From contig NZ_FNSD01000001.1 of the NCBI RefSeq assembly GCF_900105625.1, positions 682,001-746,000 on the forward strand: a DNA stretch of 64,000 nucleotides, in the 5' to 3' direction. The translations under genes and the position numbers were made by a program. Shown here one piece after another: positions 1 through 64,000 of the stretch (the first letter of the stretch is position 1; every line of letters begins with the position of its first letter). Below the pieces are notes generated by a model. The model was given only the letters and a program-made list of their open reading frames with translations, was not told the origin of the DNA and did no database searches. The DNA comes from Terriglobus roseus. Its GTDB lineage: Bacteria > Acidobacteriota > Terriglobia > Terriglobales > Acidobacteriaceae.

Positions 1-363
1 GATCAACTGCTTTGAGGGGCCGTCCAGCAGCAGGGTTCCGGCGTACGTTGTGAAGCCGTTGGCGATGACCTGGACACCGACCTGCGATCCTGTCGGGATG
101 ACGTCGATGAAGGCCTTGCCATCTGTCCCGGACTTGATCTCGAGGTTGCCCTCGTCGTTCCCATCCTTCGTCGGATGAAAGATAACGGCAGCGTTCTCCA
201 GGATTTTGCCGTTCGAATCCTTCACGACCAGTACCTCAAGGTGACTGGTCTCCGGCGGCGCCTTGTATTTGCGGCCGTGGCGCTCATTTTGAGCAGGGGC
301 CAGCGTAGCGGCCAGGGTAACAACACTTGCAACGGAGATGAGAAGCGAACGGCGGAACAGCAT
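1..363 (-). CDS. Secreted protein with Ig/carboxypeptidase-regulatory-like fold (5' part, runs off left edge)
   Basis: The reading frame starts with an ATG at 363 and stays open for 121 codons to the left edge, so the C-terminus is missing. The first 24 or so residues form a signal peptide: MLFRRS, then a hydrophobic stretch ending near APAQ. The mature part (HLEVLVVKDSNGKILENAAV, then a TDGKAFIDVIPTGSQVGVQV-like run) reads as a beta-sandwich of the carboxypeptidase-regulatory-like or Big type, common in secreted proteins of Acidobacteria. It is probably exported and perhaps a surface or binding protein. No catalytic motif is seen. The family assignment is by sequence flavour only. Confidence 0.6.
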   Translation of the reverse strand, partial: MLFRRSLLISVASVVTLAATLAPAQNERHGRKYKAPPETSHLEVLVVKDSNGKILENAAVIFHPTKDGNDEGNLEIKSGTDGKAFIDVIPTGSQVGVQVIANGFTTYAGTLLLDGPSKQLI

Positions 364-490
364 GGGTGCATTCTACCGCTCCCTGCGCGCGCGTGTCTTT
401 CCCAGCTGCCGGAGAGATGTCGCGATCTGACGCTCCTGGCACGCGCCGGTGGACCTTGAGCGACATTCACTCATATTTCATTGAGCGGCC

Positions 491-520
491 TTGACTCGCG
501 CCATGGCCGGGCCGTACATT
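491..520 (+). promoter_or_regulatory. sigma70-type promoter of groES-groEL
   Basis: TTGACT (491-496) and TACATT (515-520) are separated by 18 bp. The -10 box overlaps the first bases of the CIRCE operator, so bound HrcA would block RNA polymerase directly. Confidence 0.7.
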
Positions 521-545
521 AGCAATCGGAGCGGCGGAGTGCTAA
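519..545 (+). promoter_or_regulatory. CIRCE operator (HrcA binding site)
   Basis: TTAGCAATC, 9 bases, GAGTGCTAA. This matches the consensus inverted repeat TTAGCACTC-N9-GAGTGCTAA with one change (C to A at position 7 of the left arm). It lies 43 bp before the groES start. The repressor gene hrcA is in this window at 35352-36443. Confidence 0.93.
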
Positions 546-588
546 AACGCCCTACCGCCCACCCACACATCAAGGAGAACGAAGAACC

Positions 589-882
589 ATGGCATCGACA
601 TTTACACCGCTGCACGACCGCATCCTGGTCCGTCGCCTGGAAGAAGGCGAAACGCTTCGCGGCGGGATCATCATCCCCGATTCTGCGAAGGAAAAGCCCC
701 AGCAGGGCACAGTTATCAGCGTCGGCAAGGGTAAGAGCAACGACGAGGGCAAGGTATTCCCGCTCGACGTCAAGGCTGGCGACACGGTTCTCTTCGGCAA
801 GTACTCCGGCACTGAGATCAAGCTGGAAGGCGAAGATCTGCTGATCATGCGCGAAGAAGAAGTCCTCGGAATCCTCAAGTAA
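589..882 (+). CDS. groES: Co-chaperonin GroES (Hsp10)
   Basis: This 97-residue protein has the usual GroES length. It forms the heptameric lid of the GroEL folding chamber in the cytoplasm. The N-terminal [17 protein letters not shown] and the mobile loop around residues 20-35 ([20 protein letters not shown]) are classical, as is the C-terminal [14 protein letters not shown] strong ribosome site AAGGAG lies at 572-577, 11 bases before the ATG. It is the first gene of the groES-groEL operon and is controlled by the promoter and CIRCE site just upstream, so heat-shock induction by HrcA release is expected. Nothing is unusual in the protein itself. Confidence 0.98.
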
Positions 883-883
883 G

Positions 884-903
884 CATTGCATGCAGCGGAC
901 GCG
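884..903 (+). repeat. 20-nt element after the groES stop, copy 1 of 2
   Basis: CATTGCATGCAGCGGACGCG begins 2 nt after the groES stop codon. A near-identical copy (18 of 20) follows the groEL stop at 2686. A short GC-rich hairpin (GCGCTTCGCGC) comes directly afterwards. Confidence 0.6.
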
Positions 904-988
904 CTTCGCGCCTCCGTTGTCTGGAATGAGTCCACTGGCTTCCCTGCTGTCCTGCAGCAGATTAGAAATTCTGAACGACGCGCTTTGA

Positions 989-2683
<1,695 letters not shown>

Positions 2684-2685
2684 AC

Positions 2686-2705
2686 CATTGCATGGAGCGG
2701 ATGCG
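2686..2705 (+). repeat. 20-nt element after the groEL stop, copy 2 of 2
   Basis: CATTGCATGGAGCGGATGCG begins 2 nt after the groEL stop and differs from the copy after groES at two positions. It runs into the hairpin TGCGGC-TAAA-GCCGCA (2702-2717). Confidence 0.6.
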
Positions 2706-2780
2706 GCTAAAGCCGCAGAAGCAAGTGCATCGAAACACACGGGTAATCCAAGTCTCTGAGACATGGGTTCACCAAAACAA

Positions 2781-2808
2781 GAAAGCCCCGGAGCAATCCG
2801 GGGCTTTC
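2781..2808 (+). terminator. Rho-independent-type terminator of groES-groEL
   Basis: The 11-bp perfect stem GAAAGCCCCGG/CCGGGGCTTTC has a 6-nt loop and lies about 100 bp after the groEL stop. The U-tract after it is weak (CTGTCTTG). Confidence 0.8.
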
Positions 2809-3170
2809 CTGTCTTGAGATTCGTTTGCTTGCTTTCGCTCCTACCGTCACCTGCGCGGATACCAACCTGCGGAGATTCGCCATCGTATCTCATGAGCAGC
2901 AGATACTCTTCCTGCAGCCAGTCGGGTAGGTCTATCTGCGGTTGGAAACCATGACGTGTGCCGTGGCTCTCATCGCGGGCGCCCTTCTCTTCTTCTATCA
3001 CTCGCTGGTGCGCAAGATCCCCCAGAGCAACAGAGGTTTGAGGTCTCATCTATTCAAAGAATTGTCACGAACAGCCGCGTCGGTCGACGCCACCTATCGC
3101 CAGGGTTTGACTGCAATGAACTTCTCGCTTGGAGAGAAACGCGAAGACGCGTGCCTCGATTGTTCACCAC
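2809..3170. other. Gene-poor gap with no recognised feature
   Basis: About 360 bp between the groEL terminator and the next gene. Open frames on the plus strand (for example 2942-3223) lack a convincing ribosome site, and their composition does not look coding. I see no RNA gene or repeat here. Confidence 0.4.
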
Positions 3171-3374
3171 TTACTGAACGTATTCGGTGGAGGTGTTCGT
3201 TCTACGCGATAGCGTTTCCTTAACACGACGCGCGACGGCATCATCCGTGGGGATCGCGGAGTACAGGATCGCAGCAGGATAGATGAACTCCTTGCCATCG
3301 TCGAAGACGACGACGATAGCGTTTTCCGTGTGATTGACAGATGCGATCTTGACCCGGGAAACAGCCTGTACCAT
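3171..3374 (-). CDS. Small conserved-type hypothetical protein, 67 aa
   Basis: I do not recognise the family. The ATG at 3374 is preceded by a very good ribosome site (GGAGGAGA, about 6 nt upstream on the minus strand), which supports translation. The protein is soluble, with alternating beta-type stretches (SRVKIASVNHTENAIVVVFD, then DGKEFIYPAAILY) and a basic tail. The pattern of an early strand pair followed by a Tyr/Pro turn resembles small SH3-like or DUF2442-like domains, but this is a guess. The gene stands alone between groEL and a divergent cupin gene. No signal peptide or membrane segment is seen. Confidence 0.65.
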   Translation of the reverse strand: MVQAVSRVKIASVNHTENAIVVVFDDGKEFIYPAAILYSAIPTDDAVARRVKETLSRRTNTSTEYVQ

Positions 3375-3574
3375 GTCTTTCTCCTCCGCAATAACGATGC
3401 ATGGAAGTCAAGAGCAAATCTGTTGTCAGTCAGACATAATGCAATATTCGGCGAGCCTTTGTATGCCGTTCCCGTCGCTGGATTGTTACAAGCGTGTCGG
3501 GTTCACCGGCAACCGGACTGGCTTCATCCCGCGGAATGTCGTTGTCGCCGGAACACATCGCAAAGGCAAACACG

Positions 3575-4018
3575 ATGAACAGACGCGAGATGATGCTTGC
3601 AATTTCAGCCTCGGCATTTCTGGGTGGAACGTGCGCGGCGGAAGTAGTCGCTGTTACTGAGACCGAATCGGAACTGAAGACTTCCAGGGTCTACCAGTTT
3701 GCCGATCTCCCAAGGGTCCCTCTTCCCAACGGCCAGGAGGACCAGGTGGTACTTCGTGGAGCACTCGCGACGGGTGAAGGCCTTGAGGTGCATGAGACCA
3801 CATTGCCACCGGGACAGATGCCGCACCTGGCGCATCGTCATCGTCATTCAGAACTGATGCTGGTGCGATCCGGTCTGCTGGAGTTCGATAACGACGGCCA
3901 GAAGACTACTGCCGGGCCGGGCGGCGTTTTCTTTGTTGGATCCAACGTACTGCATGCCGTGAAGTGCGTGGGTTCAGAGCCAGCAGACTATTACGTGGTC
4001 GCGATCGGCAGGGGCTGA
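3575..4018 (+). CDS. Secreted cupin-domain protein
   Basis: A 147-residue protein begins at the ATG at 3575 (MNRREMMLAISASAFLGG). An in-frame GTG at 3494 would add 27 residues with no signal-like character. The N-terminus looks like a Tat or Sec signal ending near TCAAE. The rest is a single cupin barrel: a metal-binding histidine cluster LAHRHRHSELMLVRSG with the typical H-x-H-x(3-5)-E spacing, then PGGVFFVGSNVLHAVKCVG with the second-motif histidine. Cupins bind a metal and act as dioxygenases, isomerases or sensors, and the substrate here cannot be told. No strong ribosome site is visible, which leaves the start slightly uncertain. The gene appears monocistronic. Confidence 0.8.
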   Translation: MNRREMMLAISASAFLGGTCAAEVVAVTETESELKTSRVYQFADLPRVPLPNGQEDQVVLRGALATGEGLEVHETTLPPGQMPHLAHRHRHSELMLVRSGLLEFDNDGQKTTAGPGGVFFVGSNVLHAVKCVGSEPADYYVVAIGRG

Positions 4019-4091
4019 GTCACTTTTCAGATTCGCCTCTGACATCGTCGTCATACGAGGGAGGTATGCTCGGCATAAGAGGACTTTATTC

Positions 4092-4937
4092 ATGTCGTGT
4101 AATCCCGAAGAACTGAAACACGTTCCGCTGTTCGCCCTGCTTGATGACGATGAGACGGCGATCCTTGCGGCGCAGGTGGAGGTGAAACGCTTTGCCGCGC
4201 GGCAGCGAATTTACAAGATCGGCGATCCAGGCAGGAATGCCTACGTGGTGATGGCAGGCAAGATCCAGGTGACGACAGTCGACGAGGATCACCAGGAGGT
4301 GGTGTTGGATGAACCCAGCCATGGCGAGTTCTTCGGCTTCGCGTCCATGCTGGAAGAGTCACCGCATAAGACCAACGCCGTCGCATTGGACGACGCCGTC
4401 TGCCTCGAGGTCGATCGCAACGACATCGCGATCCTGCTTACAAAGAAGCCCATGGCCGGTATGGACATGCTGACTGTTCTTGGCCGTCAGTATCACGCAA
4501 CCCAGCAGCTTGTGCGGCTGCGCGCAAGCCGCAACGCGAACGAGTTGATCGATGAGGAAGAAACTTTCGGCGAACGGATCGCGGACATGGTCGCGAAGTT
4601 CGGCGGTTCGTGGACATTCATTATCGCGTTCGCCATCACGCTGACCGTCTACACCAGCATCAATGTCTTCCTGCGCGGCAGGGCGTGGGATCCTTATCCG
4701 TTTATTCTGTTGAATCTGTTCCTGTCGATGCTCGCTGCGATTCAGGCGCCGGTCATCATGATGAGCCAGAACCGGCAGGATACGAAGGACCGCGTTCGCA
4801 GTGAACTTGATTTCCAGGTAAATGTAAGATCGGAATCAGAGATTCAAGGGCTGGCGAACCGGTTGAATCAACTAACCGATAAGATCGGCGACCTGGACGA
4901 TCTCTTCCGGACCGCGGTGAAACAGGACAAGCAGTAA
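4092..4937 (+). CDS. Cyclic nucleotide-binding domain fused to DUF1003 membrane domain
   Basis: This 281-residue protein has two domains. Residues about 8-130 are a CRP-type cyclic-nucleotide-binding fold (VPLFALLDDDE start, RIYKIGDPGRNAYVVMAGKI, and a GEFFGFASMLEESPHKTNAV phosphate-binding-cassette region). Residues about 155-265 are a DUF1003 membrane domain with two hydrophobic helices (WTFIIAFAITLTVYTSINVF and FILLNLFLSMLAAIQAPVIM), followed by the family signature SQNRQDTKDRVRSELDFQVN. The protein is probably an inner-membrane receptor that reads a cyclic nucleotide or similar ligand on the cytoplasmic side. The cassette lacks the exact RTA(T/S)V of cAMP-binding CRP, so the ligand is uncertain. 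A diguanylate cyclase gene follows 107 bp later on the same strand. Confidence 0.88.
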   Translation: MSCNPEELKHVPLFALLDDDETAILAAQVEVKRFAARQRIYKIGDPGRNAYVVMAGKIQVTTVDEDHQEVVLDEPSHGEFFGFASMLEESPHKTNAVALDDAVCLEVDRNDIAILLTKKPMAGMDMLTVLGRQYHATQQLVRLRASRNANELIDEEETFGERIADMVAKFGGSWTFIIAFAITLTVYTSINVFLRGRAWDPYPFILLNLFLSMLAAIQAPVIMMSQNRQDTKDRVRSELDFQVNVRSESEIQGLANRLNQLTDKIGDLDDLFRTAVKQDKQ

Positions 4938-5044
4938 GCCTGACACCTGCCGATCCGTAGTGATGCGCAACGTCGTACACCACAACCGTGTGCTGCGGTT
5001 GTTCCTGCTATGTTGCGAACCGTGACCAGCATCTGAGTAGCCCG

Positions 5045-6013
5045 ATGAATGACTTTGACGAACAATCCTTCAAGTTTTTAACTGAGAACAGCGCAGATAT
5101 GATCTTCCGCTGCGACTTCACCCCGAAGTTCACTTATGTTTCGCCGTCGTCCGTTCGACTGCTTGGCAAAACACCGGAAGAGTTTCTCGGAAAGCATCCG
5201 TCGTCGGCGGTCCTTGCGGAAGACCTAGGCACGATTCGCAAGCACATCGAGGAGCTGCGACAGCGCGGTTCTGAACCATCCAACGTGGCCGTTCGCTTCT
5301 TTCACCACAACGGCTCACTGGTGTGGATGGAGGTCAGTGCGCGCATGATCGAAGATCCAAAGACAGGCGAACCGGCGGAGATGATCCTCGTCGCGCGCGA
5401 CATCACCGAGCGGAAGAGGCTCGAAGATCAGCTCCTGGCCATGGCCATGACCGACAGCCTCACCGGCCTTTCCAATCGGCGCGCTTTCAATGCGGAACTG
5501 GAGCGCCATTGGTCCCATGTCCTGAAGGAAAGTTCGCAGGTATCGCTGGTGCTGCTCGACATCGACCACTTCAAGCAATTCAATGACGAGTACGGCCACC
5601 TGGCGGGTGATGACTGCCTGCGCGTCGTGGGCGCTGGCGTCAACGGCGCCGTCCGCCCCGGTGACGTCGTCGCACGCTATGGTGGCGAGGAGATCGCCAT
5701 TATTCTGCCCGAGACAGGCCCAACCGACGCTGTCGCCGTTGCTGAATCAGTAAGAGCGGCGATCGAGGGCCTGAACATTCCACACGCCGGGAATCCCGAC
5801 GGTGGCAACAGGGTCACAGCAAGCCTTGGCGTAGCTACGGCGCTTGCACGCGCAGGCGGCATGGTCCGCATGCCGGAGTCACTCGTTCTCTCCGCCGATA
5901 AGGCGCTCTACATGGCAAAGTCAGAGGGGCGAAATTGCGTTCGCAAGGTGATGATGATGGCCGCGCCAAATCAGACGACAGAGCGTAAGGCTGATCCGCA
6001 GCAATCTGCGTGA
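5045..6013 (+). CDS. PAS-GGDEF diguanylate cyclase
   Basis: The ATG at 5045 gives 322 residues (MNDFDEQSFKFLTENSADMI). A GTG at 4988 would add 19 residues rich in Cys and is less likely. Residues about 10-120 form a PAS domain with a PAC-like end (EMILVARDITERKRLEDQ). Residues about 140-300 form a GGDEF domain with DSLTGLSNRRAF at its start, LLDIDHFKQFNDEYGH for metal and substrate binding, and the active-site loop YGGEEIAIILPE. The loop is GGEEI rather than GGDEF/GGEEF; the catalytic glycines and acids are kept, so activity making cyclic di-GMP from GTP is plausible. No RxxD inhibitory site is obvious. With no membrane segment it should be cytosolic. Confidence 0.92.
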   Translation: MNDFDEQSFKFLTENSADMIFRCDFTPKFTYVSPSSVRLLGKTPEEFLGKHPSSAVLAEDLGTIRKHIEELRQRGSEPSNVAVRFFHHNGSLVWMEVSARMIEDPKTGEPAEMILVARDITERKRLEDQLLAMAMTDSLTGLSNRRAFNAELERHWSHVLKESSQVSLVLLDIDHFKQFNDEYGHLAGDDCLRVVGAGVNGAVRPGDVVARYGGEEIAIILPETGPTDAVAVAESVRAAIEGLNIPHAGNPDGGNRVTASLGVATALARAGGMVRMPESLVLSADKALYMAKSEGRNCVRKVMMMAAPNQTTERKADPQQSA

Positions 6014-6020
6014 CGCGCAA

Positions 6021-6060
6021 AAGGAAATGGCAACGCGATGAATCGCATTGCCATTTTCCT
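6021..6060. terminator. Bidirectional terminator between convergent genes
   Basis: AAGGAAATGGCAACGCGA, a short loop, then TCGCATTGCCATTTTCCT. The arms form a roughly 17-bp hairpin with one bulge and one mismatch, with A-rich and T-rich ends. It lies between the cyclase stop (6013) and the stop of the minus-strand gene (6075). Confidence 0.75.
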
Positions 6061-6074
6061 TCACCTGGAAGCGT

Positions 6075-7013
6075 TTACTTTGAGCCGGCCGCTCCAGCAA
6101 TTTGCTGAGCACGCAGCTTCACGCCTTTGGTGCTGGAGCTCACCTTCACACGCTCCAGCCGGCTCAGGCCCGTCTGAAAGGTGACCAGGTAGCTCTCGCG
6201 CAGATCGTCTTCGAAGCGCTTGAAGTACGGATCCAGCGAGACCGGATTAATGGTGCCGCCGTTCAGCGTTTCACCGCCCGTGCCTTCAGCCATCTGGCTC
6301 AGGTAGCTCTGTCCGCTGAAGCTGGACAGATTGCCATTCACTTCGCGGCGACCATAGTAGATCGAGTAGACAGGAACTCCAGAACGTTGCGCGTCGGTCA
6401 CGGCCTGGGCAACGTAAGGGCTGTCCTGGTTCAACGGGCTTACCGAGCCGTTGTAGCGGTCGATGCCACTGGTGATCATCAGCACAACCCGAGCGACACC
6501 GCGGTGTGCGGGCCACTTCTTCAGAAGGTCCTGCAGGCAGAAGTAGGGGCTGCCATCCACGCCCGCCATCGAAATGGGCAGGCGGATAGCCTGCAGCTCC
6601 TTTTCTGGCTCTGTGCTGAAGCCAACTGGGAAGTCCACGCCACCATTGCGCATATAACCAACACCCACCGCAGTATTCGGCGACGCAGTATTCTGCACAA
6701 ACTTCTCAACATCGCGAAGCTGTGTGCCGAAGTTACCGCGCAGGCCATCGTCAATCAGCAGCGCTACCTCCGTACGCACACCCGGTTTGTTACCCACGCC
6801 AAGCGCCTGCAGCGAAGTGACTGTGACGGGCTTGCCATTGAACTCAACTTTGAGATCCGACGGTTGAAGCGTCGGTGCCCCGCCCTTGCTCTCCGCGCGC
6901 ACGATAATGTTGACGGGCTGCGGGCCTTCGGTGTCCGCGTTGGAACGTTGCGCCCGGGCACCAAGTGTTGTGAGGCAGATTACGCCCGCGGTCAGTGCGA
7001 GAGAACGAAACAT
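6075..7013 (-). CDS. Secreted VWFA-related Acidobacterial-domain protein
   Basis: The start is the ATG at 7013, because AAGGAG sits 6 nt upstream. An in-frame TTG at 7028 is part of the same ribosome site region. The 312-residue protein begins with a signal peptide (MFRSLALTAGVICLTTLGARAQ). It then has a small beta region (LKVEFNGKPVTVTSLQ) and a von Willebrand A-like core (TEVALLIDDGLRGNFGTQLRDVEKFV, ARVVLMITSGIDRYNG, GVPVYSIYYG). This matches the VWFA-related Acidobacterial family, which is expanded in this phylum and has no assigned function. The MIDAS is weak: IDDGLRG replaces DxSxS. The gene lies directly downstream of the TonB receptor on the same strand, separated by a hairpin. Confidence 0.85.
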   Translation of the reverse strand: MFRSLALTAGVICLTTLGARAQRSNADTEGPQPVNIIVRAESKGGAPTLQPSDLKVEFNGKPVTVTSLQALGVGNKPGVRTEVALLIDDGLRGNFGTQLRDVEKFVQNTASPNTAVGVGYMRNGGVDFPVGFSTEPEKELQAIRLPISMAGVDGSPYFCLQDLLKKWPAHRGVARVVLMITSGIDRYNGSVSPLNQDSPYVAQAVTDAQRSGVPVYSIYYGRREVNGNLSSFSGQSYLSQMAEGTGGETLNGGTINPVSLDPYFKRFEDDLRESYLVTFQTGLSRLERVKVSSSTKGVKLRAQQIAGAAGSK

Positions 7014-7107
7014 AGCGAACTCCTTCAAAGCCTCTGAGGGGCTCTGTAGATAAGACGCATATTGTCAGCTTTGGATTGAATTTTCGCCACGCCAATACGG
7101 CATGCTG

Positions 7108-7132
7108 CCCGGCGGGCTGGATGCCCGCCGGG
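7108..7132 (-). terminator. GC-rich hairpin after the TonB receptor gene
   Basis: CCCGGCGGG and CCCGCCGGG pair with a 7-nt loop, with further partial pairing outside (GCATG/CATGC). There is no clear U-tract, so it may be an attenuator or mRNA 3'-end stabiliser rather than a full terminator. Confidence 0.5.
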
Positions 7133-7145
7133 TAACATGCGGACG

Positions 7146-9587
7146 CTATTCCCTGGGGAATCGGACTTTTACACCGGCCCGCACGGTCAGCGGCAGGCCG
7201 GGATAGCCGAACGCGCCGATGTGCTGGTTGTTCAGCAGGTTTTCAGCCTGCGTGAAGATCGCTACGGACGGCTTCAGCTGATATGTAACGTTCGCGTCCA
7301 GCTTGGTGAAGCCGCAAGCCAGGTTACGGTTTGGCAGCAGCAGCGAATTATCGAAAGTGGAGCTGGAAAAAGCGTCGATGAAGGTGGAGTCATCCGACCG
7401 CGAGGACACCGCTCCTTTCAACGATGCGCTCAACTTGTCCGCCGTGTACTGCACTACGAAGAAGCCGGTGTTTGGCGCGCGCCGGAAGGGGCGTTGCCCA
7501 ACCAGCGGCGAGCTGACACCGATCGCGATCCCCGGATACTTCGGGTTTACTGTCGCCGCTCCGCCCAGTGCCTGCAAGGCATCGGTCGAAAACGACTGCT
7601 TCACCGATGCATCCAGATAGGTATAACCAGCGCGCACAAATAGACGCTGCGAGATCTGATACTGCAGCTCCGCTTCAATGCCCTGCCCCTGGGTGGACAG
7701 TGAGTTCAGGTAGAAGCCGTAGAGTGCTGCGGGAAGCGTCTGGTTGAAATACTGGTTATAGAGCGAAGTCGAGACATACTCGATCCCGCGACCGTAAGTG
7801 CTGTGGAAGTAAGTCAGGTGCAAGATCGCACGATCACTGTAGATGTTCTGACTGATTCCACCCTCATAAGTCCGGCTGCGCTGCGCACCGATGGGACTTA
7901 CATGGAACCTTGCGATATCGGCGGTGTCTTGGATCGCCTGCAGCGATGCATACAGCGATGAAAGCTGCGTGGACAGATTTGGCTCCTGTACGCCCTTTGC
8001 AAAGTTCGCACGCAGACGCGTGCCATGAAACCAGCCGCGACCGGGTTGAATGGCATAGTACGCGAGCCCAAGCTGAGGCTCGCCCTCAGTGCCATACAGT
8101 GAGTTACGCTGGATAGCGCCGCCCAGAGTATAGAAGAGCCGGTGCCCAATGCCGCCCTGCATCTGCAAGGTGTAGTCATAGTTGCTGCGACCAACCTGTT
8201 GATTGGTCCCAAAGACCGGGTAGCGATACGAGCCACGCTCATCCTGAAAGCGGAAACCACCGACAACCGTGAAGTGTTCGTTGAATTTATAGTCCGTGCG
8301 ATAGCCGAGCCCGTTGCGATTGGATACCAGTTCATAGCGCGTCGGGAACGGGTCATACCCGACAATGCTGCTGCCCGTGGCCGAAGTCCCGTTCGCGCCC
8401 TTAATGGTCACAACCTTGCCATAGTAGTCGCCGAAGCCGTCGGGCGTGCCGTTGCTGGCGAACTGCTGAGACTGCTCCCGCTTGCGCGCGCCGATGTAAC
8501 GGAAGCTGTTGTGCCATCCGCTGCGTCGCGTGTCGTCGATCACGCCGGAGATATAGGTATCCTGATCGCCCTGCTTACCGACCTGCGTCAATCCCTGGAA
8601 GTCATAAGGACCCGGCAGGCCGGTTGCCGATACGCCATTGCGAACGGTGCCCCGAATGCTTGTGCTTCCGGTGAAGCTGTAGCCAAGATTGGCCGCAGCC
8701 GTTGCTGCATAATACCGATCATTCGCAAGCGCATTGGAACTATCGAACCGCGAGAAAGCCGTGTAGTAATCGGCCTTGCCATAAGTTCCGGAAAGCGTCG
8801 CCTCATTCCGCCACGTGTGTAAGTTGCCGGCGTCGCCGGAGTACGTCAGGATCGGCCGAATGGATGTCCCATGCGGCGTCTCAAAACGCACGACACCAGC
8901 GCGAGCGTCAGTGCCGTAGAGAACGCTGTCGGGTCCGCGATGCGACTCAAGCGCACGAACTGCAGTGGAAGAGACAGTCCCAAAATCAAAGACACCGCCG
9001 ACGTCATTCGCCGGCACATCGTCGATGACAACCTTGTTAGCGTCGGAGTTACCGCCACGCACAAACAAGGACGTTGCACCACCATACTGGCCCGTCTGCA
9101 CGACGGAGACGCCGGGCTGCAGACGTAACTCCTGGGAGATATCGACGCGGGTACTGAGATCCTGCATGGGAATCAGCGTGACGCTGCCACTCGTCTGCTC
9201 GATTGCGGTGGGTACACCCGTGGCGGTTACGGTGATCTCGCTGCGGACGGGGTTGATCGTCAGTTGCAGATCTCGTGAGACGACGTCCAGTGGCCGGCCA
9301 TAGAAGGGATCGCTGACCTGCACGGCAAAGGCCTGGGCGCTTGCCAGCAGCAGGAAGCGGCCATCATCCGCAGAGCGAATTTCGTAAGTGCCATCCGGCA
9401 ACGTAACGGTGGATGCGACAACCTGCGTGCCCCTAATCAACTGGACGCGTGCGGATGGGATGGCGCGTCCAAGCGGATCGCGGACGCTGCCGCGAACGAT
9501 AACGGCATGTGCTGTGAGTGATGTGGTGAATAGAACGGTGGCGAGCCACGCGCATGTGTGCGCGCGTCGCTTAGCGATGCGATGCAT
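7146..9587 (-). CDS. TonB-dependent outer-membrane receptor, BtuB-like, probable cobalamin importer
   Basis: This 813-residue protein starts at the ATG at 9587 with TAGGAG about 7 nt upstream. It has a signal peptide (to about residue 28) and a carboxypeptidase-regulatory-like domain (about 30-110; RGSVRDPLGRAIPSARVQLI). A TonB plug (about 120-235) follows, with LRLQPGVSVVQTGQYGGATS, FVRGGNSDANKVVIDDVPAN and LYGTDARAGVVRFET, and then a long beta-barrel ending in VRAGVKVRFPRE. The plug resembles the vitamin B12 receptor BtuB. A cobalamin riboswitch lies directly upstream, which strongly suggests that the substrate is cobalamin or another corrinoid. No btuCDF or cob genes are in the window. The added regulatory-like domain is usual in Acidobacteria and Bacteroidota receptors but not in E. 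coli BtuB. Confidence 0.93.
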   Translation of the reverse strand: MHRIAKRRAHTCAWLATVLFTTSLTAHAVIVRGSVRDPLGRAIPSARVQLIRGTQVVASTVTLPDGTYEIRSADDGRFLLLASAQAFAVQVSDPFYGRPLDVVSRDLQLTINPVRSEITVTATGVPTAIEQTSGSVTLIPMQDLSTRVDISQELRLQPGVSVVQTGQYGGATSLFVRGGNSDANKVVIDDVPANDVGGVFDFGTVSSTAVRALESHRGPDSVLYGTDARAGVVRFETPHGTSIRPILTYSGDAGNLHTWRNEATLSGTYGKADYYTAFSRFDSSNALANDRYYAATAAANLGYSFTGSTSIRGTVRNGVSATGLPGPYDFQGLTQVGKQGDQDTYISGVIDDTRRSGWHNSFRYIGARKREQSQQFASNGTPDGFGDYYGKVVTIKGANGTSATGSSIVGYDPFPTRYELVSNRNGLGYRTDYKFNEHFTVVGGFRFQDERGSYRYPVFGTNQQVGRSNYDYTLQMQGGIGHRLFYTLGGAIQRNSLYGTEGEPQLGLAYYAIQPGRGWFHGTRLRANFAKGVQEPNLSTQLSSLYASLQAIQDTADIARFHVSPIGAQRSRTYEGGISQNIYSDRAILHLTYFHSTYGRGIEYVSTSLYNQYFNQTLPAALYGFYLNSLSTQGQGIEAELQYQISQRLFVRAGYTYLDASVKQSFSTDALQALGGAATVNPKYPGIAIGVSSPLVGQRPFRRAPNTGFFVVQYTADKLSASLKGAVSSRSDDSTFIDAFSSSTFDNSLLLPNRNLACGFTKLDANVTYQLKPSVAIFTQAENLLNNQHIGAFGYPGLPLTVRAGVKVRFPRE

Positions 9588-9598
9588 TTGAATCTCCT

Positions 9599-9617
9599 AC
9601 GCTCCCCCTCGGGGCGT
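9599..9617 (-). promoter_or_regulatory. Probable expression-platform hairpin of the cobalamin riboswitch
   Basis: On the minus strand ACGCCCC, loop GAG, then GGGG-AG-CGT form a stem with a 2-nt bulge. The 3' arm ends directly against the ribosome site AGGAG (9594-9598). Control of translation start is therefore more likely than termination, since no U-tract follows. Confidence 0.55.
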
Positions 9618-9629
9618 GGTTTGCTGTCA

Positions 9630-9819
9630 GCATCGGAATCGGTCTCCTGACTTACACGCTTGCGCAGGGCCTCGGTGGTGCTGCGCTGTTCGCCTTCCCG
9701 CTTTCGCAGTGACGACCGGCGCCTCGAAGCTCTGCGTCCTCCTAAAACTCTAGGAGAGCGCAATCACAGTTGCGGGGCAGTGGCGGACTTTCACCGCGCT
9801 TCCCATTGCATTCCAATGC
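9630..9819 (-). promoter_or_regulatory. Cobalamin (adenosylcobalamin-type) riboswitch
   Basis: On the minus strand the conserved pieces occur in order. P1 5' arm GCATTGGAAT is at 9819-9810. GGGAA and GGTGAAAGTCC then GCCACTGCCCCGCAACTG form the core. The B12 box AGTCAGGAGACC lies at about 9652-9641, and P1 closes with ATTCCGATGC at 9639-9630. P1 pairs over 10 bp with one G-U. The leader ends 43 nt before the receptor ATG. Cobalamin binding should lower expression of the receptor. Confidence 0.96.
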
Positions 9820-9899
9820 GGTTGGCGTCTAAGTGGAACAGGGCGCCTTGGCGCGGTCTGTAAATGGGTGCAGAAGTACAGTTTACGCGCCCTTCACAC

Positions 9900-10952
9900 T
9901 CAGGCCGCGGCGAATGTATCCAGTGCCACCGTGGACAGGATCTCCCCCGCACGCAGGCACGCTGCCGCGTCCACATCACGATGCGTCACCAGCCGCACGC
10001 TGTGCGTGCTGAGCGCGCTGGCGAGAACGCCCCTCCGCTTCAACGCAGCCACATAACCAGGAGCATCAAAAGTCGTCGTGAAGATCACGATGTTTGTCTC
10101 GACATCCGCAGGGTTGATCGTGATGCCTTCAATCTTCGCGAGTGCCTGTGCCAACTGTTTCGCGGTGGCATGATCTTCGTGCAGACGCTTCGGCATCTCC
10201 TCCAACGCGATCAGACCGGCCGCTGCCAGGATGCCCGCCTGGCGCATGCCGCCACCCAGAGCCTTGCGGACCATGCGTGCCTGCCGGATGAACTCCGCAG
10301 TGCCCACCAGCAGCGATCCCACGGGCGCGCACAAGCCCTTTGACAGGCAGAAGTTCACCGAGTCGTAGCCTTCCGTCAGCGTTGCAACGTCCGTCTCCAG
10401 AGCAGCCGCCGCATTGAAAATACGAGCACCATCCAGGTGAATCGGGAGCCCTCGATCATGTGCACCATCGCGCACCTCACGCATCACCGACAGCGGCGTC
10501 ACAGTGCCGCCCGCCATATTGTGTGTGTTTTCCACCCAGATCAGGCCGGTCTGCGCCTTGTAATAGAGTCCCGTGGTCGCAAGCGCGGGCTCAATGTCCT
10601 TCCAACGCAGGATGCCGCGCTGCCCGGCAACCGTACGCAACTGGCAGCCGCTGAACATCGCGGCCATCCCCATCTCCCAATCCATGACATGCGCGCGGGA
10701 CTCGCAGACGACTTCCTTACCCGGCTGCGTGTGCAGGCGTAGCGCGATCTGGTTGCCCATCGAACCGGTCGGCACAAAGATGGAGGCTTCACGTCCGAAG
10801 ATCTCGGCGGCACGCGCCTCCAGCTTGTTGATCGTCGGGTCCTCACTGTAGACGTCGTCACCGACCTCGGCATTCGCCATGGCAGAGCGCATCTCGGGTG
10901 TCGGCTTGGTCACGGTGTCGCTACGAAGGTCGATGATGCTCTCGGTGCTCAT
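9900..10952 (-). CDS. ltaE: Low-specificity L-threonine aldolase
   Basis: This 350-residue PLP enzyme of fold type I cleaves L-threonine or L-allo-threonine to glycine and acetaldehyde. It shows the family start IDLRSDTVTKPTPEMRSAM, GDDVYSEDPTINKLE near residue 31, PTGSMGNQIAL near 61, HLDGARIFNAA near 172, and the PLP lysine K205 in FCLSKGLCAPVGS. Length is typical. The ATG at 10952 follows an AGGAG-like sequence. It stands 27 bp downstream of hemW on the same strand and may be cotranscribed with it. Nothing unusual is seen. Confidence 0.95.
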   Translation of the reverse strand: MSTESIIDLRSDTVTKPTPEMRSAMANAEVGDDVYSEDPTINKLEARAAEIFGREASIFVPTGSMGNQIALRLHTQPGKEVVCESRAHVMDWEMGMAAMFSGCQLRTVAGQRGILRWKDIEPALATTGLYYKAQTGLIWVENTHNMAGGTVTPLSVMREVRDGAHDRGLPIHLDGARIFNAAAALETDVATLTEGYDSVNFCLSKGLCAPVGSLLVGTAEFIRQARMVRKALGGGMRQAGILAAAGLIALEEMPKRLHEDHATAKQLAQALAKIEGITINPADVETNIVIFTTTFDAPGYVAALKRRGVLASALSTHSVRLVTHRDVDAAACLRAGEILSTVALDTFAAA

Positions 10953-10979
10953 GGTTCTCCTAAGGTCTTTGATCCTGCT

Positions 10980-12182
10980 CTAGACGGCGACTGGTTCTCC
11001 GGCGAGTAGCTCACCAAAGATGCTCGACGAGACAATGCGACCCGCCTGGGTCAATGCCACACGGTCCTGCGTGACGCTCATCAAACCTGAATCGGCAAGG
11101 GTGCGCGACGTTTCAACCATCGCATCAACCCATGCCGGAGGATAGTCGCGTTGCAGTGTTGGGATCGACACACCATCGATCAGACGCAGGCCGAGGAAGA
11201 TGCTCTCCTCCCAGGCCTCCAGCGCGTCAACACGCTCGACATCAACGGCATCCGCAGTATTCATATAGCCATCAAGATCATCTGCGTTAGCGAAGCGAAC
11301 GGCACCGCCGGTGACAGCGTCCAGCAGCATGGAATGCGCATCAAGCCCAAAGCCAAGATACGGTGCGCGTGTCCAGTACTTCAGGTTGTGCCGCGACGCA
11401 TGGCCGGGACGGGCGAAGTTTGAGATTTCGTACTGTGCCAGTCCTGCGCCGTTCAAAGCCTCACAAGCCTGCGCATAGAGATCAGCGACAAGGGATTCAG
11501 TCGGCGCGGCGTTCGCGCCATAGCGCACTCCCGGGCCGATCAGTTCGCGCCCGAGCCTCGAATCTTCATCCACCTCAAGCATGTAGACGGAAACGTGGTC
11601 AACACCGCTGTTGATGGCCTGCTGCAGCGACTGCGCCCAGCTCGCTATTGTCTGGTGTGGCAGACCAGCGATCAGGTCCACGTTCAAGTCACGAACACCC
11701 GCGGCACGCAGACGCTCAAGCTCCAACAGGCACGAAGATCCGGTATGCGAGCGGCCCACGGCGCGAGACTCCGTATCGACGAAGCTCTGCACGCCCAGCG
11801 AGATGCGATTCACGCCGCTCGCAAGCAGCGCGTCCAGCAGCGCATCGGAGATCTGGCCGGGCGCGGCTTCGACAGTAATCTCAGCACTTTTGATGACTTC
11901 AAAGCCGGCACGCAGAGATCGGAAGAGCGCCTTCATCTGAGCCGGTTCCAGCAAGGATGGCGTGCCGCCGCCAAGAAAGATCGAATCCACTTGGGAAGGT
12001 ACGGCCAGTCCGTGCTTTGCCGCGAAATCGTGCGAAGAGGCGACCTCTGAGACAACCTGATCGACGTACGCCGCCATCCGCTCGGGCGGGTACGCATCCG
12101 ATGCAAAGTTGCAGAAGGTGCACTTGGCCTTGCAGAACGGCACCGACAGGTACAGCCCCAGCGTATTGTCGACAGCGCCCAC
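10980..12182 (-). CDS. hemW: HemW-like radical SAM protein (heme chaperone / HemN-like)
   Basis: This 400-residue protein has a GTG start at 12182; the ATG at 12189 is out of frame. The radical SAM cluster motif is CKAKCTFC at C17, C21 and C24 (SVPFCKAKCTFCNFA). Family blocks follow: SIFLGGGTPSLLEPAQM, EAAPGQISDALLDALLASGVNRISLGVQSF, DLIAGLPHQTIASW and ISNFARPGHASRHNLKYW. The C-terminal winged-helix HemN domain includes IFLGLRLIDGVS. The first motif is CxxxCxxC without the extra Cys of true HemN, so it is likely the heme chaperone HemW rather than a coproporphyrinogen dehydrogenase. The gene is followed by threonine aldolase. Confidence 0.92.
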   Translation of the reverse strand: MGAVDNTLGLYLSVPFCKAKCTFCNFASDAYPPERMAAYVDQVVSEVASSHDFAAKHGLAVPSQVDSIFLGGGTPSLLEPAQMKALFRSLRAGFEVIKSAEITVEAAPGQISDALLDALLASGVNRISLGVQSFVDTESRAVGRSHTGSSCLLELERLRAAGVRDLNVDLIAGLPHQTIASWAQSLQQAINSGVDHVSVYMLEVDEDSRLGRELIGPGVRYGANAAPTESLVADLYAQACEALNGAGLAQYEISNFARPGHASRHNLKYWTRAPYLGFGLDAHSMLLDAVTGGAVRFANADDLDGYMNTADAVDVERVDALEAWEESIFLGLRLIDGVSIPTLQRDYPPAWVDAMVETSRTLADSGLMSVTQDRVALTQAGRIVSSSIFGELLAGEPVAV

Positions 12183-12269
12183 GCTTCATTTTCCCACGTT
12201 GCTGCTCGCCTCCCCGCAGGAAAGCTGCACCGGAGCACGCTCGGCCGACATCTACAATGGGACAGACTC

Positions 12270-14267
12270 ATGGCGAAACGCACCAAAGAAAAGCCCAAGC
12301 CCGCAGCGAAGTCCGGCGGCGACGAAGAGGTACTGGGTAAGGCCTATGACAGTCGGCTGATGCGCCGGCTGCTGACGTACATGCGTCCCTACACAGGCCA
12401 CGCTGTGCTCAGCTTTGCCGCCATCCTGCTGAAGGCTGCCGCGGACGTCGCGGGTCCTTATCTCGTCCTCGTCGCGACCGACCGCTACATGACGGGCCGC
12501 TCCACCACCTTTGTGCCGCCCTTCCTGCAGCGCCATCTCAGCACCGCTCCGTTGACGGGCATTACGGAATGCGCCCTGCTCTATATGTGCGCGCTGCTGC
12601 TAAGCTACGGCCTGGAGTTCCTGCAAACGTACCTGATGCAGTGGACCGGCCAGCGCATTATGTTCGACATGCGCTCGCAGATCTTTCGCCATCTGCAGCG
12701 CATGCATGTCGGTTTCTATGACAAGAATCCCGTCGGCCGACTGGTCACACGCGTCACCAGCGACATTGACGCGCTCAACGAGATGTTCACCAGTGGCGTG
12801 CTGGCCATCTTTGAAGATGTGTTCGTGTTGCTCTTCATCGTAGGCATCATGCTTTGGATGAGCTGGCCGCTTGCCCTGCTGACGCTCTCCGTTCTGCCGC
12901 TGATCATGTATGCAACCCGGCTCTTCCGCATTGCCGTGCGTGCCAGCTACCGGCGCATCCGCGTCGCCATTGCGAAGATCAATGCGTACACGCAGGAACA
13001 CGTCAGCGGCATGAGCGTGGTGCAGCTCTTCAACCGTGAAGACCGTGCCTACAAGGATTTCCAAAGTATCAACGCGGAACACCGCGACGCCTTCGTAGAC
13101 CAGGTGCAGGCATATTCGCTCTACTATCCTGCAGTTGAGCTGCTCAGCAGCATCGCCATCGCCACCGTCATTTGGAAGGGTGGTCTGGGCGTTCTGCACG
13201 GCAGCACCTTCTTCGGGCGCACGGTCACGGTCGGCGTTCTGCTCGCCTTCATGCAGTATGCGCAGCGCTTCTTCCGGCCCATCATGGATCTGAGCGAGAA
13301 GTACAACATCCTTCAGGCTGCCATGGCCGCCAGCGAACGTGTCTTCAAGCTCATCGATACGGAGCCGGAGATTGTTTCGCCGGAAACCGTCACCGCGACA
13401 CCCGACAGTGGATCGCCGTGCGCCATCGAATTCCGCGATGTCTGGTTCACCTACCAGACACTCACAGACGAGCAGCGCGACTGGGTCGCCGCTGCTTCAG
13501 ACGCCGAGTTGGCAGCCTCGACAGACATCGAATGGATCCTGCGTGGCGTTTCCTTCCGGGTGGCGCGGGGTGAGACGGCTGCCATCGTCGGTCACACGGG
13601 CGCCGGTAAGACCACCATTACAGCGCTGATGATGCGCTTCTACGACGTGACCCGCGGCGCCGTCCTGATCGATGGTGTCGACGTTCGCGAAGTAGCACTC
13701 GATACCCTGCGGAAGCGCTTCGGCGTCGTTCTGCAGGACGCCTTCCTCTTCACCGGTACCGTCCGCTCGAACATCCGGTTGGGCAGCGAGTGGATTACGG
13801 ACGCCGAAGTCGAGCACGCGGCCGACGAAGTCAACATCGGCGACTTCATCCGCACCATGCCGAAGGGCTTCGATGAGCCCATGCAGGAACGCGGCGCGAC
13901 CCTCTCCACCGGCCAGAAGCAGCTCATCAGCTTCGCCCGTGCCCTGGCTCACCGCCCCGAAATCCTGATCCTGGACGAGGCCACCAGTTCCGTCGACACC
14001 GATACCGAACTGCGCGTCCGGCTTGCCCTGCAGCGCATGATCACCGGCCGTACCTCCGTCGTCATCGCGCACCGCCTCTCCACCATCCAGCGCGCAGACA
14101 CCATCCTGGTCATGCACAAGGGCCAACTCCGCGAGAGCGGCACGCACAATGAACTGCTCACCGAGCGCGGCCTCTACTGGCGGCTCTACCGCCTGCAATA
14201 CAAGGATCAGGAAGATACCGTGATTCCCATTCCTGCGGAACCGCTTCGACTGCAGCCGGGTGATTAG
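12270..14267 (+). CDS. ABC-type multidrug/lipid exporter, fused permease-ATPase (MdlB/MsbA-like)
   Basis: This 665-residue half-transporter is expected to work as a dimer in the inner membrane. Residues about 45-345 hold six membrane helices of the ABC exporter fold, with VGRLVTRVTSDIDALNEMF in the first cytoplasmic part. The nucleotide-binding domain (about 375-640) has Walker A GHTGAGKTT, Q-loop GVVLQDAFLFTG, signature LSTGQKQLIS (STGQK instead of SGGQ), Walker B ILILDEATSSVD and switch IAHRLSTIQ. A 25-residue insert (TDEQRDWVAAASDAELAAST) sits before Walker A in the A-loop region. The substrate is unknown. lpxB follows 42 bp later, so a role in lipid export is possible but unproven. Confidence 0.93.
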   Translation: MAKRTKEKPKPAAKSGGDEEVLGKAYDSRLMRRLLTYMRPYTGHAVLSFAAILLKAAADVAGPYLVLVATDRYMTGRSTTFVPPFLQRHLSTAPLTGITECALLYMCALLLSYGLEFLQTYLMQWTGQRIMFDMRSQIFRHLQRMHVGFYDKNPVGRLVTRVTSDIDALNEMFTSGVLAIFEDVFVLLFIVGIMLWMSWPLALLTLSVLPLIMYATRLFRIAVRASYRRIRVAIAKINAYTQEHVSGMSVVQLFNREDRAYKDFQSINAEHRDAFVDQVQAYSLYYPAVELLSSIAIATVIWKGGLGVLHGSTFFGRTVTVGVLLAFMQYAQRFFRPIMDLSEKYNILQAAMAASERVFKLIDTEPEIVSPETVTATPDSGSPCAIEFRDVWFTYQTLTDEQRDWVAAASDAELAASTDIEWILRGVSFRVARGETAAIVGHTGAGKTTITALMMRFYDVTRGAVLIDGVDVREVALDTLRKRFGVVLQDAFLFTGTVRSNIRLGSEWITDAEVEHAADEVNIGDFIRTMPKGFDEPMQERGATLSTGQKQLISFARALAHRPEILILDEATSSVDTDTELRVRLALQRMITGRTSVVIAHRLSTIQRADTILVMHKGQLRESGTHNELLTERGLYWRLYRLQYKDQEDTVIPIPAEPLRLQPGD

Positions 14268-14309
14268 CGCCTCAGCGCATCCTGCAAGCCGCAGCTAAAC
14301 TACACCTGC

Positions 14310-15536
14310 GTGCTAAAGACTCCACTTATCTTTCTCTCGGCCGGCGAAGCCAGCGGCGACCACTACGGCGCGGAACTCATCGCAGCCGTAAAAGCCGTCC
14401 TGCCACAGGCAGGCTTCACCGGCCTGGGTGGAGCTGCCATGGAAGCCGAGGGACAGCAGCGCGTCGTCCGTGCGGAAGATGTCGCCGTCATGGGCATCAC
14501 GGAGATCCTGCGACACATTCCGCGAATTCTCGGCAGCTACTTCCGACTGGTCAAGGCCATCAAGAAGAATCGGCCCGACGTCGCCGTTCTGATCGATTTC
14601 CCCGACGTGAACTTCCGGCTCGCCAAGCACCTCAAGCGGCTCGGTGTGCCGGTCATCTGGTTTGTCAGCCCGCAGCTCTGGGCCTGGAAGCGCAGCCGCC
14701 TGCGCTGGGTGCAGCAACGCGTGTGGAAGATGCTGACCATCTTCCCGTTCGAAGAAACCTTCTATGCCAACCGAGGCGTCACGGCGGAGTTTGTCGGGCA
14801 TCCACTCGCGGAACAAGCATTGCCGACGATCTCTCGCGAGGTATATGCCCGGGAGCAAGGTCTCTCTGAAGTAAAGCAGTGGGTCGCTTTGTTGCCAGGC
14901 AGCCGCGGTGGCGAGATCGACGCCAACCTCCCCGCCCTGCTGAGTGCCACCGCCCTGCTCGGACCGGCATACGAGTACCTGCTGCCAGTAGCACCCACTG
15001 TGAGTCGCGCGCGACGCCATGCAATGGAAGTTGCAACGAACGCGTCCGGTGTAAGGCTCGTATCGGACGCCCGCGCTGCACTCCTCCATAGCCGGGCAGC
15101 CGCAGTAGCCAGCGGCACCGCTACTGTGCAGGCCGCCGTTATAGGCACACCATTCGTCCTTGTCTATCGAGTCTCCAATCTCACCTTCAAGGCAGCCAAG
15201 CGCCTTGTCCGCTACCCCGTCGAAATCCATGCCGAGGAAGATGTCCGTGGCAATCTTCCCATCGGCATGGTCAACCTCGTTGCAGGCAGACGGGTGGTGC
15301 CTGAGCTTCTTCAAGAACACTTCACCGGCGATGCTGTCGCTGCTGCCCTGAAGCCGCTCCTCGAAGAGTCACCGGAGCGTGCGGCCCAGATCGCAGCACT
15401 CGCCGAAGTCCGTCACAGGCTGCAGTCGCCCAGCAGTCGCACCGGCATCGAGAGCCTGCGTAACGCCGTACTGGAAGCTCTTGAACTGCCAGCACCTGAC
15501 CTCTCATACGCGGCGTCATCATCTGCGTCTAAATAA
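14310..15536 (+). CDS. lpxB: Lipid-A-disaccharide synthase LpxB
   Basis: This 408-residue GT-B glycosyltransferase joins UDP-2,3-diacylglucosamine and lipid X into lipid A disaccharide at the inner face of the inner membrane. The family pattern is clear: IFLSAGEASGDHYGAELI, AVMGITEILRHIPRIL, VLIDFPDVNFRLAKHLKRLG, WFVSPQLWAWKRSRLR, EFVGHPLAEQ, LLPGSRGGEIDANLP and SGTATVQAAVIGTPFVLVYR. The start is GTG at 14310. Length is normal. It shows that the organism makes lipopolysaccharide. The other lpx genes are not in this window. It follows the ABC exporter gene closely and probably shares its transcript. Confidence 0.97.
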   Translation: MLKTPLIFLSAGEASGDHYGAELIAAVKAVLPQAGFTGLGGAAMEAEGQQRVVRAEDVAVMGITEILRHIPRILGSYFRLVKAIKKNRPDVAVLIDFPDVNFRLAKHLKRLGVPVIWFVSPQLWAWKRSRLRWVQQRVWKMLTIFPFEETFYANRGVTAEFVGHPLAEQALPTISREVYAREQGLSEVKQWVALLPGSRGGEIDANLPALLSATALLGPAYEYLLPVAPTVSRARRHAMEVATNASGVRLVSDARAALLHSRAAAVASGTATVQAAVIGTPFVLVYRVSNLTFKAAKRLVRYPVEIHAEEDVRGNLPIGMVNLVAGRRVVPELLQEHFTGDAVAAALKPLLEESPERAAQIAALAEVRHRLQSPSSRTGIESLRNAVLEALELPAPDLSYAASSSASK

Positions 15537-15592
15537 CGGACAGCCCGGAATGGGCTACCCTTGCTCAGCTCCAACGAAGGACCCCCGCCAGC

Positions 15593-17575
15593 ATGTTCGC
15601 GATCCGCAAGTTTGTAGTCGCCACCAGCGCCGCCGCTCTCACCCTCACTGCCGCCGCCCAGACCAGCGGAACGCGTCAGCCTCTGCAGGTGACTGGATAC
15701 ACCATTGACGCGCAGCTTGATCCCGTCGCCCAGCGCCTGACGGCTACTGCTGCCGTGACCTTCTTGGCGGTGCAGGATCTGACCTCCGCGACCTTCGAAC
15801 TGAACAACGGCCTCCGCATCACGAAGATCACCGGTGCCGACGGCAAGACACTCGACAGCGATCGGGATGCTCGACGCTCCACCGTAACGGTGTCACTCCC
15901 GACGACGATTCCAAGCGGAACATCCTCAACCTTTACTTTCACTTATGCCGGCATACTGAAAGAAGCAGATACCAGTCCGGTGGAAGGCATCAAGACCGCA
16001 GCGCTGGCCAGTCCCGTCTCGATGCTGCTTTATCCCGGTCGCTGGTTCCCCATGGTTGGGCTGTACACCAATCGCTTCACGATGAATCTGCACGCGACGG
16101 TGCCGGCCGATGAGACGGCGGTCGGTAGCGGTTTCACCGGCAAGAAGTCGGTGCCGGGCAACAAGACCGAATTCGACTTCGCGTGGATGAAGCCGGGCTT
16201 CCCCGGCACGCTCATCGCAGGCAAGTTTCTGCCGCCGGCACGGGTCTCCGGGTCGAACCAGATCTCCATCTACGTCACCGAGCCGCATAAGGCTGCAGCA
16301 GCGGACTATGCAGCCGTGGCCGCCCAGCAGCAGGAATACTTCACCACGACCTTCGGCCAGCCGGAGAGCGGCAAACTGCAGATCGTGGAACTGCCCGATG
16401 ACGCTGTGTCGGCGTCCTGGGGGCCTGAGATCGCCGCGATTGCCGGCAACCGCATCGGCGATAAGAACAGCCATCGCCTGCTGGCCAACACCATCAGCCG
16501 GCAGTGGTGGGGATCGGAAATCTCACCTGCAAGCCTGAACGATGCCTGGATCACCAACGGCATGGCGCGTTACTCCGAGCTGATGAACCTTGAGGAGACG
16601 GGCGGCAAGACCGCGTTGCAGAATGCCATCCCCGACATCGAAGCTGGCGCGCTCGCCTACGACACGGCACCCCTGACGACACTGGCTCGCGTTGATCCCT
16701 TCTCACCGCAGTTCCAGTCCATGACGCTCGAAAAGGGCGCCATGGTCTTCCACATGCTCCGCTACCAGCTTGGCGACGACAAGTTTCTCGCGTTTCTTAA
16801 GGGCCTGCTGTCGCAATACACCGACAAGCCTGTCCGCTCCGCTGACCTGGAAGAGGTCGCCAAGGCGCAGGGTGGCGAGGGCATCAACCTGACCCCGTTC
16901 TTCGCGCAATGGCTTGACGGCACAGGCGCACCGGCGTTTCAGGACAAGTTCACGATCTACCGTCTTGGCTCCAACAAGGGCTTCCGCACCATTGGATCGG
17001 TCTCGCAGGATCTTGACCTCTTCCGTATGCCAATCGACCTGCGCGTGGAGACGGACGGCAAGACCGAGACACGCAAGATCGATGTCACCGGCACCGACTC
17101 GGCGTATACCATTGAAACTTTTGGCCGGCCGCGCCGCATCGCAATCGATCCTGACAACTGGGTGCTCAAGAGCACGCCGGACCTCGCCGTCCGCGTCGCC
17201 GTTCTGAAAGGCCAGCAACTCGTCGCGCAGGGTGATTTGATCGGCGCGCTGGCGGAGTATCAGAAGGCGCTCGACAGCAACAAGAACTCGGCTCTCGCGA
17301 ACTACCGCATTGCGGAGATCTTCTTCACGCAGCGGAACTACCAGTCGTCCGCCAACAGCTATCGCGATGCGCTGCGTGGCGATGGCGAGCCGCGCTGGAC
17401 TCAGGTCTGGAGCCATATCGGTCTGGGCAAGATCTTTGACCTGACCGGCCAGCGCGACCGCGCTGTGCAGGAGTATCGCCTGGCGGTGCAGACCAACGAC
17501 AACACCCAGGGCGCCATCAACGAAGCGCGTGCGCTGTTGCAGAAGCCATTTGAACGCGCGCGGTCGATGGATTAA
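15593..17575 (+). CDS. Secreted M1-peptidase-like protein without zinc site, with C-terminal TPR
   Basis: This 660-residue protein has a signal peptide (to about residue 22, AAAQ). A beta-sandwich N-terminal domain typical of M1 aminopeptidases follows (GYTIDAQLDPVAQRLTATAA). The peptidase-like region is about 230-440 and the TPR-like C-terminus is about 545-655 (GDLIGALAEYQKALDSNKNS). In active M1 enzymes the core reads HELAHQWWG and then NEGFA. Here the aligned residues are NTISRQWWG (299-307) and TNGMA (321-325). Both histidines and both glutamates are gone, and there is no GAMEN box. It is therefore a pseudo-enzyme, perhaps a periplasmic binding or scaffold protein. The ribosome site GAAGGA precedes the ATG. 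Confidence 0.85.
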   Translation: MFAIRKFVVATSAAALTLTAAAQTSGTRQPLQVTGYTIDAQLDPVAQRLTATAAVTFLAVQDLTSATFELNNGLRITKITGADGKTLDSDRDARRSTVTVSLPTTIPSGTSSTFTFTYAGILKEADTSPVEGIKTAALASPVSMLLYPGRWFPMVGLYTNRFTMNLHATVPADETAVGSGFTGKKSVPGNKTEFDFAWMKPGFPGTLIAGKFLPPARVSGSNQISIYVTEPHKAAAADYAAVAAQQQEYFTTTFGQPESGKLQIVELPDDAVSASWGPEIAAIAGNRIGDKNSHRLLANTISRQWWGSEISPASLNDAWITNGMARYSELMNLEETGGKTALQNAIPDIEAGALAYDTAPLTTLARVDPFSPQFQSMTLEKGAMVFHMLRYQLGDDKFLAFLKGLLSQYTDKPVRSADLEEVAKAQGGEGINLTPFFAQWLDGTGAPAFQDKFTIYRLGSNKGFRTIGSVSQDLDLFRMPIDLRVETDGKTETRKIDVTGTDSAYTIETFGRPRRIAIDPDNWVLKSTPDLAVRVAVLKGQQLVAQGDLIGALAEYQKALDSNKNSALANYRIAEIFFTQRNYQSSANSYRDALRGDGEPRWTQVWSHIGLGKIFDLTGQRDRAVQEYRLAVQTNDNTQGAINEARALLQKPFERARSMD

Positions 17576-18109
17576 CCGATCTGGCCGATTGAAATCACTT
17601 GTCGGGTCATCCGCTGCCGGTGCTTTAGGTTGCCATGAGCAAGCGGTCCGTAGGTCTGCGAACGCAACGCGCTTGTTGCGGAGTGGCATGCACGAAGCCA
17701 TGCCCCTCCGGAAACAGGACAGTCCTCTCATCAGACCACGCGAATATCCGAATTGGTCGGACACCGCCGACATCGAAGTGTAGGTTTGTTCCCGTGTCCT
17801 CTGCAGTGGTTTCTTCCCTGCGAGGGACGACCGTTGATCGTTCCCACCTTCGAGTCAGATCAATGTCGCGATCTAACGCACCAGGCCAAGCAACACCAAT
17901 TGCAAATCTTGAATCCGCTCGGCGCTTCACGCGTCTAGATGTGTGTTGGTTTTGGAACCAGCGGGCCACTCGAGAACCCGCAGCTCCTTACCGCAATGGC
18001 ACAAGGCCAAACACGCCGGGCGATGAACGGAGCCGGCGCGATGCTCTTCCCTAAAGCCGTGGGTACCGGTCGCGACCGCTCGACGACTATGCCCAACAGG
18101 GTGTCTCCA
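17576..18109. other. Gene-poor gap
   Basis: About 530 bp lie between the M1-like gene and the small secreted peptide. Open frames run on both strands (17625-17969 minus, 17635-18054 plus) but neither has a good ribosome site or recognisable protein content. No RNA gene is recognised. A weak GGCATG/CATGCC hairpin lies near 17684-17705. Confidence 0.35.
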
Positions 18110-18259
18110 ATGGTTCTTCGTAATGCTGCACTTCTGCTCGCACTCACGCTTCCGGTAGCCGCACTTGCGCAGGAGCATGACCGCTCCCCGCACACACATG
18201 ACAGCTCGCCGCGCACGCATGACAGTTCGCCACGTCCCACGGGCCAGCCAACGCGCTAA
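18110..18259 (+). CDS. Tiny secreted protein with His-Asp-Ser-Pro repeats
   Basis: The ATG at 18110 (an in-frame ATG at 18089 is the alternative) gives 49 residues. There is a clear signal peptide, MVLRNAALLLALTLPVAALAQ. The tail of about 28 residues contains three near-repeats (HDRSPHT, HDSSPRT, HDSSPRP), mirrored in DNA as 21-nt units. Such a peptide would be exported and could bind metal through its histidines, but this is a guess. No strong ribosome site is visible. A perfect hairpin terminator follows 20 bp after the stop, which supports a real short transcript. Confidence 0.45.
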   Translation: MVLRNAALLLALTLPVAALAQEHDRSPHTHDSSPRTHDSSPRPTGQPTR

Positions 18260-18278
18260 AGGTAGTGACAGACATCAG

Positions 18279-18308
18279 AAAAGGGCATGGCCGACGCCAT
18301 GCCCTTTT
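18279..18308. terminator. Strong bidirectional terminator
   Basis: The perfect 13-bp stem AAAAGGGCATGGC/GCCATGCCCTTTT has a CGAC loop. It ends in T runs on both strands and lies between the small secreted gene and the convergent phospholipase D-like gene. Confidence 0.88.
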
Positions 18309-18329
18309 GCTTGCATCGAAGCAAAAACT

Positions 18330-19439
18330 CTAGTCTTCCTTGCGCAGCAGTTGCATCTGCGCTGCCTGCGCGGCCATGTCGCGCAGCGCCAGCAGAACGG
18401 CATCGTGGATCTCCTCGCGAAAGGCATCCCGCACCGTCTGGGCGACCTCTCCCGGCTCGAACGGAACATCGCTGGTCCGGCGGTCGAACACCCTCTCCAG
18501 CACTTGCTCTACAACAGGCTTCACGTTGATGTGCTTCGCGACGATCTTTGCGACGCGGCGCACCGGGATGTCCATCGCGGTCTCCATGGAGTCCTGAACG
18601 GCCGGCTGTGCCTTCTGCCAATCGTTTTCGAAAATGCTGATCATCTTCTTGACTGCCGGCCCATCGGTGAAGATGACGCCGATCTCGCGGCGTGCTTCCA
18701 GCTCCAGCTTTCGGAGACTCTGGCTTCCAAGAAATGCCGTTTTACCGTCCCGCAGAATGGCACGCGCATGCAGCCGCATACTCATGGTGCGCAGCGGCAG
18801 AGCACTCGCCCGGGGAGACGCCCGGCCGATGATGCGGACATCCACGCCGTCCGCCATCTTGTCCCGCAGAAGTTTGACGAAATCCGGATCGCTGATCTTC
18901 ATCTCGTACAGCAGCAGTTGCTTCTTCGCGCCCTTGATGAACGCCGTCAGCTCCTTGCGAGCGTTCGTCGGGCTGACCACCAGGTCATGCACGGTCGAGG
19001 TGAAGGGTGTCCGGTGCGAATCGCTCTCAAACAGCTTTACCGCCTCTGCAACAATGGCCGGCGTCGTGATGCGCGCGCCAAACGAACGGCTGAGCGTGAT
19101 GTCCATGTGCGTGTAGTTAAACGCAAGCAGGAACAATTCCTTGCGGTCAATGATGAACATCTTGCCGTGATAACGAACCAGGTCATCCGCCGTTCGCGTA
19201 ACGGTGATGCCGCGCTCCAGCAGACGCATCTCCAGCTTGCGAAGATTCTTTTCCTCGCCGCGATTGGTAAACGCGATCAGCGCCTGCACGGTCACGCCGC
19301 GCTGGACGGCCTCCACGAGCGCCCGCTCGATCTCGCTGCGGTCGTATCGGAAGATGAGGATCAGAATGCTCGTCTTCGCGCTTCGCAACGCAGTCAAAAG
19401 GGGCTCGATGCCGTCATCCGGCTGTACCATCAGCTTCAC
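18330..19439 (-). CDS. Phospholipase D-like domain protein
   Basis: About 369 residues from a GTG at 19439, which has AGGAG 12 nt upstream; an ATG at 19430 is another choice. Two PLD half-sites are present. The first is HGKMFIIDR (H about 91), a full HxKxxxxD. The second is HARAILRDG (H about 224), in which the lysine is arginine, followed by AFLGSQSLRKLELEARRE. The family includes phospholipases, cardiolipin synthases and nucleases, all of which form a phosphohistidine intermediate. The C-terminal 110 residues (from about 260) form helices with no known domain (VAKIVAKHINVKPVVEQVLE). No signal peptide is seen. The substrate is unknown, and the altered second site leaves activity open. Confidence 0.82.
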   Translation of the reverse strand: MKLMVQPDDGIEPLLTALRSAKTSILILIFRYDRSEIERALVEAVQRGVTVQALIAFTNRGEEKNLRKLEMRLLERGITVTRTADDLVRYHGKMFIIDRKELFLLAFNYTHMDITLSRSFGARITTPAIVAEAVKLFESDSHRTPFTSTVHDLVVSPTNARKELTAFIKGAKKQLLLYEMKISDPDFVKLLRDKMADGVDVRIIGRASPRASALPLRTMSMRLHARAILRDGKTAFLGSQSLRKLELEARREIGVIFTDGPAVKKMISIFENDWQKAQPAVQDSMETAMDIPVRRVAKIVAKHINVKPVVEQVLERVFDRRTSDVPFEPGEVAQTVRDAFREEIHDAVLLALRDMAAQAAQMQLLRKED

Positions 19440-19583
19440 TTGTATCTTGTTCTCCTGCTGCCGACCGGCACAGCGTCTTCCTTGATGAGGATGCAGAACA
19501 GGTAGTGGAAGATGTTTTCCTTGTGTCGCGCATCGCACTTCTCTCGAAATGCTTCTTATGCTCTAGGCAATATTGGAGAACTC

Positions 19584-20690
19584 ATGTTTCGTTTGACTCG
19601 CCTTTCGCACCTCGCCATCACCTGTACGCTCGCAGCGGCTTCGTTCCAGAGCTTTGTGAATGCCACGCCCGCACGCGCGGCCATCGTTGCGCAGGATGAC
19701 GCCGGATCACAGAAACCTGCGGCAAAGGAAAAAGACAACGACCGCGACGTTCGCGGCAACGCTGCCTTGTGGGCCCAGATCCGAAACCCCGTGATGTGGC
19801 GCCAGCCCGCGAGCATCTCCGGGCTGGATCTGTTCTATGGTCAGGGTGGCAAGGAGAAGCAGCCCAGGCCGCCCTTCGTTTTCGAGTCAGAGGATATGGA
19901 CGGAACCAATCCAAAGATCGATGTCCGTGACGCGGACGATAAGAAGTGGCGCGTGAAGTCGGGTGAAGAGGCGCGGCCCGAGATCGTTGCATCCCGGCTG
20001 CTCTGGGCCATGGGCTACTTCGTCAACGACGATTACTTCGTGTCGACCGGCACGGTCGGCGGCATGAAGGCGAAGCGTGGCTCGAAGGAATGGAAGGCCG
20101 GCCAGTTGGAGGAAGTGCGTTTCGCACGCAAACCTTCCGGGCAGAACAAGGTCGGTATCTGGGAGTGGAAGACCAACCCCTTCTACGGCAAACGCGAGTT
20201 CAACGGTCTGCGCGTCATGATGGCCGTGATGAATAACTGGGATCTGAAGGACGTCAACAACGCGGTCTATACCGACAAGAAGAACAACCAGCAGATTTTT
20301 CTGGTGAACGACGTTGGCGCCAGTTTCGGCTCGAACGGTGTGGGCTGGACCAAGTCGGGATCCAAGGGGAACGTCGACAGTTTCAAGGAGTCGAAGTTCG
20401 TCACACGCTTGACGGACAGTGAGGTTGACTTCGGGACACCAAGGCGCCCCACAGGCATGCTGATTGCGACTGCAGGCCTTACCGCCAAGTCGTTCGCCAT
20501 GCGCGCTGATCTGGACTGGATCGGGCATAACGTGCCGCGTGAGGACGCAAGGTGGATCGGCAGCATGCTCGCACAGTTAAGCCACCAGCAACTGACAGAC
20601 GCGTTCCGCGCGGGCGGCTTCCCTGCCGATGCGACTCAGGAATATGTCCGTGTCGTGGAATCACGCATCGCAGAGTTGAAGAAGCTGTAG
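19584..20690 (+). CDS. Secreted protein of unknown function with protein-kinase-like motif order
   Basis: The ATG at 19584 has GGAGAA just upstream and gives 368 residues with a signal peptide (to about ARA, residue 32). I know no assigned function. The body contains, in order, KKWRVKSGEEARPEIVASRL (K125, E133), then NNWDLKDVNNAVY (D220, K222, N225), then FLVNDVGASFG (D243, V, G245). This mirrors the Lys/Glu pair, the D-x-K-x-x-N catalytic loop and the D-F-G metal site of kinase-fold enzymes (compare HipA, Fam20 and PI3K-like). It could be an exported atypical kinase or nucleotidyl-transferring enzyme. That is inference from motif order. It is a single gene ended by the terminator at 20709. 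Confidence 0.7.
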   Translation: MFRLTRLSHLAITCTLAAASFQSFVNATPARAAIVAQDDAGSQKPAAKEKDNDRDVRGNAALWAQIRNPVMWRQPASISGLDLFYGQGGKEKQPRPPFVFESEDMDGTNPKIDVRDADDKKWRVKSGEEARPEIVASRLLWAMGYFVNDDYFVSTGTVGGMKAKRGSKEWKAGQLEEVRFARKPSGQNKVGIWEWKTNPFYGKREFNGLRVMMAVMNNWDLKDVNNAVYTDKKNNQQIFLVNDVGASFGSNGVGWTKSGSKGNVDSFKESKFVTRLTDSEVDFGTPRRPTGMLIATAGLTAKSFAMRADLDWIGHNVPREDARWIGSMLAQLSHQQLTDAFRAGGFPADATQEYVRVVESRIAELKKL

Positions 20691-20708
20691 CCGCAGCGAC
20701 CCAAATAG

Positions 20709-20745
20709 GAAGAGCCCCGAACGCTCACCGCGTTCGGGCCTCTTC
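20709..20745. terminator. Bidirectional terminator
   Basis: GAAGAGCCCCGAACGC, loop TCACC, then GCGTTCGGGCCTCTTC and TTTTG. The stem is 16 bp with one C-C mismatch and lies between two convergent genes. Confidence 0.88.
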
Positions 20746-20817
20746 TTTTGCGTGGTCACCGATCTGGAGCCGTCATCCTGCAACGTGGCAGCGGATAACA
20801 GTGTGAGCGAAGGAGCC

Positions 20818-22632
20818 TCAAACCAGCAAAGCTGACTTCTCGTCATCCGCATGCGCCTGTGTCTCGTTCAGTTCCTGGTAAAGCCCACCTGCGACGATCA
20901 ATTGGTCGTGTGTGCCGTTCTCCACTACGCGTCCATCCTGCAACACGTAAATGCAGTTCGCGTTGCGAACGGTCGATAGTCGATGCGCGATGACGATTGC
21001 CGTCTTGCCCTTCATGAGGCGATCCAGCGCCTCAAAAACAAGGTGTTCGCTATTGGCATCGAGCGCCGACGTCGGCTCATCCAGGATCAGGATGCGGCTG
21101 TTCCGAACCATCGCACGAGCGATGGCGATACGCTGCCGCTGTCCGCCGGAAAGAAGAATGCCGCGCTCCCCAACCACCGTGTCGAACTTCTGCGGCAGGC
21201 ACTCGATAAACTCATCAGCATTCGCGTCCTTCGCTGCCTGCACGATCTCCGCGTGCGTCGCCTCAGGCCGGCCATAGGCGATGTTGTCCCAGATGGATCC
21301 GCTAAACAGCACGGTGTCCTGCAGCACAAAGCTCAACTGCTCGCGCAACGACTTCTGCTTGACCTTGCTCACATCCTGTCCGTCAATGCGGACTATGCCT
21401 TTCTGCGGCTCGTAAAAACGGGCAATCAGGTTGATCAGCGTGGTCTTGCCTGAGCCCGTCGGGCCGACGATTGCAACCACAGAACCCGGTTCGACACGCA
21501 TCGTCACATCGTGCAGAATCTCGCGGTCGCTGTTGTAGGAGAAGCTCACATCTTCCAGGTCGATGCGGCCCTCAGTGATGCGTAGATCCTTTGCGCCGGG
21601 CGCATCGCGCATCTCTTCACTGTTGCCAATGATCTCCTGGATGCGCTCATAGCCGATGTCGGCCTTCGAGTACGAATCCATAATCTTACTGATGTCCTGC
21701 ATGGGCTTGTACATGCCCGCGATGTACGCGATGAAGATGTAGATTTTGCCGCCGGTCATGTTGGAGTCAAGCGCGAGCTTGCCGCCGAAGTACAGCACAG
21801 CGCAGGTGCCAAGGGCCGTGACAATGTTGACGATTGGAACCAGCTTCGCCTTTAGCGTCCGCGCCTTCAGGGAGGCTTCGACTGTCTCCAGGCTCTCGCC
21901 CTCGAGGCGATCGATCTCATATTGCTCGCGCGAGAAGGCCTTCACCACGCGGATGGAGCCAAGCACCTCCTGGACCACGGAGATCATCTTGCCTTCCTGC
22001 TTGCGGACGGCGCGTGATGCCTTCTTCACCTTGCGCGTATAGGTGTAAACGATAGCGAAGAGCAAGGGCACGACCGCAAGGGCGATCAGCGTGAGCTGCC
22101 AGCTCAGGTAGAACAGCACACCGATCATGCCGAAGATCGTTGCGATATCGACCAGGATGCTCAAGAGGCCGGAGACGATGAAGCTCTGGATGGAATCGAT
22201 GTCCGTTGTGACGCGGCTGATCAGATCGCCCGTCTGGCTGGTGTCGTGGTACGACAGCGACAGCCGTTGCACCTGCGCATACAGCGTGCGGCGAAGGTCA
22301 TGCGTCACCCACTGGCCTACGCTGGTCGTCGTGTACTTCTCCCAATATGAACAGAAGGCGTCCACAATCGCGATGACGACCACCGCGATGCAGGCAAACA
22401 TCAGGATCTGGTGTGGCTCGGTGCCGGCCGTGCGCTTGATGAAGGCGAAGAGCCATCCATGCGACGCCTTATGCGCAATGACGTTGTCGAGCACAATCTT
22501 GAGCGGCCATGGCGCGGCTACGTCTGCTATGCTTTCGCCCGCAATGGCAACCAGCCCAAGGATCAGTGCGCGGCGATGAGGCCGCAGAAGCTCTTTAATG
22601 GTGACACGGCGCGTTTCCGGCTTTTCGGGCAT
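20818..22632 (-). CDS. ABC-type exporter, fused permease-ATPase
   Basis: About 604 residues from the ATG at 22632; a GTG at 22668 would add 12 basic residues. Six membrane helices occupy about residues 25-310, with TGDLISRVTTDIDSIQSFI typical of exporter half-transporters. The ATPase part (about 345-585) has Walker A GPTGSGKTT, Q-loop FVLQDTVLFSG, signature LSGGQRQRIA, Walker B ILILDEPTSALD and H-switch IAHRLSTVR. All catalytic residues are present, so it should hydrolyse ATP as a homodimer in the inner membrane. The substrate (lipid, drug or peptide) cannot be told. It ends 73 bp from the convergent terminator and seems to be a single-gene unit. Confidence 0.93.
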   Translation of the reverse strand: MPEKPETRRVTIKELLRPHRRALILGLVAIAGESIADVAAPWPLKIVLDNVIAHKASHGWLFAFIKRTAGTEPHQILMFACIAVVVIAIVDAFCSYWEKYTTTSVGQWVTHDLRRTLYAQVQRLSLSYHDTSQTGDLISRVTTDIDSIQSFIVSGLLSILVDIATIFGMIGVLFYLSWQLTLIALAVVPLLFAIVYTYTRKVKKASRAVRKQEGKMISVVQEVLGSIRVVKAFSREQYEIDRLEGESLETVEASLKARTLKAKLVPIVNIVTALGTCAVLYFGGKLALDSNMTGGKIYIFIAYIAGMYKPMQDISKIMDSYSKADIGYERIQEIIGNSEEMRDAPGAKDLRITEGRIDLEDVSFSYNSDREILHDVTMRVEPGSVVAIVGPTGSGKTTLINLIARFYEPQKGIVRIDGQDVSKVKQKSLREQLSFVLQDTVLFSGSIWDNIAYGRPEATHAEIVQAAKDANADEFIECLPQKFDTVVGERGILLSGGQRQRIAIARAMVRNSRILILDEPTSALDANSEHLVFEALDRLMKGKTAIVIAHRLSTVRNANCIYVLQDGRVVENGTHDQLIVAGGLYQELNETQAHADDEKSALLV

Positions 22633-22853
22633 CCTGCTCTGCAATCTCCTGCTGCGGCGTCCGGCCACAGTCTATGAATCCCGTTTCAGATGCAGCTGAT
22701 GAGCAGTATCTCGCGGCGATGCTATTCCACGCGTTCCGAAGCCGTCATTAAAAAACGGGCGACTCCGAATGCTTCATGGATCCTTAAGCCTACCTTGGCT
22801 AGGACGTCACCGTGAGAGATGGTGTTGTCTTCCTGCACGGACTTCGAATGCCA

Positions 22854-23921
22854 TCACGACCGCGACGGCCAGCCACACCGCGGGATGACGCGCAGATCCA
22901 ATAGTTCAAGATCAGGTGTCATGTAGTTCTCGCGCACCGGTTCTTCACGTAAAAGGCCTGTACTCAGATACTTCTTATTGTCATCGCAGAAGATGGTCGC
23001 CACAGTCGGAGACCCCTCAAAGCGCATCGCGGCCGTAACAGCCGCCAGGAAGTTGCAGCCGGATGAGATGCCGACCGCCAGCCCCAGCTTGCTGGCAAGC
23101 ATCTGCGCCATCAGGATGGAGTCGCCGTCGTGAATCGCGATGACGTCCTCCACCTCACTCAACCGAACGATCTCCGGAATGAACTCATCACTGATGCCCT
23201 GGATGCGATGAGATCCAACCTTGTAGCCGGTCGTCAGCGTGGGGCTTTCCGCCGGCTCGACAGGGTGACACGGCACGCCTGGCCAAGCAGCCTGCAGAGC
23301 CTGCGAGACGCCCATGATGGTGCCGCCAGTGCCCACGCCCGCGACGAACGCGTCCGGCACCAGGCCGGCGTAGCGCATCTGGGCGATGATCTCCGGCCCG
23401 GTTCCCTGCGCGTGCGCTTCCACGTTCGCTTCGTTCTCAAACTGCCGCGGCAGGAAGACCGCGTTCTGTTCTTCGGCCAGCCTTCGGCAGCAATCGATGC
23501 TTCCCAGAAAGCCACCCTGCTCCTTGCTGATGCTTACAACCTCAGCGCCATAGCTGCGAATCAGGTCCATGCGCTCGCGGCTCATCCAGTCCGGCATGTA
23601 AATGACAACCTTGTGCCCGAGCGCGGAGCCAATCGCGGCAAACGCGATGCCGGTGTTGCCGCTCGTTGCCTCAACGATCCGATCCCCCGGACGCAGCGAA
23701 CCATCTTCGTAAGCCCGCTCAAGGATGTGCAGCGCCATGCGGTCCTTGATGGAGCCGCTCAGGTTCAGGTGTTCCGCCTTGGCGCAAACCGTACCCGTGC
23801 GGCCGCGAAAGCGATAGTCGATGCACAGCATCGGCGTGTTCCCCACCAGCTCGCGGAGCGCCGTCAAGCGGTGACGCGTGTACTCAGGGAGGGAAACTTG
23901 CTGCAGGCTGTCGACGGGCAT
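22854..23921 (-). CDS. Cysteine synthase family PLP enzyme (O-acetylserine sulfhydrylase-like)
   Basis: This 355-residue fold-type II PLP enzyme has [11 protein letters not shown] at residues 22-32, the PLP lysine K59 in [12 protein letters not shown], the substrate loop [12 protein letters not shown], and [15 protein letters not shown] for phosphate binding. CysK makes cysteine from O-acetylserine and sulfide, while CBS-like relatives use homocysteine. The C-terminal about 35 residues ([20 protein letters not shown] onward) extend past a typical 310-residue CysK, which leaves the exact substrate open. The gene is divergent from an Lrp/AsnC regulator with only 53 bp between the starts, so that regulator may control it. 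No clear ribosome site is seen. Confidence 0.88.
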
Positions 23922-23974
23922 GGAAGAATGCTACAAAGCTCTGTGCTGCCAATCTATGACACTTGTAAGGTGAA

Positions 23975-24544
23975 ATGCCGATTATGCCGACCAATGTAAT
24001 GCTCGTGAGAGCTCCACGCAGATCTGCAAAAGCCATCGCGCCGGTGCGAACTCCCGCAGCGGAGTCCGAATCGCCTTCGCTCGATGCCATCGATCATGCC
24101 CTGATTGAAGAGCTGCAGGACAACGCGCGCATCTCCTTTGCGGAGCTGGCGCGACGCGTCCACCTGTCGAAGCCGGCTGTCATGGAACGCGTTCGGCGGC
24201 TCGAGAGCACCGGCGTCATCCTCCGCTACCGCACAGAGGTCGATCCATCGAAGCTCGGCCTCACTGTTCGCGCCTTCGTGAAGATCACAGTCGCCGGCGA
24301 CCGCCTCGCAAACTTTGCGCGGGTCGCCCGCTCCGTCCCCGAGGTCGTCGAGTGCCATCGCGTCACTGGCAACGAAAGCTTCCTGGTACAGGTGGTCGTC
24401 CGCGACATGAATCACCTCGAAACGGTGATCGACGCTCTAATGCCTTACCTTGCGACCAACACCAGCATGGTACTGAATTCACCCGTGCAGTCGGCACGCA
24501 TCCCATTGCCGGCGCCGCAGCCGAAACGCGGTACACGCCGTTGA
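23975..24544 (+). CDS. Lrp/AsnC-family transcriptional regulator
   Basis: This 189-residue protein has an unstructured N-terminal extension of about 35 residues, then the AsnC-type helix-turn-helix (LDAIDHALIEELQDNARISF, ELARRVHLSKPAVMERVRRL). The RAM ligand-binding domain follows (LGLTVRAFVKITVAG, VPEVVECHRVTGNESFLVQV). Family members bind amino acids and regulate amino-acid metabolism. The divergent cysteine synthase homologue, 53 bp away, is the obvious target candidate. AAGG lies 4 nt before the ATG at 23975, and an ATG at 23984 is a possible alternative. The stop codon overlaps a TTG that could start the following Nudix gene, which suggests a two-gene operon. Confidence 0.93.
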   Translation: MPIMPTNVMLVRAPRRSAKAIAPVRTPAAESESPSLDAIDHALIEELQDNARISFAELARRVHLSKPAVMERVRRLESTGVILRYRTEVDPSKLGLTVRAFVKITVAGDRLANFARVARSVPEVVECHRVTGNESFLVQVVVRDMNHLETVIDALMPYLATNTSMVLNSPVQSARIPLPAPQPKRGTRR

Positions 24545-24567
24545 CTGCGGCAGGTGAGCCCGAAGCC

Positions 24568-25002
24568 ATGCCACGCCGTGCAGCGCGCACCCTGCTGCTG
24601 GATCCTCAGGATCGCGTCCTGCTCATCCGGTATGACAGCGACGGCTATATCTTCTGGGTGACGCCCGGCGGTGCCGTGGAGCCGGGCGAGACTGACGTTG
24701 AAGCCGCGGCACGCGAATTGATGGAAGAGCTTCGGATCACCGCCGAGCTCTACGGCCCCGTACACAGCACGACCAGCAGTTTTCACCACGAGGGCCGCTA
24801 CGTCGAGAACACCGACATCTTCTTCGCCACACGCTCCGCCACAACAGACGCACCACAGTGCCATGCCGTCAGCCTCTTCGAGAAAAACGCGATGCGGCAC
24901 GCTCGCTGGTGGTCGTTGCAGGATTTGCAGGAGGCAAGCGAGGATGTCTTTCCGAAGGATCTTGCAGAGATCGTCGCGCGTGTAAGCCCCCTGTTGCGTT
25001 GA
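24568..25002 (+). CDS. Nudix hydrolase
   Basis: About 144 residues from the ATG at 24568. A TTG at 24541 that overlaps the Lrp stop would add 9 residues. The Nudix box is GGAVEPGETDVEAAARELME followed by ELRI. It fits G-x5-E-x7-R-E-U-x-E-E-x-G-U apart from arginine in place of the late glycine. The metal-binding glutamates are kept. The protein opens with a core strand RRAARTLLLDPQDRVLLIRY. Such enzymes cleave nucleoside diphosphates linked to another group, and the substrate is not evident. It is the second gene after the Lrp regulator, before a strong inverted repeat shared with the convergent rho gene. Confidence 0.87.
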   Translation: MPRRAARTLLLDPQDRVLLIRYDSDGYIFWVTPGGAVEPGETDVEAAARELMEELRITAELYGPVHSTTSSFHHEGRYVENTDIFFATRSATTDAPQCHAVSLFEKNAMRHARWWSLQDLQEASEDVFPKDLAEIVARVSPLLR

Positions 25003-25031
25003 CCACGATGCTTCCGTCGGAACGCAGCGAA

Positions 25032-25090
25032 GGGATCTGCTTCCCGTCCATGCCGGCTGGTTTGCCTGGCTCGGACGAAAAGCAGATCCC
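25032..25090. terminator. Large inverted repeat acting as bidirectional terminator
   Basis: GGGATCTGCTT (25032-25042) pairs perfectly with AAGCAGATCCC (25080-25090), with further inner pairing CGTCC/GGACG. CTTTTG follows on the plus side. It lies between the Nudix gene and the convergent rho gene. The outer bases (GAACGCAGCGAAGGGATCTGC) look like a dispersed intergenic repeat; compare 41645. Confidence 0.65.
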
Positions 25091-25117
25091 TCCGCTTTTG
25101 TCAGGACTTGCTGTGGC

Positions 25118-26368
<1,251 letters not shown>

Positions 26369-26602
26369 GGATACCTGTGTGCGTACGTCCGTTTTTTCTA
26401 GGAGCGGGGTGTGACGGGAAGGGATTCGGTGCGGAGGGTGTTGCGGGCTGGTGCGGTTGTTGTTACTGCAAAAGACAGCAGTTCTGCAAACGGCAGTGCG
26501 GCACTCTCAACTTTGGGTGGTGATGCTAAAGACAGTACTACGAAATCCGCTCCGCGAACATCACCCATGTGACATTCGCGGGGCGGGGCCACCGCACAGC
26601 GG

Positions 26603-26830
26603 TTACGCTGCGCGGCGCTCTTCGATGGTCTCCAGAACTGCAGCCGGCTCAGGTCCGGTCTTCAGATCGGACGGAGCCTGCTCATGGAAACGCTCCAGAA
26701 CTTCGTTCGTCGTGTCCTGCAGACGGGTGTTGGGCTTGTGCAGCTTGCGGGTCGCCTTGCTGGCGAGCTGACAAAGCTGGTAGCGGTTCTGGACGTGGGT
26801 TAGAGCGCCAAAAATCAAATCGGAGCGCAT
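26603..26830 (-). CDS. rpoZ: RNA polymerase omega subunit
   Basis: This 75-residue protein begins at the ATG at 26830 with AAGGAGAACC just upstream. The sequence MRSDLIFGALTHVQNRYQLC, then LASKATRKLHKPNTRLQDTT, fits the omega core: the helix with NRYxL followed by a KA-x-(R/K)-hydrophobic stretch that wraps the C-terminus of beta-prime. A longer in-frame start at 26911 would add non-family residues. Omega promotes assembly of RNA polymerase and can bind ppGpp. Here the gene is not next to gmk or spoT, as it is in Proteobacteria, but lies between comM and rho on the same strand. Confidence 0.88.
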   Translation of the reverse strand: MRSDLIFGALTHVQNRYQLCQLASKATRKLHKPNTRLQDTTNEVLERFHEQAPSDLKTGPEPAAVLETIEERRAA

Positions 26831-27255
26831 GGTTCTCCTTGTGTAATGTGCGACTTCAAGCAGGAGCCGCGGACAGCTGCCGGACTGGCGTTGCTCAAAT
26901 GTCCGGATCACTCATTGGACGGCTTGCCCCCATCAGGGGATTCACCGTATGAAAGTCTTGGCAAAGAGAGCCGCACGGCGTTACCCGCCGTCTGGCGTCC
27001 GCTTCAGTTCTCTTTGCGGTTAGGGATCGACGCGCCGGTCTTCCGCGCTTGTTCTCGGGCTGAATCAGCCCTTATGTGGGATTCCCCAGCGTCCGGCCTG
27101 GATGCCGCTGGTTGGAGGATAATTCCGAGGGCAAACAGAACACACCCTGCACAATCGTCTCCATGAGCACCATAATCGCTTCAATCCGCAAGCGCAATAC
27201 TTTTTTTTGGACCCTCGATTTCACGATCTCCCGAATTACGGAGAATTGCCTCCCG
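26831..27255 (-). other. 425-bp leader region upstream of rpoZ with paired segments
   Basis: No protein gene is recognised. GCAAAGAGA (26961-26969) pairs with TCTCTTTGC (27009-27017), enclosing a second hairpin ACGGCG-TTACC-CGCCGT (26975-26991). A CCCC-ATCA-GGGG hairpin sits nearby (about 26926-26938). A run of eight T residues at about 27197-27205 follows a 5-bp stem on the plus strand. The region could be a structured 5' leader of rpoZ (minus strand) or a plus-strand RNA. I do not recognise an Rfam family. Confidence 0.4.
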
Positions 27256-28845
27256 TCAGGACCAGTAGCTCCGGTCCAGCGTCCGGTACTGGATCGCCTC
27301 GGCGATGTGTTTCACTGCGATATCGTGCGCGCCCTCCAGGTCCGCGATGGTGCGCGACACCTTCAGAATGCGATCGTGCGCGCGCGCACTCAGGCCCTGC
27401 TGCTGCATGGCGCGCTCCAGCAGCCTCTCGGCATCGCTCGACAGCTCACAGAAGACGCGGATCTGCTGGGACGTCATCTGCGCATTGGCGAAGATCGGTC
27501 GATGCTTGCGCGTCGTCGGCGCGGCCTCTCCCACGCGGGCAAAACGGTTCGCCTGCCGCTCACGGGCAGCCAGCACGCGCTCACGGATTTTCAGGGAGCT
27601 CTCGCCCTCGGCGCCCTGCCGCAGCTCCTTATACTGCACTGCCGGTACCTCGATGTGAATGTCGATACGGTCCAGCAGCGGACCGCTGACTTTCGAGACG
27701 TACCGCTGGATCATGGGAGGCGTGCACATGCAGTCGCGACTCTTGTCATTGAAGTAGCCACACGGACAAGGGTTCATTGCCGCCAGCAACATGAACTGCG
27801 CCGGAAAGCTCAGTGACATCGCCGCGCGAGAGATCGTCACCGTGCCATCCTCCAGCGGCTGGCGAAGAACTTCCAGCACGTTACGCGGAAACTCCGGCAG
27901 CTCGTCGAGGAACAGAAGACCGTTGTGCGCCAGCGACACCTCACCCGGCCGCGGCACCATGCCACCGCCGATGAGGCCCGCATCACTGATGGTGTGGTGC
28001 GGTGCGCGGAAGGGGCGATGCGCCACCAGGCCCTCGCTGGGATCGAGCACGCCCGCCACCGAGTGAATCTTCGTTGTCTCCAACGCTTCTTCGAAACGCA
28101 GCGGAGACAGGATCGAAGGCAGCCGCTTCGCAAGCATCGTCTTGCCGCTGCCCGGCGGCCCGATCATCAGGAGGTTATGGCCGCCCGCCGCGGCAACCTC
28201 CATGGCGCGCTTCGCAGTGTGCTGACCGCGCACATCCTTGAAGTCGAACGGAAAGTGTTGCAGCTCATTCAGCACTTCCGCTGCCTGCACACGCAGTGGC
28301 TGCGCATGGGAGCCATCGAAGGCGAAGGCGTTCACCAGGTCCAGGACCTCGCGCAGCGTCCGCACCGGATACACGTCAACACCGTTGACCACAGCGGCCT
28401 CGCGCGCATTCTGCGCCGGCAGCACCACGTTGCGAATGCCCTTCTCCTTCGCCATCACCGCCATCGGCAGTACGCCAGGCACCGCACGCAACGAGCCATC
28501 AAGGCCAAGCTCGCCCACCAGCAGAAAGTTCGTCAGGTCCCGGTTATGCAGCGCGCCATAAGCCCCCAGGATGCCGACGGCAATCGGCAGATCGAAGCCG
28601 GAACCTTCCTTCTTTAAACCAGCAGGCGCAAGGTTTATCGTGATGCGCGTGGGTGGCATGTCAAAGCCGCTGTTCTTGATGGCCGCACGGACACGGTCGC
28701 GACTTTCACGCACGGCTGCGTCAGGCAGACCAACCGTGCTGAAGGTCGCGTCGTTGCCATCCACTACGCCGGAAAAGTCGACCTCGACATCGATCAGGTG
28801 GGCGTCAATTCCATACACTGCGGCGCTGCGCGCTTTGAACAGCAT
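27256..28845 (-). CDS. comM: ComM/YifB-type AAA+ ATPase (Mg-chelatase-like)
   Basis: This 529-residue protein has a Lon-like fold N-terminal domain ([60 protein letters not shown]). The AAA+ module has Walker [13 protein letters not shown] near residue 220, Walker [13 protein letters not shown] and arginine finger region [10 protein letters not shown]. The C-terminal MgChlC domain ends in [20 protein letters not shown]. ComM is a hexameric helicase that promotes branch migration during natural transformation. A zinc-like cluster [20 protein letters not shown] is typical of the family. The start is the ATG at 28845. The gene is divergent from the HEAT-repeat gene. Confidence 0.95.
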
Positions 28846-28957
28846 CCGTTGCGAGACCTGATTTTGGGAATTTGGTTATGGTGCCGGAGCGCAGTGTAGC
28901 GCATCCTAAGTGTGTTGCTACACCCTCCAGCACACACATCCCGTTGAAAGGAAACAC

Positions 28958-29869
28958 ATGCGTTACCTCTGTACTCCCTTTGTGTTGCTTGCACTCTTCT
29001 CCACACTTTCTCTGCCGACACTTCACGCACAGGCTGCTAATCCCGATGCCGGCATCGTGGGAGATGCTCCCGACCTTAGCCCCGCTGCTCTGGTCAACGC
29101 AGCGTGGACCCGTCTTGAGAACGGCGTAACCGGCACCAAGAATACGGACACGCGCATCGCCGCCATCAGCGGTCTGTCGCTGCTCGGCGGCCAGGCTCGC
29201 GCGGAACGCCTGGTGGGCAATGCCATGCACGATCCCGATATCGACGTGCGCCTTGCCGCTATCGTCGCTGCAGGTGAAATGGCGAGGAACGGGTCGCGCG
29301 AATTCCCTACCGAGATTCGCAACCAGTTGAACGACGCCGACCCCAAGGTCGCGTTCACTGCAGCCAGCACGTTGTGGAAGCTGAACGATCCCTCCGGCGA
29401 AGACATCCTGCTCGCCGTTGCACAGGGTGAGCGCTCCGGCGACTACAACTTCTGGAAGGGCAGCAAGCACAACGCCAGCCGCACACTGCACAGCCCCTCA
29501 GCGCTTGCGAAGATCGCGGCGCAGCAGAGCATGGTCATCCTGGTGCCGCCCGTCGGCATGGGCATGGGAGCTTATGGCTACCTGAAGAGCACCGGCGGCA
29601 CATCGCCTCAGGTCACTGCGATTACGCAGATCGCCAAGGAACACACTGATCCTTCGAAGAAGGCTCTCATTGAAGCGACGAAGACGAAGGATGCCGGCGG
29701 ACGCCTCGCAGCCGCCGAAGCACTTGCCACCTACACCGGGATGGACACACGCGATGCTCTCCGCGCCCTGCTGACGGACGGTAAGGACAACGTGCGCTTC
29801 ACTGCGAGCGCAGCCTACATCCACAACGTCGGCACGGCCGCCACGACGGGTGCAAAGAAGAAGAAATGA
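28958..29869 (+). CDS. Secreted HEAT-repeat protein
   Basis: The ATG at 28958 follows AAAGGAAACAC, giving 303 residues with a signal peptide (MRYLCTPFVLLALFSTLSL, cleavage near HAQA). Residues about 45-150 and 220-285 are HEAT-like helical pairs (DTRIAAISGLSLLGGQARAE, DPDIDVRLAAIVAAGEMARN, DADPKVAFTAASTLWKLNDP, DNVRFTASAAYIHNV). Between them lies a hydrophobic glycine/methionine-rich segment (VILVPPVGMGMGAYGYLKST) that may insert in a membrane. HEAT repeats bind other proteins, and the partner is unknown. The stop overlaps the start of the next gene (ATGA at 29866-29869), so the two proteins are translationally coupled. Confidence 0.82.
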   Translation: MRYLCTPFVLLALFSTLSLPTLHAQAANPDAGIVGDAPDLSPAALVNAAWTRLENGVTGTKNTDTRIAAISGLSLLGGQARAERLVGNAMHDPDIDVRLAAIVAAGEMARNGSREFPTEIRNQLNDADPKVAFTAASTLWKLNDPSGEDILLAVAQGERSGDYNFWKGSKHNASRTLHSPSALAKIAAQQSMVILVPPVGMGMGAYGYLKSTGGTSPQVTAITQIAKEHTDPSKKALIEATKTKDAGGRLAAAEALATYTGMDTRDALRALLTDGKDNVRFTASAAYIHNVGTAATTGAKKKK

Positions 29870-30219
29870 CAAACAAGGAAGCCATCGACCGCTTTCGCCG
29901 CATCGCTCTCGGTCTGCCCGGCGCAGCCGAGGGCAGCCATGCCGGGGCCGTCGACTTCCGCGTCAACCATCGCATCTTCGTCACGCTCGCCTACGCGGCT
30001 CGCAACCAGGGCACACTCAAACTCACCCTTGGCCAGCAGGCCGACTTCCTTGCAGAGCGAAGCGACGTCTTTGAAGCCGTTCATGGCGGTTGGGGCCGCA
30101 TGGGCATGACCTTTATCCGGCTCGACGCGGAAGAAGACATCCTCATCGGCGCCATCACCACGGCCTATCGCAATGTAGCGAGCAAGCCCCTGGCTAAGAA
30201 GCGCGCCACGAAGAAATAA
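29866..30219 (+). CDS. MmcQ/YjbR-family (DUF419) protein
   Basis: This 117-residue protein is of the YjbR type, with FRRIALGLPGAAEGSHAGAV at the start, FRVNHRIFVTLAYAARNQGT, LKLTLGQQADFLAERSDVFE and GGWGRMGMTFIRLDAEEDIL. YjbR proteins have a CyaY-like fold with a putative DNA-binding surface, and no firm function is known. It overlaps the preceding HEAT gene by 4 nt (ATGA) and has a lysine/arginine-rich tail (KPLAKKRATKK). The next gene, serine dehydratase, begins 51 bp later and may share the transcript. Confidence 0.85.
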   Translation: MTNKEAIDRFRRIALGLPGAAEGSHAGAVDFRVNHRIFVTLAYAARNQGTLKLTLGQQADFLAERSDVFEAVHGGWGRMGMTFIRLDAEEDILIGAITTAYRNVASKPLAKKRATKK

Positions 30220-30270
30220 CAAGCGACTGCTCTGGAGAGATCCTCCTTCCAGAAGCCTAGAATCGCATCT

Positions 30271-31701
30271 GTGACAAGTCTCTTCGAACTCTTCAAGATC
30301 GGCATCGGCCCCTCCAGTTCACACACCGTTGCTCCCATGCGCGCAGCACTCGCCTTCCTCCGTGGCCTGCAGCGCGGCAAGGTCTTTGACCGGGTGACAC
30401 GTGTTCGCATCGACCTCTACGGATCGCTCGCACTCACGGGCATCGGGCACGGCACAGATTCCGCCGTGCTGACCGGACTCGCGGGTGAGACACCAGACAC
30501 GATCGAGCCCGCGCGGCATCAAGCCATCCTGAAGGAAGCGACTGGCGGCTCACTCACACTCAACGGCTCGCGACAGATCGCCTTCGTGCGTGAGCGCGAC
30601 CTTCTTTTCCATAAGAATCAGATGTATCCCGATGCGGACCTGCCAACGCATCCCAACGGTGTCCGCTTCACCGCCTTCGACGAGACCGGCACCACGCTGG
30701 CCGAAGAGGTCTTCTACTCCATCGGTGGCGGCTTCATCGTCACAGCCGAACGCTTCTCTACCAGCGGCGCGGCAACGCCAGAGTCTTCACGCGTGATTCC
30801 GTACCCATTTCGCAGTGCCGCCGAACTCCTGGAAGTTGCAGCAGCGAATAACCTCACCATCGCGGATCTCGTTTTAGCCAATGAGATCGCGATGCTCGCC
30901 GATGAGAAGATCCTTCGCCCGCGCATCCCCATGACGGGCGACGCACACACCGATGTTCGCAATGGCATCCTGGCGCTGTGGGCAGTGATGGCGGACTCCA
31001 TCGAACGCGGCCAGCGCAACGACGGTATCCTCCCCGGCGGCCTCAGCGTGCGGCGCCGCGCGCCACGCCTGACTGCGCGCCTGGGACAGAAGCCTGCAGG
31101 GGATCCGCTTGGCCCGTTGGACTGGGTAACAGTCTTCGCGATGGCGGTGAACGAAGAGAACGCCGCCGGTGGTCGCGTCGTCACATCTCCTACGAATGGT
31201 GCAGCCGGCGTCGTGCCCGCAGTCGCGCGCTACTATCGCGACTTCATCGCGAACGCAGATGACGACGGGCTCCTGCGATACTTCCTTACCGCCGCTGCGA
31301 TCGGCATCCTGTACAAAGAGAACGCTTCTATCAGTGGTGCTGAAGTTGGTTGCCAGGGTGAAGTCGGCGTTGCGTGCAGCATGGCTGCTGGTGGCCTGGT
31401 TGCCGCGCTTGGCGGTACGAACCTGCAGGTGGAACATGCTGCGGAGATCGGGATGGAACACAACCTTGGCATGACCTGCGATCCCATCGGCGGTCTTGTG
31501 CAAATCCCCTGCATCGAACGCAACGCGATGGGGGCGGTGAAGGCCGTGAACGCAACGCGCATGGCGATGAACGAAACCGACGAGCACAAGGTCTCCCTCG
31601 ATCAGGTGATCAAGACGATGTACCTGACCGGCCTCGATATGCAGTCGCGCTACAAGGAAACGTCTCTCGCAGGGCTCGCGCTGAACATCATCGAGTGCTG
31701 A
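30271..31701 (+). CDS. sdaA: L-serine ammonia-lyase (iron-sulfur dependent serine dehydratase)
   Basis: This 476-residue single-chain enzyme converts L-serine to pyruvate and ammonia with a [4Fe-4S] cluster. The beta domain begins [20 protein letters not shown]. The alpha domain has [17 protein letters not shown], the cluster cysteines within [20 protein letters not shown] and [20 protein letters not shown], and a C-terminal [15 protein letters not shown]. The start is GTG at 30271. Length and domain order match the fused type of Gram-negative bacteria. The enzyme is cytosolic and feeds serine carbon into pyruvate. The downstream region is non-coding. Confidence 0.96.
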
Positions 31702-31893
31702 CAAAACCATGATGAACACTGGTGATTCGCGATGGTGAGAGATTGCATCGCAGACCATCGCGGGCTTCCCTTCGCGTCGTGAAAGTGAAGCACGTCTCGT
31801 TGAGCGTCGTGCGCGGCGTGCGTGTTGCGCAACGTGTCCTGCGCCGCTTGAAAGAAATGGACTCAAGCAAGAGGATGCCTTCGCACTTTTTTG

Positions 31894-31922
31894 TTGACAC
31901 TCTTCTCACGTGCTTCTATACA
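31894..31922 (+). promoter_or_regulatory. Consensus-like sigma70 promoter in a gene-free region
   Basis: TTGACA (31894-31899), 17-bp spacer, TATACA (31917-31922). This is the best match to consensus that I found in the window. No convincing protein start follows within 400 bp. Confidence 0.75.
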
Positions 31923-31928
31923 TTCGTT

Positions 31929-32077
31929 AGCTGCACAACACGTTGCAGCGCGCATGTCTTCTCACTCAGGGAGAGTAGAGCGACGGCACAATGCAAAGCG
32001 GTGGCAAAGGCCGCAATGCAACAAGGCAAAGCAAGTCTCATCGGGGAGCGCGCAAGCGCTCCCCGACTTGCGTTTGC
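31929..32077 (+). ncRNA. Candidate structured small RNA
   Basis: Starting about 7 nt after the -10 box, the predicted transcript folds into three hairpins. The first is GCTGCA-N8-TGCAGC near 31930-31949. The second is TGCA-AA-GCGG with CCGC-AA-TGCA at about 31992-32020. The third is a long hairpin, GCAAAGCAAG (32026-32035) with CTTGCGTTTGC (32067-32077), enclosing the perfect 11-bp stem TCGGGGAGCGC-GCAA-GCGCTCCCCGA. No U-tract follows, so the 3' end is uncertain. It does not look like 6S, tmRNA, SRP or RNase P RNA. The rest of 31702-32342 shows no protein gene that I trust. Confidence 0.5.
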
Positions 32078-32342
32078 AGCAAGCTCCTAACACGGGTTCT
32101 TCCCTTTGCGAAACGAAGACGGGAACGAAGTCTCGCAGGGTTGTGGCTCCTTCGTGCGCCATGTTCGAGGCGGCGAGAGTGCTTATGATTCGAAGGACTT
32201 GTCTTTCGCTTGACCATCACGACACCACCGTCATCGGCTGAAGCTTGTTCCAAGGACGCTCGATATCGCACAGGCGTAAGCTGTGCCCTTCCGCCCCTCT
32301 GGCTTTTATCCATCCGCCCACACTCTCGATACACTGCTACTG

Positions 32343-33065
32343 ATGACGCGCCGCAGATGGATCGCCGACCAGTGGAACAATAACCGTACCGAAGCCTCGC
32401 TCCTCGGCGATCAGGCCACACACCTTGCGCGTGTCCTGCGCGCACAGCCGGGACAGATCTTCGATGTCGTCGCCGACGGCTTCCTCCACCGAGCTGAAGT
32501 TGCCAGCGTTCACGAAGACAAAGTTGTTTTCACATTGCATGAAGAGCATGAAGCGGACTCTGCTCAGCCCGTGCGACTGCTCCTTGCAGTCTTCAAGTTC
32601 GACCACCTGGAATGGGGTATCGAGAAGGCGACCGAACTTGGTGCGGCACGCATCACGCCGGTGCTTGCACGCCGCACGGAAAAGCACCTGGCTCTTGCCG
32701 CGGCGAAGCGTGTCGAGCGCTGGCGTCGCATCGTGCGCGAGGCGTCGCAGCAGTCGCGCCGCAGCGATGTACCGGAGGTCGATGACCCTGCGACCCTGAA
32801 ACAGTTGCTGAAGTCGATTGATGAGCCGGTGAAGCTGCTGCTCGCGGAGACGGAGGAAGAGAACACGCTTCGCGCTGCATTGGAAGCCGCACCGCAGGGC
32901 TCCAGCATCGCGCTCGCGATCGGCCCCGAAGGGGGATGGGCGCCGGATGAGATGCAGCTCTTCCGCGACAGCGGCTGGCAGCACGTCACACTTGGCCCAC
33001 GCATCCTGCGTGCGGAGACCGCTGCCATCGCGGCGCTCGCCATCACCTCTGCCTTGCGGTCGTGA
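32343..33065 (+). CDS. rsmE: 16S rRNA (uracil(1498)-N3)-methyltransferase RsmE
   Basis: About 240 residues from the ATG at 32343 (MTRRRWIADQW), which fits the family start; the longer frame to 32283 is not family-like. The N-terminal PUA-like domain (HLARVLRAQPGQIFDVVADG) is followed by a SPOUT methyltransferase domain. This has LAVFKFDHLEWGIEKATELG, ARITPVLARRTEKHLALAAA, AIGPEGGWAPDEMQLF and LGPRILRAETAAIAALA for the knotted S-adenosylmethionine site. It methylates U1498 of 16S rRNA in the decoding region. No ribosome site is obvious. A GGCATGGCT/AGCCATGCC hairpin follows the gene. Confidence 0.95.
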   Translation: MTRRRWIADQWNNNRTEASLLGDQATHLARVLRAQPGQIFDVVADGFLHRAEVASVHEDKVVFTLHEEHEADSAQPVRLLLAVFKFDHLEWGIEKATELGAARITPVLARRTEKHLALAAAKRVERWRRIVREASQQSRRSDVPEVDDPATLKQLLKSIDEPVKLLLAETEEENTLRAALEAAPQGSSIALAIGPEGGWAPDEMQLFRDSGWQHVTLGPRILRAETAAIAALAITSALRS

Positions 33066-33122
33066 AGATCCAAGGCGAGAAGTTCCTCAGAGGCTAAAGC
33101 CTGACTTCCCGGCAACAGAAAA

Positions 33123-33143
33123 GGCATGGCTGAAAGCCATGCC
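33123..33143. terminator. Hairpin between rsmE and the convergent small membrane gene
   Basis: GGCATGGCT-GAA-AGCCATGCC is a perfect 9-bp stem with a 3-nt loop. There is no U-tract. The stem resembles the arms of the terminator at 18279 (GGCATGGC/GCCATGCC). Confidence 0.5.
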
Positions 33144-33199
33144 CATCGGAACCGTTCCACCTGCGATGCACGACCTGAGGCGTTGATCGCCCAAAGCAG

Positions 33200-33400
33200 C
33201 TACTCTTCGTGGACGAAGATCAATCCCATCGCAACCACCAGGCATAAAACACCGCCCGCCAACGGCATGGCATGAAACGTCCAGTGGGGCGGATGACCAA
33301 AAGTCACCTCGCCCCATCCGGGCTCGCGTACCGCGCCGAAGCGCAGCAGCAGTGTCATGCCTAAAAGCGCGAGGGCGAGTTGTCCGATTCGCAACGCCAT
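33200..33400 (-). CDS. Small membrane protein downstream of dnaJ
   Basis: This 66-residue protein starts at an ATG at 33400, only 4 nt after the dnaJ stop, so it is probably translated by coupling. It has two predicted membrane helices (IGQLALALLGMTLLLRF and AMPLAGGVLCLVVAMGLIFV) joined by a Trp/Pro/Gly-rich loop (GWGEVTFGHPPHWTF). The C-terminus is VHEE. I do not recognise the family. Its position makes it the last gene of the hrcA-grpE-dnaJ operon, which suggests heat-shock co-expression and perhaps a small stress-related membrane role. That is inference only. Confidence 0.65.
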   Translation of the reverse strand: MALRIGQLALALLGMTLLLRFGAVREPGWGEVTFGHPPHWTFHAMPLAGGVLCLVVAMGLIFVHEE

Positions 33401-33404
33401 TGAC

Positions 33405-34538
33405 TTAGCTGAAGATGTCCTTCACGCGATCCATAATGCCATGTGAGGTTGGTGCGTTGTCCACCTTCATGGTGTCTGCAAGTTGCCGCAGCAGTTCTTT
33501 CTGCTGCTTCGAGAGCTTGCCCGGCGTCTGCACACGCACCTCCACGATCAGGTCGCCCTTGCCGTGGCTGTTCAGGTGTGGCACACCCTTGCTCTTGATG
33601 CGGAAGGTCTTGCCGCTCTGTGTGCCTTCCGGCACCTTCAGCAGCGCGGAACCTTCCAGCGTCTCGATCTCAAGCTCATCGCCAAGCGCTGCCTGCGGAA
33701 AGCTGACCGGCACAACACAATGCAGGTCATCACCATCACGCTGAAAGAACTTGTGGGCCTTCACGCTCAGCACCACGTACAAATCGCCGCTCGGCCCGCC
33801 AAGCTTGCCTGCCTCGCCTTCGCCCTGGTACCGGATGCGTGTGCCATCTTCCACGCCTGCCGGCACCTTCACCGTAATGGTGTGCTCGCGCTGCACACGG
33901 CTCTCGCCATGGCAGGTCTTGCAGGGATCGGTGATGGTGACGCCGCTGCCTTCGCATTTGGGGCATGCGCGAGCTACGGAGAAGAAGCCCTGCTGGTACC
34001 GCACCTGTCCCGCGCCGCGGCACTGTGAGCACGTTGCCGGCTGCTTGCCGTTGGCGGAACCCGTGCCGTTGCAGTCATCGCACGCTTCGCTGCGCTTGAT
34101 GCGGATGTCCTGCTCCTTGCCGAAGACCGCCTCTTCAAATTCGAGAGTCATGTCATAGCGAAGGTCGCGTCCACGCTGCGCGCGACTGCCCTTGCGCGCG
34201 CCGCCGCCACCGCCGAACATCTCGCCAAAGATGTCGCCAAAGATGTCGCCCAGATCCTGCGGATCGCCGCTGAAGCCGCCAGGAAAACCACCGCCCTGCG
34301 GAGCTCCGCGACCACCGCCAAACGCGTCGTGACCATAGCGGTCATAGGCGGCACGCTTCTGCGGATCGCTGAGGACACCGTAGGCCTCGGAGCACTCCTT
34401 GAACTTTTCTTCTGCCGTATGATCCCCGGGATTTCGGTCCGGATGGAACTGCATCGCCAGCTTGCGATACGCAGTCTTGATCTCCGAATCGGACGAGGTC
34501 TTTGTGACCTGCAATATCTCGTAATAATCAGCCTTCAC
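33405..34538 (-). CDS. dnaJ: Co-chaperone DnaJ (Hsp40)
   Basis: About 377 residues from a GTG at 34538 (VKADYYEILQV), which has AGGAG 5 nt upstream; the longer frame to 34619 adds residues with no family match. Domains: J domain (about 1-70, HPD present in MQFHPDRNPGDH), Gly/Phe-rich linker (about 75-130), zinc domain (about 140-220) and C-terminal substrate-binding part. The four zinc repeats are CDDCNGTG, CSQCRGAG, CPKCEGSG and CKTCHGES; the last has lost its final glycine but keeps both cysteines. DnaJ delivers substrates to DnaK and stimulates its ATPase. dnaK itself is not in the window. Confidence 0.97.
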   Translation of the reverse strand: MKADYYEILQVTKTSSDSEIKTAYRKLAMQFHPDRNPGDHTAEEKFKECSEAYGVLSDPQKRAAYDRYGHDAFGGGRGAPQGGGFPGGFSGDPQDLGDIFGDIFGEMFGGGGGARKGSRAQRGRDLRYDMTLEFEEAVFGKEQDIRIKRSEACDDCNGTGSANGKQPATCSQCRGAGQVRYQQGFFSVARACPKCEGSGVTITDPCKTCHGESRVQREHTITVKVPAGVEDGTRIRYQGEGEAGKLGGPSGDLYVVLSVKAHKFFQRDGDDLHCVVPVSFPQAALGDELEIETLEGSALLKVPEGTQSGKTFRIKSKGVPHLNSHGKGDLIVEVRVQTPGKLSKQQKELLRQLADTMKVDNAPTSHGIMDRVKDIFS

Positions 34539-34682
34539 CGTGGCTCCTGCCAAAGCTATCTCCTCAGCTTGCGACGCGATTCGTGCCGGCGCATGTTGCG
34601 AAACACTGCTCCTCACCAAGGCACCATGAGGAGATAAAAGTACGGTACGCGGCGGGCTTGTGCCATGCCGTAAGCCGCAAAA

Positions 34683-35252
34683 TTAAGCTGCGTGCGTGCT
34701 GCTGTTCACCGCGACGCGAACCAGCGCGGGGCGCAGCAGGCGTTCTTTGATGCGATAGCCACGACGTACCTCGTCGACCACAGCGCCGTCCGGGAACTCG
34801 GCCGTCTCGACCGATCCCAGTGCTTCCATGGAACGCGGATCGAACTGCTGACCGGCGGTCTCGACGGCAACCACGCCCAGGTTGCGGACGGCATCGTCAA
34901 ACTGCTTCGCAATAAGCTCAATACCCGCACGAAACTGCTCCGGCGATCCCTGCGACTTCAGCGCAAGATGGAAGTTATCCAGCACGCCCAGGAAACCTTC
35001 CGCCGCGTTGCCCACCGCGTAGTCACGGAAGTCCGCACGCTCTTTCGCTTCACGCTTGCGAGCATTATCGAACTCCGCCTGCAGCCGCGCCATGCGGTCG
35101 ATCAGCTGGTCGCGCTCGCCCTTGATCTGGTCGAACTCTGCCTGCGTCACCGTAATTACCTCGGCATCGCTGGCGGCCATCGTCTCATCGGCCTCAGCAG
35201 CTGCCATCATCTCGGCGTCGGTCGCCGCTTCTGTCTGTTCTGTTCCGTTCAT
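34683..35252 (-). CDS. grpE: Nucleotide exchange factor GrpE
   Basis: About 189 residues from the ATG at 35252, with AGGAAG 9 nt upstream; an ATG at 35258 lies nearer. The N-terminal 30 residues are acidic and disordered (EAATDAEMMAAAEADETMAA). A long coiled coil follows (FDQIKGERDQLIDRMARLQA, EFDNARKREAKERADFRDYA) and then the GrpE head (FLGVLDNFHLALKSQGSPEQ, QFDPRSMEALGSVET, VVDEVRRGYRIKERLLRPAL, VRVAVN). GrpE releases ADP from DnaK. It lies 99 bp after hrcA and 144 bp before dnaJ on the same strand, the common hrcA-grpE-dnaJ order with dnaK missing. Confidence 0.96.
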   Translation of the reverse strand: MNGTEQTEAATDAEMMAAAEADETMAASDAEVITVTQAEFDQIKGERDQLIDRMARLQAEFDNARKREAKERADFRDYAVGNAAEGFLGVLDNFHLALKSQGSPEQFRAGIELIAKQFDDAVRNLGVVAVETAGQQFDPRSMEALGSVETAEFPDGAVVDEVRRGYRIKERLLRPALVRVAVNSSTHAA

Positions 35253-35351
35253 GCCCATCCACTTCCTGTATCGATCTGAAATCATGTCCTGCCCTGCTCT
35301 GCCAGCCCGCCACGCAGCCATCGCGTGAGGTGCGCCAGCCAAACCCAACTC

Positions 35352-36443
35352 TTATGATTGCCCGGCAGCGTCCGCGGATTCTCCGCCCACCGACTGCGCA
35401 AACAACTGCGCTACATACCCCACTGCATTGATGGTGTTTTCGTAGTGCATGCGCTGCGTCCCAATGACGCCCACCGTCCCGCGACGCGTCCCGTCCACCA
35501 TCGCCGGCGCCGCAATCAAGACCAGCCCCTGCATCTCCGGCGCACGTTCCTCCATATCGAAGACCACACGAACGCTCCGCTCATGCGAGTCGACATACGC
35601 CGTCAACAATGTCACCAATCGTTCCTTCGCTTCCAGCGCCGCCAGCATCTCGCGCAGACGCACACGGTCTGTATCGGCACCACCCAGAAGGTTCGACACA
35701 CCCTCGATATACAGCGTTTGCTCCGAACCGCGATCGTCCGGCACCACGCGCGACCAAAGCTCTTCCGCCGACTGCATCATCCGCTGATACTCACTGCGCT
35801 CACGCTCCGCGCGCGACAGTATCTCCGAACGCACACGCTCCACGCTCCAGCCACGGAAGTTCTCGTTCAGATAGCGTGCGGCACTCTCCAACTCACTCGT
35901 TGCAAGATCGTTCGCCAGCAACAACACGCGATCGCGGACCGCTCCACTGCGCGTGACAACGACTGCAAGCACCTTGCGCTGCGCCAGCCGCTGAAAGTGC
36001 ACGTGCTCCAACTGGTCGCCGGCCTGCACCGTCGCCAGCGCAACACCCACACTGCTCGACAGCAGGGCCAGTACCTGCGACGTGCGTTCAAGAAATGCGT
36101 CGGCACCAGCGACACCAAACAGATGCGCGTCAATCTGCGTGCGCGACTGCTCCGGCAGCAGCCTGGGGGCGATACGATTTGCTCCGCGGATCTGCTCCAC
36201 GTGCAAGCGGAAGGCGCGCGCCGTCGGGATGCGTCCCGCCGAAGTGTGCGGCTGCTCCAACATCCCCGCGTCTGCAAGCTCCACCATGGTGTTGCGCACC
36301 GTTGCAGAACTCAGGCCGCTGACGCTGGCAATCGCCTGCGATGCCACGGGCTCGCCCGTCTGCACGTACAGCTCAATCGCCGCAGACAGAATCGCCCGCT
36401 GCCGCGCGTGCAACTCCCAGCCGGTCTCGCGCAGATCTGCCAT
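35352..36443 (-). CDS. hrcA: Heat-inducible transcription repressor HrcA
   Basis: This 363-residue repressor binds CIRCE operators and needs GroEL to stay active. The winged helix covers about residues 1-75 (HARQRAILSAAIELYVQTGE, GLSSATVRNTMVELADAGML, EQPHTSAGRIPTARAFR). A GAF-like domain follows, with LLSSSVGVALATVQAGDQLE and the C-terminal TVGVIGTQRMHYENTINAVG, which is the typical family end. The start is the ATG at 36443. Its own upstream region (36444-36586) has no CIRCE copy that I can find, so it may not autoregulate. The CIRCE site at 519-545 before groES is its clear target. Confidence 0.97.
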   Translation of the reverse strand: MADLRETGWELHARQRAILSAAIELYVQTGEPVASQAIASVSGLSSATVRNTMVELADAGMLEQPHTSAGRIPTARAFRLHVEQIRGANRIAPRLLPEQSRTQIDAHLFGVAGADAFLERTSQVLALLSSSVGVALATVQAGDQLEHVHFQRLAQRKVLAVVVTRSGAVRDRVLLLANDLATSELESAARYLNENFRGWSVERVRSEILSRAERERSEYQRMMQSAEELWSRVVPDDRGSEQTLYIEGVSNLLGGADTDRVRLREMLAALEAKERLVTLLTAYVDSHERSVRVVFDMEERAPEMQGLVLIAAPAMVDGTRRGTVGVIGTQRMHYENTINAVGYVAQLFAQSVGGESADAAGQS

Positions 36444-36586
36444 ACAAATATTCTAACGCGGCTCTTTGCAAAATATGAGTCTGCAAGACGCAGATGTCCG
36501 ACAACACTCCCGGCTCCTTCAGGACGACTTAAGCGGTAGCGGCTACGCTGGCACCATCGCACGCTGACAAATTCAGGGAGTTCCCT

Positions 36587-37351
36587 TTGCGCCTTCCAAC
36601 GCCGTCCACCTCGCACCGCCTTTGCACAGCGGTCTTTCTACCCCTGCTGACGATCAGTGCGCTGTCGGCCCAGTCAATTCAGCTGCAGTCACCGAAAGAA
36701 CGCATTCTGCTCGCGGAGCTGCCACGCATCGACGACCTGCCGGACGCGCCGTCCGCCGCTTTCCTGCAGGCAGCTCAAACGGTTCCACTCCAGCAGCGGC
36801 CGCAGCCGGGCGCCGAGCCTTCAACCTCAGCGCCTCCGTCACTGGACGACCTTGGACTCGCACCCGCCCAACAGCGCGCCGACCCTGACCTGCAGAAGAA
36901 GCTCGACCGACGGACGGAGATGCTGAAGATCCATCAGCGGCTCGGCATCATTACGCTGGCGCCGCTCGCCGCCGCCTGCCTCAGTTCCGCCCTGGCACCG
37001 CCAGATCCCCGCAACGGCAATGGCAATACCGTAGGCAGAGACATCCACCTAAGTCTGGGCTCGCTTGCCGTCATGTCCTACGGCGCAACTGCGTATTACG
37101 CGATTCGCGCGCCGAAGATCGACGACGGTCATGCGCGCGGCGGCATCAAGTGGCACAAGTACCTGATCTACGTGCATGCGCCGGGCATGGTGCTGACGCC
37201 GATCCTGGGCGCCATGGCCTTCCAGCAAGCCAACAATGGCGAGAAGGTCCACGGCATCGCGAGTGCGCACGCCGCGGTCGCGTGGACCACCGTCGCCTCG
37301 TACAGCGCGGCGATCCTTGCCGTCTCCTGGCCGCTCACACACAAGAACTAA
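36587..37351 (+). CDS. Secreted/membrane protein with cytochrome b561-like four-helix region
   Basis: This 254-residue protein has a signal-like start (LCTAVFLPLLTISALSAQ), then about 85 residues rich in Pro, Gln and Ala. Four membrane helices each carry histidines: MLKIHQRLGIITLAPLAAA, DIHLSLGSLAVMSYGATAYY, KWHKYLIYVHAPGMVLTPIL and VHGIASAHAAVAWTTVASYS. One His-bearing helix after another is what cytochrome b561 heme proteins show. The partner gene encodes a YceI-like protein 9 bp downstream, as in yceJ-yceI of E. coli. An electron-transfer or heme role is inferred. The long periplasmic-like N-terminal segment is unusual for b561. Start chosen at 36587. Confidence 0.65.
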   Translation: MRLPTPSTSHRLCTAVFLPLLTISALSAQSIQLQSPKERILLAELPRIDDLPDAPSAAFLQAAQTVPLQQRPQPGAEPSTSAPPSLDDLGLAPAQQRADPDLQKKLDRRTEMLKIHQRLGIITLAPLAAACLSSALAPPDPRNGNGNTVGRDIHLSLGSLAVMSYGATAYYAIRAPKIDDGHARGGIKWHKYLIYVHAPGMVLTPILGAMAFQQANNGEKVHGIASAHAAVAWTTVASYSAAILAVSWPLTHKN

Positions 37352-37360
37352 GGACAATCC

Positions 37361-37891
37361 ATGCGACTCGCGCCCGCACTGCTCTGCCTCTTCGCCGCCA
37401 CAGCCGCGGCGCAGACGGATCGTACCTGGAAACTGACAAAGGCCTCGCTGACCTATCACATGTCGCACCCGGTGCATGAGGTGGATGGCACCAGTCACTC
37501 GGCGCTGGGCAAGGGCGTCTGCCACGCCGGCACATGCGACTTCCTCATTGCAGTGCCGGTGAAGACCTTCGACTCCGGCGATTCCAATCGTGATCTGCAC
37601 ATGCTGCAGGTCACGCGCGGTGCAGAGTTCCCGCTGGTCACCGTTCGCGTCCGTATCGCGGAAGATCGCCTTCAGCAACCAACACTGGATTGCGATCTTG
37701 AGGTCACCTTCTCGGGCAACACCGCGCACTACGCACATGTGCCGTTTCAGCAAACGGTCACAGGAGAAGACCACCACATTACGGGGACTGTTCCAGCGAC
37801 CGTCGCCGACTTCAAAATCCCGCCGCCCTCGTTCCTGATGATGCCCATCAAGAACGAGATCCCGATCAAAGTTGATATGACCTGGCGATGA
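37361..37891 (+). CDS. YceI-like periplasmic protein
   Basis: This 176-residue protein has a signal peptide (MRLAPALLCLFAATAAAQ). The mature part looks like a YceI lipocalin-type barrel: WKLTKASLTYHMSHPVHEVD, CDFLIAVPVKTFDSGDSNRD, LHMLQVTRGAEFPLVTVRVR and VPATVADFKIPPPSFLMMPI. YceI proteins bind long isoprenoids or amide lipids. The family signature H-(x)-V-x-G-x-F is changed (HEVDGTSH). Two cysteines in GVCHAGTC are an added feature. It begins 9 bp after the b561-like gene, and the two very likely form an operon. It ends 3 bp before the convergent mrp stop. Confidence 0.72.
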   Translation: MRLAPALLCLFAATAAAQTDRTWKLTKASLTYHMSHPVHEVDGTSHSALGKGVCHAGTCDFLIAVPVKTFDSGDSNRDLHMLQVTRGAEFPLVTVRVRIAEDRLQQPTLDCDLEVTFSGNTAHYAHVPFQQTVTGEDHHITGTVPATVADFKIPPPSFLMMPIKNEIPIKVDMTWR

Positions 37892-37894
37892 CGC

Positions 37895-38725
37895 CTAGCT
37901 GATTTCGAGGACGTCCTTCGACTCTTCCAGCACGTCGTCCGCGCGGTCGATGACTTCCTTCGCAATGTCGAAGTAAGCCTTCGCGCGAGCATCCTCCGGT
38001 CCGCCGAGAGCCACCGGCAGACCGCGATCGCCACCCTGCCGGATCGCCGGATCCAGATCGACCGATCCCAGGAACGGCAGGTTGTACTGGCGAGCCGTCG
38101 CAGCCGTGCCGCCTGCGCCGAAAACGTCGAGGACCTCCCCGTTCGGCAGACGCATCTGCGACATGTTCTCAATCAGGCCGAGCACTTCCACATTCACCTG
38201 GTGGAACATCTCCAGCGCCTTGCGTGCATCCTGCAGCGCAACGCCGCTGCCAGTCGAAACGACCACCGCACCCGTCAGCGGCACCGTCTGCACCAGCGAG
38301 ATGACGACATCGCCCGTGCCCGGCGGCAGATCAACGATCAGGTAATCCAGCTCGCCCCACTTCACCTGCTGCAGGAACTGGCGAATGATCTGGTGCAGCA
38401 TCGGTCCGCGCATTACCAGCGGCTTATCGCCGGGCGAGATCAGGCCCACCGAGATGAACTTCACGCCAAAGCTCTCCAGCGGTTCCATCATGCTGTCATC
38501 GGTCACCGAAGGCTGACGCGTCTGTCCCATCATCATGGGCACATTCGGCCCGTAGATGTCCGCATCGATCAAGCCCACGCGGTGCCCCAGCTTCGCCAGC
38601 GCAATTGACAGATTTACCGCAACTGTCGTCTTACCAACGCCGCCCTTACCACTGCCCACTGCGATGACTGCGTGAATTCCCGGAAGTGCTTGCGGCCCCT
38701 GCTGAGCCTGTCCTGCCTGTGCCAT
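37895..38725 (-). CDS. Mrp/NBP35-family ATPase (iron-sulfur carrier type) lacking the CxxC pair
   Basis: This 276-residue P-loop ATPase has the deviant Walker A GSGKGGVGKTTVAVNLS near residue 24, GLIDADIYGPNVPMMMG, and DLPPGTGDVVISLVQTVPLT. It belongs with Mrp/ApbC proteins that carry [4Fe-4S] clusters to apoproteins. Usual members have CPxC after ENMS; here the segment reads ENMSQMRLPNGEVLDVFG with no cysteine. There is also no N-terminal MIP18 domain. It may therefore not hold a cluster in the standard way, or may belong to a cysteine-free branch. The start is the ATG at 38725, divergent from the small coiled-coil gene. Confidence 0.9.
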   Translation of the reverse strand: MAQAGQAQQGPQALPGIHAVIAVGSGKGGVGKTTVAVNLSIALAKLGHRVGLIDADIYGPNVPMMMGQTRQPSVTDDSMMEPLESFGVKFISVGLISPGDKPLVMRGPMLHQIIRQFLQQVKWGELDYLIVDLPPGTGDVVISLVQTVPLTGAVVVSTGSGVALQDARKALEMFHQVNVEVLGLIENMSQMRLPNGEVLDVFGAGGTAATARQYNLPFLGSVDLDPAIRQGGDRGLPVALGGPEDARAKAYFDIAKEVIDRADDVLEESKDVLEIS

Positions 38726-38809
38726 AACCTTTTACCTTCTTGTTCCTATGGTATTGCTTCGGTGTGAGCGGACAAAACTGGTACACTCGCGTCGCGGAGG
38801 CGACGACGC

Positions 38810-39048
38810 ATGACGAATCTGCAGCTTCTGCTGGCTATTGGGATGCCCAGCCTGCTGATTCTTGTCATATCGCACTCAGCCGGACCAACCTCTCCTCGTT
38901 GCGGTCTGACGTCACGGCACACCGCGCCGAAATGATTCAAATCCGCGTTGACATCAATCGTGACATGACGCAGTTGCGCGATTCCATCCATCGCGACACG
39001 ATCTCCCTGCGCGAGCGAGTCGCGGTCGTCGAAGCAGAAAACACTTAG
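38810..39048 (+). pseudogene. Small membrane-anchored coiled-coil protein, apparently frameshifted
   Basis: An ATG at 38810 with GGAGG 10 nt upstream opens MTNLQLLLAIGMPSLLILVI, a typical N-terminal membrane anchor. It then runs into a stop about 20 codons later. A second frame takes over near 38870-38885 and continues RTNLSSLRSDVTAHRAEMIQ, then IRVDINRDMTQLRDSIHRDT, a charged coiled coil, to the stop at 39048. Joined, the two halves resemble the common small acidobacterial proteins with one membrane helix followed by a coiled coil. The shift is -1 (or +2). It is either a recently broken gene or a sequencing error. The function is unknown. Confidence 0.6.
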
Positions 39049-39073
39049 CCCCGCACAGAATGCGGACTCGCAG

Positions 39074-39592
39074 CTAAGCGTGCCAGTCCATCGTCAGCAC
39101 CTTGCGAAGCTCGCGCTTGCGCGTCGTCTCTTCCGCACGATTCTCCCGTCGCCGCTGCGCATCGTCATAGCGCCGCTTCTGGTGTTCCGTCTCCGGGATC
39201 ACCGGTTCCACGGGCACGGGCGTTCCCGTCTGATCGACCGCGACGTAAGTCACGTAAGCCGTCGAGACGTGGCGCAACTGCCGTGTCTTGGGGTCTTCCA
39301 CCATGGCCTTCACGCCTACTTCCATGCTGGTCTTGAAGGCGCGATTCACGCTCGCTTTCAGGATCAGCAGGTCGCCGATGTGGACCGGCGCAACGAAGTC
39401 CAGGTGATCCATGCTGGCCGTGACCACTGCGGTGGAACGAGCATGGCGGTACGCCGCAACGGCGCCCACCAGGTCGATAAACTGCATCAACCGGCCGCCA
39501 AACAGGTTACCCAGCGAGTTCGAGTCGCCGGGAAAGATCACCTCGCTGCGCTCTGCCTGCGAGTCGAAGACCGTTCTGTGCTGTTCATCCAT
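39074..39592 (-). CDS. Acyl-CoA thioesterase, hotdog fold (YciA/ACOT-like)
   Basis: This 172-residue single-hotdog enzyme has VIFPGDSNSLGNLFGGRLMQ followed by FIDLVGAVAAYRHAR, the core helix with the conserved N-x-x-G-x-x-F/H-GG pattern. VTASMDHLDFVAPVHIGDLL and SMEVGVKAMVEDPKTRQ follow. It hydrolyses acyl-CoA to free acid and CoA in the cytoplasm. The catalytic residues lie in the G-N-L-F-G-G segment and the Asp of LVGAV. The C-terminal 35 residues are strongly charged (RRYDDAQRRRENRAEETTRK) and may be disordered. The start is the ATG at 39592. It stands alone between convergent and divergent neighbours. Confidence 0.88.
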   Translation of the reverse strand: MDEQHRTVFDSQAERSEVIFPGDSNSLGNLFGGRLMQFIDLVGAVAAYRHARSTAVVTASMDHLDFVAPVHIGDLLILKASVNRAFKTSMEVGVKAMVEDPKTRQLRHVSTAYVTYVAVDQTGTPVPVEPVIPETEHQKRRYDDAQRRRENRAEETTRKRELRKVLTMDWHA

Positions 39593-39654
39593 CGTTGTCC
39601 AGTGTACTTCCGCGCCATTTGCTTCCGGCGGCCATTCGGGCGTCCAATAGCCCC

Positions 39655-39966
39655 ATGGACAAGATCGCGATGCTCACCGAAATCCTCGCCGCAAACCCCG
39701 CAGACAGTTTTGCCCGCTATGGCCTGGCCATGGAGCACCTGTCGCAGGGCAACAACGACGCGGCACTCGCCGAGTTCACAGCCACCACCGAGCACAATCC
39801 CGACTACGTACCCGCCTACCAGATGAGCGGACAGACGCTGGCCAAGCTGCATCGCAATGACGACGCCGTGGCTCGCCTGAAAGACGGCCTGGCCGCCGCA
39901 GCCCGCACGCGCAACACGCATGCCGCATCCGAGATGCAAGCACTGCTGGACGAGTTGGAAGCGTAA
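39655..39966 (+). CDS. TPR-repeat protein, 103 aa
   Basis: Starting at the ATG at 39655 (MDKIAMLTEILAANPADSFA), the protein holds about two and a half TPR units: FARYGLAMEHLSQGNNDAAL, EFTATTEHNPDYVPAYQMSG and LAKLHRNDDAVARLKDGLAA. The small size and lack of a signal peptide suggest a cytosolic adaptor or assembly factor that binds another protein. The frame extends upstream to 39595 without a better start. It is followed by the ATPase gene after 125 bp, but there is no sign of an operon. No further function can be read from the sequence. Confidence 0.8.
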   Translation: MDKIAMLTEILAANPADSFARYGLAMEHLSQGNNDAALAEFTATTEHNPDYVPAYQMSGQTLAKLHRNDDAVARLKDGLAAAARTRNTHAASEMQALLDELEA

Positions 39967-40091
39967 GGCCAGGGACGCGTACTTCGGTGCCTGTGGACGC
40001 GCCGAAACCGGCCGGTTGGATCTGGTAGGCGCGCGAAAGCCATCGTGGCTTGCGACCAAACCGGCCCGGCACCACTCATATACTCATACCG

Positions 40092-41624
40092 ATGGCTAAA
40101 CAGCATTCGCTCCCGTCCGATCTGCCGCAAACGTTAGGTGCACTCCGCACGTCCGCGTGGACCTTTGAGCGGGTCACGCGCTCCGTGAAAGACGAGCTTC
40201 GCGAAAACCTCATAGCCAAACTGCGCGCAAAGGAGACCATCTTCCCCGGCGTCGTCGGCTATGAAGATACGGTCGTCCCGCAGATTGTCAATGCTGTGCT
40301 CTCGCGCCATAACTTCATCCTGCTGGGTCTGCGCGGGCAGGCGAAGAGCCGCATCCTGCGCGGCCTGACCACGCTGCTGGATGACGTGGTGCCCTACGTC
40401 GCTGGATCAGAGATTCGCGACAACCCGTACAAGCCACTCTCGCAGTACTCTCGCGACCTGATCGCGGCCAAGGGTGACGCAACGCCCATCGCATGGCTCA
40501 CGCCGGATGAGCGCTACGTCGAAAAACTTGCAACACCGGACGTCACCGTCGCCGACCTCATCGGCGATGTCGACCCCATCAAGGCAGCGCGCAGCGGCGA
40601 ACAGCTCTCGAGCGAGCTGACCATGCACTACGGTTTGCTGCCCCGCGCTAACCGTGGCATCTTCGCCATCAACGAAGCACCCGATCTCGCCGGCAAGATC
40701 CAGGTCGCGCTCTTCAACATCATGCAGGAGGGCGACGTGCAGATTAAGGGCTACCCCGTCCGCCTGCAGCTTGATGTCGCCATCACCTTCTCCGCCAATC
40801 CCGAGGACTACACAGCCCGCGGCAAGATCGTGACACCGCTCAAGGACCGCATCGGTTCCGAGATCCGCACACACTATCTCGACTCGCTTGAGCAGGCTAT
40901 CTCTGTCACTGAGCAGGAGGCGTGGTCCACCCGCGCCGCACTCGACATCGACGTCCCCCGCTATATTCGCGAGACGGTCGAACAGATCGCCTTCGTTGCG
41001 CGTGAAGACAAGCGCGTCGATAAGCGCTCCGGTGTCTCCCAGCGTCTGCCTATATCCGTGATGGAACTCGTCATCTCCAACGCAGAGCGCCGCGCCCTCA
41101 CCCACGGCGAGACCGTCGCAGTCCCCCGCATCGGCGATATCTATACGTCGCTGCCGGGCATTACTGGCAAGATCGAACTCGAGTACGAGGGCGAAATGCG
41201 CGGCGCCGACACCGTCGTTCGCGACATCATCCTCACAGCAGTCAAGCGCACCTTCGACGGCTACTTCGCAGAAGCCAACACACAGCAGATCGAACAGTGG
41301 TTCAACCTCGGCGGTACGGTGCAGCTTTCGGACGCGGTCTCTGCCGAACAGTCACTCAAAGAACTGCAGCAGATCCAGGGACTCTTCGATAAGCTGAAAC
41401 CGCTGTCACTCGAGAAGCGCGCCGGCAACGAAGCCCTTGTCTCCGCAGCCGAATTCCTCCTCGAAGGCATGACCGCCCACAAGCGGATCAGCCGCAACGA
41501 AGAGCGCAGTTTCACCGCCAGCGAGAAGCAGACACGCAAAGAACGCGCGCAGAACTTTGGAGAAGACATCCGCGACCGCGAGCGGGACGACTACCGCAAC
41601 CGCTCCAAGCGCGGCTTTAACTAA
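40092..41624 (+). CDS. AAA+ ATPase of the ChlI/BchI-MoxR type, partner of a VWA protein
   Basis: About 510 residues from the ATG at 40092 (MAKQHSLPSDLPQTLGALRT). The AAA+ core starts with FPGVVGYEDTVVPQIVNAVL. Its Walker A is LLGLRGQAKSRIL, where the canonical final G before K is A. The Walker B-like segment is RGIFAINEAPDLAGKIQVAL (Asn in place of Asp before Glu). Sensor 1 is ITFSANPEDYTARGKIVTPL, with the arginine finger near LKDRIGSEIRTHY. The C-terminal 100 residues are charged. The next gene but for 183 bp encodes a VWA protein, a pairing known from magnesium chelatase and MoxR-VWA modules that remodel or load metal on target proteins. The target is unknown. Confidence 0.85.
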   Translation: MAKQHSLPSDLPQTLGALRTSAWTFERVTRSVKDELRENLIAKLRAKETIFPGVVGYEDTVVPQIVNAVLSRHNFILLGLRGQAKSRILRGLTTLLDDVVPYVAGSEIRDNPYKPLSQYSRDLIAAKGDATPIAWLTPDERYVEKLATPDVTVADLIGDVDPIKAARSGEQLSSELTMHYGLLPRANRGIFAINEAPDLAGKIQVALFNIMQEGDVQIKGYPVRLQLDVAITFSANPEDYTARGKIVTPLKDRIGSEIRTHYLDSLEQAISVTEQEAWSTRAALDIDVPRYIRETVEQIAFVAREDKRVDKRSGVSQRLPISVMELVISNAERRALTHGETVAVPRIGDIYTSLPGITGKIELEYEGEMRGADTVVRDIILTAVKRTFDGYFAEANTQQIEQWFNLGGTVQLSDAVSAEQSLKELQQIQGLFDKLKPLSLEKRAGNEALVSAAEFLLEGMTAHKRISRNEERSFTASEKQTRKERAQNFGEDIRDRERDDYRNRSKRGFN

Positions 41625-41644
41625 GCACCCTTCACATCGTCTGT

Positions 41645-41671
41645 CATCTTGAGCGAAGCGAGAGATTTTGA
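41645..41671 (+). repeat. Fragment of a dispersed intergenic repeat
   Basis: TCATCTTGAGCGAAGCGAGA then GATTTT. The TCATyyTGAGCGAAGCGAR-type string is a common intergenic repeat sequence in Acidobacteria and other GC-rich genomes. A related core (AGCGAAGGGATCTGC) occurs at 25026-25040. Confidence 0.5.
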
Positions 41672-41766
41672 CGATGTCCGCACCACCACACTGGCCCGAG
41701 GCTTTCGGGGAAAACTCCGGGACCGCAGGGCAAGTCCACCAACGTCCGATCAACCGCGTGCACAAG

Positions 41767-41798
41767 CTGACTCGCTGACTTGCTGACTCGCTGACTAG
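41767..41798 (+). repeat. Four tandem 8-bp repeats
   Basis: CTGACTCG, CTGACTTG, CTGACTCG, CTGACTAG lie in a row directly before the VWA gene start (41808). The array occupies the place where the ribosome site of that gene should be. Confidence 0.8.
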
Positions 41799-41807
41799 CT
41801 GGCACCC

Positions 41808-43058
41808 ATGAAGCGCACACGCTACACGAAATTCAACGGCAACTTTGCGGACGGCATCGGCCTCGATGACCTGATGGAAGCGCTCAGCGACTTCATGCTT
41901 GACTCCGGCTTCCAGGATCCCTTCTCGCAGTTCCAGGAACTCAACGGCGAACACACGCTTGAGAACCTGCGCGAAGCCCTGAGGCAGGTGATGGAGTCTG
42001 GCGACTTCCTCGACGAAGAAGCCCAGCAGCAGTACGACGACATGAACGAGCAGCAGCGCGAACAAATGCTCGACACCCTCGTCGAACGCATGCAGGCCGG
42101 CGACTACATCCAGCAGCAGGCTGGCGAAGCCTCCGAGATGCAGGGCCAGACGTCCACCGGCGAGATTGCGCAGCCCGCGCCGCCACAGGGCGAAGCCCGC
42201 TTTCACGTCACCGATAAGAGCATGGACTTCCTCAGCTACAAGTCCCTGCGCCACCTGCTCGGCGGCATGGGACGCAGCGTCAGCGGGCGCCACGACACCA
42301 ACTACGAAGCCAGCGGCATCGAGTCCAGCGGCAGCACGAAGCAGTACGAGTTCGGAGACGTCATGAACCTCGACGTCAACGCCACACTCTCAAGCGCCAT
42401 GCAACGCGAAGGCCTCACGCTGCCACTCAACGTCGAGTACGGCGACCTCATCATCAACCAGAGCGAGTACCAGTCATCCTGCGCAACCGTGGTCATGCTG
42501 GACTGCTCGCACTCGATGATCCTCTACGGCGAAGACCGCTTCACGCCCGCCAAGCGCGTCGCCATGGCGCTCTCGCACCTCATCCGAACCCAGTTCCCGG
42601 GCGACTCGTTGCACCTGGTTCTCTTCCACGACTCCGCAGAAGAGCTGCCCATCCAGCAGGTCGCGCGCGTGAAGGTCGGCCCGTACTACACCAACACCCG
42701 CGAAGGCCTACGCCTCGCCCGCCGCATCCTGTCGCGCAGCAACAAGGACATGAAGCAGATCGTGATGATCACGGACGGCAAACCCTCCGCGCTCACACTC
42801 GACGATGGCCGCATCTACCGCAACGCCTTCGGCCTCGACCCCATGGTCATCGCCGAAACGCTGGAAGAAGTAAGCCGCTGCAAGCGCGCCAACATCGTCA
42901 TCAACACGTTCATGCTCGCGCAGGACTTCGCACTGATGCAGTTCGTACAGAAAGTAAGCGCCATGTGCCGCGGCAAAGCCTACTTCACCAGCCCCGACAA
43001 GCTGGGCAGTTACGTCCTGCAGGACTTCATGAACCGCCGCATGAAGACGATCCACTAG
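41808..43058 (+). CDS. VWA-domain protein paired with the AAA+ ATPase
   Basis: This 416-residue protein starts at the ATG at 41808. The N-terminal 140 residues are helical, with Gln/Glu-rich stretches ([20 protein letters not shown]). A von Willebrand A domain occupies about 220-400. It has a full [25 protein letters not shown] (DxSxS), a threonine in YYTNTREGL, and [10 protein letters not shown] as the later Asp. VWA partners of MoxR or ChlI ATPases bind metal and present substrate, as ChlD does. The gene follows the ATPase on the same strand after 183 bp containing repeats. No strong ribosome site is seen because of the tandem array. Confidence 0.88.
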
Positions 43059-43307
43059 CACTCGACATCCAGCGCACGGTTCACACGACACACACGGCTA
43101 CGCGATGGCACTACGCAGGCGGTGGCACGATGCTCGCGCACGAGGCGGCCGTTGGCCCGCTACACTCGCCACCACTGCGCACCCAGAATTGCCCCCTAAG
43201 TCTGCTACCAGCCACAGCTCCCACATTCCACGCCATTTCATTCAGGCGGCCAGCGTCGGCGCGCGCCCCCGGCATCAAACCTCCTGTCGCATCCCCCAGG
43301 AGAATCA

Positions 43308-45431
43308 ATGCTGAAGTCCGATACAGACAAGAAGGTCACGCCCACCACCGCAGCCGTACTTGAGAGCGACACCGTCGGCCATGAAGTTGGCAATGGTGGC
43401 GAGTTGCACCAGGTAGCCGGTGGCACGCATCCCGCCATGCGCACGCAGGGCGGCGTCATCATTCATGACGATGAGAACCAGCTCAAGGCCGGCGACCGCG
43501 GCCCATCCCTTGCCGAAGACCACTTCTATCTTGAGAAGACCCAGCACTTCGACCATGAGCGCATTCCTGAGCGCATCGTTCATGCTCGCGGATATGGCGC
43601 ACGCGGCTTCTTCGAACTGACCGACTCCCTCGCCGGCATCACCAAGGCGAAGATCTTCAATGAGACCGGCATCAAGACACCCGTCTTCGTACGCTTCTCC
43701 ACCGTCGCCGGCAACATGGGCTCGTTCGACGCAGCACGCGACGTGCGCGGCTTTGCCGTGAAGTTCTACACGAATGAAGGCAACTGGGATCTTGTCGGCA
43801 ATAACATTCCCGTCTTCTTCATCCAGGACGCCATCAAGTTCACCGACCTCATCCACTCCGTCAAGCAGGAGCCCGACCGCGGATTCCCGCAGGCCGCCTC
43901 CGCACACGACACCTTCTGGGACTTCGCCTCGCTCACGCCCGAATCCACACACATGCTGATGTGGGTCATGAGCGATCGTGCGATTCCCCGCTCCTTCCGC
44001 ATGATGGAAGGCTTCGGCGTCCACACCTTCCGGCTGATCAACGAAGCCGGCGAGTCGACCTACGTGAAGTTCCACTGGCGCCCCAAGCTTGGCACGCAAT
44101 CCCTCATCTGGGATGAAGCCGTCAAGATCAACGGCGCCGACCCCGACTTCCATCGCCGCGATCTTTGGGACTCCATCGAAGAAGGCGCCTTCCCCGAGTG
44201 GGAGCTCGGCGTGCAGCTCTTCGATGAGGACTTCGCCAACAAGTTCGACTTCGACATTCTCGACTCCACGAAGCTGATCCCGGAAGAGATCCTGCCGCTG
44301 CGCATCATCGGCCGCATGGTGCTCGACCGCAACGTCGACAACTACTTTGCAGAGACCGAGCAGGTCGCCTTCTGCGTCCGCGACGTCGTTCCCGGCATCG
44401 ACTTCACCAACGACCCCCTGCTGCAGGGCCGCATCCTCAGCTACGTCGACACGCAGATCTCTCGCCTCGGCGGCCCGAACTATAAGCAGATCCCGGTGAA
44501 CATGCCCAAAGGCATCGGCTGCCCGGTGATGAACATGCAGCGCGACGGTCATATGACCATCTCGCCGCAGAAGGGCCGCGTCTCGTACTCGCCCAGTTCG
44601 CTTGAGGTCGATACCCCGCGCCAGGACCCTAGCGCCAACTCAACCTTCCACGAAGCCATCGCAGGCGACAAGCTGCGCGTCCGTGCGGAGTCGTTCGGTG
44701 ACCACTTCTCGCAGGCACTGCAGTTCTTCAACTCGCAGACCGAGACGGAGCAGAACCACATCATCTCCGCCTTTATCTTCGAATTATCGAAGGTTGAGAC
44801 GCTCCCCGTGCGCCAGCGTGTCGTGGCACAGCTTGCCAACGTCGATCAGACCATCGCAGACCGCGTCGCCGCAGGCCTTGGCATGAAGTCCACTCCAGCT
44901 GCCTTCCCAACAGGAGTCGCTGCACGGACCGACCTCAAGCCCTCGCCTGCACTCAGCATCCTCGCCAAGGCACCGGCAACCCTGAAGGGTCGCAAAGTCG
45001 GCTGCCTCGTAGCTGATGGCACCGATCTGGAAATGGTGAAGTCGCTCAAGGCAGCGGCAAAGCGGCTGGGCGCGGACTTCGCGGTCATCGCGCCCAAGGT
45101 CGGGGGCGCTACCAGCGCCGACGGCAAGACGATCGAAGGCGACTTTCAGCTCGCAGGCGGTCCGTCCGTACTCTTCGACACGGTCTTCCTCGCACTCAGC
45201 GAAGACGGTGCCAAGACGCTCAGCAAGGAGTCCGCAGCAGTGCAGTGGGTCTCCGACGCCTTCGCCCACCTGAAGGTCATCGGCACCACCGCAGGCGCCA
45301 AGGCGCTCCTCACCCGCGCCGGCGTAACTCCCGACGCAGGCATCATCACCGACGACGCAGAAGCCTACCTGAAGGCGGCCGCAGCAGGCCGCACCTGGGA
45401 TCGCGAACCCAACGTCCGCACCATCTACTAA
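43308..45431 (+). CDS. katE: Large-subunit catalase (HPII/KatE type) with C-terminal DJ-1/PfpI domain
   Basis: This 707-residue monofunctional heme catalase breaks hydrogen peroxide into water and oxygen. The catalytic His is H92 in [14 protein letters not shown]. The distal Asn lies in [14 protein letters not shown], and the heme-ligand Tyr in [20 protein letters not shown]. The C-terminal 190 residues after about 515 form a flavodoxin-like DJ-1/PfpI-type domain ([20 protein letters not shown]) as in E. coli HPII. An AGGAG site precedes the ATG by 6 nt. HPII-type catalases are usually cytosolic and induced in stationary phase or by oxidative stress. The gene ends at a good terminator. Confidence 0.97.
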
Positions 45432-45450
45432 ATCCGCAACACGCAACGCG

Positions 45451-45478
45451 AAGAGCCTCCCGGAAGGGAGGCTCTTCT
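45451..45478. terminator. Bidirectional terminator between katE and phr
   Basis: The perfect 12-bp stem GAAGAGCCTCCC-GGAA-GGGAGGCTCTTC lies 20 bp after the katE stop and 4 bp before the stop of the convergent photolyase gene. Confidence 0.88.
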
Positions 45479-45481
45479 CAT

Positions 45482-47005
45482 CTACAGAGCAGCGTTCTGC
45501 GCGATGTAGTCCTTTGACTTGAACTTCTTTCCCGTACTCGCTCCACTCATATAACGGATCTTTCCAAACACCTTTCGCTCACCCCAGGGTCGATCGAACT
45601 TGCCGTACATTGCCCACGCAATCCCGGCATATCCGCCGGGATCACGACCGTCGAGGAAGTACTTATCGTTCAGGTAAATGGCCGTCTTCATCGCCTCGGC
45701 ATTGCTGGGAGACCACTCGAGGATCTTCTTCGCCCAATACATACGCATGTAGTTGTGCATCCATCCACGACGCACCATCTGCCGCTGCGCTGCATTCCAC
45801 AGTTCATCGTAGGTCTCGGCATGCTCCATCTGCTGCACGGTGTACGTGGGGTCGCGCACATCGTGGGCATGCTTCTCTACCGTCGTCACAGCCCACGGCT
45901 CGGCGCACTGCGGATCGTCGTAATGCGGGTTGTACTTCACAAAATTCACGCATAGCTCGCGCCACGTCACCATCTCATCCAGAAAGCTATCCGCGCTCTC
46001 ACGCCATGACGGATTCTTCGCCACCGCGGCTTCAATCTCCATCAGAATGCGCAGAGGACTCACATGCCCATAGTGGAGATAGGGACTAAGCAGCGAAGTG
46101 CCATCCACCTCCGGATGGTTGCGTCTCTCCGCATACTCGCCAAGCATCTTCGTCACGAACAACTTCAGGCGTGCCTGTGCCGCGTGGGCTCCTCCCACCA
46201 GGTCGGGTGCCGCCCCCACACTACGATCAAGGTCTTTCCATCCCGCCGTCATATCTGCCGCAGGATCATCCGCGACAAAACTCTTCGGCCTCTTCCACGC
46301 ATGCAGCGCCCGGGGATTTTCATAAGGTTCCACATACTCCGGTACCATCCGCCACAGCCGTGTGCGAATCGTGTAAGCCGCATACTGCGCCTTCTCAAAG
46401 CGCTTCATGGGCACGATCACATCCGCATCCACCGTCCAGAAAGGCACCTTGATACCCTTTGCAACATGCTGCCGCCAACCCTCCGGCACGCGCATCGGGT
46501 TCTCGTCCCCGATCACGATGGCAGCCTCAACATCCCGGAACATGCGCAGCCAGTCCTCACGCGGCGCATTGCGTAAGACAAAGCTCACGTTGCGTTTCGC
46601 CAGGTCTGCTTCCACATCACGCAATCCCTGGTTCAGAAATACGTAGTGCCGCAGGTTTGCATGGGGAAAGTTGCTGATGCCCGCAAAGTACACGACCACC
46701 GGCAGTCCAAGCGCGTTCGCCACCGCCACGGCGCAGTCCAAAGCAGCATTGTCCACGCCTCGCTGCGCGCGCTGCATCCAGTAAACGACCGTCTTGCCGT
46801 TTGTATCCGGCGGCCCATCACGCCGAACCGTCACACGATCATTGCCCGCAAGCACGCGGAGCGCCTGTGGCAGGTCCGCATGCAGTGCGCGCGCAGCGGC
46901 CTCTTCGCGCGCCGCGCGTTCCGCACCCTGGCCGTCGGGCCGTGCTCTACCGGAAATTGCCTTCTTGCCCCGCGGCGCAGAGGCTCGCACACTCACGCTA
47001 TCCAT
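45482..47005 (-). CDS. phr: Deoxyribodipyrimidine photolyase, class II
   Basis: This 507-residue FAD enzyme uses blue light to split cyclobutane pyrimidine dimers in DNA. The class II hallmarks are VTVRRDGPPDTNGKTVVYWM near the N-terminus, NAALDCAVAVANALGLPVVV, the FAD-binding region with DEMVTWRELCVNFVKYNPHY, and the C-terminal MRMYWAKKILEWSPSNAEAM followed by YFLDGRDPGGYAGIAWAMYG. The first 50 residues are basic and alanine-rich and may be a loose N-terminal extension. The start is the ATG at 47005. It is the light-related gene closest to the phytochrome locus and may be part of a light-response region. Confidence 0.95.
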   Translation of the reverse strand: MDSVSVRASAPRGKKAISGRARPDGQGAERAAREEAAARALHADLPQALRVLAGNDRVTVRRDGPPDTNGKTVVYWMQRAQRGVDNAALDCAVAVANALGLPVVVYFAGISNFPHANLRHYVFLNQGLRDVEADLAKRNVSFVLRNAPREDWLRMFRDVEAAIVIGDENPMRVPEGWRQHVAKGIKVPFWTVDADVIVPMKRFEKAQYAAYTIRTRLWRMVPEYVEPYENPRALHAWKRPKSFVADDPAADMTAGWKDLDRSVGAAPDLVGGAHAAQARLKLFVTKMLGEYAERRNHPEVDGTSLLSPYLHYGHVSPLRILMEIEAAVAKNPSWRESADSFLDEMVTWRELCVNFVKYNPHYDDPQCAEPWAVTTVEKHAHDVRDPTYTVQQMEHAETYDELWNAAQRQMVRRGWMHNYMRMYWAKKILEWSPSNAEAMKTAIYLNDKYFLDGRDPGGYAGIAWAMYGKFDRPWGERKVFGKIRYMSGASTGKKFKSKDYIAQNAAL

Positions 47006-47155
47006 CTCGTCTGACGCTCACCATGAATCGATGCTACGCACCACCGAGCCAAAGGGTGAGGCACGCACTTCATACGGTGAACACGCGAACGATTCCGCTT
47101 AGCCTGCCGCAACAGACCAATGAGTGCGCGCTCAGCACATCAAAATCGACACAAA

Positions 47156-47722
47156 TTAAACCGAGGCTCGCCGCGACCACACCAGGTAAGTCCCCCACGC
47201 CGCCAGCGTGCAGTTATCTTCCACGCGCCCATCCAGGATCATCCGCTCGAACTCTTCGACGCTCACGCGATGCGCGGTCAGGCCGTGCTCTTCCGCTTCC
47301 AGGGCGGTCTCACCCTGCGTCAGGTCCACCGCCAGCCAGACATGGTGCCGCTGACGCATGGCGCCGTACGCAATCCAGTTCGCACCAATCTTTGTCAGCG
47401 TGCCGGCACTCAAACCGGTCTCCTCCTGCAGTTCGCCACGAGCCAGCGCTTCCACGTCGACATCCTCGCCCTGCTCCCAGCCGCCCTGCGGGAACTCGTA
47501 GAAGCTGCCCTCCACGCAGTAGCGGTACTGATGAACGAGTGTCAGAAAGTCGCCGTTCGCGGTTCGCTCCAGCGGAATCACGATGCACGCGGGATCCTTG
47601 TCCAGCACACCGTACAAACCACGCACGCCATCCGTACGCTCAATGATGTCTTCCCGCACACGCGACCACTTGTTCTGATACACCGTGCGACTGCTGATGG
47701 TTTTGATTGGGGGCTCTTCCAT
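47156..47722 (-). CDS. Nudix hydrolase, ADP-ribose pyrophosphatase-like
   Basis: This 188-residue protein starts at the ATG at 47722 (MEEPPIKTISSRTVYQNKWS). The N-terminal dimerisation strand region and LVHQYRYCVEGSFYEFPQGG resemble ADP-ribose pyrophosphatases (NudF/NudE-like). The Nudix box is GGWEQGEDVDVEALARGELQ and EETGL. Compared with G-x5-E-x7-R-E-U-x-E-E-x-G-U it has two extra residues between the first Glu and the helix, and glycine where arginine is usual. The metal-binding EExG part is intact. It likely hydrolyses an NDP-sugar or ADP-ribose. It is not obviously linked to its neighbours. Confidence 0.85.
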   Translation of the reverse strand: MEEPPIKTISSRTVYQNKWSRVREDIIERTDGVRGLYGVLDKDPACIVIPLERTANGDFLTLVHQYRYCVEGSFYEFPQGGWEQGEDVDVEALARGELQEETGLSAGTLTKIGANWIAYGAMRQRHHVWLAVDLTQGETALEAEEHGLTAHRVSVEEFERMILDGRVEDNCTLAAWGTYLVWSRRASV

Positions 47723-47895
47723 GGGTGTTCACATTGTAAGCAACTCCCTGGGCTTCTCCGATGATCAGTCAGCCGACTATTCCGCTCCACCTGTGCGCGC
47801 TGCAGTTCGCGTTGGGCAACGCCGCTTCGCACGCGGCTCGGTTACTATGTCTCTGACCTTCGCGTAATGTACCGGTGAGCCTTGCCGATACCCTC

Positions 47896-49416
47896 TCACT
47901 TCCCGTACATCACGACCGTGACAAGATTCCGAAGTTCTTGAGCTGCCCGAATCTCGTTTTTTGACCATGGGAGAGATTGACCGGTCATCTGTTCCTTCCA
48001 GGCTTCGAAAGATTTGCGCGGTCCAACGCGGAAGCCGTCGTCAGAAGGCACTACCGGCTTCTCAGGGTTACCTCCCCATAGAACGGTCCGTGCTACCTCA
48101 GATCGGAAGAAGAAGATATAGGTTGCTGGTTCCCGCTGGATCAGCAGTGCGATAAGACCCGATGCGGTGTCGCGCATCGCCTCAGTCAGCGGGAAGTGAT
48201 TCTTTAGGGAGCGCGTTACGAATGTGCTTGCCATGCCTGCGGACTGCAATTGACGAATCAGTTGCATGAGATCGTCGTAGCCCGGCGTCGTACCCAGTAA
48301 GTGAGTCTTTTCGCCCAGGACCACAGCAACGCCGTCCGCCGGTATTAGATCAAGCAGGGTTGGTGAGTAGTTCACCAGGCCCAGCAGCGGGTTGGCCGAA
48401 CCAGCCATCAGTTCCAAAAAGCTTGCCTGCATCGACGTAGCGTGTGACTGATAGGCAGACGACTCCAGTGTCTCGCGTCGTGAGATTTCTCCGGAAAGCA
48501 CTTGCCCGATGAACGTGCAGGCCTTCCGAACCTCATAGCTGACGAACTTAGGCGCTTGATGATGGCACGCAATCAGTCCCCACAATCTGCCGTCGAGAAT
48601 GATGGAGACCGACATTGAGGCTGCGACGCCCATGTTTTTCAGATATTCGCAGTGAGTGGGAGACACGCTGCGAAGTGCCGCAAAGCTCAGGTCTGCCGGG
48701 CGGCCGCTGTCCGGGTTGATGACAGGAATAATCGCAGCAGGAGTGTAGTCGACGTCCACGATGTTCCGTATGGGATTCAGTAGATACAGCCTTCTCGCTT
48801 GTTCCGGAATGTCGCTGGCGGGATACCATAGGCCGAGGAATGAGTCGACCCCTTCGGCCACCGTTTCGGCCACCACTTCGCCTTCGTTGCTCTCGGCAAA
48901 CCGATAGATCATGACACGATCGAAGCCGGTCATAGACCGTATGCCCTGCGTTGACTCACGCAGCATTTCAGCCAGAGAACTTGTGGCGTGCAGTTTCGAT
49001 GTCAGATGGGAAACCCTCTTATAGAAATCCAGAAACCTCGCGCCTGCCGTGAGCGAAGCCGCTTCAAGTTCAAGGTAGGAGAAACCATCATGACGGTGCA
49101 CGAACCCGTCGAATTGCGACTCCGTGTTTGAAGCAAACAGACCGAGTTCTACAGGGTTGTTGTCGCGCGGGTCTACCGAGTCTAGGGCGAACCGGACTTT
49201 AGCAATTTGACTCGTATCCAGGAAGCTTGAGATATCCTTTCCAAGAAGTTGGTCAACCGGCTTGCCGAGCATCCATTCGGCGTTCTCGCTGACTTGAGCG
49301 ATGATGAGCTCTGGTTCTCGTAAAACGAACAGGAGTCCGTGGGGCTGGATTGCACCCGGTATATGTATGGGCTCTCTGGCACAGGCTTCGAGGTCTACTA
49401 CAACTTCATCAGTCAT
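47896..49416 (-). CDS. Bacteriophytochrome photosensory core (PAS-GAF-PHY) with no output domain
   Basis: This 506-residue red/far-red photoreceptor is made only of the sensory core. The PAS domain (about 15-115) has the biliverdin-binding Cys at C12 (LEACAREPIHIPGAIQPHG). GAF (about 140-310) has FDRVMIYRF, WYPASDIPEQARRLY (D202), SPTHCEYLKNMGVAASMSVS and the conserved His in LWGLIACHH. PHY (about 325-505) has WGGNPEKPV and the tongue motif GPRKSFEAWKE. It ends two residues after the last PHY helix (VTVVMYGK), so no histidine kinase or GGDEF follows. A PAS histidine kinase lies 96 bp upstream on the same strand. AAAGGA precedes the ATG. Confidence 0.93.
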   Translation of the reverse strand: MTDEVVVDLEACAREPIHIPGAIQPHGLLFVLREPELIIAQVSENAEWMLGKPVDQLLGKDISSFLDTSQIAKVRFALDSVDPRDNNPVELGLFASNTESQFDGFVHRHDGFSYLELEAASLTAGARFLDFYKRVSHLTSKLHATSSLAEMLRESTQGIRSMTGFDRVMIYRFAESNEGEVVAETVAEGVDSFLGLWYPASDIPEQARRLYLLNPIRNIVDVDYTPAAIIPVINPDSGRPADLSFAALRSVSPTHCEYLKNMGVAASMSVSIILDGRLWGLIACHHQAPKFVSYEVRKACTFIGQVLSGEISRRETLESSAYQSHATSMQASFLELMAGSANPLLGLVNYSPTLLDLIPADGVAVVLGEKTHLLGTTPGYDDLMQLIRQLQSAGMASTFVTRSLKNHFPLTEAMRDTASGLIALLIQREPATYIFFFRSEVARTVLWGGNPEKPVVPSDDGFRVGPRKSFEAWKEQMTGQSLPWSKNEIRAAQELRNLVTVVMYGK

Positions 49417-49512
49417 TGTGTGATGTTCCTTTCCGTCCGAGAACGCTCCATCTTCGCGGGACTACGCTGCTCTGAAGGAAACCAAGTAACACATACACGG
49501 ATCGGCATCGTA

Positions 49513-51504
49513 TTAGGAAGAAATCGCCTTGTTCGGCTCGTACGGGAAAAGAATTGAAAAGACGGTTCCATGTCTGTTCGGTTCCGTCGAACTCTTCAGT
49601 GAGATTCGCCCTTCATGCTTCGCAATAAGGTCCTTTGCTATCCAGAGTCCAAGTCCCGTGCCCGTAATACCCTTTGTTGTGTAGAACGGCTCGAAGATGC
49701 GATGCCGTGTCTCGAGCGGGATGCCATGTCCACTGTCTGCGATCGTGATCCGGATGCCGCGATGTTTGCGGTATCTCCACGTAACCGAATTACGCAGGCG
49801 GACGCGCAGGCGTGTCCCAGGTTCGGAAGCTTCGACAGCGTTCGCGATTAGATTGGATAGCGCCTGGCGGATGTCTCCAGCAAGGCAAGTGAGTTGCTCT
49901 GTCCTCTCGTACTCACGCCGAACGACGATGCCTGCCGATGTAAGCCTGGGTCGATAGAACGACAAGATCGAATCCAGCAGTTCAGCCATACGCGTTGGAA
50001 CCGGAGACGTTGCTTGATTGTGGAAGCGAAGCGTATGAGTTGTGATTTCTGTAACGCGCGCCAATTCTTCCTGTGCCGTGCGCACATACTCCTGGGAGGT
50101 TTTTGTGAGTGATGGCTGCGTTCCTAAGAGGTACAGCAGGTTCGTAACGGATGCCAGTGGATTATTGATTTCATGAGAGATGCTTGACGCGAGACGCCCG
50201 ACCGCTGCCAGCTTTTCCGTCTGACGGATGGCTTCTTCACTGCGTTTCTGCTGGGCTATGTCCGTGGAACTACCAATCCACTCCATCGTTTCGCCGGTGT
50301 CACTGATACGCGGGACAGCCCGATGAAGAAACCAGATGAATTCGCCGTCATGCCGGCGTAACCGATACTCCACGATGAAGGTGTGCTGCTGAGCGACCGC
50401 TTCCCTCCAGACTTTGACGGAGCGCTCCAGGTCTTCCGGATGGATAAACTGGAACCATCCTTGTCCATAACAGGCGCTCGCTTCCACTCCTAAAAACCTC
50501 GCGCAGGCCTGGCTGACGAACTCGCACTCTCCATACTTGTTCGAAGTCCATAAGAGTTGTGGAATGGACTCCGTAAGAAAATGGAGACGCGATTCTTTCA
50601 GTGCGATCTCTTCCCTCATCTGGGTTTGCTCAGTCGTGTCGCGCTGAATCGCCATCCAGTGCGTGTACCACCCCTTATCATCTGCAATTGGCACGATTGA
50701 GAGATCGACCGTAAACTCTGAGCCATCTTTTCTGTAGTTCGTCATCTCCTCACGGATCGGCTTCCACGAATTGAGAGCAGTACGGATCCGATCCAGAGCT
50801 GCGCGATCCGTTTTTGGGCCTTGCAGTATTCGCGGAGTTTGGCCGAGGACTTCGCTGGCCGTGTAGCCGGTCATCTTTTCGAAAGCCTGGTTGACGTAAA
50901 GGATTCGAGGTCCCGGCAGGTCGACTGGCTCAGCGTCAGTGATTAGAAAGACGTCTTCAGCTCTTTCCACTGCAGTGAAAAGTAGCCGCATCATGTCGTT
51001 ATCTGCTCGCTCTGCATTCAGTTGGCGTTGGACATCATCGTGACGTTGGATGGCGAGGTCGCCTAATTTCTGCTGGGTCACATTGACGGAGAATCCGACG
51101 ACGCCAATGGGGGCGCCCTCGCCGTCTCTCAGCAGCGAAAGCGATAGGTGGATGTAGATAGAGTCCCCGGATCGTGTTCGATTTCTCTGCTCACCATGGA
51201 ACTCGCCCGTAGCGAGCACCGTTGGAAACACCTGTTCGTAGAGCAGGTGCCGATCTTCCTGGGGATAGAGAATCGAGACGCTCCTCCCGATCAATTCCTC
51301 CGGTGAGTACCCGTAGATCTGTGAGGAGGCGCGATTACACCCTGTCACGATCCCCTCAAGATCCGTAACGATGATGGAGTCATGCATCTGGTCGAGGATG
51401 GCTGGCTGCAGAAACATCCAGTCAGCAGCGCTCGAGTGGGGCACACCCGAAATTACGGACCGATCGTTCCCGCGAGTTGCACGTTCTCTTGCGTCACGCT
51501 TCAT
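49513..51504 (-). CDS. Cytosolic multi-PAS sensor histidine kinase
   Basis: This 663-residue kinase starts at the ATG at 51504. It has three PAS domains (about 35-145, 175-295 and 310-420); the second looks LOV-like in layout (GQTPRILQGPKTD at 221-233, with Pro in place of the photoactive Cys). A HisKA helix pair carries H444 in SSISHEINNPLASV. A HATPase_c domain follows, with N box NLIANAVEAS, G1 ADSGHGIP, F box FEPFYTTKG and G2 TGLGLWIA. No membrane segment is present. It is the first gene of a likely two-gene unit with the output-less phytochrome, which may supply light input. No cognate receiver is adjacent; the NtrC-like regulator at 54963 is a candidate. Confidence 0.93.
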   Translation of the reverse strand: MKRDARERATRGNDRSVISGVPHSSAADWMFLQPAILDQMHDSIIVTDLEGIVTGCNRASSQIYGYSPEELIGRSVSILYPQEDRHLLYEQVFPTVLATGEFHGEQRNRTRSGDSIYIHLSLSLLRDGEGAPIGVVGFSVNVTQQKLGDLAIQRHDDVQRQLNAERADNDMMRLLFTAVERAEDVFLITDAEPVDLPGPRILYVNQAFEKMTGYTASEVLGQTPRILQGPKTDRAALDRIRTALNSWKPIREEMTNYRKDGSEFTVDLSIVPIADDKGWYTHWMAIQRDTTEQTQMREEIALKESRLHFLTESIPQLLWTSNKYGECEFVSQACARFLGVEASACYGQGWFQFIHPEDLERSVKVWREAVAQQHTFIVEYRLRRHDGEFIWFLHRAVPRISDTGETMEWIGSSTDIAQQKRSEEAIRQTEKLAAVGRLASSISHEINNPLASVTNLLYLLGTQPSLTKTSQEYVRTAQEELARVTEITTHTLRFHNQATSPVPTRMAELLDSILSFYRPRLTSAGIVVRREYERTEQLTCLAGDIRQALSNLIANAVEASEPGTRLRVRLRNSVTWRYRKHRGIRITIADSGHGIPLETRHRIFEPFYTTKGITGTGLGLWIAKDLIAKHEGRISLKSSTEPNRHGTVFSILFPYEPNKAISS

Positions 51505-51747
51505 GATGCCCCCTGATGCATCGTCAGAGAAGACAACGGTGCGTAATCGAGCAACAGTAAATGACTTTAAGCCACTGCGCTACAACGATTTAGCGGGTAT
51601 CCGAGATAAACGTGGGTTCTGTCTCGCATAGTAATCGTCCTTAAGCCCCGTTACCCCTTGCACTATCTGCGAACTCTCGACTTGAAGACTGCACCTCAAG
51701 ACGATCAAGTGGGAATGCTTGACAGGCACGATACAATTAAGACAACG

Positions 51748-51779
51748 AAACGGGGAGAGCCTAATGGCTCTCCCCGTTT
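51748..51779. terminator. Strong terminator-like hairpin
   Basis: AAACGGGGAGAGCC-TAAT-GGCTCTCCCCGTTT is a perfect 14-bp stem, followed on the plus strand by TCTTTTC. The only gene pointing at it is the minus-strand hydrolase that ends at 51915, 136 bp away. No plus-strand gene precedes it. Confidence 0.8.
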
Positions 51780-51800
51780 TCTTTTCCGCCGCTAAGTCCT

Positions 51801-51887
51801 TTGGAATCTAATTTTTGCGTGTAACTCCAGTGGAATCTAATTTTTGCAAAAACGGGAATCGTCAACCTCTTTGGAATCTGATATTTA
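51801..51887 (+). repeat. Three direct repeats of a TTGGAATCTAATTTTTGC-type unit
   Basis: Copies lie at 51801-51818 (TTGGAATCTAATTTTTGC), 51830-51847 (GTGGAATCTAATTTTTGC) and 51871-51887 (TTGGAATCTGATATTTA). The block is AT-rich compared with the rest of the window. Iterated 18-20-bp repeats at an element end are typical of IS21-family insertion sequences, so this may be a solo end. No transposase is nearby. The stretch 51505-51747 holds only the leader of the kinase gene. Confidence 0.6.
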
Positions 51888-51914
51888 GGGGAAACAGGGG
51901 GAGGGGTACCCTCC

Positions 51915-53864
51915 TTACTTCTGACCGCTGCTCTGCTCCGTGTCGACGTCGTTCGAAGCCTTCGCCTCATCCTCGGGCCGTAGAACATCGAGATGCGAAG
52001 GATATTTTGGGGTCGCGTAGACGGTGATCGTCGCAGGCTTGTAGCTGCTGAGCGGCGCGGACATAATGTTGGGCACGAACGTCTGCGGGTTCCGGTCGTA
52101 CAACGGGAACCACGTGGACTGCACCTGCACCATCATCTTGTGGCCCTTGAGGAAGGTGTGGTCAGCGCCATGGAGGCTCCACTTGTACTCTTCCACTGCG
52201 CCCGGCTTGATCGCCTCAGGCTTCTCGAAGCTCTTACGATACCGGCCGCGGAAGATCTCATCGACGACCATCAACTGGTAGCCGCCCATGCCTCCGGGTG
52301 CGTCGTCCGGATAGACATCGATCAGCTTCACGACCCAGTCGCCGTCGCTGCCGGATGTTGCCGCGAAAATGTCCGCAACGATGTCACCCGTGACCGTCGT
52401 ATCGCGATCGAGCGCAGGCGATGTGAAGCTCGCCTGGTCAGGTCGCTTGGTAACGAAGCGCTGATCGCTCACCAGCCACGTACGCCAGGTGGAGTTCTGA
52501 CCGTAGGTGGACTGGATGGGTCGCTCACGATACGGAATTGGATTGGCAGGATCCGAGACGTACTTCGCCATGTAACTCGCCTTGGGTGCGCTGAAGCCGA
52601 GCGTGTTGTTCTCGCCCAGGTAGAGCTTGGCGGGCTTGAAGCCAGCCTTCGGAGGCCACTGCGCGTAGTGCTGCCACTGGTTCGATCCGGTACGGAAGCT
52701 GGCCGTATCCTCCAGCGCGAAGCCCTTCTTGTCCTTCAAGTAGAGCTCGAAGAAAGGTGCCTCGATGGTCTTGCGATACTCGACGCCGGTTGGCTCGCCA
52801 AAGTCGATTGCACCCAGCTTGTTGCTAGGTGAGCCCCAGCCGCCGTGGTTCCACGGTCCCAGCGCGAGGAAGACCTTGTGCTGCGGATCGTTCGGGTCTT
52901 CATGCGGTCGCAGCGCGGCGTACTCTGCCTGCGTGCCCCACATGTCCTCCTGGTCCCACCAGCCGCCAGTCTCCAGCGTTGGGACTTCTGGCTTGCCGAG
53001 GCGGGATTCAACCGCCATCGCCTTCCAGAACGGCGAGTATTCCGGCTCAGCGAGAAAGCGCTTCGCCGTTGGAAGTTCGGTCATCTTCGCGTCGGCCGCG
53101 GCGTTGGCGAAGTTGCCCTGCTTCAGGAAGTAGTCGTACGTGTCGCCCTCGTAGCTGACGCGCTGATCGTCCTTCGCGCGCTCGAGTTGCAGCACGTAAT
53201 CGTAACCGTAAGTCTGACGAAAGGCTCCATTGTGGAAGAAGTCATCGCCGAGCCAAATGTCAGTCATCGGAGCCTGCGGCGAGATGGACTTCACCGCAGG
53301 ATGATGATCGATGCCGGCCATCATCGCGAGGAAGCCCGGGTAAGAGACACCGAGCACACCGACGCGGCCGTTGTTGTTGGGCAGGTTCTTCAGCATCCAC
53401 TCGACCGTGTCGTAAGTGTCGCTGCTCTCGTCCACCAGCTTTGGATTGGCACGATCACCAATCGTATGCACGATAGGCCTGTTCATGACGAACTGGCCCT
53501 CACTGCCGTACTTACCGCGGATATCGCCGTAGACGAAGATGTAACCGCTCTGGGCCAGCTCTGGCTTGCTGCGGTTAACACCATCGCTACTGCCGTTCGC
53601 GCCGTACGGCGTGCGCGTCATCAGGATCGGCAACGGCTCGCCACTCGCCTCAGAGCCCTGCGGACGCAGGATGACGAGGTGCAGCTTCACACCATCGCGC
53701 ATCGGCACCATCGCTTCCGTCCGTGTGTAAGGACGGCCAGCCTGTTCCGGGCTGACGAGCGCACCACCCGGCCGGTGGGCCGGCGTCTGTGCGACGGCAC
53801 TGACAGCAAGCGGAAGCGCGAAGGACAAAGCCGCTGCGGCGACAGCGAGAGAGCGATAACCCAT
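51915..53864 (-). CDS. Secreted CocE/NonD-family serine hydrolase (X-Pro dipeptidyl-peptidase S15-like)
   Basis: About 649 residues from the ATG at 53864, with AGGAG 11 nt upstream; the GTG at 53876 overlaps that site. A signal peptide (to about AVAQ, residue 26) is followed by an alpha/beta-hydrolase core. It has the oxyanion Tyr region ILMTRTPYGANGSSDG and DIRGKYGSEGQF, the nucleophile Ser in GVLGVSYPGFLAMMA (about S174), and GPWNHGGWG with the catalytic His. The C-terminal jelly-roll domain is QASFTSPALDRDTTVTGDIV onward. The family includes alpha-amino-acid ester hydrolases, cephalosporin acylases and cocaine esterase. The closest feel is amino-acid ester hydrolase. It acts in the periplasm or outside the cell. 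Confidence 0.92.
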   Translation of the reverse strand: MGYRSLAVAAAALSFALPLAVSAVAQTPAHRPGGALVSPEQAGRPYTRTEAMVPMRDGVKLHLVILRPQGSEASGEPLPILMTRTPYGANGSSDGVNRSKPELAQSGYIFVYGDIRGKYGSEGQFVMNRPIVHTIGDRANPKLVDESSDTYDTVEWMLKNLPNNNGRVGVLGVSYPGFLAMMAGIDHHPAVKSISPQAPMTDIWLGDDFFHNGAFRQTYGYDYVLQLERAKDDQRVSYEGDTYDYFLKQGNFANAAADAKMTELPTAKRFLAEPEYSPFWKAMAVESRLGKPEVPTLETGGWWDQEDMWGTQAEYAALRPHEDPNDPQHKVFLALGPWNHGGWGSPSNKLGAIDFGEPTGVEYRKTIEAPFFELYLKDKKGFALEDTASFRTGSNQWQHYAQWPPKAGFKPAKLYLGENNTLGFSAPKASYMAKYVSDPANPIPYRERPIQSTYGQNSTWRTWLVSDQRFVTKRPDQASFTSPALDRDTTVTGDIVADIFAATSGSDGDWVVKLIDVYPDDAPGGMGGYQLMVVDEIFRGRYRKSFEKPEAIKPGAVEEYKWSLHGADHTFLKGHKMMVQVQSTWFPLYDRNPQTFVPNIMSAPLSSYKPATITVYATPKYPSHLDVLRPEDEAKASNDVDTEQSSGQK

Positions 53865-53907
53865 GGTTGAAGCCACTCCTGATGAAAAGGTACCTTGTGA
53901 GAACGAA

Positions 53908-54165
53908 CTACTTACCGGTCAGATTGCCCGGCGACGTCATGCACTGAAAGCCAACACGGTTGTGTGCGCCGTCACAGAAGGGACGCTTCTCGCTGGCGCC
54001 ACAACGGCACAGGGAAATGGCAGGTTTGCCGGTCAGGTCCCACTCCTTGCCATCCGCATCGACCAGAAGGATATGTCCTTCCACGCGCAGAGGTCCGTTG
54101 GGTTTGACTGTGATCTTGACTGGTGCTGCCGAGGTCTCGGGGATTGCGGGGGTTGCGATGTCCAT
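53908..54165 (-). CDS. CDGSH iron-sulfur domain protein
   Basis: This 85-residue protein starts at the ATG at 54165 (AGGAG 4 nt upstream). The C-terminal half has CRCGASEKRPFCDGAHNRVG, matching C-x-C-x2-(S/T)-x3-P-x-C-D-G-(S/A/T)-H, which binds one [2Fe-2S] cluster with three Cys and one His. The N-terminal half (VKITVKPNGPLRVEGHILLV, DADGKEWDL) is the usual strand pair before the cluster. Such proteins are small redox or cluster-transfer factors in the cytoplasm. It lies 43 bp upstream of the hydrolase start on the same strand and may share its transcript. A longer frame to 54252 is not needed. Confidence 0.92.
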   Translation of the reverse strand: MDIATPAIPETSAAPVKITVKPNGPLRVEGHILLVDADGKEWDLTGKPAISLCRCGASEKRPFCDGAHNRVGFQCMTSPGNLTGK

Positions 54166-54323
54166 GCTGCTCCTGAAGGCCGAACCGAGATACGAAAAGC
54201 GCGCGGCAAAGCGCAAGCTTCCCGAACTGCGATTGGGCGTTTTGGGCAGCATAGCAGACCACTAGCATCAGTGAGTCGCACCCCACGCAAGCACGTCCAG
54301 CCGTGGACCTCGTGATCTGAGTC

Positions 54324-54956
54324 TCAGGTTTTCGGTCCCACTTCCGTGTGGCTGATCGTTCGAAGACGGACGCGAAGCGAGTTTGCGAGTTCCTTCATCT
54401 GCCGCGCCTTGTCGGCCACCGAAGGTGTCAGAGCCTTCTCGCGGAGTATGAGGTCGCTCTGCAGCAAAAGTCCGGTAATGGTCGATTGCAGCTCCTGCGC
54501 GACGGCTGTTGTCGCCTCGCGACGGCCTATCGCTTCGGCCTGCTCTCGCCCTTCCAGCAGGCTTCGCAGAAGTCGCACTGCGCCGTTCACACCAAGGTTC
54601 GCGAGGTTGATCTCCAGTGGCACGGCACCCTCCGCGTTCTGCCATACCATCTCGGACGTAGTGATTTCCGCTTCGGACAAGGAGGAGTCGAGCAGAACGA
54701 CGGTCACTGGATCTCGCCGCAATCTTGCTAATGCTGCTCTGCGGCTTCGGGCGATTTCGACTACAGCATCTGCTTCTCGAGAGAGAGCGCGCGCCAGGTT
54801 TTCAGCACCGTCAATTGCGGTGACGATGAGTACAGTCTTTTCCAATTTCCGCCTCACAGCTGGACGGTTCACAAAGTTTGCAGATCTCAATAAGCGGCAG
54901 TCTTGGCAGGCTGTGTGGCGCTTTCCTATCGCTCGAACGCGACAGTGAAAGGTCAT
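54324..54956 (-). CDS. Receiver-like two-component protein, degenerate
   Basis: The ATG at 54956 lies 7 nt after the stop of the NtrC-like gene and gives 210 residues. Its first 37 residues look atypical, and a TTG at 54845 with GAGG upstream would give a cleaner start (LEKTVLIVTAIDGAENLARA). The next 85 residues follow a receiver pattern: hydrophobic strand, helix, then VTVVLLDSSLSEAEI with a possible phospho-Asp. The usual N-terminal acidic pair is missing. The C-terminal 80 residues (GREQAEAIGRREATTAVAQE, LQSTITGLLLQSDLILREKA) could form a dimerisation and histidine-phosphotransfer-like helical pair without a clear His. A role as partner of the upstream regulator is inferred. Confidence 0.55.
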   Translation of the reverse strand: MTFHCRVRAIGKRHTACQDCRLLRSANFVNRPAVRRKLEKTVLIVTAIDGAENLARALSREADAVVEIARSRRAALARLRRDPVTVVLLDSSLSEAEITTSEMVWQNAEGAVPLEINLANLGVNGAVRLLRSLLEGREQAEAIGRREATTAVAQELQSTITGLLLQSDLILREKALTPSVADKARQMKELANSLRVRLRTISHTEVGPKT

Positions 54957-54962
54957 GACGGT

Positions 54963-56585
54963 CTAAGAGTCTGTGATGCCATACTCCTTTAGCTTGCGGT
55001 AAAGCGTCGTCTTCCCTATCCCGAGTAACTTGGCTGCCATCAGCTTGTCGCCGTGTAACTGCTGGATCGTGTTCAGAATGGCCTCGCGCTCTAATTCAGC
55101 GATAGAAACTATCGCAGGTAGCCCCGCTCCGCCACGTGCATTCCCGGATTGGGACCGTCGCTCATCCACCCGTGTCAGATCTCCGGCGAAATCGTCGCTG
55201 CCACCGACGCTCTGCATCTGCGTGGGCAGGTCGCCCATGTGGAGAAGCGATCCGCTCGAGAGCGCACACGCACGCTCAACGGCGTTTTCGAGTTCACGAA
55301 CGTTGCCAGGCCAACTGTAATGCGACATCACCCGCATAGCTTCTGGTGTGAAGCGATAGCCGATTGCGCTCTCTCGGCGCATTCGCTCCAGAAAGTGCTC
55401 GGCCAACAGCGGTATGTCTTCGCGCCGCTCACGCAAGGGTGGCATACGCAGACCCACTACGTTCAAGCGGTAATAAAGATCCTTGCGAAACAGCCCCTGG
55501 TCGACCAGCGACGAGAGGTTGCGGCTGCAACCAGCGAGGATCCGCACGGTTAGCGGGGCCCCCTGCCGCGCCCCCGGCGGCCGCACCTCCCGCTCCTGGA
55601 GCGCGCGCAATAGCTTAGCCTGGATGTCCAGCGGCATCTCGCTGACCTGATCCAGGAACAGCGTTCCGCCTTCCTCTGAGGTCAGAAGAGCGTCCTTGCT
55701 ACGATCGAAGCCGGTGTAGGCACTCCGTGAGTAGCCGAAGAGTTCGCTTTCCAGAACGGCAGGCGCTAACTGACCGCACTCGACAACAGCGAACCTGCGA
55801 GTGCTGTTGGGACCGGTCGTATGGATAGTTCGCGCGACAGTTTCCTTGCCTGTGCCGTTCTCTCCCGCAATGAGGACAGGGTGCGCCGATAGCGCAACCT
55901 TCGCCACGATGCGATAGAGCTTCTCCATCACAGGAGACGAACCCACAAGGTGGCCGTGCCCCTTCTGCTCCCGAAGATTTTGCTGAACACGCCGACTTTC
56001 CAGCTCAAAGCTCCGACGCTGTCCCGCCCGTTCCAGCACGCCGGTCAGCTCGTCCATGGCGAATGGCTTCGTCAGGTAATCCGTCGCACCCAGGCGAATG
56101 GCATCCACTGCGGAAGCGACTGTTGCGAACGCCGTCATTACCACGATGGACGATCGTGGACGCTTGATACGGATCTCCTCCAAGAGCGAGAGGCCGCCAG
56201 CAGGCATCTTGAGATCCATCAGCACGACGTCGATGGCATGCAGTCGAACGGCCTCGCGAGCCTCGTCGGCCGAATTCGCCGCATGCACGGCAAAGCCCAT
56301 TCCTGCCGCAATCTCACAGCATGCCTTCAAGACAGGAGGGTCATCATCCAACACCAGCAACTGCACTTTCGCGGCGTGAGCGTTCACGCCAATCGGATCG
56401 TCCGATAGCGGGAAGCGCAGTGAGGCCGCCGTCTGCTTGCCAAGCGGAGAAAGATTAGTCAATTCACCCGAAAATTCCGACACGGTCCTCCAATCTTTTA
56501 GGTTTGCGATTCGTTCAGGGCGAAATTGCTCTGTCACGACGCCGGTTCGGCTAAATGTTTGTCCGCGTGTTTTGGTGTCTGACAT
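54963..56585 (-). CDS. NtrC-family response regulator (receiver, AAA+, Fis-type HTH)
   Basis: This 540-residue regulator starts at the ATG at 56585. After a 70-residue N-terminal extension comes a receiver (about 75-190, acidic DDD 80-82, phospho-Asp D124 in VVLMDLKMP, K173 in LTKPF). The AAA+ domain (about 210-440) has Walker A GENGTGKE and Walker B GGTLFLDQVSEM. The C-terminal Fis-type HTH is ILNTIQQLHGDKLMAAKLLG followed by KTTLYRKLKEYG. The sigma54-contact loop GAFTGA reads SAYTGF (288-293), so contact with sigma54 may be lost and it may work as a different kind of regulator. It is followed by the receiver-like gene. Confidence 0.93.
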   Translation of the reverse strand: MSDTKTRGQTFSRTGVVTEQFRPERIANLKDWRTVSEFSGELTNLSPLGKQTAASLRFPLSDDPIGVNAHAAKVQLLVLDDDPPVLKACCEIAAGMGFAVHAANSADEAREAVRLHAIDVVLMDLKMPAGGLSLLEEIRIKRPRSSIVVMTAFATVASAVDAIRLGATDYLTKPFAMDELTGVLERAGQRRSFELESRRVQQNLREQKGHGHLVGSSPVMEKLYRIVAKVALSAHPVLIAGENGTGKETVARTIHTTGPNSTRRFAVVECGQLAPAVLESELFGYSRSAYTGFDRSKDALLTSEEGGTLFLDQVSEMPLDIQAKLLRALQEREVRPPGARQGAPLTVRILAGCSRNLSSLVDQGLFRKDLYYRLNVVGLRMPPLRERREDIPLLAEHFLERMRRESAIGYRFTPEAMRVMSHYSWPGNVRELENAVERACALSSGSLLHMGDLPTQMQSVGGSDDFAGDLTRVDERRSQSGNARGGAGLPAIVSIAELEREAILNTIQQLHGDKLMAAKLLGIGKTTLYRKLKEYGITDS

Positions 56586-56746
56586 TCCTTGGTGTTACCT
56601 ATATCCCATTTTGGATCTCATTGGTAAGTCTGCAAAGTAACCCGAATACGGAAGTCGCGACGAGCCGCCGGCCTACACTGTGCTAATTCAGGGTTCCCAA
56701 ATTGGGACTGATAGCACCATCTGCCCTCGTGCGAGATACTGGAAGG

Positions 56747-57502
56747 GTGACTTCTTCCACCGAACTCCCGCAGACCATCTTTCGTTCCGGTGACCGCAAG
56801 GCCAATTCCCTCCGCCCTACGCGCCTGATTCCCAACTTCGTTGCAACTGCAGAAGGGTCAGTGTTGATTGAGGTAGGCAATACTCGGGTCTTATGCAATG
56901 CCACCGTCGAGTCCAGCGTTCCCGGTTGGCTACGGAACAGCGGCAAGGGATGGGTGACCGCCGAATACAGCATGCTGCCTCGCGCCACACTGACGCGCAC
57001 CCCTCGGGAGAGTGAGCGAGGCAAGATCGGTGGCAGAACGCACGAAATCCAGCGCTTGATTGGTCGCTCCCTGCGCAGCGTGGTTGACCTGAAGGCTCTC
57101 GGCGAACGCTCCATCATTCTGGATTGCGATGTCCTGCAGGCCGACGGGGGCACCCGTACCGCCGCCATTACCGGTGCCTGTGCCGCACTTGCATTGGCGT
57201 TGAATCGTTTAGTCGCCGCAGGCACGCTTCCCAAATCCCCCATGAAGGAACTGGTCGCCGCGACGTCTGTTGGCATCGTGGAAGGCAGTGTGCTCCTCGA
57301 TCTTGCTTACGAGGAAGACTCGCAGGCTGAGGTCGACATGAACGTAGTCATGACAGCATCAGGCGGTTTGGTTGAGACGCAAGCTACCGCCGAGCGCGAG
57401 CCGTATACCCGCGCTCAGTTGAGCCTGATGCTGGACTATGCCGAGGCTGGCATTCGCGACCTGGTCGTGCTGCAACAGCAACTTCTACAGGGTCCGGCGT
57501 GA
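56747..57502 (+). CDS. rph: Ribonuclease PH
   Basis: About 251 residues from the GTG at 56747; GTG 56729 and TTG 56702 are also in frame. This phosphorolytic exoribonuclease trims tRNA 3' ends and forms a hexameric ring. The sequence shows [60 protein letters not shown] followed by [39 protein letters not shown] and [18 protein letters not shown]. The last part is the phosphate-binding and active-site area. Length is normal (about 240). The next gene, an aldolase, begins 128 bp later. rph usually sits beside rdgB, but no rdgB follows here. Confidence 0.97.
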
Positions 57503-57630
57503 CATGAGCTCGCATCGAGGGTGCGATTAACGACCCCACCCAACGATAATCGAAACTGACAGGTGCCAAGCGAAACATTCGCTGGCTAGAATGAGGGTGT
57601 TTGATATCCCCAAAAGGAACGCCAATTCGC

Positions 57631-58638
57631 ATGAAGCCATCTCCAGGAAAACTAGCCGGTCTCAAGGCTGTCTCTGATTCGCGCGGAGTCGTCGCAGCCG
57701 CGGCCATGGACCAGCGTGGATCGCTGCAGAAGTCGATCGGTGCCGCACGCGGCTCGGAAGCCAGCGGCGACGATCTGGTTGTCTTCAAGGAACTGGTGAC
57801 CAAGGTGCTGACCCGTTACGCTTCGGCCATCCTGCTGGACCCGGAGTACGGTCTTCCTGCGTCGCGGATGCGGAACGATGCGGGGTTGTTGCTGGCTTAC
57901 GAGAAGACCGGTTATGACGCTGCCACGGCCGGCCGTCTGCCCGATCTGCTGGACCTGTGGAGCGTTCGCCGCCTGAAGGAAGCCGGCGCGGACTGCGTCA
58001 AGATTCTGCTTTATTACACGCCATACGAGGATGCGCGCGTCAACGATCTAAAGCACGCGTGGATCGAGCGCATCGGCGATGAGTGCCGTTACCACGACAT
58101 CCCCTTCTTCATGGAGCCCATCGGCTACGACGAAAATGGCAAGGGTGAGAAGACGCTCGAGTACGCGCGCAAGAAGCCCTCCGTCGTCACCAAGACAATG
58201 GAAGAGTTCGGCAAGGAGCGCTACGGCATCGACATCCTCAAGGTCGAAGTTCCGGTTGAGATGGGCTTCGTCTCCGGCACTACATCCTTCAAGGGTGAGG
58301 CAGCCTACACCCGCGAGCAGGCAGCACAGCTCTTCCGTGATGCCGAGTCTGCAACCGACAAGCCGTTCATCTATCTCTCAGCTGGTGTGACGAATCCCGT
58401 CTTCATCGAGACCTTGGCACTTGCAGGCGAGAGTGGCACCAAGTTCAGCGGCGTCCTCTGTGGCCGCGCCACCTGGTACGACGGCATCAAGATCTACGCG
58501 CAGCAGGGTGCAGCAGCCTTCGAAGCATGGCTCAACACCACCGGCGTAGAGAACATCAAGAACGTCAACGAAGCCCTGAAGGTTGCAACGCCCTGGTACA
58601 GGAAGATGGGCTTCAACTCCATGGAAGAACTCGGCTAA
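57631..58638 (+). CDS. LacD-type class I aldolase (tagatose 1,6-bisphosphate aldolase-like)
   Basis: About 335 residues from the ATG at 57631 (MKPSPGKLAGLKAVSDSRGV); the frame to 57601 starts with TTG and does not fit. Class I Schiff-base aldolases of the LacD/DeoC-like group show AAMDQRGSLQKSI, ILLDPEYGLPASRM, AGADCVKILLYYTPYEDARV, and ILKVEVPVEMGFVSGTTSFK with the candidate Schiff-base lysines. IYLSAGVTNPVFIETLALAG and GVLCGRATWYDGI form the phosphate site. It cleaves tagatose 1,6-bisphosphate to dihydroxyacetone phosphate and glyceraldehyde 3-phosphate, and relatives also act on fructose 1,6-bisphosphate, so it may be a glycolytic aldolase here. AAGGA lies 12 nt upstream. Confidence 0.9.
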   Translation: MKPSPGKLAGLKAVSDSRGVVAAAAMDQRGSLQKSIGAARGSEASGDDLVVFKELVTKVLTRYASAILLDPEYGLPASRMRNDAGLLLAYEKTGYDAATAGRLPDLLDLWSVRRLKEAGADCVKILLYYTPYEDARVNDLKHAWIERIGDECRYHDIPFFMEPIGYDENGKGEKTLEYARKKPSVVTKTMEEFGKERYGIDILKVEVPVEMGFVSGTTSFKGEAAYTREQAAQLFRDAESATDKPFIYLSAGVTNPVFIETLALAGESGTKFSGVLCGRATWYDGIKIYAQQGAAAFEAWLNTTGVENIKNVNEALKVATPWYRKMGFNSMEELG

Positions 58639-58657
58639 GCATCGTCGGCTTCACATC

Positions 58658-58693
58658 ATCCGGCGCGGCTATCCGTTGATGGCCGCGCCGGAT
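58658..58693 (+). terminator. Terminator-like hairpin after the aldolase gene
   Basis: ATCCGGCGCGGC pairs perfectly (12 bp) with GCCGCGCCGGAT across a 12-nt loop, 20 bp after the stop. The trailing bases TGCGTTT give only a weak U-tract. Confidence 0.7.
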
Positions 58694-58946
58694 TGCGTTT
58701 CGGTAGTCCTCTGCATGTTTTGCGCAGCCCTGGGCCGTGGTGTCTCGTAGAAGCTGAAGCCTGGGTCGTCTATGACCAGGTATACGCGACAACGTTCCTA
58801 AGTAGGAACATAGCCTTGCGATCGCTCGCGCCGTACACCGGCAAGGTCGACGCGGTGTCGCATCCTGGGACGCACACCACCGACGTGACCGTCACCTTCT
58901 TCGCGAACGACAAGGACTGAGCCGAGACAAATAGGAAGCAAGCAAA

Positions 58947-58972
58947 AAGTCCTGATCGACTGATCAGGACTT
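58947..58972. terminator. Terminator near the guaA 3' end
   Basis: AAGTCCTGATC-GACT-GATCAGGACTT is a perfect 11-bp stem. It sits 8 bp past the guaA stop (minus strand), where TTTTTGCTTGC follows. It can also serve plus-strand transcripts. Confidence 0.85.
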
Positions 58973-58980
58973 CGTTGTGC

Positions 58981-60564
58981 CTATTCCCACTCGATCGTGC
59001 CCGGTGGCTTCGACGTTATGTCATAAACCACGCGGTTAATGCCGCGAACTTCATTCACAATGCGGCTGCTGATGGTCTTCAGGACCTCGTACGGCAGAGG
59101 TACCCAGTCGGCAGTCATGCCATCTTCGCTATGTACCGCGCGGATCGCGCAAGTGTAGGCGTATGTCCGCTGGTCGCCCATCACACCGACAGACTTCACC
59201 GGAAGCAGAACTGCGAAGCTCTGCCAGATCTTCTTGTACAGGCCGGCCTTCTTGATCTCGTAGACGACAATGTCGTCCGCGTTCTGCAGGATCTCCACTC
59301 GTTCCGGGGTGATCTCGCCGACGATGCGTACGGCAAGACCCGGTCCTGGGAACGGCTGGCGATCCAGCACATCGTCCGGCATGCCAAGGTCGCGGCCTAC
59401 TCGGCGAACTTCATCCTTGAACAGGTCACGCAGCGGCTCGATGAGCTTGAGCTTCATGTTCTCGGGCAGGCCACCCACGTTGTGATGGCTCTTGATGGTC
59501 TGCGACGGTCCCTTGACGCTGGAGGACTCGATGACATCCGGGTACAGAGTTCCCTGAACCAGCCACGCGATCTCGTTGCCGGTCGCGTCGTGCTGCAGTT
59601 CACCGTGCTTCTCCTGTTCTTTCAGGATGCGGGCTGCTTCATCATCGAAGACCGTGATGAATTCGCGACCGATGATCTTGCGCTTGGTTTCAGGATCTGT
59701 AATACCACCAAGCTGCTGCAGGAAGCGCTTCGACGCGTCGACCGCAACAACCTTAAGGCCCAGCTTCTCGCGCATGTTCGCCTGCACCTGTGCGAACTCG
59801 TTCTTACGCAGTACACCGTTGTTTACGAAGATGCAAGTCAGCCGATCACCAATGGCTTTCGAAACCAGGACTGCTGCTACCGCGGAATCCACACCGCCCG
59901 AAAGCGCACAGATCGCATGACCTGAACCCACCTGCTTGCGGATCGCGTCAACGGTCGTCTCGACGAAGTGAGCGGGCGTCCAGTTCGCCTGGGCGCCGCA
60001 GATGTTGAGCACGAAGTTCTTGAGCAGCGCAGTTCCCTGCTTACTATGTGCTACCTCGGGGTGCCACTGCACCGCGTACATCCGCGTCGCTTCATTGGCG
60101 ATGGAGGCGAGCGCAGTCTCCGTCTTCGCGGCGACGTTGAAGCCTGTCGGCAGATCGACGACGCTGTCGCCGTGTGACATCCACACCTGCAACTCGTCGG
60201 GAAGATCAGCGAAGAGCTTATTTGTCTGGACGACATCGACCACGGCATCGCCATACTCACGCTTGTCTGACGGCACAACCTTGCCACCGAGATGATGCGC
60301 CATAAACTGCATGCCGTAGCAGATCCCGAGCACAGGCAAGCCAAGATCCAGCACCGCAGCGTCAGCCTTTGGCGCGTCTGCGTCATACACAGAACTCGGT
60401 CCACCAGAGAGCACGATGCCAATGGGGTTGAGCGCTGTGATGGCATCCAGCGGGGCCGTGCAAGGCAGGACTACGGAAAATACATTGAACTCACGGACGC
60501 GACGCGCAATCAGCTGCGTGTACTGCGCACCGAAATCGAGGATAACGACGGTTGAACTGTCCAC
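58981..60564 (-). CDS. guaA: GMP synthase (glutamine-hydrolysing)
   Basis: This 527-residue enzyme converts XMP to GMP using glutamine and ATP. The start is GTG at 60564 (an ATG at 60568 is out of frame). The class I glutaminase domain (about 1-195) has LSGGPSSVYD, the catalytic Cys in GICYGMQF, and the His/Glu pair in QWHPEVAHS. The ATP-pyrophosphatase domain has LSGGVDSAVAAVLVSKAIGD. The C-terminal dimer domain is RQPFPGPGLAVRIVGEITPE and ends RVVYDITSKPPGTIEWE, the universal GuaA tail. guaB is not adjacent. No guanine riboswitch or similar element is visible in the short upstream region. Confidence 0.98.
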   Translation of the reverse strand: MDSSTVVILDFGAQYTQLIARRVREFNVFSVVLPCTAPLDAITALNPIGIVLSGGPSSVYDADAPKADAAVLDLGLPVLGICYGMQFMAHHLGGKVVPSDKREYGDAVVDVVQTNKLFADLPDELQVWMSHGDSVVDLPTGFNVAAKTETALASIANEATRMYAVQWHPEVAHSKQGTALLKNFVLNICGAQANWTPAHFVETTVDAIRKQVGSGHAICALSGGVDSAVAAVLVSKAIGDRLTCIFVNNGVLRKNEFAQVQANMREKLGLKVVAVDASKRFLQQLGGITDPETKRKIIGREFITVFDDEAARILKEQEKHGELQHDATGNEIAWLVQGTLYPDVIESSSVKGPSQTIKSHHNVGGLPENMKLKLIEPLRDLFKDEVRRVGRDLGMPDDVLDRQPFPGPGLAVRIVGEITPERVEILQNADDIVVYEIKKAGLYKKIWQSFAVLLPVKSVGVMGDQRTYAYTCAIRAVHSEDGMTADWVPLPYEVLKTISSRIVNEVRGINRVVYDITSKPPGTIEWE

Positions 60565-60650
60565 ACATCGATTGTACCGGCGCGCGCAGGGCGAAGCACC
60601 TGTGGAAGCGCGGCTATCGGCCTCTTCCTGAAGCCGCGCTGAATGCCACG

Positions 60651-60824
60651 CTATTCCGACTTATCTTTGGTGCGCGTGTTCGTGACACCGGTTACGATGC
60701 CAGCACCAACCATCACCACCACCAGGCCGATAATCCAGTGCTGCGGAACGTGCGCCAGGTGCAGCAGATAGGCAGCGCCAATGATGACCACCAGATAGCC
60801 AAAAACGTACAGACCAAACGACAT
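60651..60824 (-). CDS. Small two-helix membrane protein, 57 aa
   Basis: The ATG at 60824 is preceded on the minus strand by GAGGG about 9 nt upstream, and the frame ends with TAG at 60651. The 57 residues start MSFGLYVFGYLVVIIGAAYL and continue LHLAHVPQHWIIGLVVVMVG. They end with a hydrophilic TGVTNTRTKDKSE tail. Two membrane helices with a PQHW turn are predicted. Codon use is normal for the region. I do not recognise a named family, although similar small proteins are common next to membrane genes. It lies between guaA and a larger membrane-protein gene on the same strand, with only 63 bp from the latter, and may be cotranscribed. Confidence 0.7.
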   Translation of the reverse strand: MSFGLYVFGYLVVIIGAAYLLHLAHVPQHWIIGLVVVMVGAGIVTGVTNTRTKDKSE

Positions 60825-60887
60825 GGATGTAACCCTCGCGTGCAGAGTGTAGCAACAGACGCTGTGATGCGGTCTGCGCTGCGGAAG

Positions 60888-61835
60888 TCACTCGGAAGAA
60901 ACGGCTTCTTTGCTCACAGCGTCCGAGTTTGCCTGCCACAGCCGCAGGTAGCTGCTGATCCGCGAAACATGAAAGAAGTCTGAAGTCAGGAAATACCAGA
61001 CAGCGATGACACAGTTCCACCAGAAAAGAAACTCATCGGTGATTTCCGTCTGAAATGGCAGCGGACAGGCTGAGAAGACCAACGCCAGCACCAGCAGAGC
61101 AATCTTGACGATGCTCAGGACCATGTTGATCTCCACCAGTCCACCGCGCATGCGGCCAACCCGCAGCGAATCCCGCAGGCTGGCGACCGTGCCTTCTCCC
61201 TTCATCGCGGAGAGCAGTGGCGCGAGGCTAAAGACCCATCCAACGGCTGCTGTGATGACGAACAGCCCAAGGGACAACACGATGACGCCGCCGACGTAGG
61301 CCATCATGGCTGGATCGCCACCGGCTGCGATCGGCTTTAGGATCGCCCACTCAGCCAGCGCCCTCACGCCCAGCCACCAGAGGCCGAACGACAAGGCCAG
61401 AGGGATGACGCGCAGGAGTTGGAGGAGCATCAGCGTTCCGGCGCGTGGCTTCAGCATACGATCCATACGCTTCAGCAACAACGTGCGACCGACACCGGAG
61501 ACCACAGCCCAGACCACCAGTACCAGTGGTGCAAGCCAGAGCGCCGAGCGATAGATTCCGGGGCCGACCACTTGCGCGAACGCTGCGATGGTTGTCGAAG
61601 CCTTCATCGGATCGGTGAGTAACTGGTTCACCGTGACGTCTTCGATGCCCGTTGCACGCCACGGCACCGCGGCAAAGACCTTCACAGCCTCGCGATACAT
61701 CAACAGTAGCGCCGGAACGCCAAAGACCCAGCGCCAAGCGACTTCAATGGCCGTCAACGAGGGGCGCGCGCGTACCCACGACAGGTTCCCGACGAATCCC
61801 TGCGTGGCGCGCTGCTGGGGAGCCTGCGTCACCAT
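60888..61835 (-). CDS. Multi-pass membrane protein of unknown function, coupled to leuS
   Basis: This 315-residue protein has about six hydrophobic helices (WVFGVPALLLMYREAVKVF, YRSALWLAPLVLVVWAVVSG, LLQLLRVIPLALSFGLWWLG, AYVGGVIVLSLGLFVITAAV, MVLSIVKIALLVLALVFSAC, FWWNCVIAVWYFLTSDFF). The cytoplasmic loops are basic (RTLLLKRMDRMLKPRAG). No catalytic motif is visible and I cannot name a family. Its ATG overlaps the leuS stop (TGATG), so translation is coupled to leuS. A role is unknown; the arrangement suggests a constitutive, housekeeping level of expression. Confidence 0.75.
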   Translation of the reverse strand: MVTQAPQQRATQGFVGNLSWVRARPSLTAIEVAWRWVFGVPALLLMYREAVKVFAAVPWRATGIEDVTVNQLLTDPMKASTTIAAFAQVVGPGIYRSALWLAPLVLVVWAVVSGVGRTLLLKRMDRMLKPRAGTLMLLQLLRVIPLALSFGLWWLGVRALAEWAILKPIAAGGDPAMMAYVGGVIVLSLGLFVITAAVGWVFSLAPLLSAMKGEGTVASLRDSLRVGRMRGGLVEINMVLSIVKIALLVLALVFSACPLPFQTEITDEFLFWWNCVIAVWYFLTSDFFHVSRISSYLRLWQANSDAVSKEAVSSE

Positions 61836-64000
61836 CAGCCCTTCACGACGAAGTTCACCAGCTTGCCAGGAACCGCGACGACCTTGACGATCTGCTTCCC
61901 CTCCAGCCGCGCCGTCACCTTCTCGTTCGCATGCGCCGCAGCCTTGATGGCCTCGACGTCTGCCTCGGCTGCCACCTTGATGACGGCCACGAGCTTGCCG
62001 TTCACCTGCACCGGAATCTCGATCTCGTTCTCACGAGCCAATTCCGCATCGGCCACAGGCCATGGCTGACGGAAGACGATACCGTCATGGCCCAACTCGG
62101 TCCACAACTCCTGCGCCAGGAACGGAGCGAAAGGCGCGAGCATCAGCGTCAACACTCGGAAGACCTCGCGCTGCGTCGCCGGCGAGATATCACCGTTGTC
62201 CATCGCCGCTTCGTTTGTCACGATCTCGTTGACGAGGATCATGATGCTCGCAATGCAGGTATTGAAGTGCCAGCGTCCACTGAAGTCCTGGGTCAGCTTC
62301 GCAATGGTCTGGTGCAACGTGCGCAGCAGCTTCTGGCCGTCGACAGACAAGCCTTCCAGCGTCTGCGTGTGCTCACTCGCGCGCATCGCGGGAGCGTACT
62401 TCGTAGCCAGGCGATGGATGCGCGACAGGAAGCGATAGACGCCGGCAACACCCTCCTCCTGCCACTCCAGATCACGGTCCGGTGGAGCAGCGAAGAGCGA
62501 ATACATGCGCGTCGCATCCGCGCCATACTTCGCAATCATGTCGTCAGGCGAGACTACGTTTCCCTTGCTCTTCGACATCTTCGCGCCGTTCTTGATCACC
62601 ATGCCCTGCGTGAACAGGCGCGTCGCAGGCTCGCTGTTGTTGATGAGGCCGATGTCGCGCATCACCTTCGTCCAGTAGCGCGAGTAGATCAGGTGAAGGA
62701 TCGCGTGCTCGACGCCACCGATGTACTGATCGATCGGGAACCAGTAGTTCGCAGCCTCACTCGCAAACGGAGCTTTGTCGTTCTTCGCGTCCGTGTAGCG
62801 ATAGAAGTACCAGCTCGAATCCACGAAAGTATCCATCGTGTCGGTCTCGCGACGCGCGGGCCCATCGCACTGCGGACAAGTGGTATTCACAAACTCCGGC
62901 ACACGCGCCAGCGGCGATCCGTCGACATCCGCCAGGTCGATGTTCTCCGGCAGCAGCACCGGCAACTGGTCTTCCGGCACCGGCTGCATCCCGCACTTGT
63001 CGCAGTACACAACGGGAATCGGCGTGCCCCAATACCGCTGGCGCGAGACGCCCCAGTCCTTCAGGCGATAGGTCGTCGTGGCCTTGCCGAAGCCATTTGC
63101 CTCGGCATACTTCGCCATCTTCTCCTGCGCTTCCAGAGCAGCCTCACCGGTCCACTCGCCACTGTCGATCAGCACGGCCTCAGCCTTGCCGGTATATGGC
63201 AAGGCGACGTCGTCGGTGTCGATGTTCGCAGCGACGACGCGCTTGATCGGCAGGTCATACTTCGTCGCAAACTCAAAGTCACGCTCATCGTGCGCAGGCA
63301 CGGACATGATGGCGCCTGTGCCGTAGTCGGCGAGGATATAGTTCGCGCACCAGATCGGCATCTGCTCGCCCGTGAACGGGTTCGTCGCATACTTGCCGGT
63401 GAAGACACCGTGCTTCGGCAGCTCACCCAGCATGTCCGTATCGCGAGCGGTCTTCTGCTCCGCGATCATCGCGTCGAGAGCCTCGCCAAGGTGCGCGTCT
63501 TCGACCGCGAAGGCCTTCGCCAGCGCATGCTCCGGCGCCAACTGGATCGACGTTGCACCAAAGATCGTATCGATGCGCGTCGTGAAGACGGTGATCGTAT
63601 CCTGCGTGCCGGTGACGTGGAACTGCACCTCCGCGCCTTCGCTGCGGCCGATCCAGTTGCGCTGCATGGTGCGGACCTTCTCCGGCCAGCCTTCCATCGT
63701 GTCCAGGCCGTCCAGAAGCTCGTCCGCGTACTTCGTAATGCGGAAGAACCACTGCGTCAGGTCGCGCTGCTCGACGAGCACGTCTTCATGACGCCAGCAG
63801 CAACCGCTGACGACCTGCTCATTCGCCAGCACCGTATTGCAACTCGGGCACCAGTTCACCTTGCTCTTCCGCCGGAAGGCCAGGTCGCGCTTCAGCATCT
63901 CCAGGAAGATCCACTGGTTCCAGCGGTAGTACTCCGGCAGGCACGTCGTAACCTCGCGAGCCCAGTCATAGCTCAGGCCCATGCGCTGCATCTGCTTGCG
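61835..64000 (-). CDS. leuS: Leucyl-tRNA synthetase (C-terminal part, runs off right edge)
   Basis: The frame is open to the right edge; the visible 721 or so residues lack only the first part, including the HIGH motif. The visible start, KQMQRMGLSYDWAREVTTCL, is the usual segment shortly after HIGH. The zinc-finger-like CPSCNTVLANEQVVSGCCWR, the editing domain with DYGTGAIMSVPAHDERDFEF, and the class I KMSKS signature (KNGAKMSKSKGNVVSPDDMI) follow. The anticodon-binding domain and the leucyl-specific C-terminus (VQVNGKLVAVIKVAAEADVE) end at a TGA that overlaps the next gene by one base. It charges tRNA-Leu with leucine. Confidence 0.97.
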   Translation of the reverse strand, partial: RKQMQRMGLSYDWAREVTTCLPEYYRWNQWIFLEMLKRDLAFRRKSKVNWCPSCNTVLANEQVVSGCCWRHEDVLVEQRDLTQWFFRITKYADELLDGLDTMEGWPEKVRTMQRNWIGRSEGAEVQFHVTGTQDTITVFTTRIDTIFGATSIQLAPEHALAKAFAVEDAHLGEALDAMIAEQKTARDTDMLGELPKHGVFTGKYATNPFTGEQMPIWCANYILADYGTGAIMSVPAHDERDFEFATKYDLPIKRVVAANIDTDDVALPYTGKAEAVLIDSGEWTGEAALEAQEKMAKYAEANGFGKATTTYRLKDWGVSRQRYWGTPIPVVYCDKCGMQPVPEDQLPVLLPENIDLADVDGSPLARVPEFVNTTCPQCDGPARRETDTMDTFVDSSWYFYRYTDAKNDKAPFASEAANYWFPIDQYIGGVEHAILHLIYSRYWTKVMRDIGLINNSEPATRLFTQGMVIKNGAKMSKSKGNVVSPDDMIAKYGADATRMYSLFAAPPDRDLEWQEEGVAGVYRFLSRIHRLATKYAPAMRASEHTQTLEGLSVDGQKLLRTLHQTIAKLTQDFSGRWHFNTCIASIMILVNEIVTNEAAMDNGDISPATQREVFRVLTLMLAPFAPFLAQELWTELGHDGIVFRQPWPVADAELARENEIEIPVQVNGKLVAVIKVAAEADVEAIKAAAHANEKVTARLEGKQIVKVVAVPGKLVNFVVKG

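Follow-up and report, generated by a model that had tools for sequence, protein, structure and literature searches.

The short phytochrome encoded in the 64-kb stretch of DNA analysed here (the window) is a complete photosensory module with nothing past its PHY domain, and the repeated finding of such a protein beside the same histidine kinase in two relatives suggests, as far as sequences can tell, a light sensor made of two proteins instead of one. With a probability of roughly 55%, we consider the pair to be a two-gene red/far-red phytochrome system in which the sensor controls a PAS kinase non-covalently. In the usual view, phytochrome signals run through a covalently continuous relay of helices from the PHY domain to the output module. 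If our reading is true, a natural sensor that ends at PHY and works with a separate PAS kinase would mean that a non-covalent interface can transmit the signal, and the pair would represent a natural counterpart of the short LOV proteins, ready for use in optogenetics as a red-light switch of two parts. The system was found in three genomes only, those of the window, of a member of the same genus (G645) and of a member of another genus in the same family (G702), and the three orthologs open the question to ordinary biochemistry.

The phytochrome gene (47896..49416, minus strand) encodes 506 amino acids consisting of PAS, GAF and PHY only, in the order of the photosensory module of the phytochrome superfamily. 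All three domains, located on the minus strand, score over the Pfam cut-offs: PAS_2 (49057..49383; residues 12–120, starting with the biliverdin Cys12) with 89.5 bits, GAF (48511..48975; residues 148–302, including D202 of the PASDIP motif, H255, Y258 and H285) with 61.3 bits and PHY (47905..48435; residues 328–504, including the PRKSF tongue motif) with 168 bits, the protein ending two residues further on. The original prediction of a complete PAS, GAF and PHY core that stops after PHY is confirmed by these matches, and so are its biliverdin Cys, PASDIP and PRKSF motifs: C12, D202, R467 and S469 align with C24, D207, R466 and S468 of DrBphP, C24 being the N-terminal biliverdin Cys. No Pfam domain beyond PAS_2, GAF and PHY was found in the 506-residue protein, and its score against the NCBIfam BphP equivalog model NF041576 (349 bits) is below the cut-off of 1040. 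The covalently attached output module is absent, all three orthologs ending at residue 506–512.

The chromophore pocket appears to be well preserved. Residues Y171, D202, Y211, R217, R249, S252, H255, Y258, S267, S269, H285, W447, R467 and S469 of the window protein correspond to DrBphP Y176, D207, Y216, R222, R254, S257, H260, Y263, S272, S274, H290, W451, R466 and S468, and these 14 pocket and tongue residues are identical across all three short phytochromes. DrBphP F203 is a Tyr in all three, as it is in 7 of 57 others. In an alignment retaining 59 of 77 rows (18 duplicates or fragments were removed), 66 of the 71 positions that are at least 90% conserved in 56 other phytochromes are identical across the three short proteins; among the five remaining positions, 30 and 436 differ in all three and the others in one ortholog each. 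We infer that the short phytochrome may bind a bilin and undergo red/far-red photoconversion.

The gene just upstream on the same strand had been predicted to encode a separate soluble kinase with three PAS domains, and the architecture of its 663-residue product (49513..51504, minus strand), the putative partner, agrees with this. On the same strand lie PAS1 (51091..51402; residues 35–138), PAS2 (50629..50907; residues 200–292), PAS3 (50272..50520; residues 329–411), HisKA with the phospho-acceptor box SHEINNP (50026..50199; residues 436–493) and the HATPase_c catalytic domain (49537..49875; residues 544–656). With HisKA, HATPase_c and the H, N, G1 and G2 boxes the protein is a kinase of the HisKA type. 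Its middle PAS domain matches the LOV-kinase and YtvA models NF052306 and NF052652 with 145 and 141 bits, both below the curated cut-offs, and reads GQTPRILQG, with a Pro at the position that the adduct Cys occupies in LOV domains; for the window kinase, the suggestion of a LOV-like domain deprived of its Cys is thus borne out. The adduct Cys that defines a LOV blue-light kinase is a Pro in the window and G645 kinases and also in a related kinase of genome G624, and the entire domain is missing from the G702 kinase. Since one of the three kinases lacks it, the LOV-like PAS is not essential to the pair and is unlikely to be its general docking site. The catalytic part, PAS1 and PAS3 are common to all three; if docking follows one route in all of them, its candidate sites would therefore be PAS1, PAS3 and the DHp region.

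In our preferred reading the short phytochrome would bind biliverdin at Cys12 and photoconvert. Light is known to refold the PHY tongue; isomerisation of the biliverdin and the rearrangement of PHY and its tongue would change the surface of the sensor, and the soluble PAS kinase next door would then receive the signal non-covalently, most likely via PAS1 or PAS3, and have its kinase or phosphatase activity switched, the target being a response regulator whose gene lies elsewhere. Chromophore binding, physical contact, the direction of the effect and the response regulator are the parts of this scheme that we infer. The checks made on the sequences are favourable to it, which makes action of the phytochrome in trans plausible.

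The adjacency of the two genes is retained in all three genomes found to possess the short phytochrome, in agreement with what conservation of the arrangement would predict; for signalling in trans this counts as indirect support. In the window the genes are co-directional, the kinase gene lying upstream with a gap of 96 bp. In G645, 7 bases separate the end of the kinase ortholog (81% identity over query residues 24–659) from the stop of the phytochrome gene, and in G702 the kinase frame again adjoins the phytochrome frame, overlapping it by 29 bases at their ends. In both relatives the genes converge, so that sharing an operon is not the general case; the two layouts would be connected by the inversion of one gene. 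When frames of at least 100 aa were compared at 1e-10 between 64 kb of the window and 19.5 and 19 kb of the relatives, no gene besides the pair was found to be common to all three stretches: the window shares the kinase, the phytochrome and a photolyase (70% identity) with G645 and the kinase and phytochrome alone with G702, and G645 and G702 have only these two in common if antisense frames and a remote match between kinase domains are disregarded. The nearby class II photolyase of the original prediction is present in the window as a phr2-like gene (45482..47005, minus strand) that also lies beside the pair in G645, but it falls outside the G702 stretch and is thus a neighbour in two of the three loci only. 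Its best model is TIGR00591 phr2, which we take to denote a class II photolyase, with 447 bits against a cut-off of 550.

A possible, if rather unlikely, alternative is that the short phytochrome does sense light but exerts its effect in trans on some other partner, such as another kinase, a transcription factor or the photolyase, and that the kinase is its neighbour only because one piece of DNA carried both of them along. The low GC content of the pair suggests such a joint acquisition. It amounts to 0.546 compared with 0.599 for the whole window, and when 1800-bp stretches are slid along the window, each of the five lowest in GC among the 104 overlaps the pair; in G645 the pair (0.566) is likewise below its flanks (0.605 and 0.613), and in G702 there is no contrast (0.583, with flanks of 0.598 and 0.563). 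This is consistent with a transfer of both genes together, although it does not prove one. The sporadic spread of the short phytochrome, present in 2 of the 19 examined genomes of the window genus and in 1 of 62 of the G702 genus, the relatives lacking the operon, and the photolyase, itself a neighbour in two of three loci, speak for the same alternative. Against it stand the persistence of the adjacency despite the change of orientation and, for G702, a sequence difference of about 44–57%, and the fact that none of the other genes in the compared stretches stays in all three loci.

The kinase type also occurs separately. Among 398 genomes of the family, 17 (the window genome included) have a kinase match at 1e-85 or better with the best three candidates per genome scored, a setting in which paralogs could mask a kinase ortholog, as in all our larger genome searches. 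The best kinase after those of the window, G645 and G702 is that of G624, a 915-residue protein with five PAS stretches and 53% identity over the first 430 residues. No phytochrome was found among the matches of this 88%-complete assembly or within the 20 kb read around the kinase, so the related kinase type also lives without one. The remaining matches at this threshold have 36–45% identity over part of the query. At 1e-60 or better a kinase match is present in 103 of 150 family genomes, the best after the window's own having 38% identity over residues 183–659, and plasmids yielded no match at 1e-60.

The PAS array of the kinase may also be read as part of a heteromeric photoreceptor kinase with two inputs, in which the docked phytochrome would report red/far-red light, and the PAS array with its Cys-less LOV-like domain a flavin, redox or ligand cue, G702 being reduced to the phytochrome input. 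We consider this elaboration unlikely.

Another reading that appears distinctly improbable to us regards the short phytochrome as a relic or non-signalling protein, for example a bilin store or a decaying fragment of a fused phytochrome-kinase. The lack of an output domain is what such a protein would display, and descent of the kinase from the family's fused phytochrome kinases was not rejected: in the kinase tree the 22 fused same-family output kinases form a clade (support 100) that excludes the three split kinases, which group together with weak support (80 and 67), but a union of split and fused kinases gave an AU p of 0.287 with 9 of 61 rows omitted. The sensor core, however, is kept in three divergent orthologs, there is no kinase remnant past the stop, and the phytochrome tree does not place the sensor among the fused proteins. 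One clade unites the three short phytochromes (SH-aLRT 100) and another the 30 fused same-family phytochromes (99), and a joint clade of both was rejected (AU p 0.0048) in a test based on quick trees and on groups picked after the first tree was seen, which used 30 of the 34 same-family fused rows, omitting as long branches L016 and L069 as well as L028 and L054 from outside the family, and placing L008 and L060, which fell elsewhere in the first tree, with the others. For the phytochrome half this rejects gene fission of the family's fused phytochromes (AU p 0.005), and the sensor half is not a fragment of the resident fused phytochrome.

We also looked for a mark of hetero-association in the GAF dimer interface. 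At the positions of DrBphP E306, L314 and V318, the last of these also belonging to the dimer interface, the short clade carries T, G and R, and residues specific to this clade are over-represented on the two helices of the interface (odds ratio 3.1, p 0.005). Since three of eight other clades are enriched too (odds ratios of 3.6 to 10.8, p < 0.05), no claim of a remodelled interface is made. F145, L311 and L314 are named among the DrBphP interface residues, along with salt bridges, in PMC12329595.

The original prediction had raised the question of a heme oxygenase gene elsewhere in the genome, and one match does exist, directly before the fused phytochrome-kinase of the window genome. This location, and the fact that the G645 heme oxygenase adjoins that genome's second, long phytochrome frame, would be compatible with a short phytochrome that pairs with and modulates the other, fused phytochrome-kinase of its genome. 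Such an accessory role seems quite improbable to us: the two phytochromes of the window genome are just 33% identical, and the search of G702 gave no phytochrome besides the short one. A single heme oxygenase match is present in each of the three genomes, and the one in G702, the only one adjoining the short phytochrome, overlaps the start of the phytochrome gene by ATGA. This overlap and the lack of a second phytochrome tie the short protein to bilin supply and argue against an accessory of a fused phytochrome.

A sequencing frameshift or assembly break in an ordinary fused phytochrome is the weakest explanation and hardly deserves credence: such cases do occur, as in L060, where a PHY protein is followed by GGDEF and EAL in other frames, and in L079 and L102, which continue as a kinase in another frame, but here the stop falls at nearly the same place in three genomes and no output-like open continuation was found in any of the three forward frames of the 173 bp 3' of the window's stop. 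Local truncation of a longer gene, which had been named as one finding that would overturn the prediction, is ruled out by the same absence of output sequence and by the two orthologs (71% identity in G645, 56% in G702; aligned in register with the query, they are 506 and 512 aa long), which also stop after PHY. In counts that include the window genome, phytochromes occur in 42 of 398 family genomes at 1e-30, at 46 places, G645 and G702 containing the two true orthologs. Of the 43 other places 39 lie in open frames of at least 749 residues, and the remaining four are frameshifted genes of G640 and G383 and matches in G043 and G623 that start within 40 bases of a contig start. Counted in the same way, 14 of 150 same-family genomes have a phytochrome, the only ortholog being the window's own, and so do 9 of 396 genomes of the phylum at 1e-20; a 397-genome sample of the order at 1e-95 returned the window genome, G702 and two long phytochromes. 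No ortholog was detected in a scan of named-genome contigs by exact peptide words, which can miss relatives and gave 16 of them at 36–39% identity, nor at 60% identity or above in 134 plasmid records, where the best listed match has 41.7%.

With canonical BphP kinases (DrBphP, PsBphP; PDB 8sgk, 8u4x) the window protein shares the PAS-GAF-PHY core, the N-terminal biliverdin Cys and the PASDIP and PRxSF motifs; it differs from them in lacking an output module, its kinase being a separate multi-PAS gene. In several of the plasmid records examined a heme oxygenase gene adjoins the canonical BphP gene. A parallel is offered by the short LOV proteins (PpSB1-LOV, RsLOV, DsLOV), photosensors without a fused effector that, according to PMC6798134 and PMC4335406, "presumably transduce signals in trans"; they use flavin, the LOV fold and blue light instead of bilin and red light, and this is an analogy, not homology. 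A precedent for trans action is the phytochrome acting on the repressor PpsR (PMC10813442). RpBphP1 resembles our system in signalling by the light-driven binding of another protein, PpsR2, but it has C-terminal output domains and partners with a transcription factor rather than with a kinase. Engineered DrBphP heterodimers retain light control of the kinase according to PMC12329595; being fused sensor-kinase chains, they show only that protomers can be paired freely, and not control of an unfused kinase. FiDCB of Fischerella sp. PCC 9605 (PDB 9jry) differs in being described as a dual-cysteine phytochrome. Among the listed titles and abstract beginnings of open-access papers, none concerned a natural output-less phytochrome; the matching phrase in PMC9953108, PMC12471899 and PMC8739951 concerns response regulators in the passages available, and those of PMC9953108 mention standalone PHY domains in Leptothermofonsia kinases.

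The next gene downstream of the phytochrome encodes a NUDIX hydrolase (47156..47722, minus strand), which is probably a bystander, and no homolog of it turned up in the 19-kb stretch of either relative. A terminator-like stem of 14 pairs (51748..51779, minus strand) lies between the kinase gene and that of the S15 peptidase; it is a consensus match only, and the terminator scan as a whole gave no excess (5 compared with 4.1 in shuffles). A sigma-54 regulator (54963–56585) is not counted in the system, because it lies past the S15 gene and this stem and neither of the other two stretches contains a counterpart of it. Of the proteins scanned (8 in the window, and, in the loci of the two relatives, 10 in L084 and 10 plus the heme oxygenase in L085), none immediately next to the pair is a response regulator, so that none of the three loci has the response regulator adjoining the sensor that would characterise a phytochrome two-component pair of the Cph1–Rcp1 type. 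In L084, a REC-flavoprotein is encoded about 6 kb from the pair.

The other phytochrome of the window's own genome is a fused protein of 896 aa (PAS-GAF-PHY-PAS-HisKA-HATPase), directly preceded by a heme oxygenase gene that provides the sole heme oxygenase match in this genome (stretch L062, 5995-9313; contig C1, around 1911000-1914300).

Interrupted phytochrome genes were encountered elsewhere. On the Hymenobacter volaticus plasmid NZ_CP095067.1 (L102, 2965-5264), the annotation divides a phytochrome-kinase into two overlapping genes, the photosensory module being separated from the kinase by a frameshift that falls nearly where the natural short form, ending right after PHY, stops. In genome G383 (L060/L061, 5792-8688), GGDEF and EAL frames that overlap come after a phytochrome frame, an arrangement suggestive of one phytochrome-GGDEF-EAL gene disrupted by frameshifts.

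Beyond the three loci with a short phytochrome beside the kinase or its ortholog, the closest relative of the pair's kinase seen was a five-PAS kinase of 915 aa in genome G624 (L098, 8171-10918), for which no accompanying phytochrome was found.

Upstream of the S15 peptidase gene, the minus strand of the window encodes three proteins side by side (53908-56585): a sigma-54 response regulator, a CDGSH iron-sulfur protein and a protein of 210 aa that matches no Pfam family. At the G645 locus (L084, 14521-17632), a thioredoxin-reductase-like protein with a receiver domain adjoins a cNMP-binding HATPase sensor protein.
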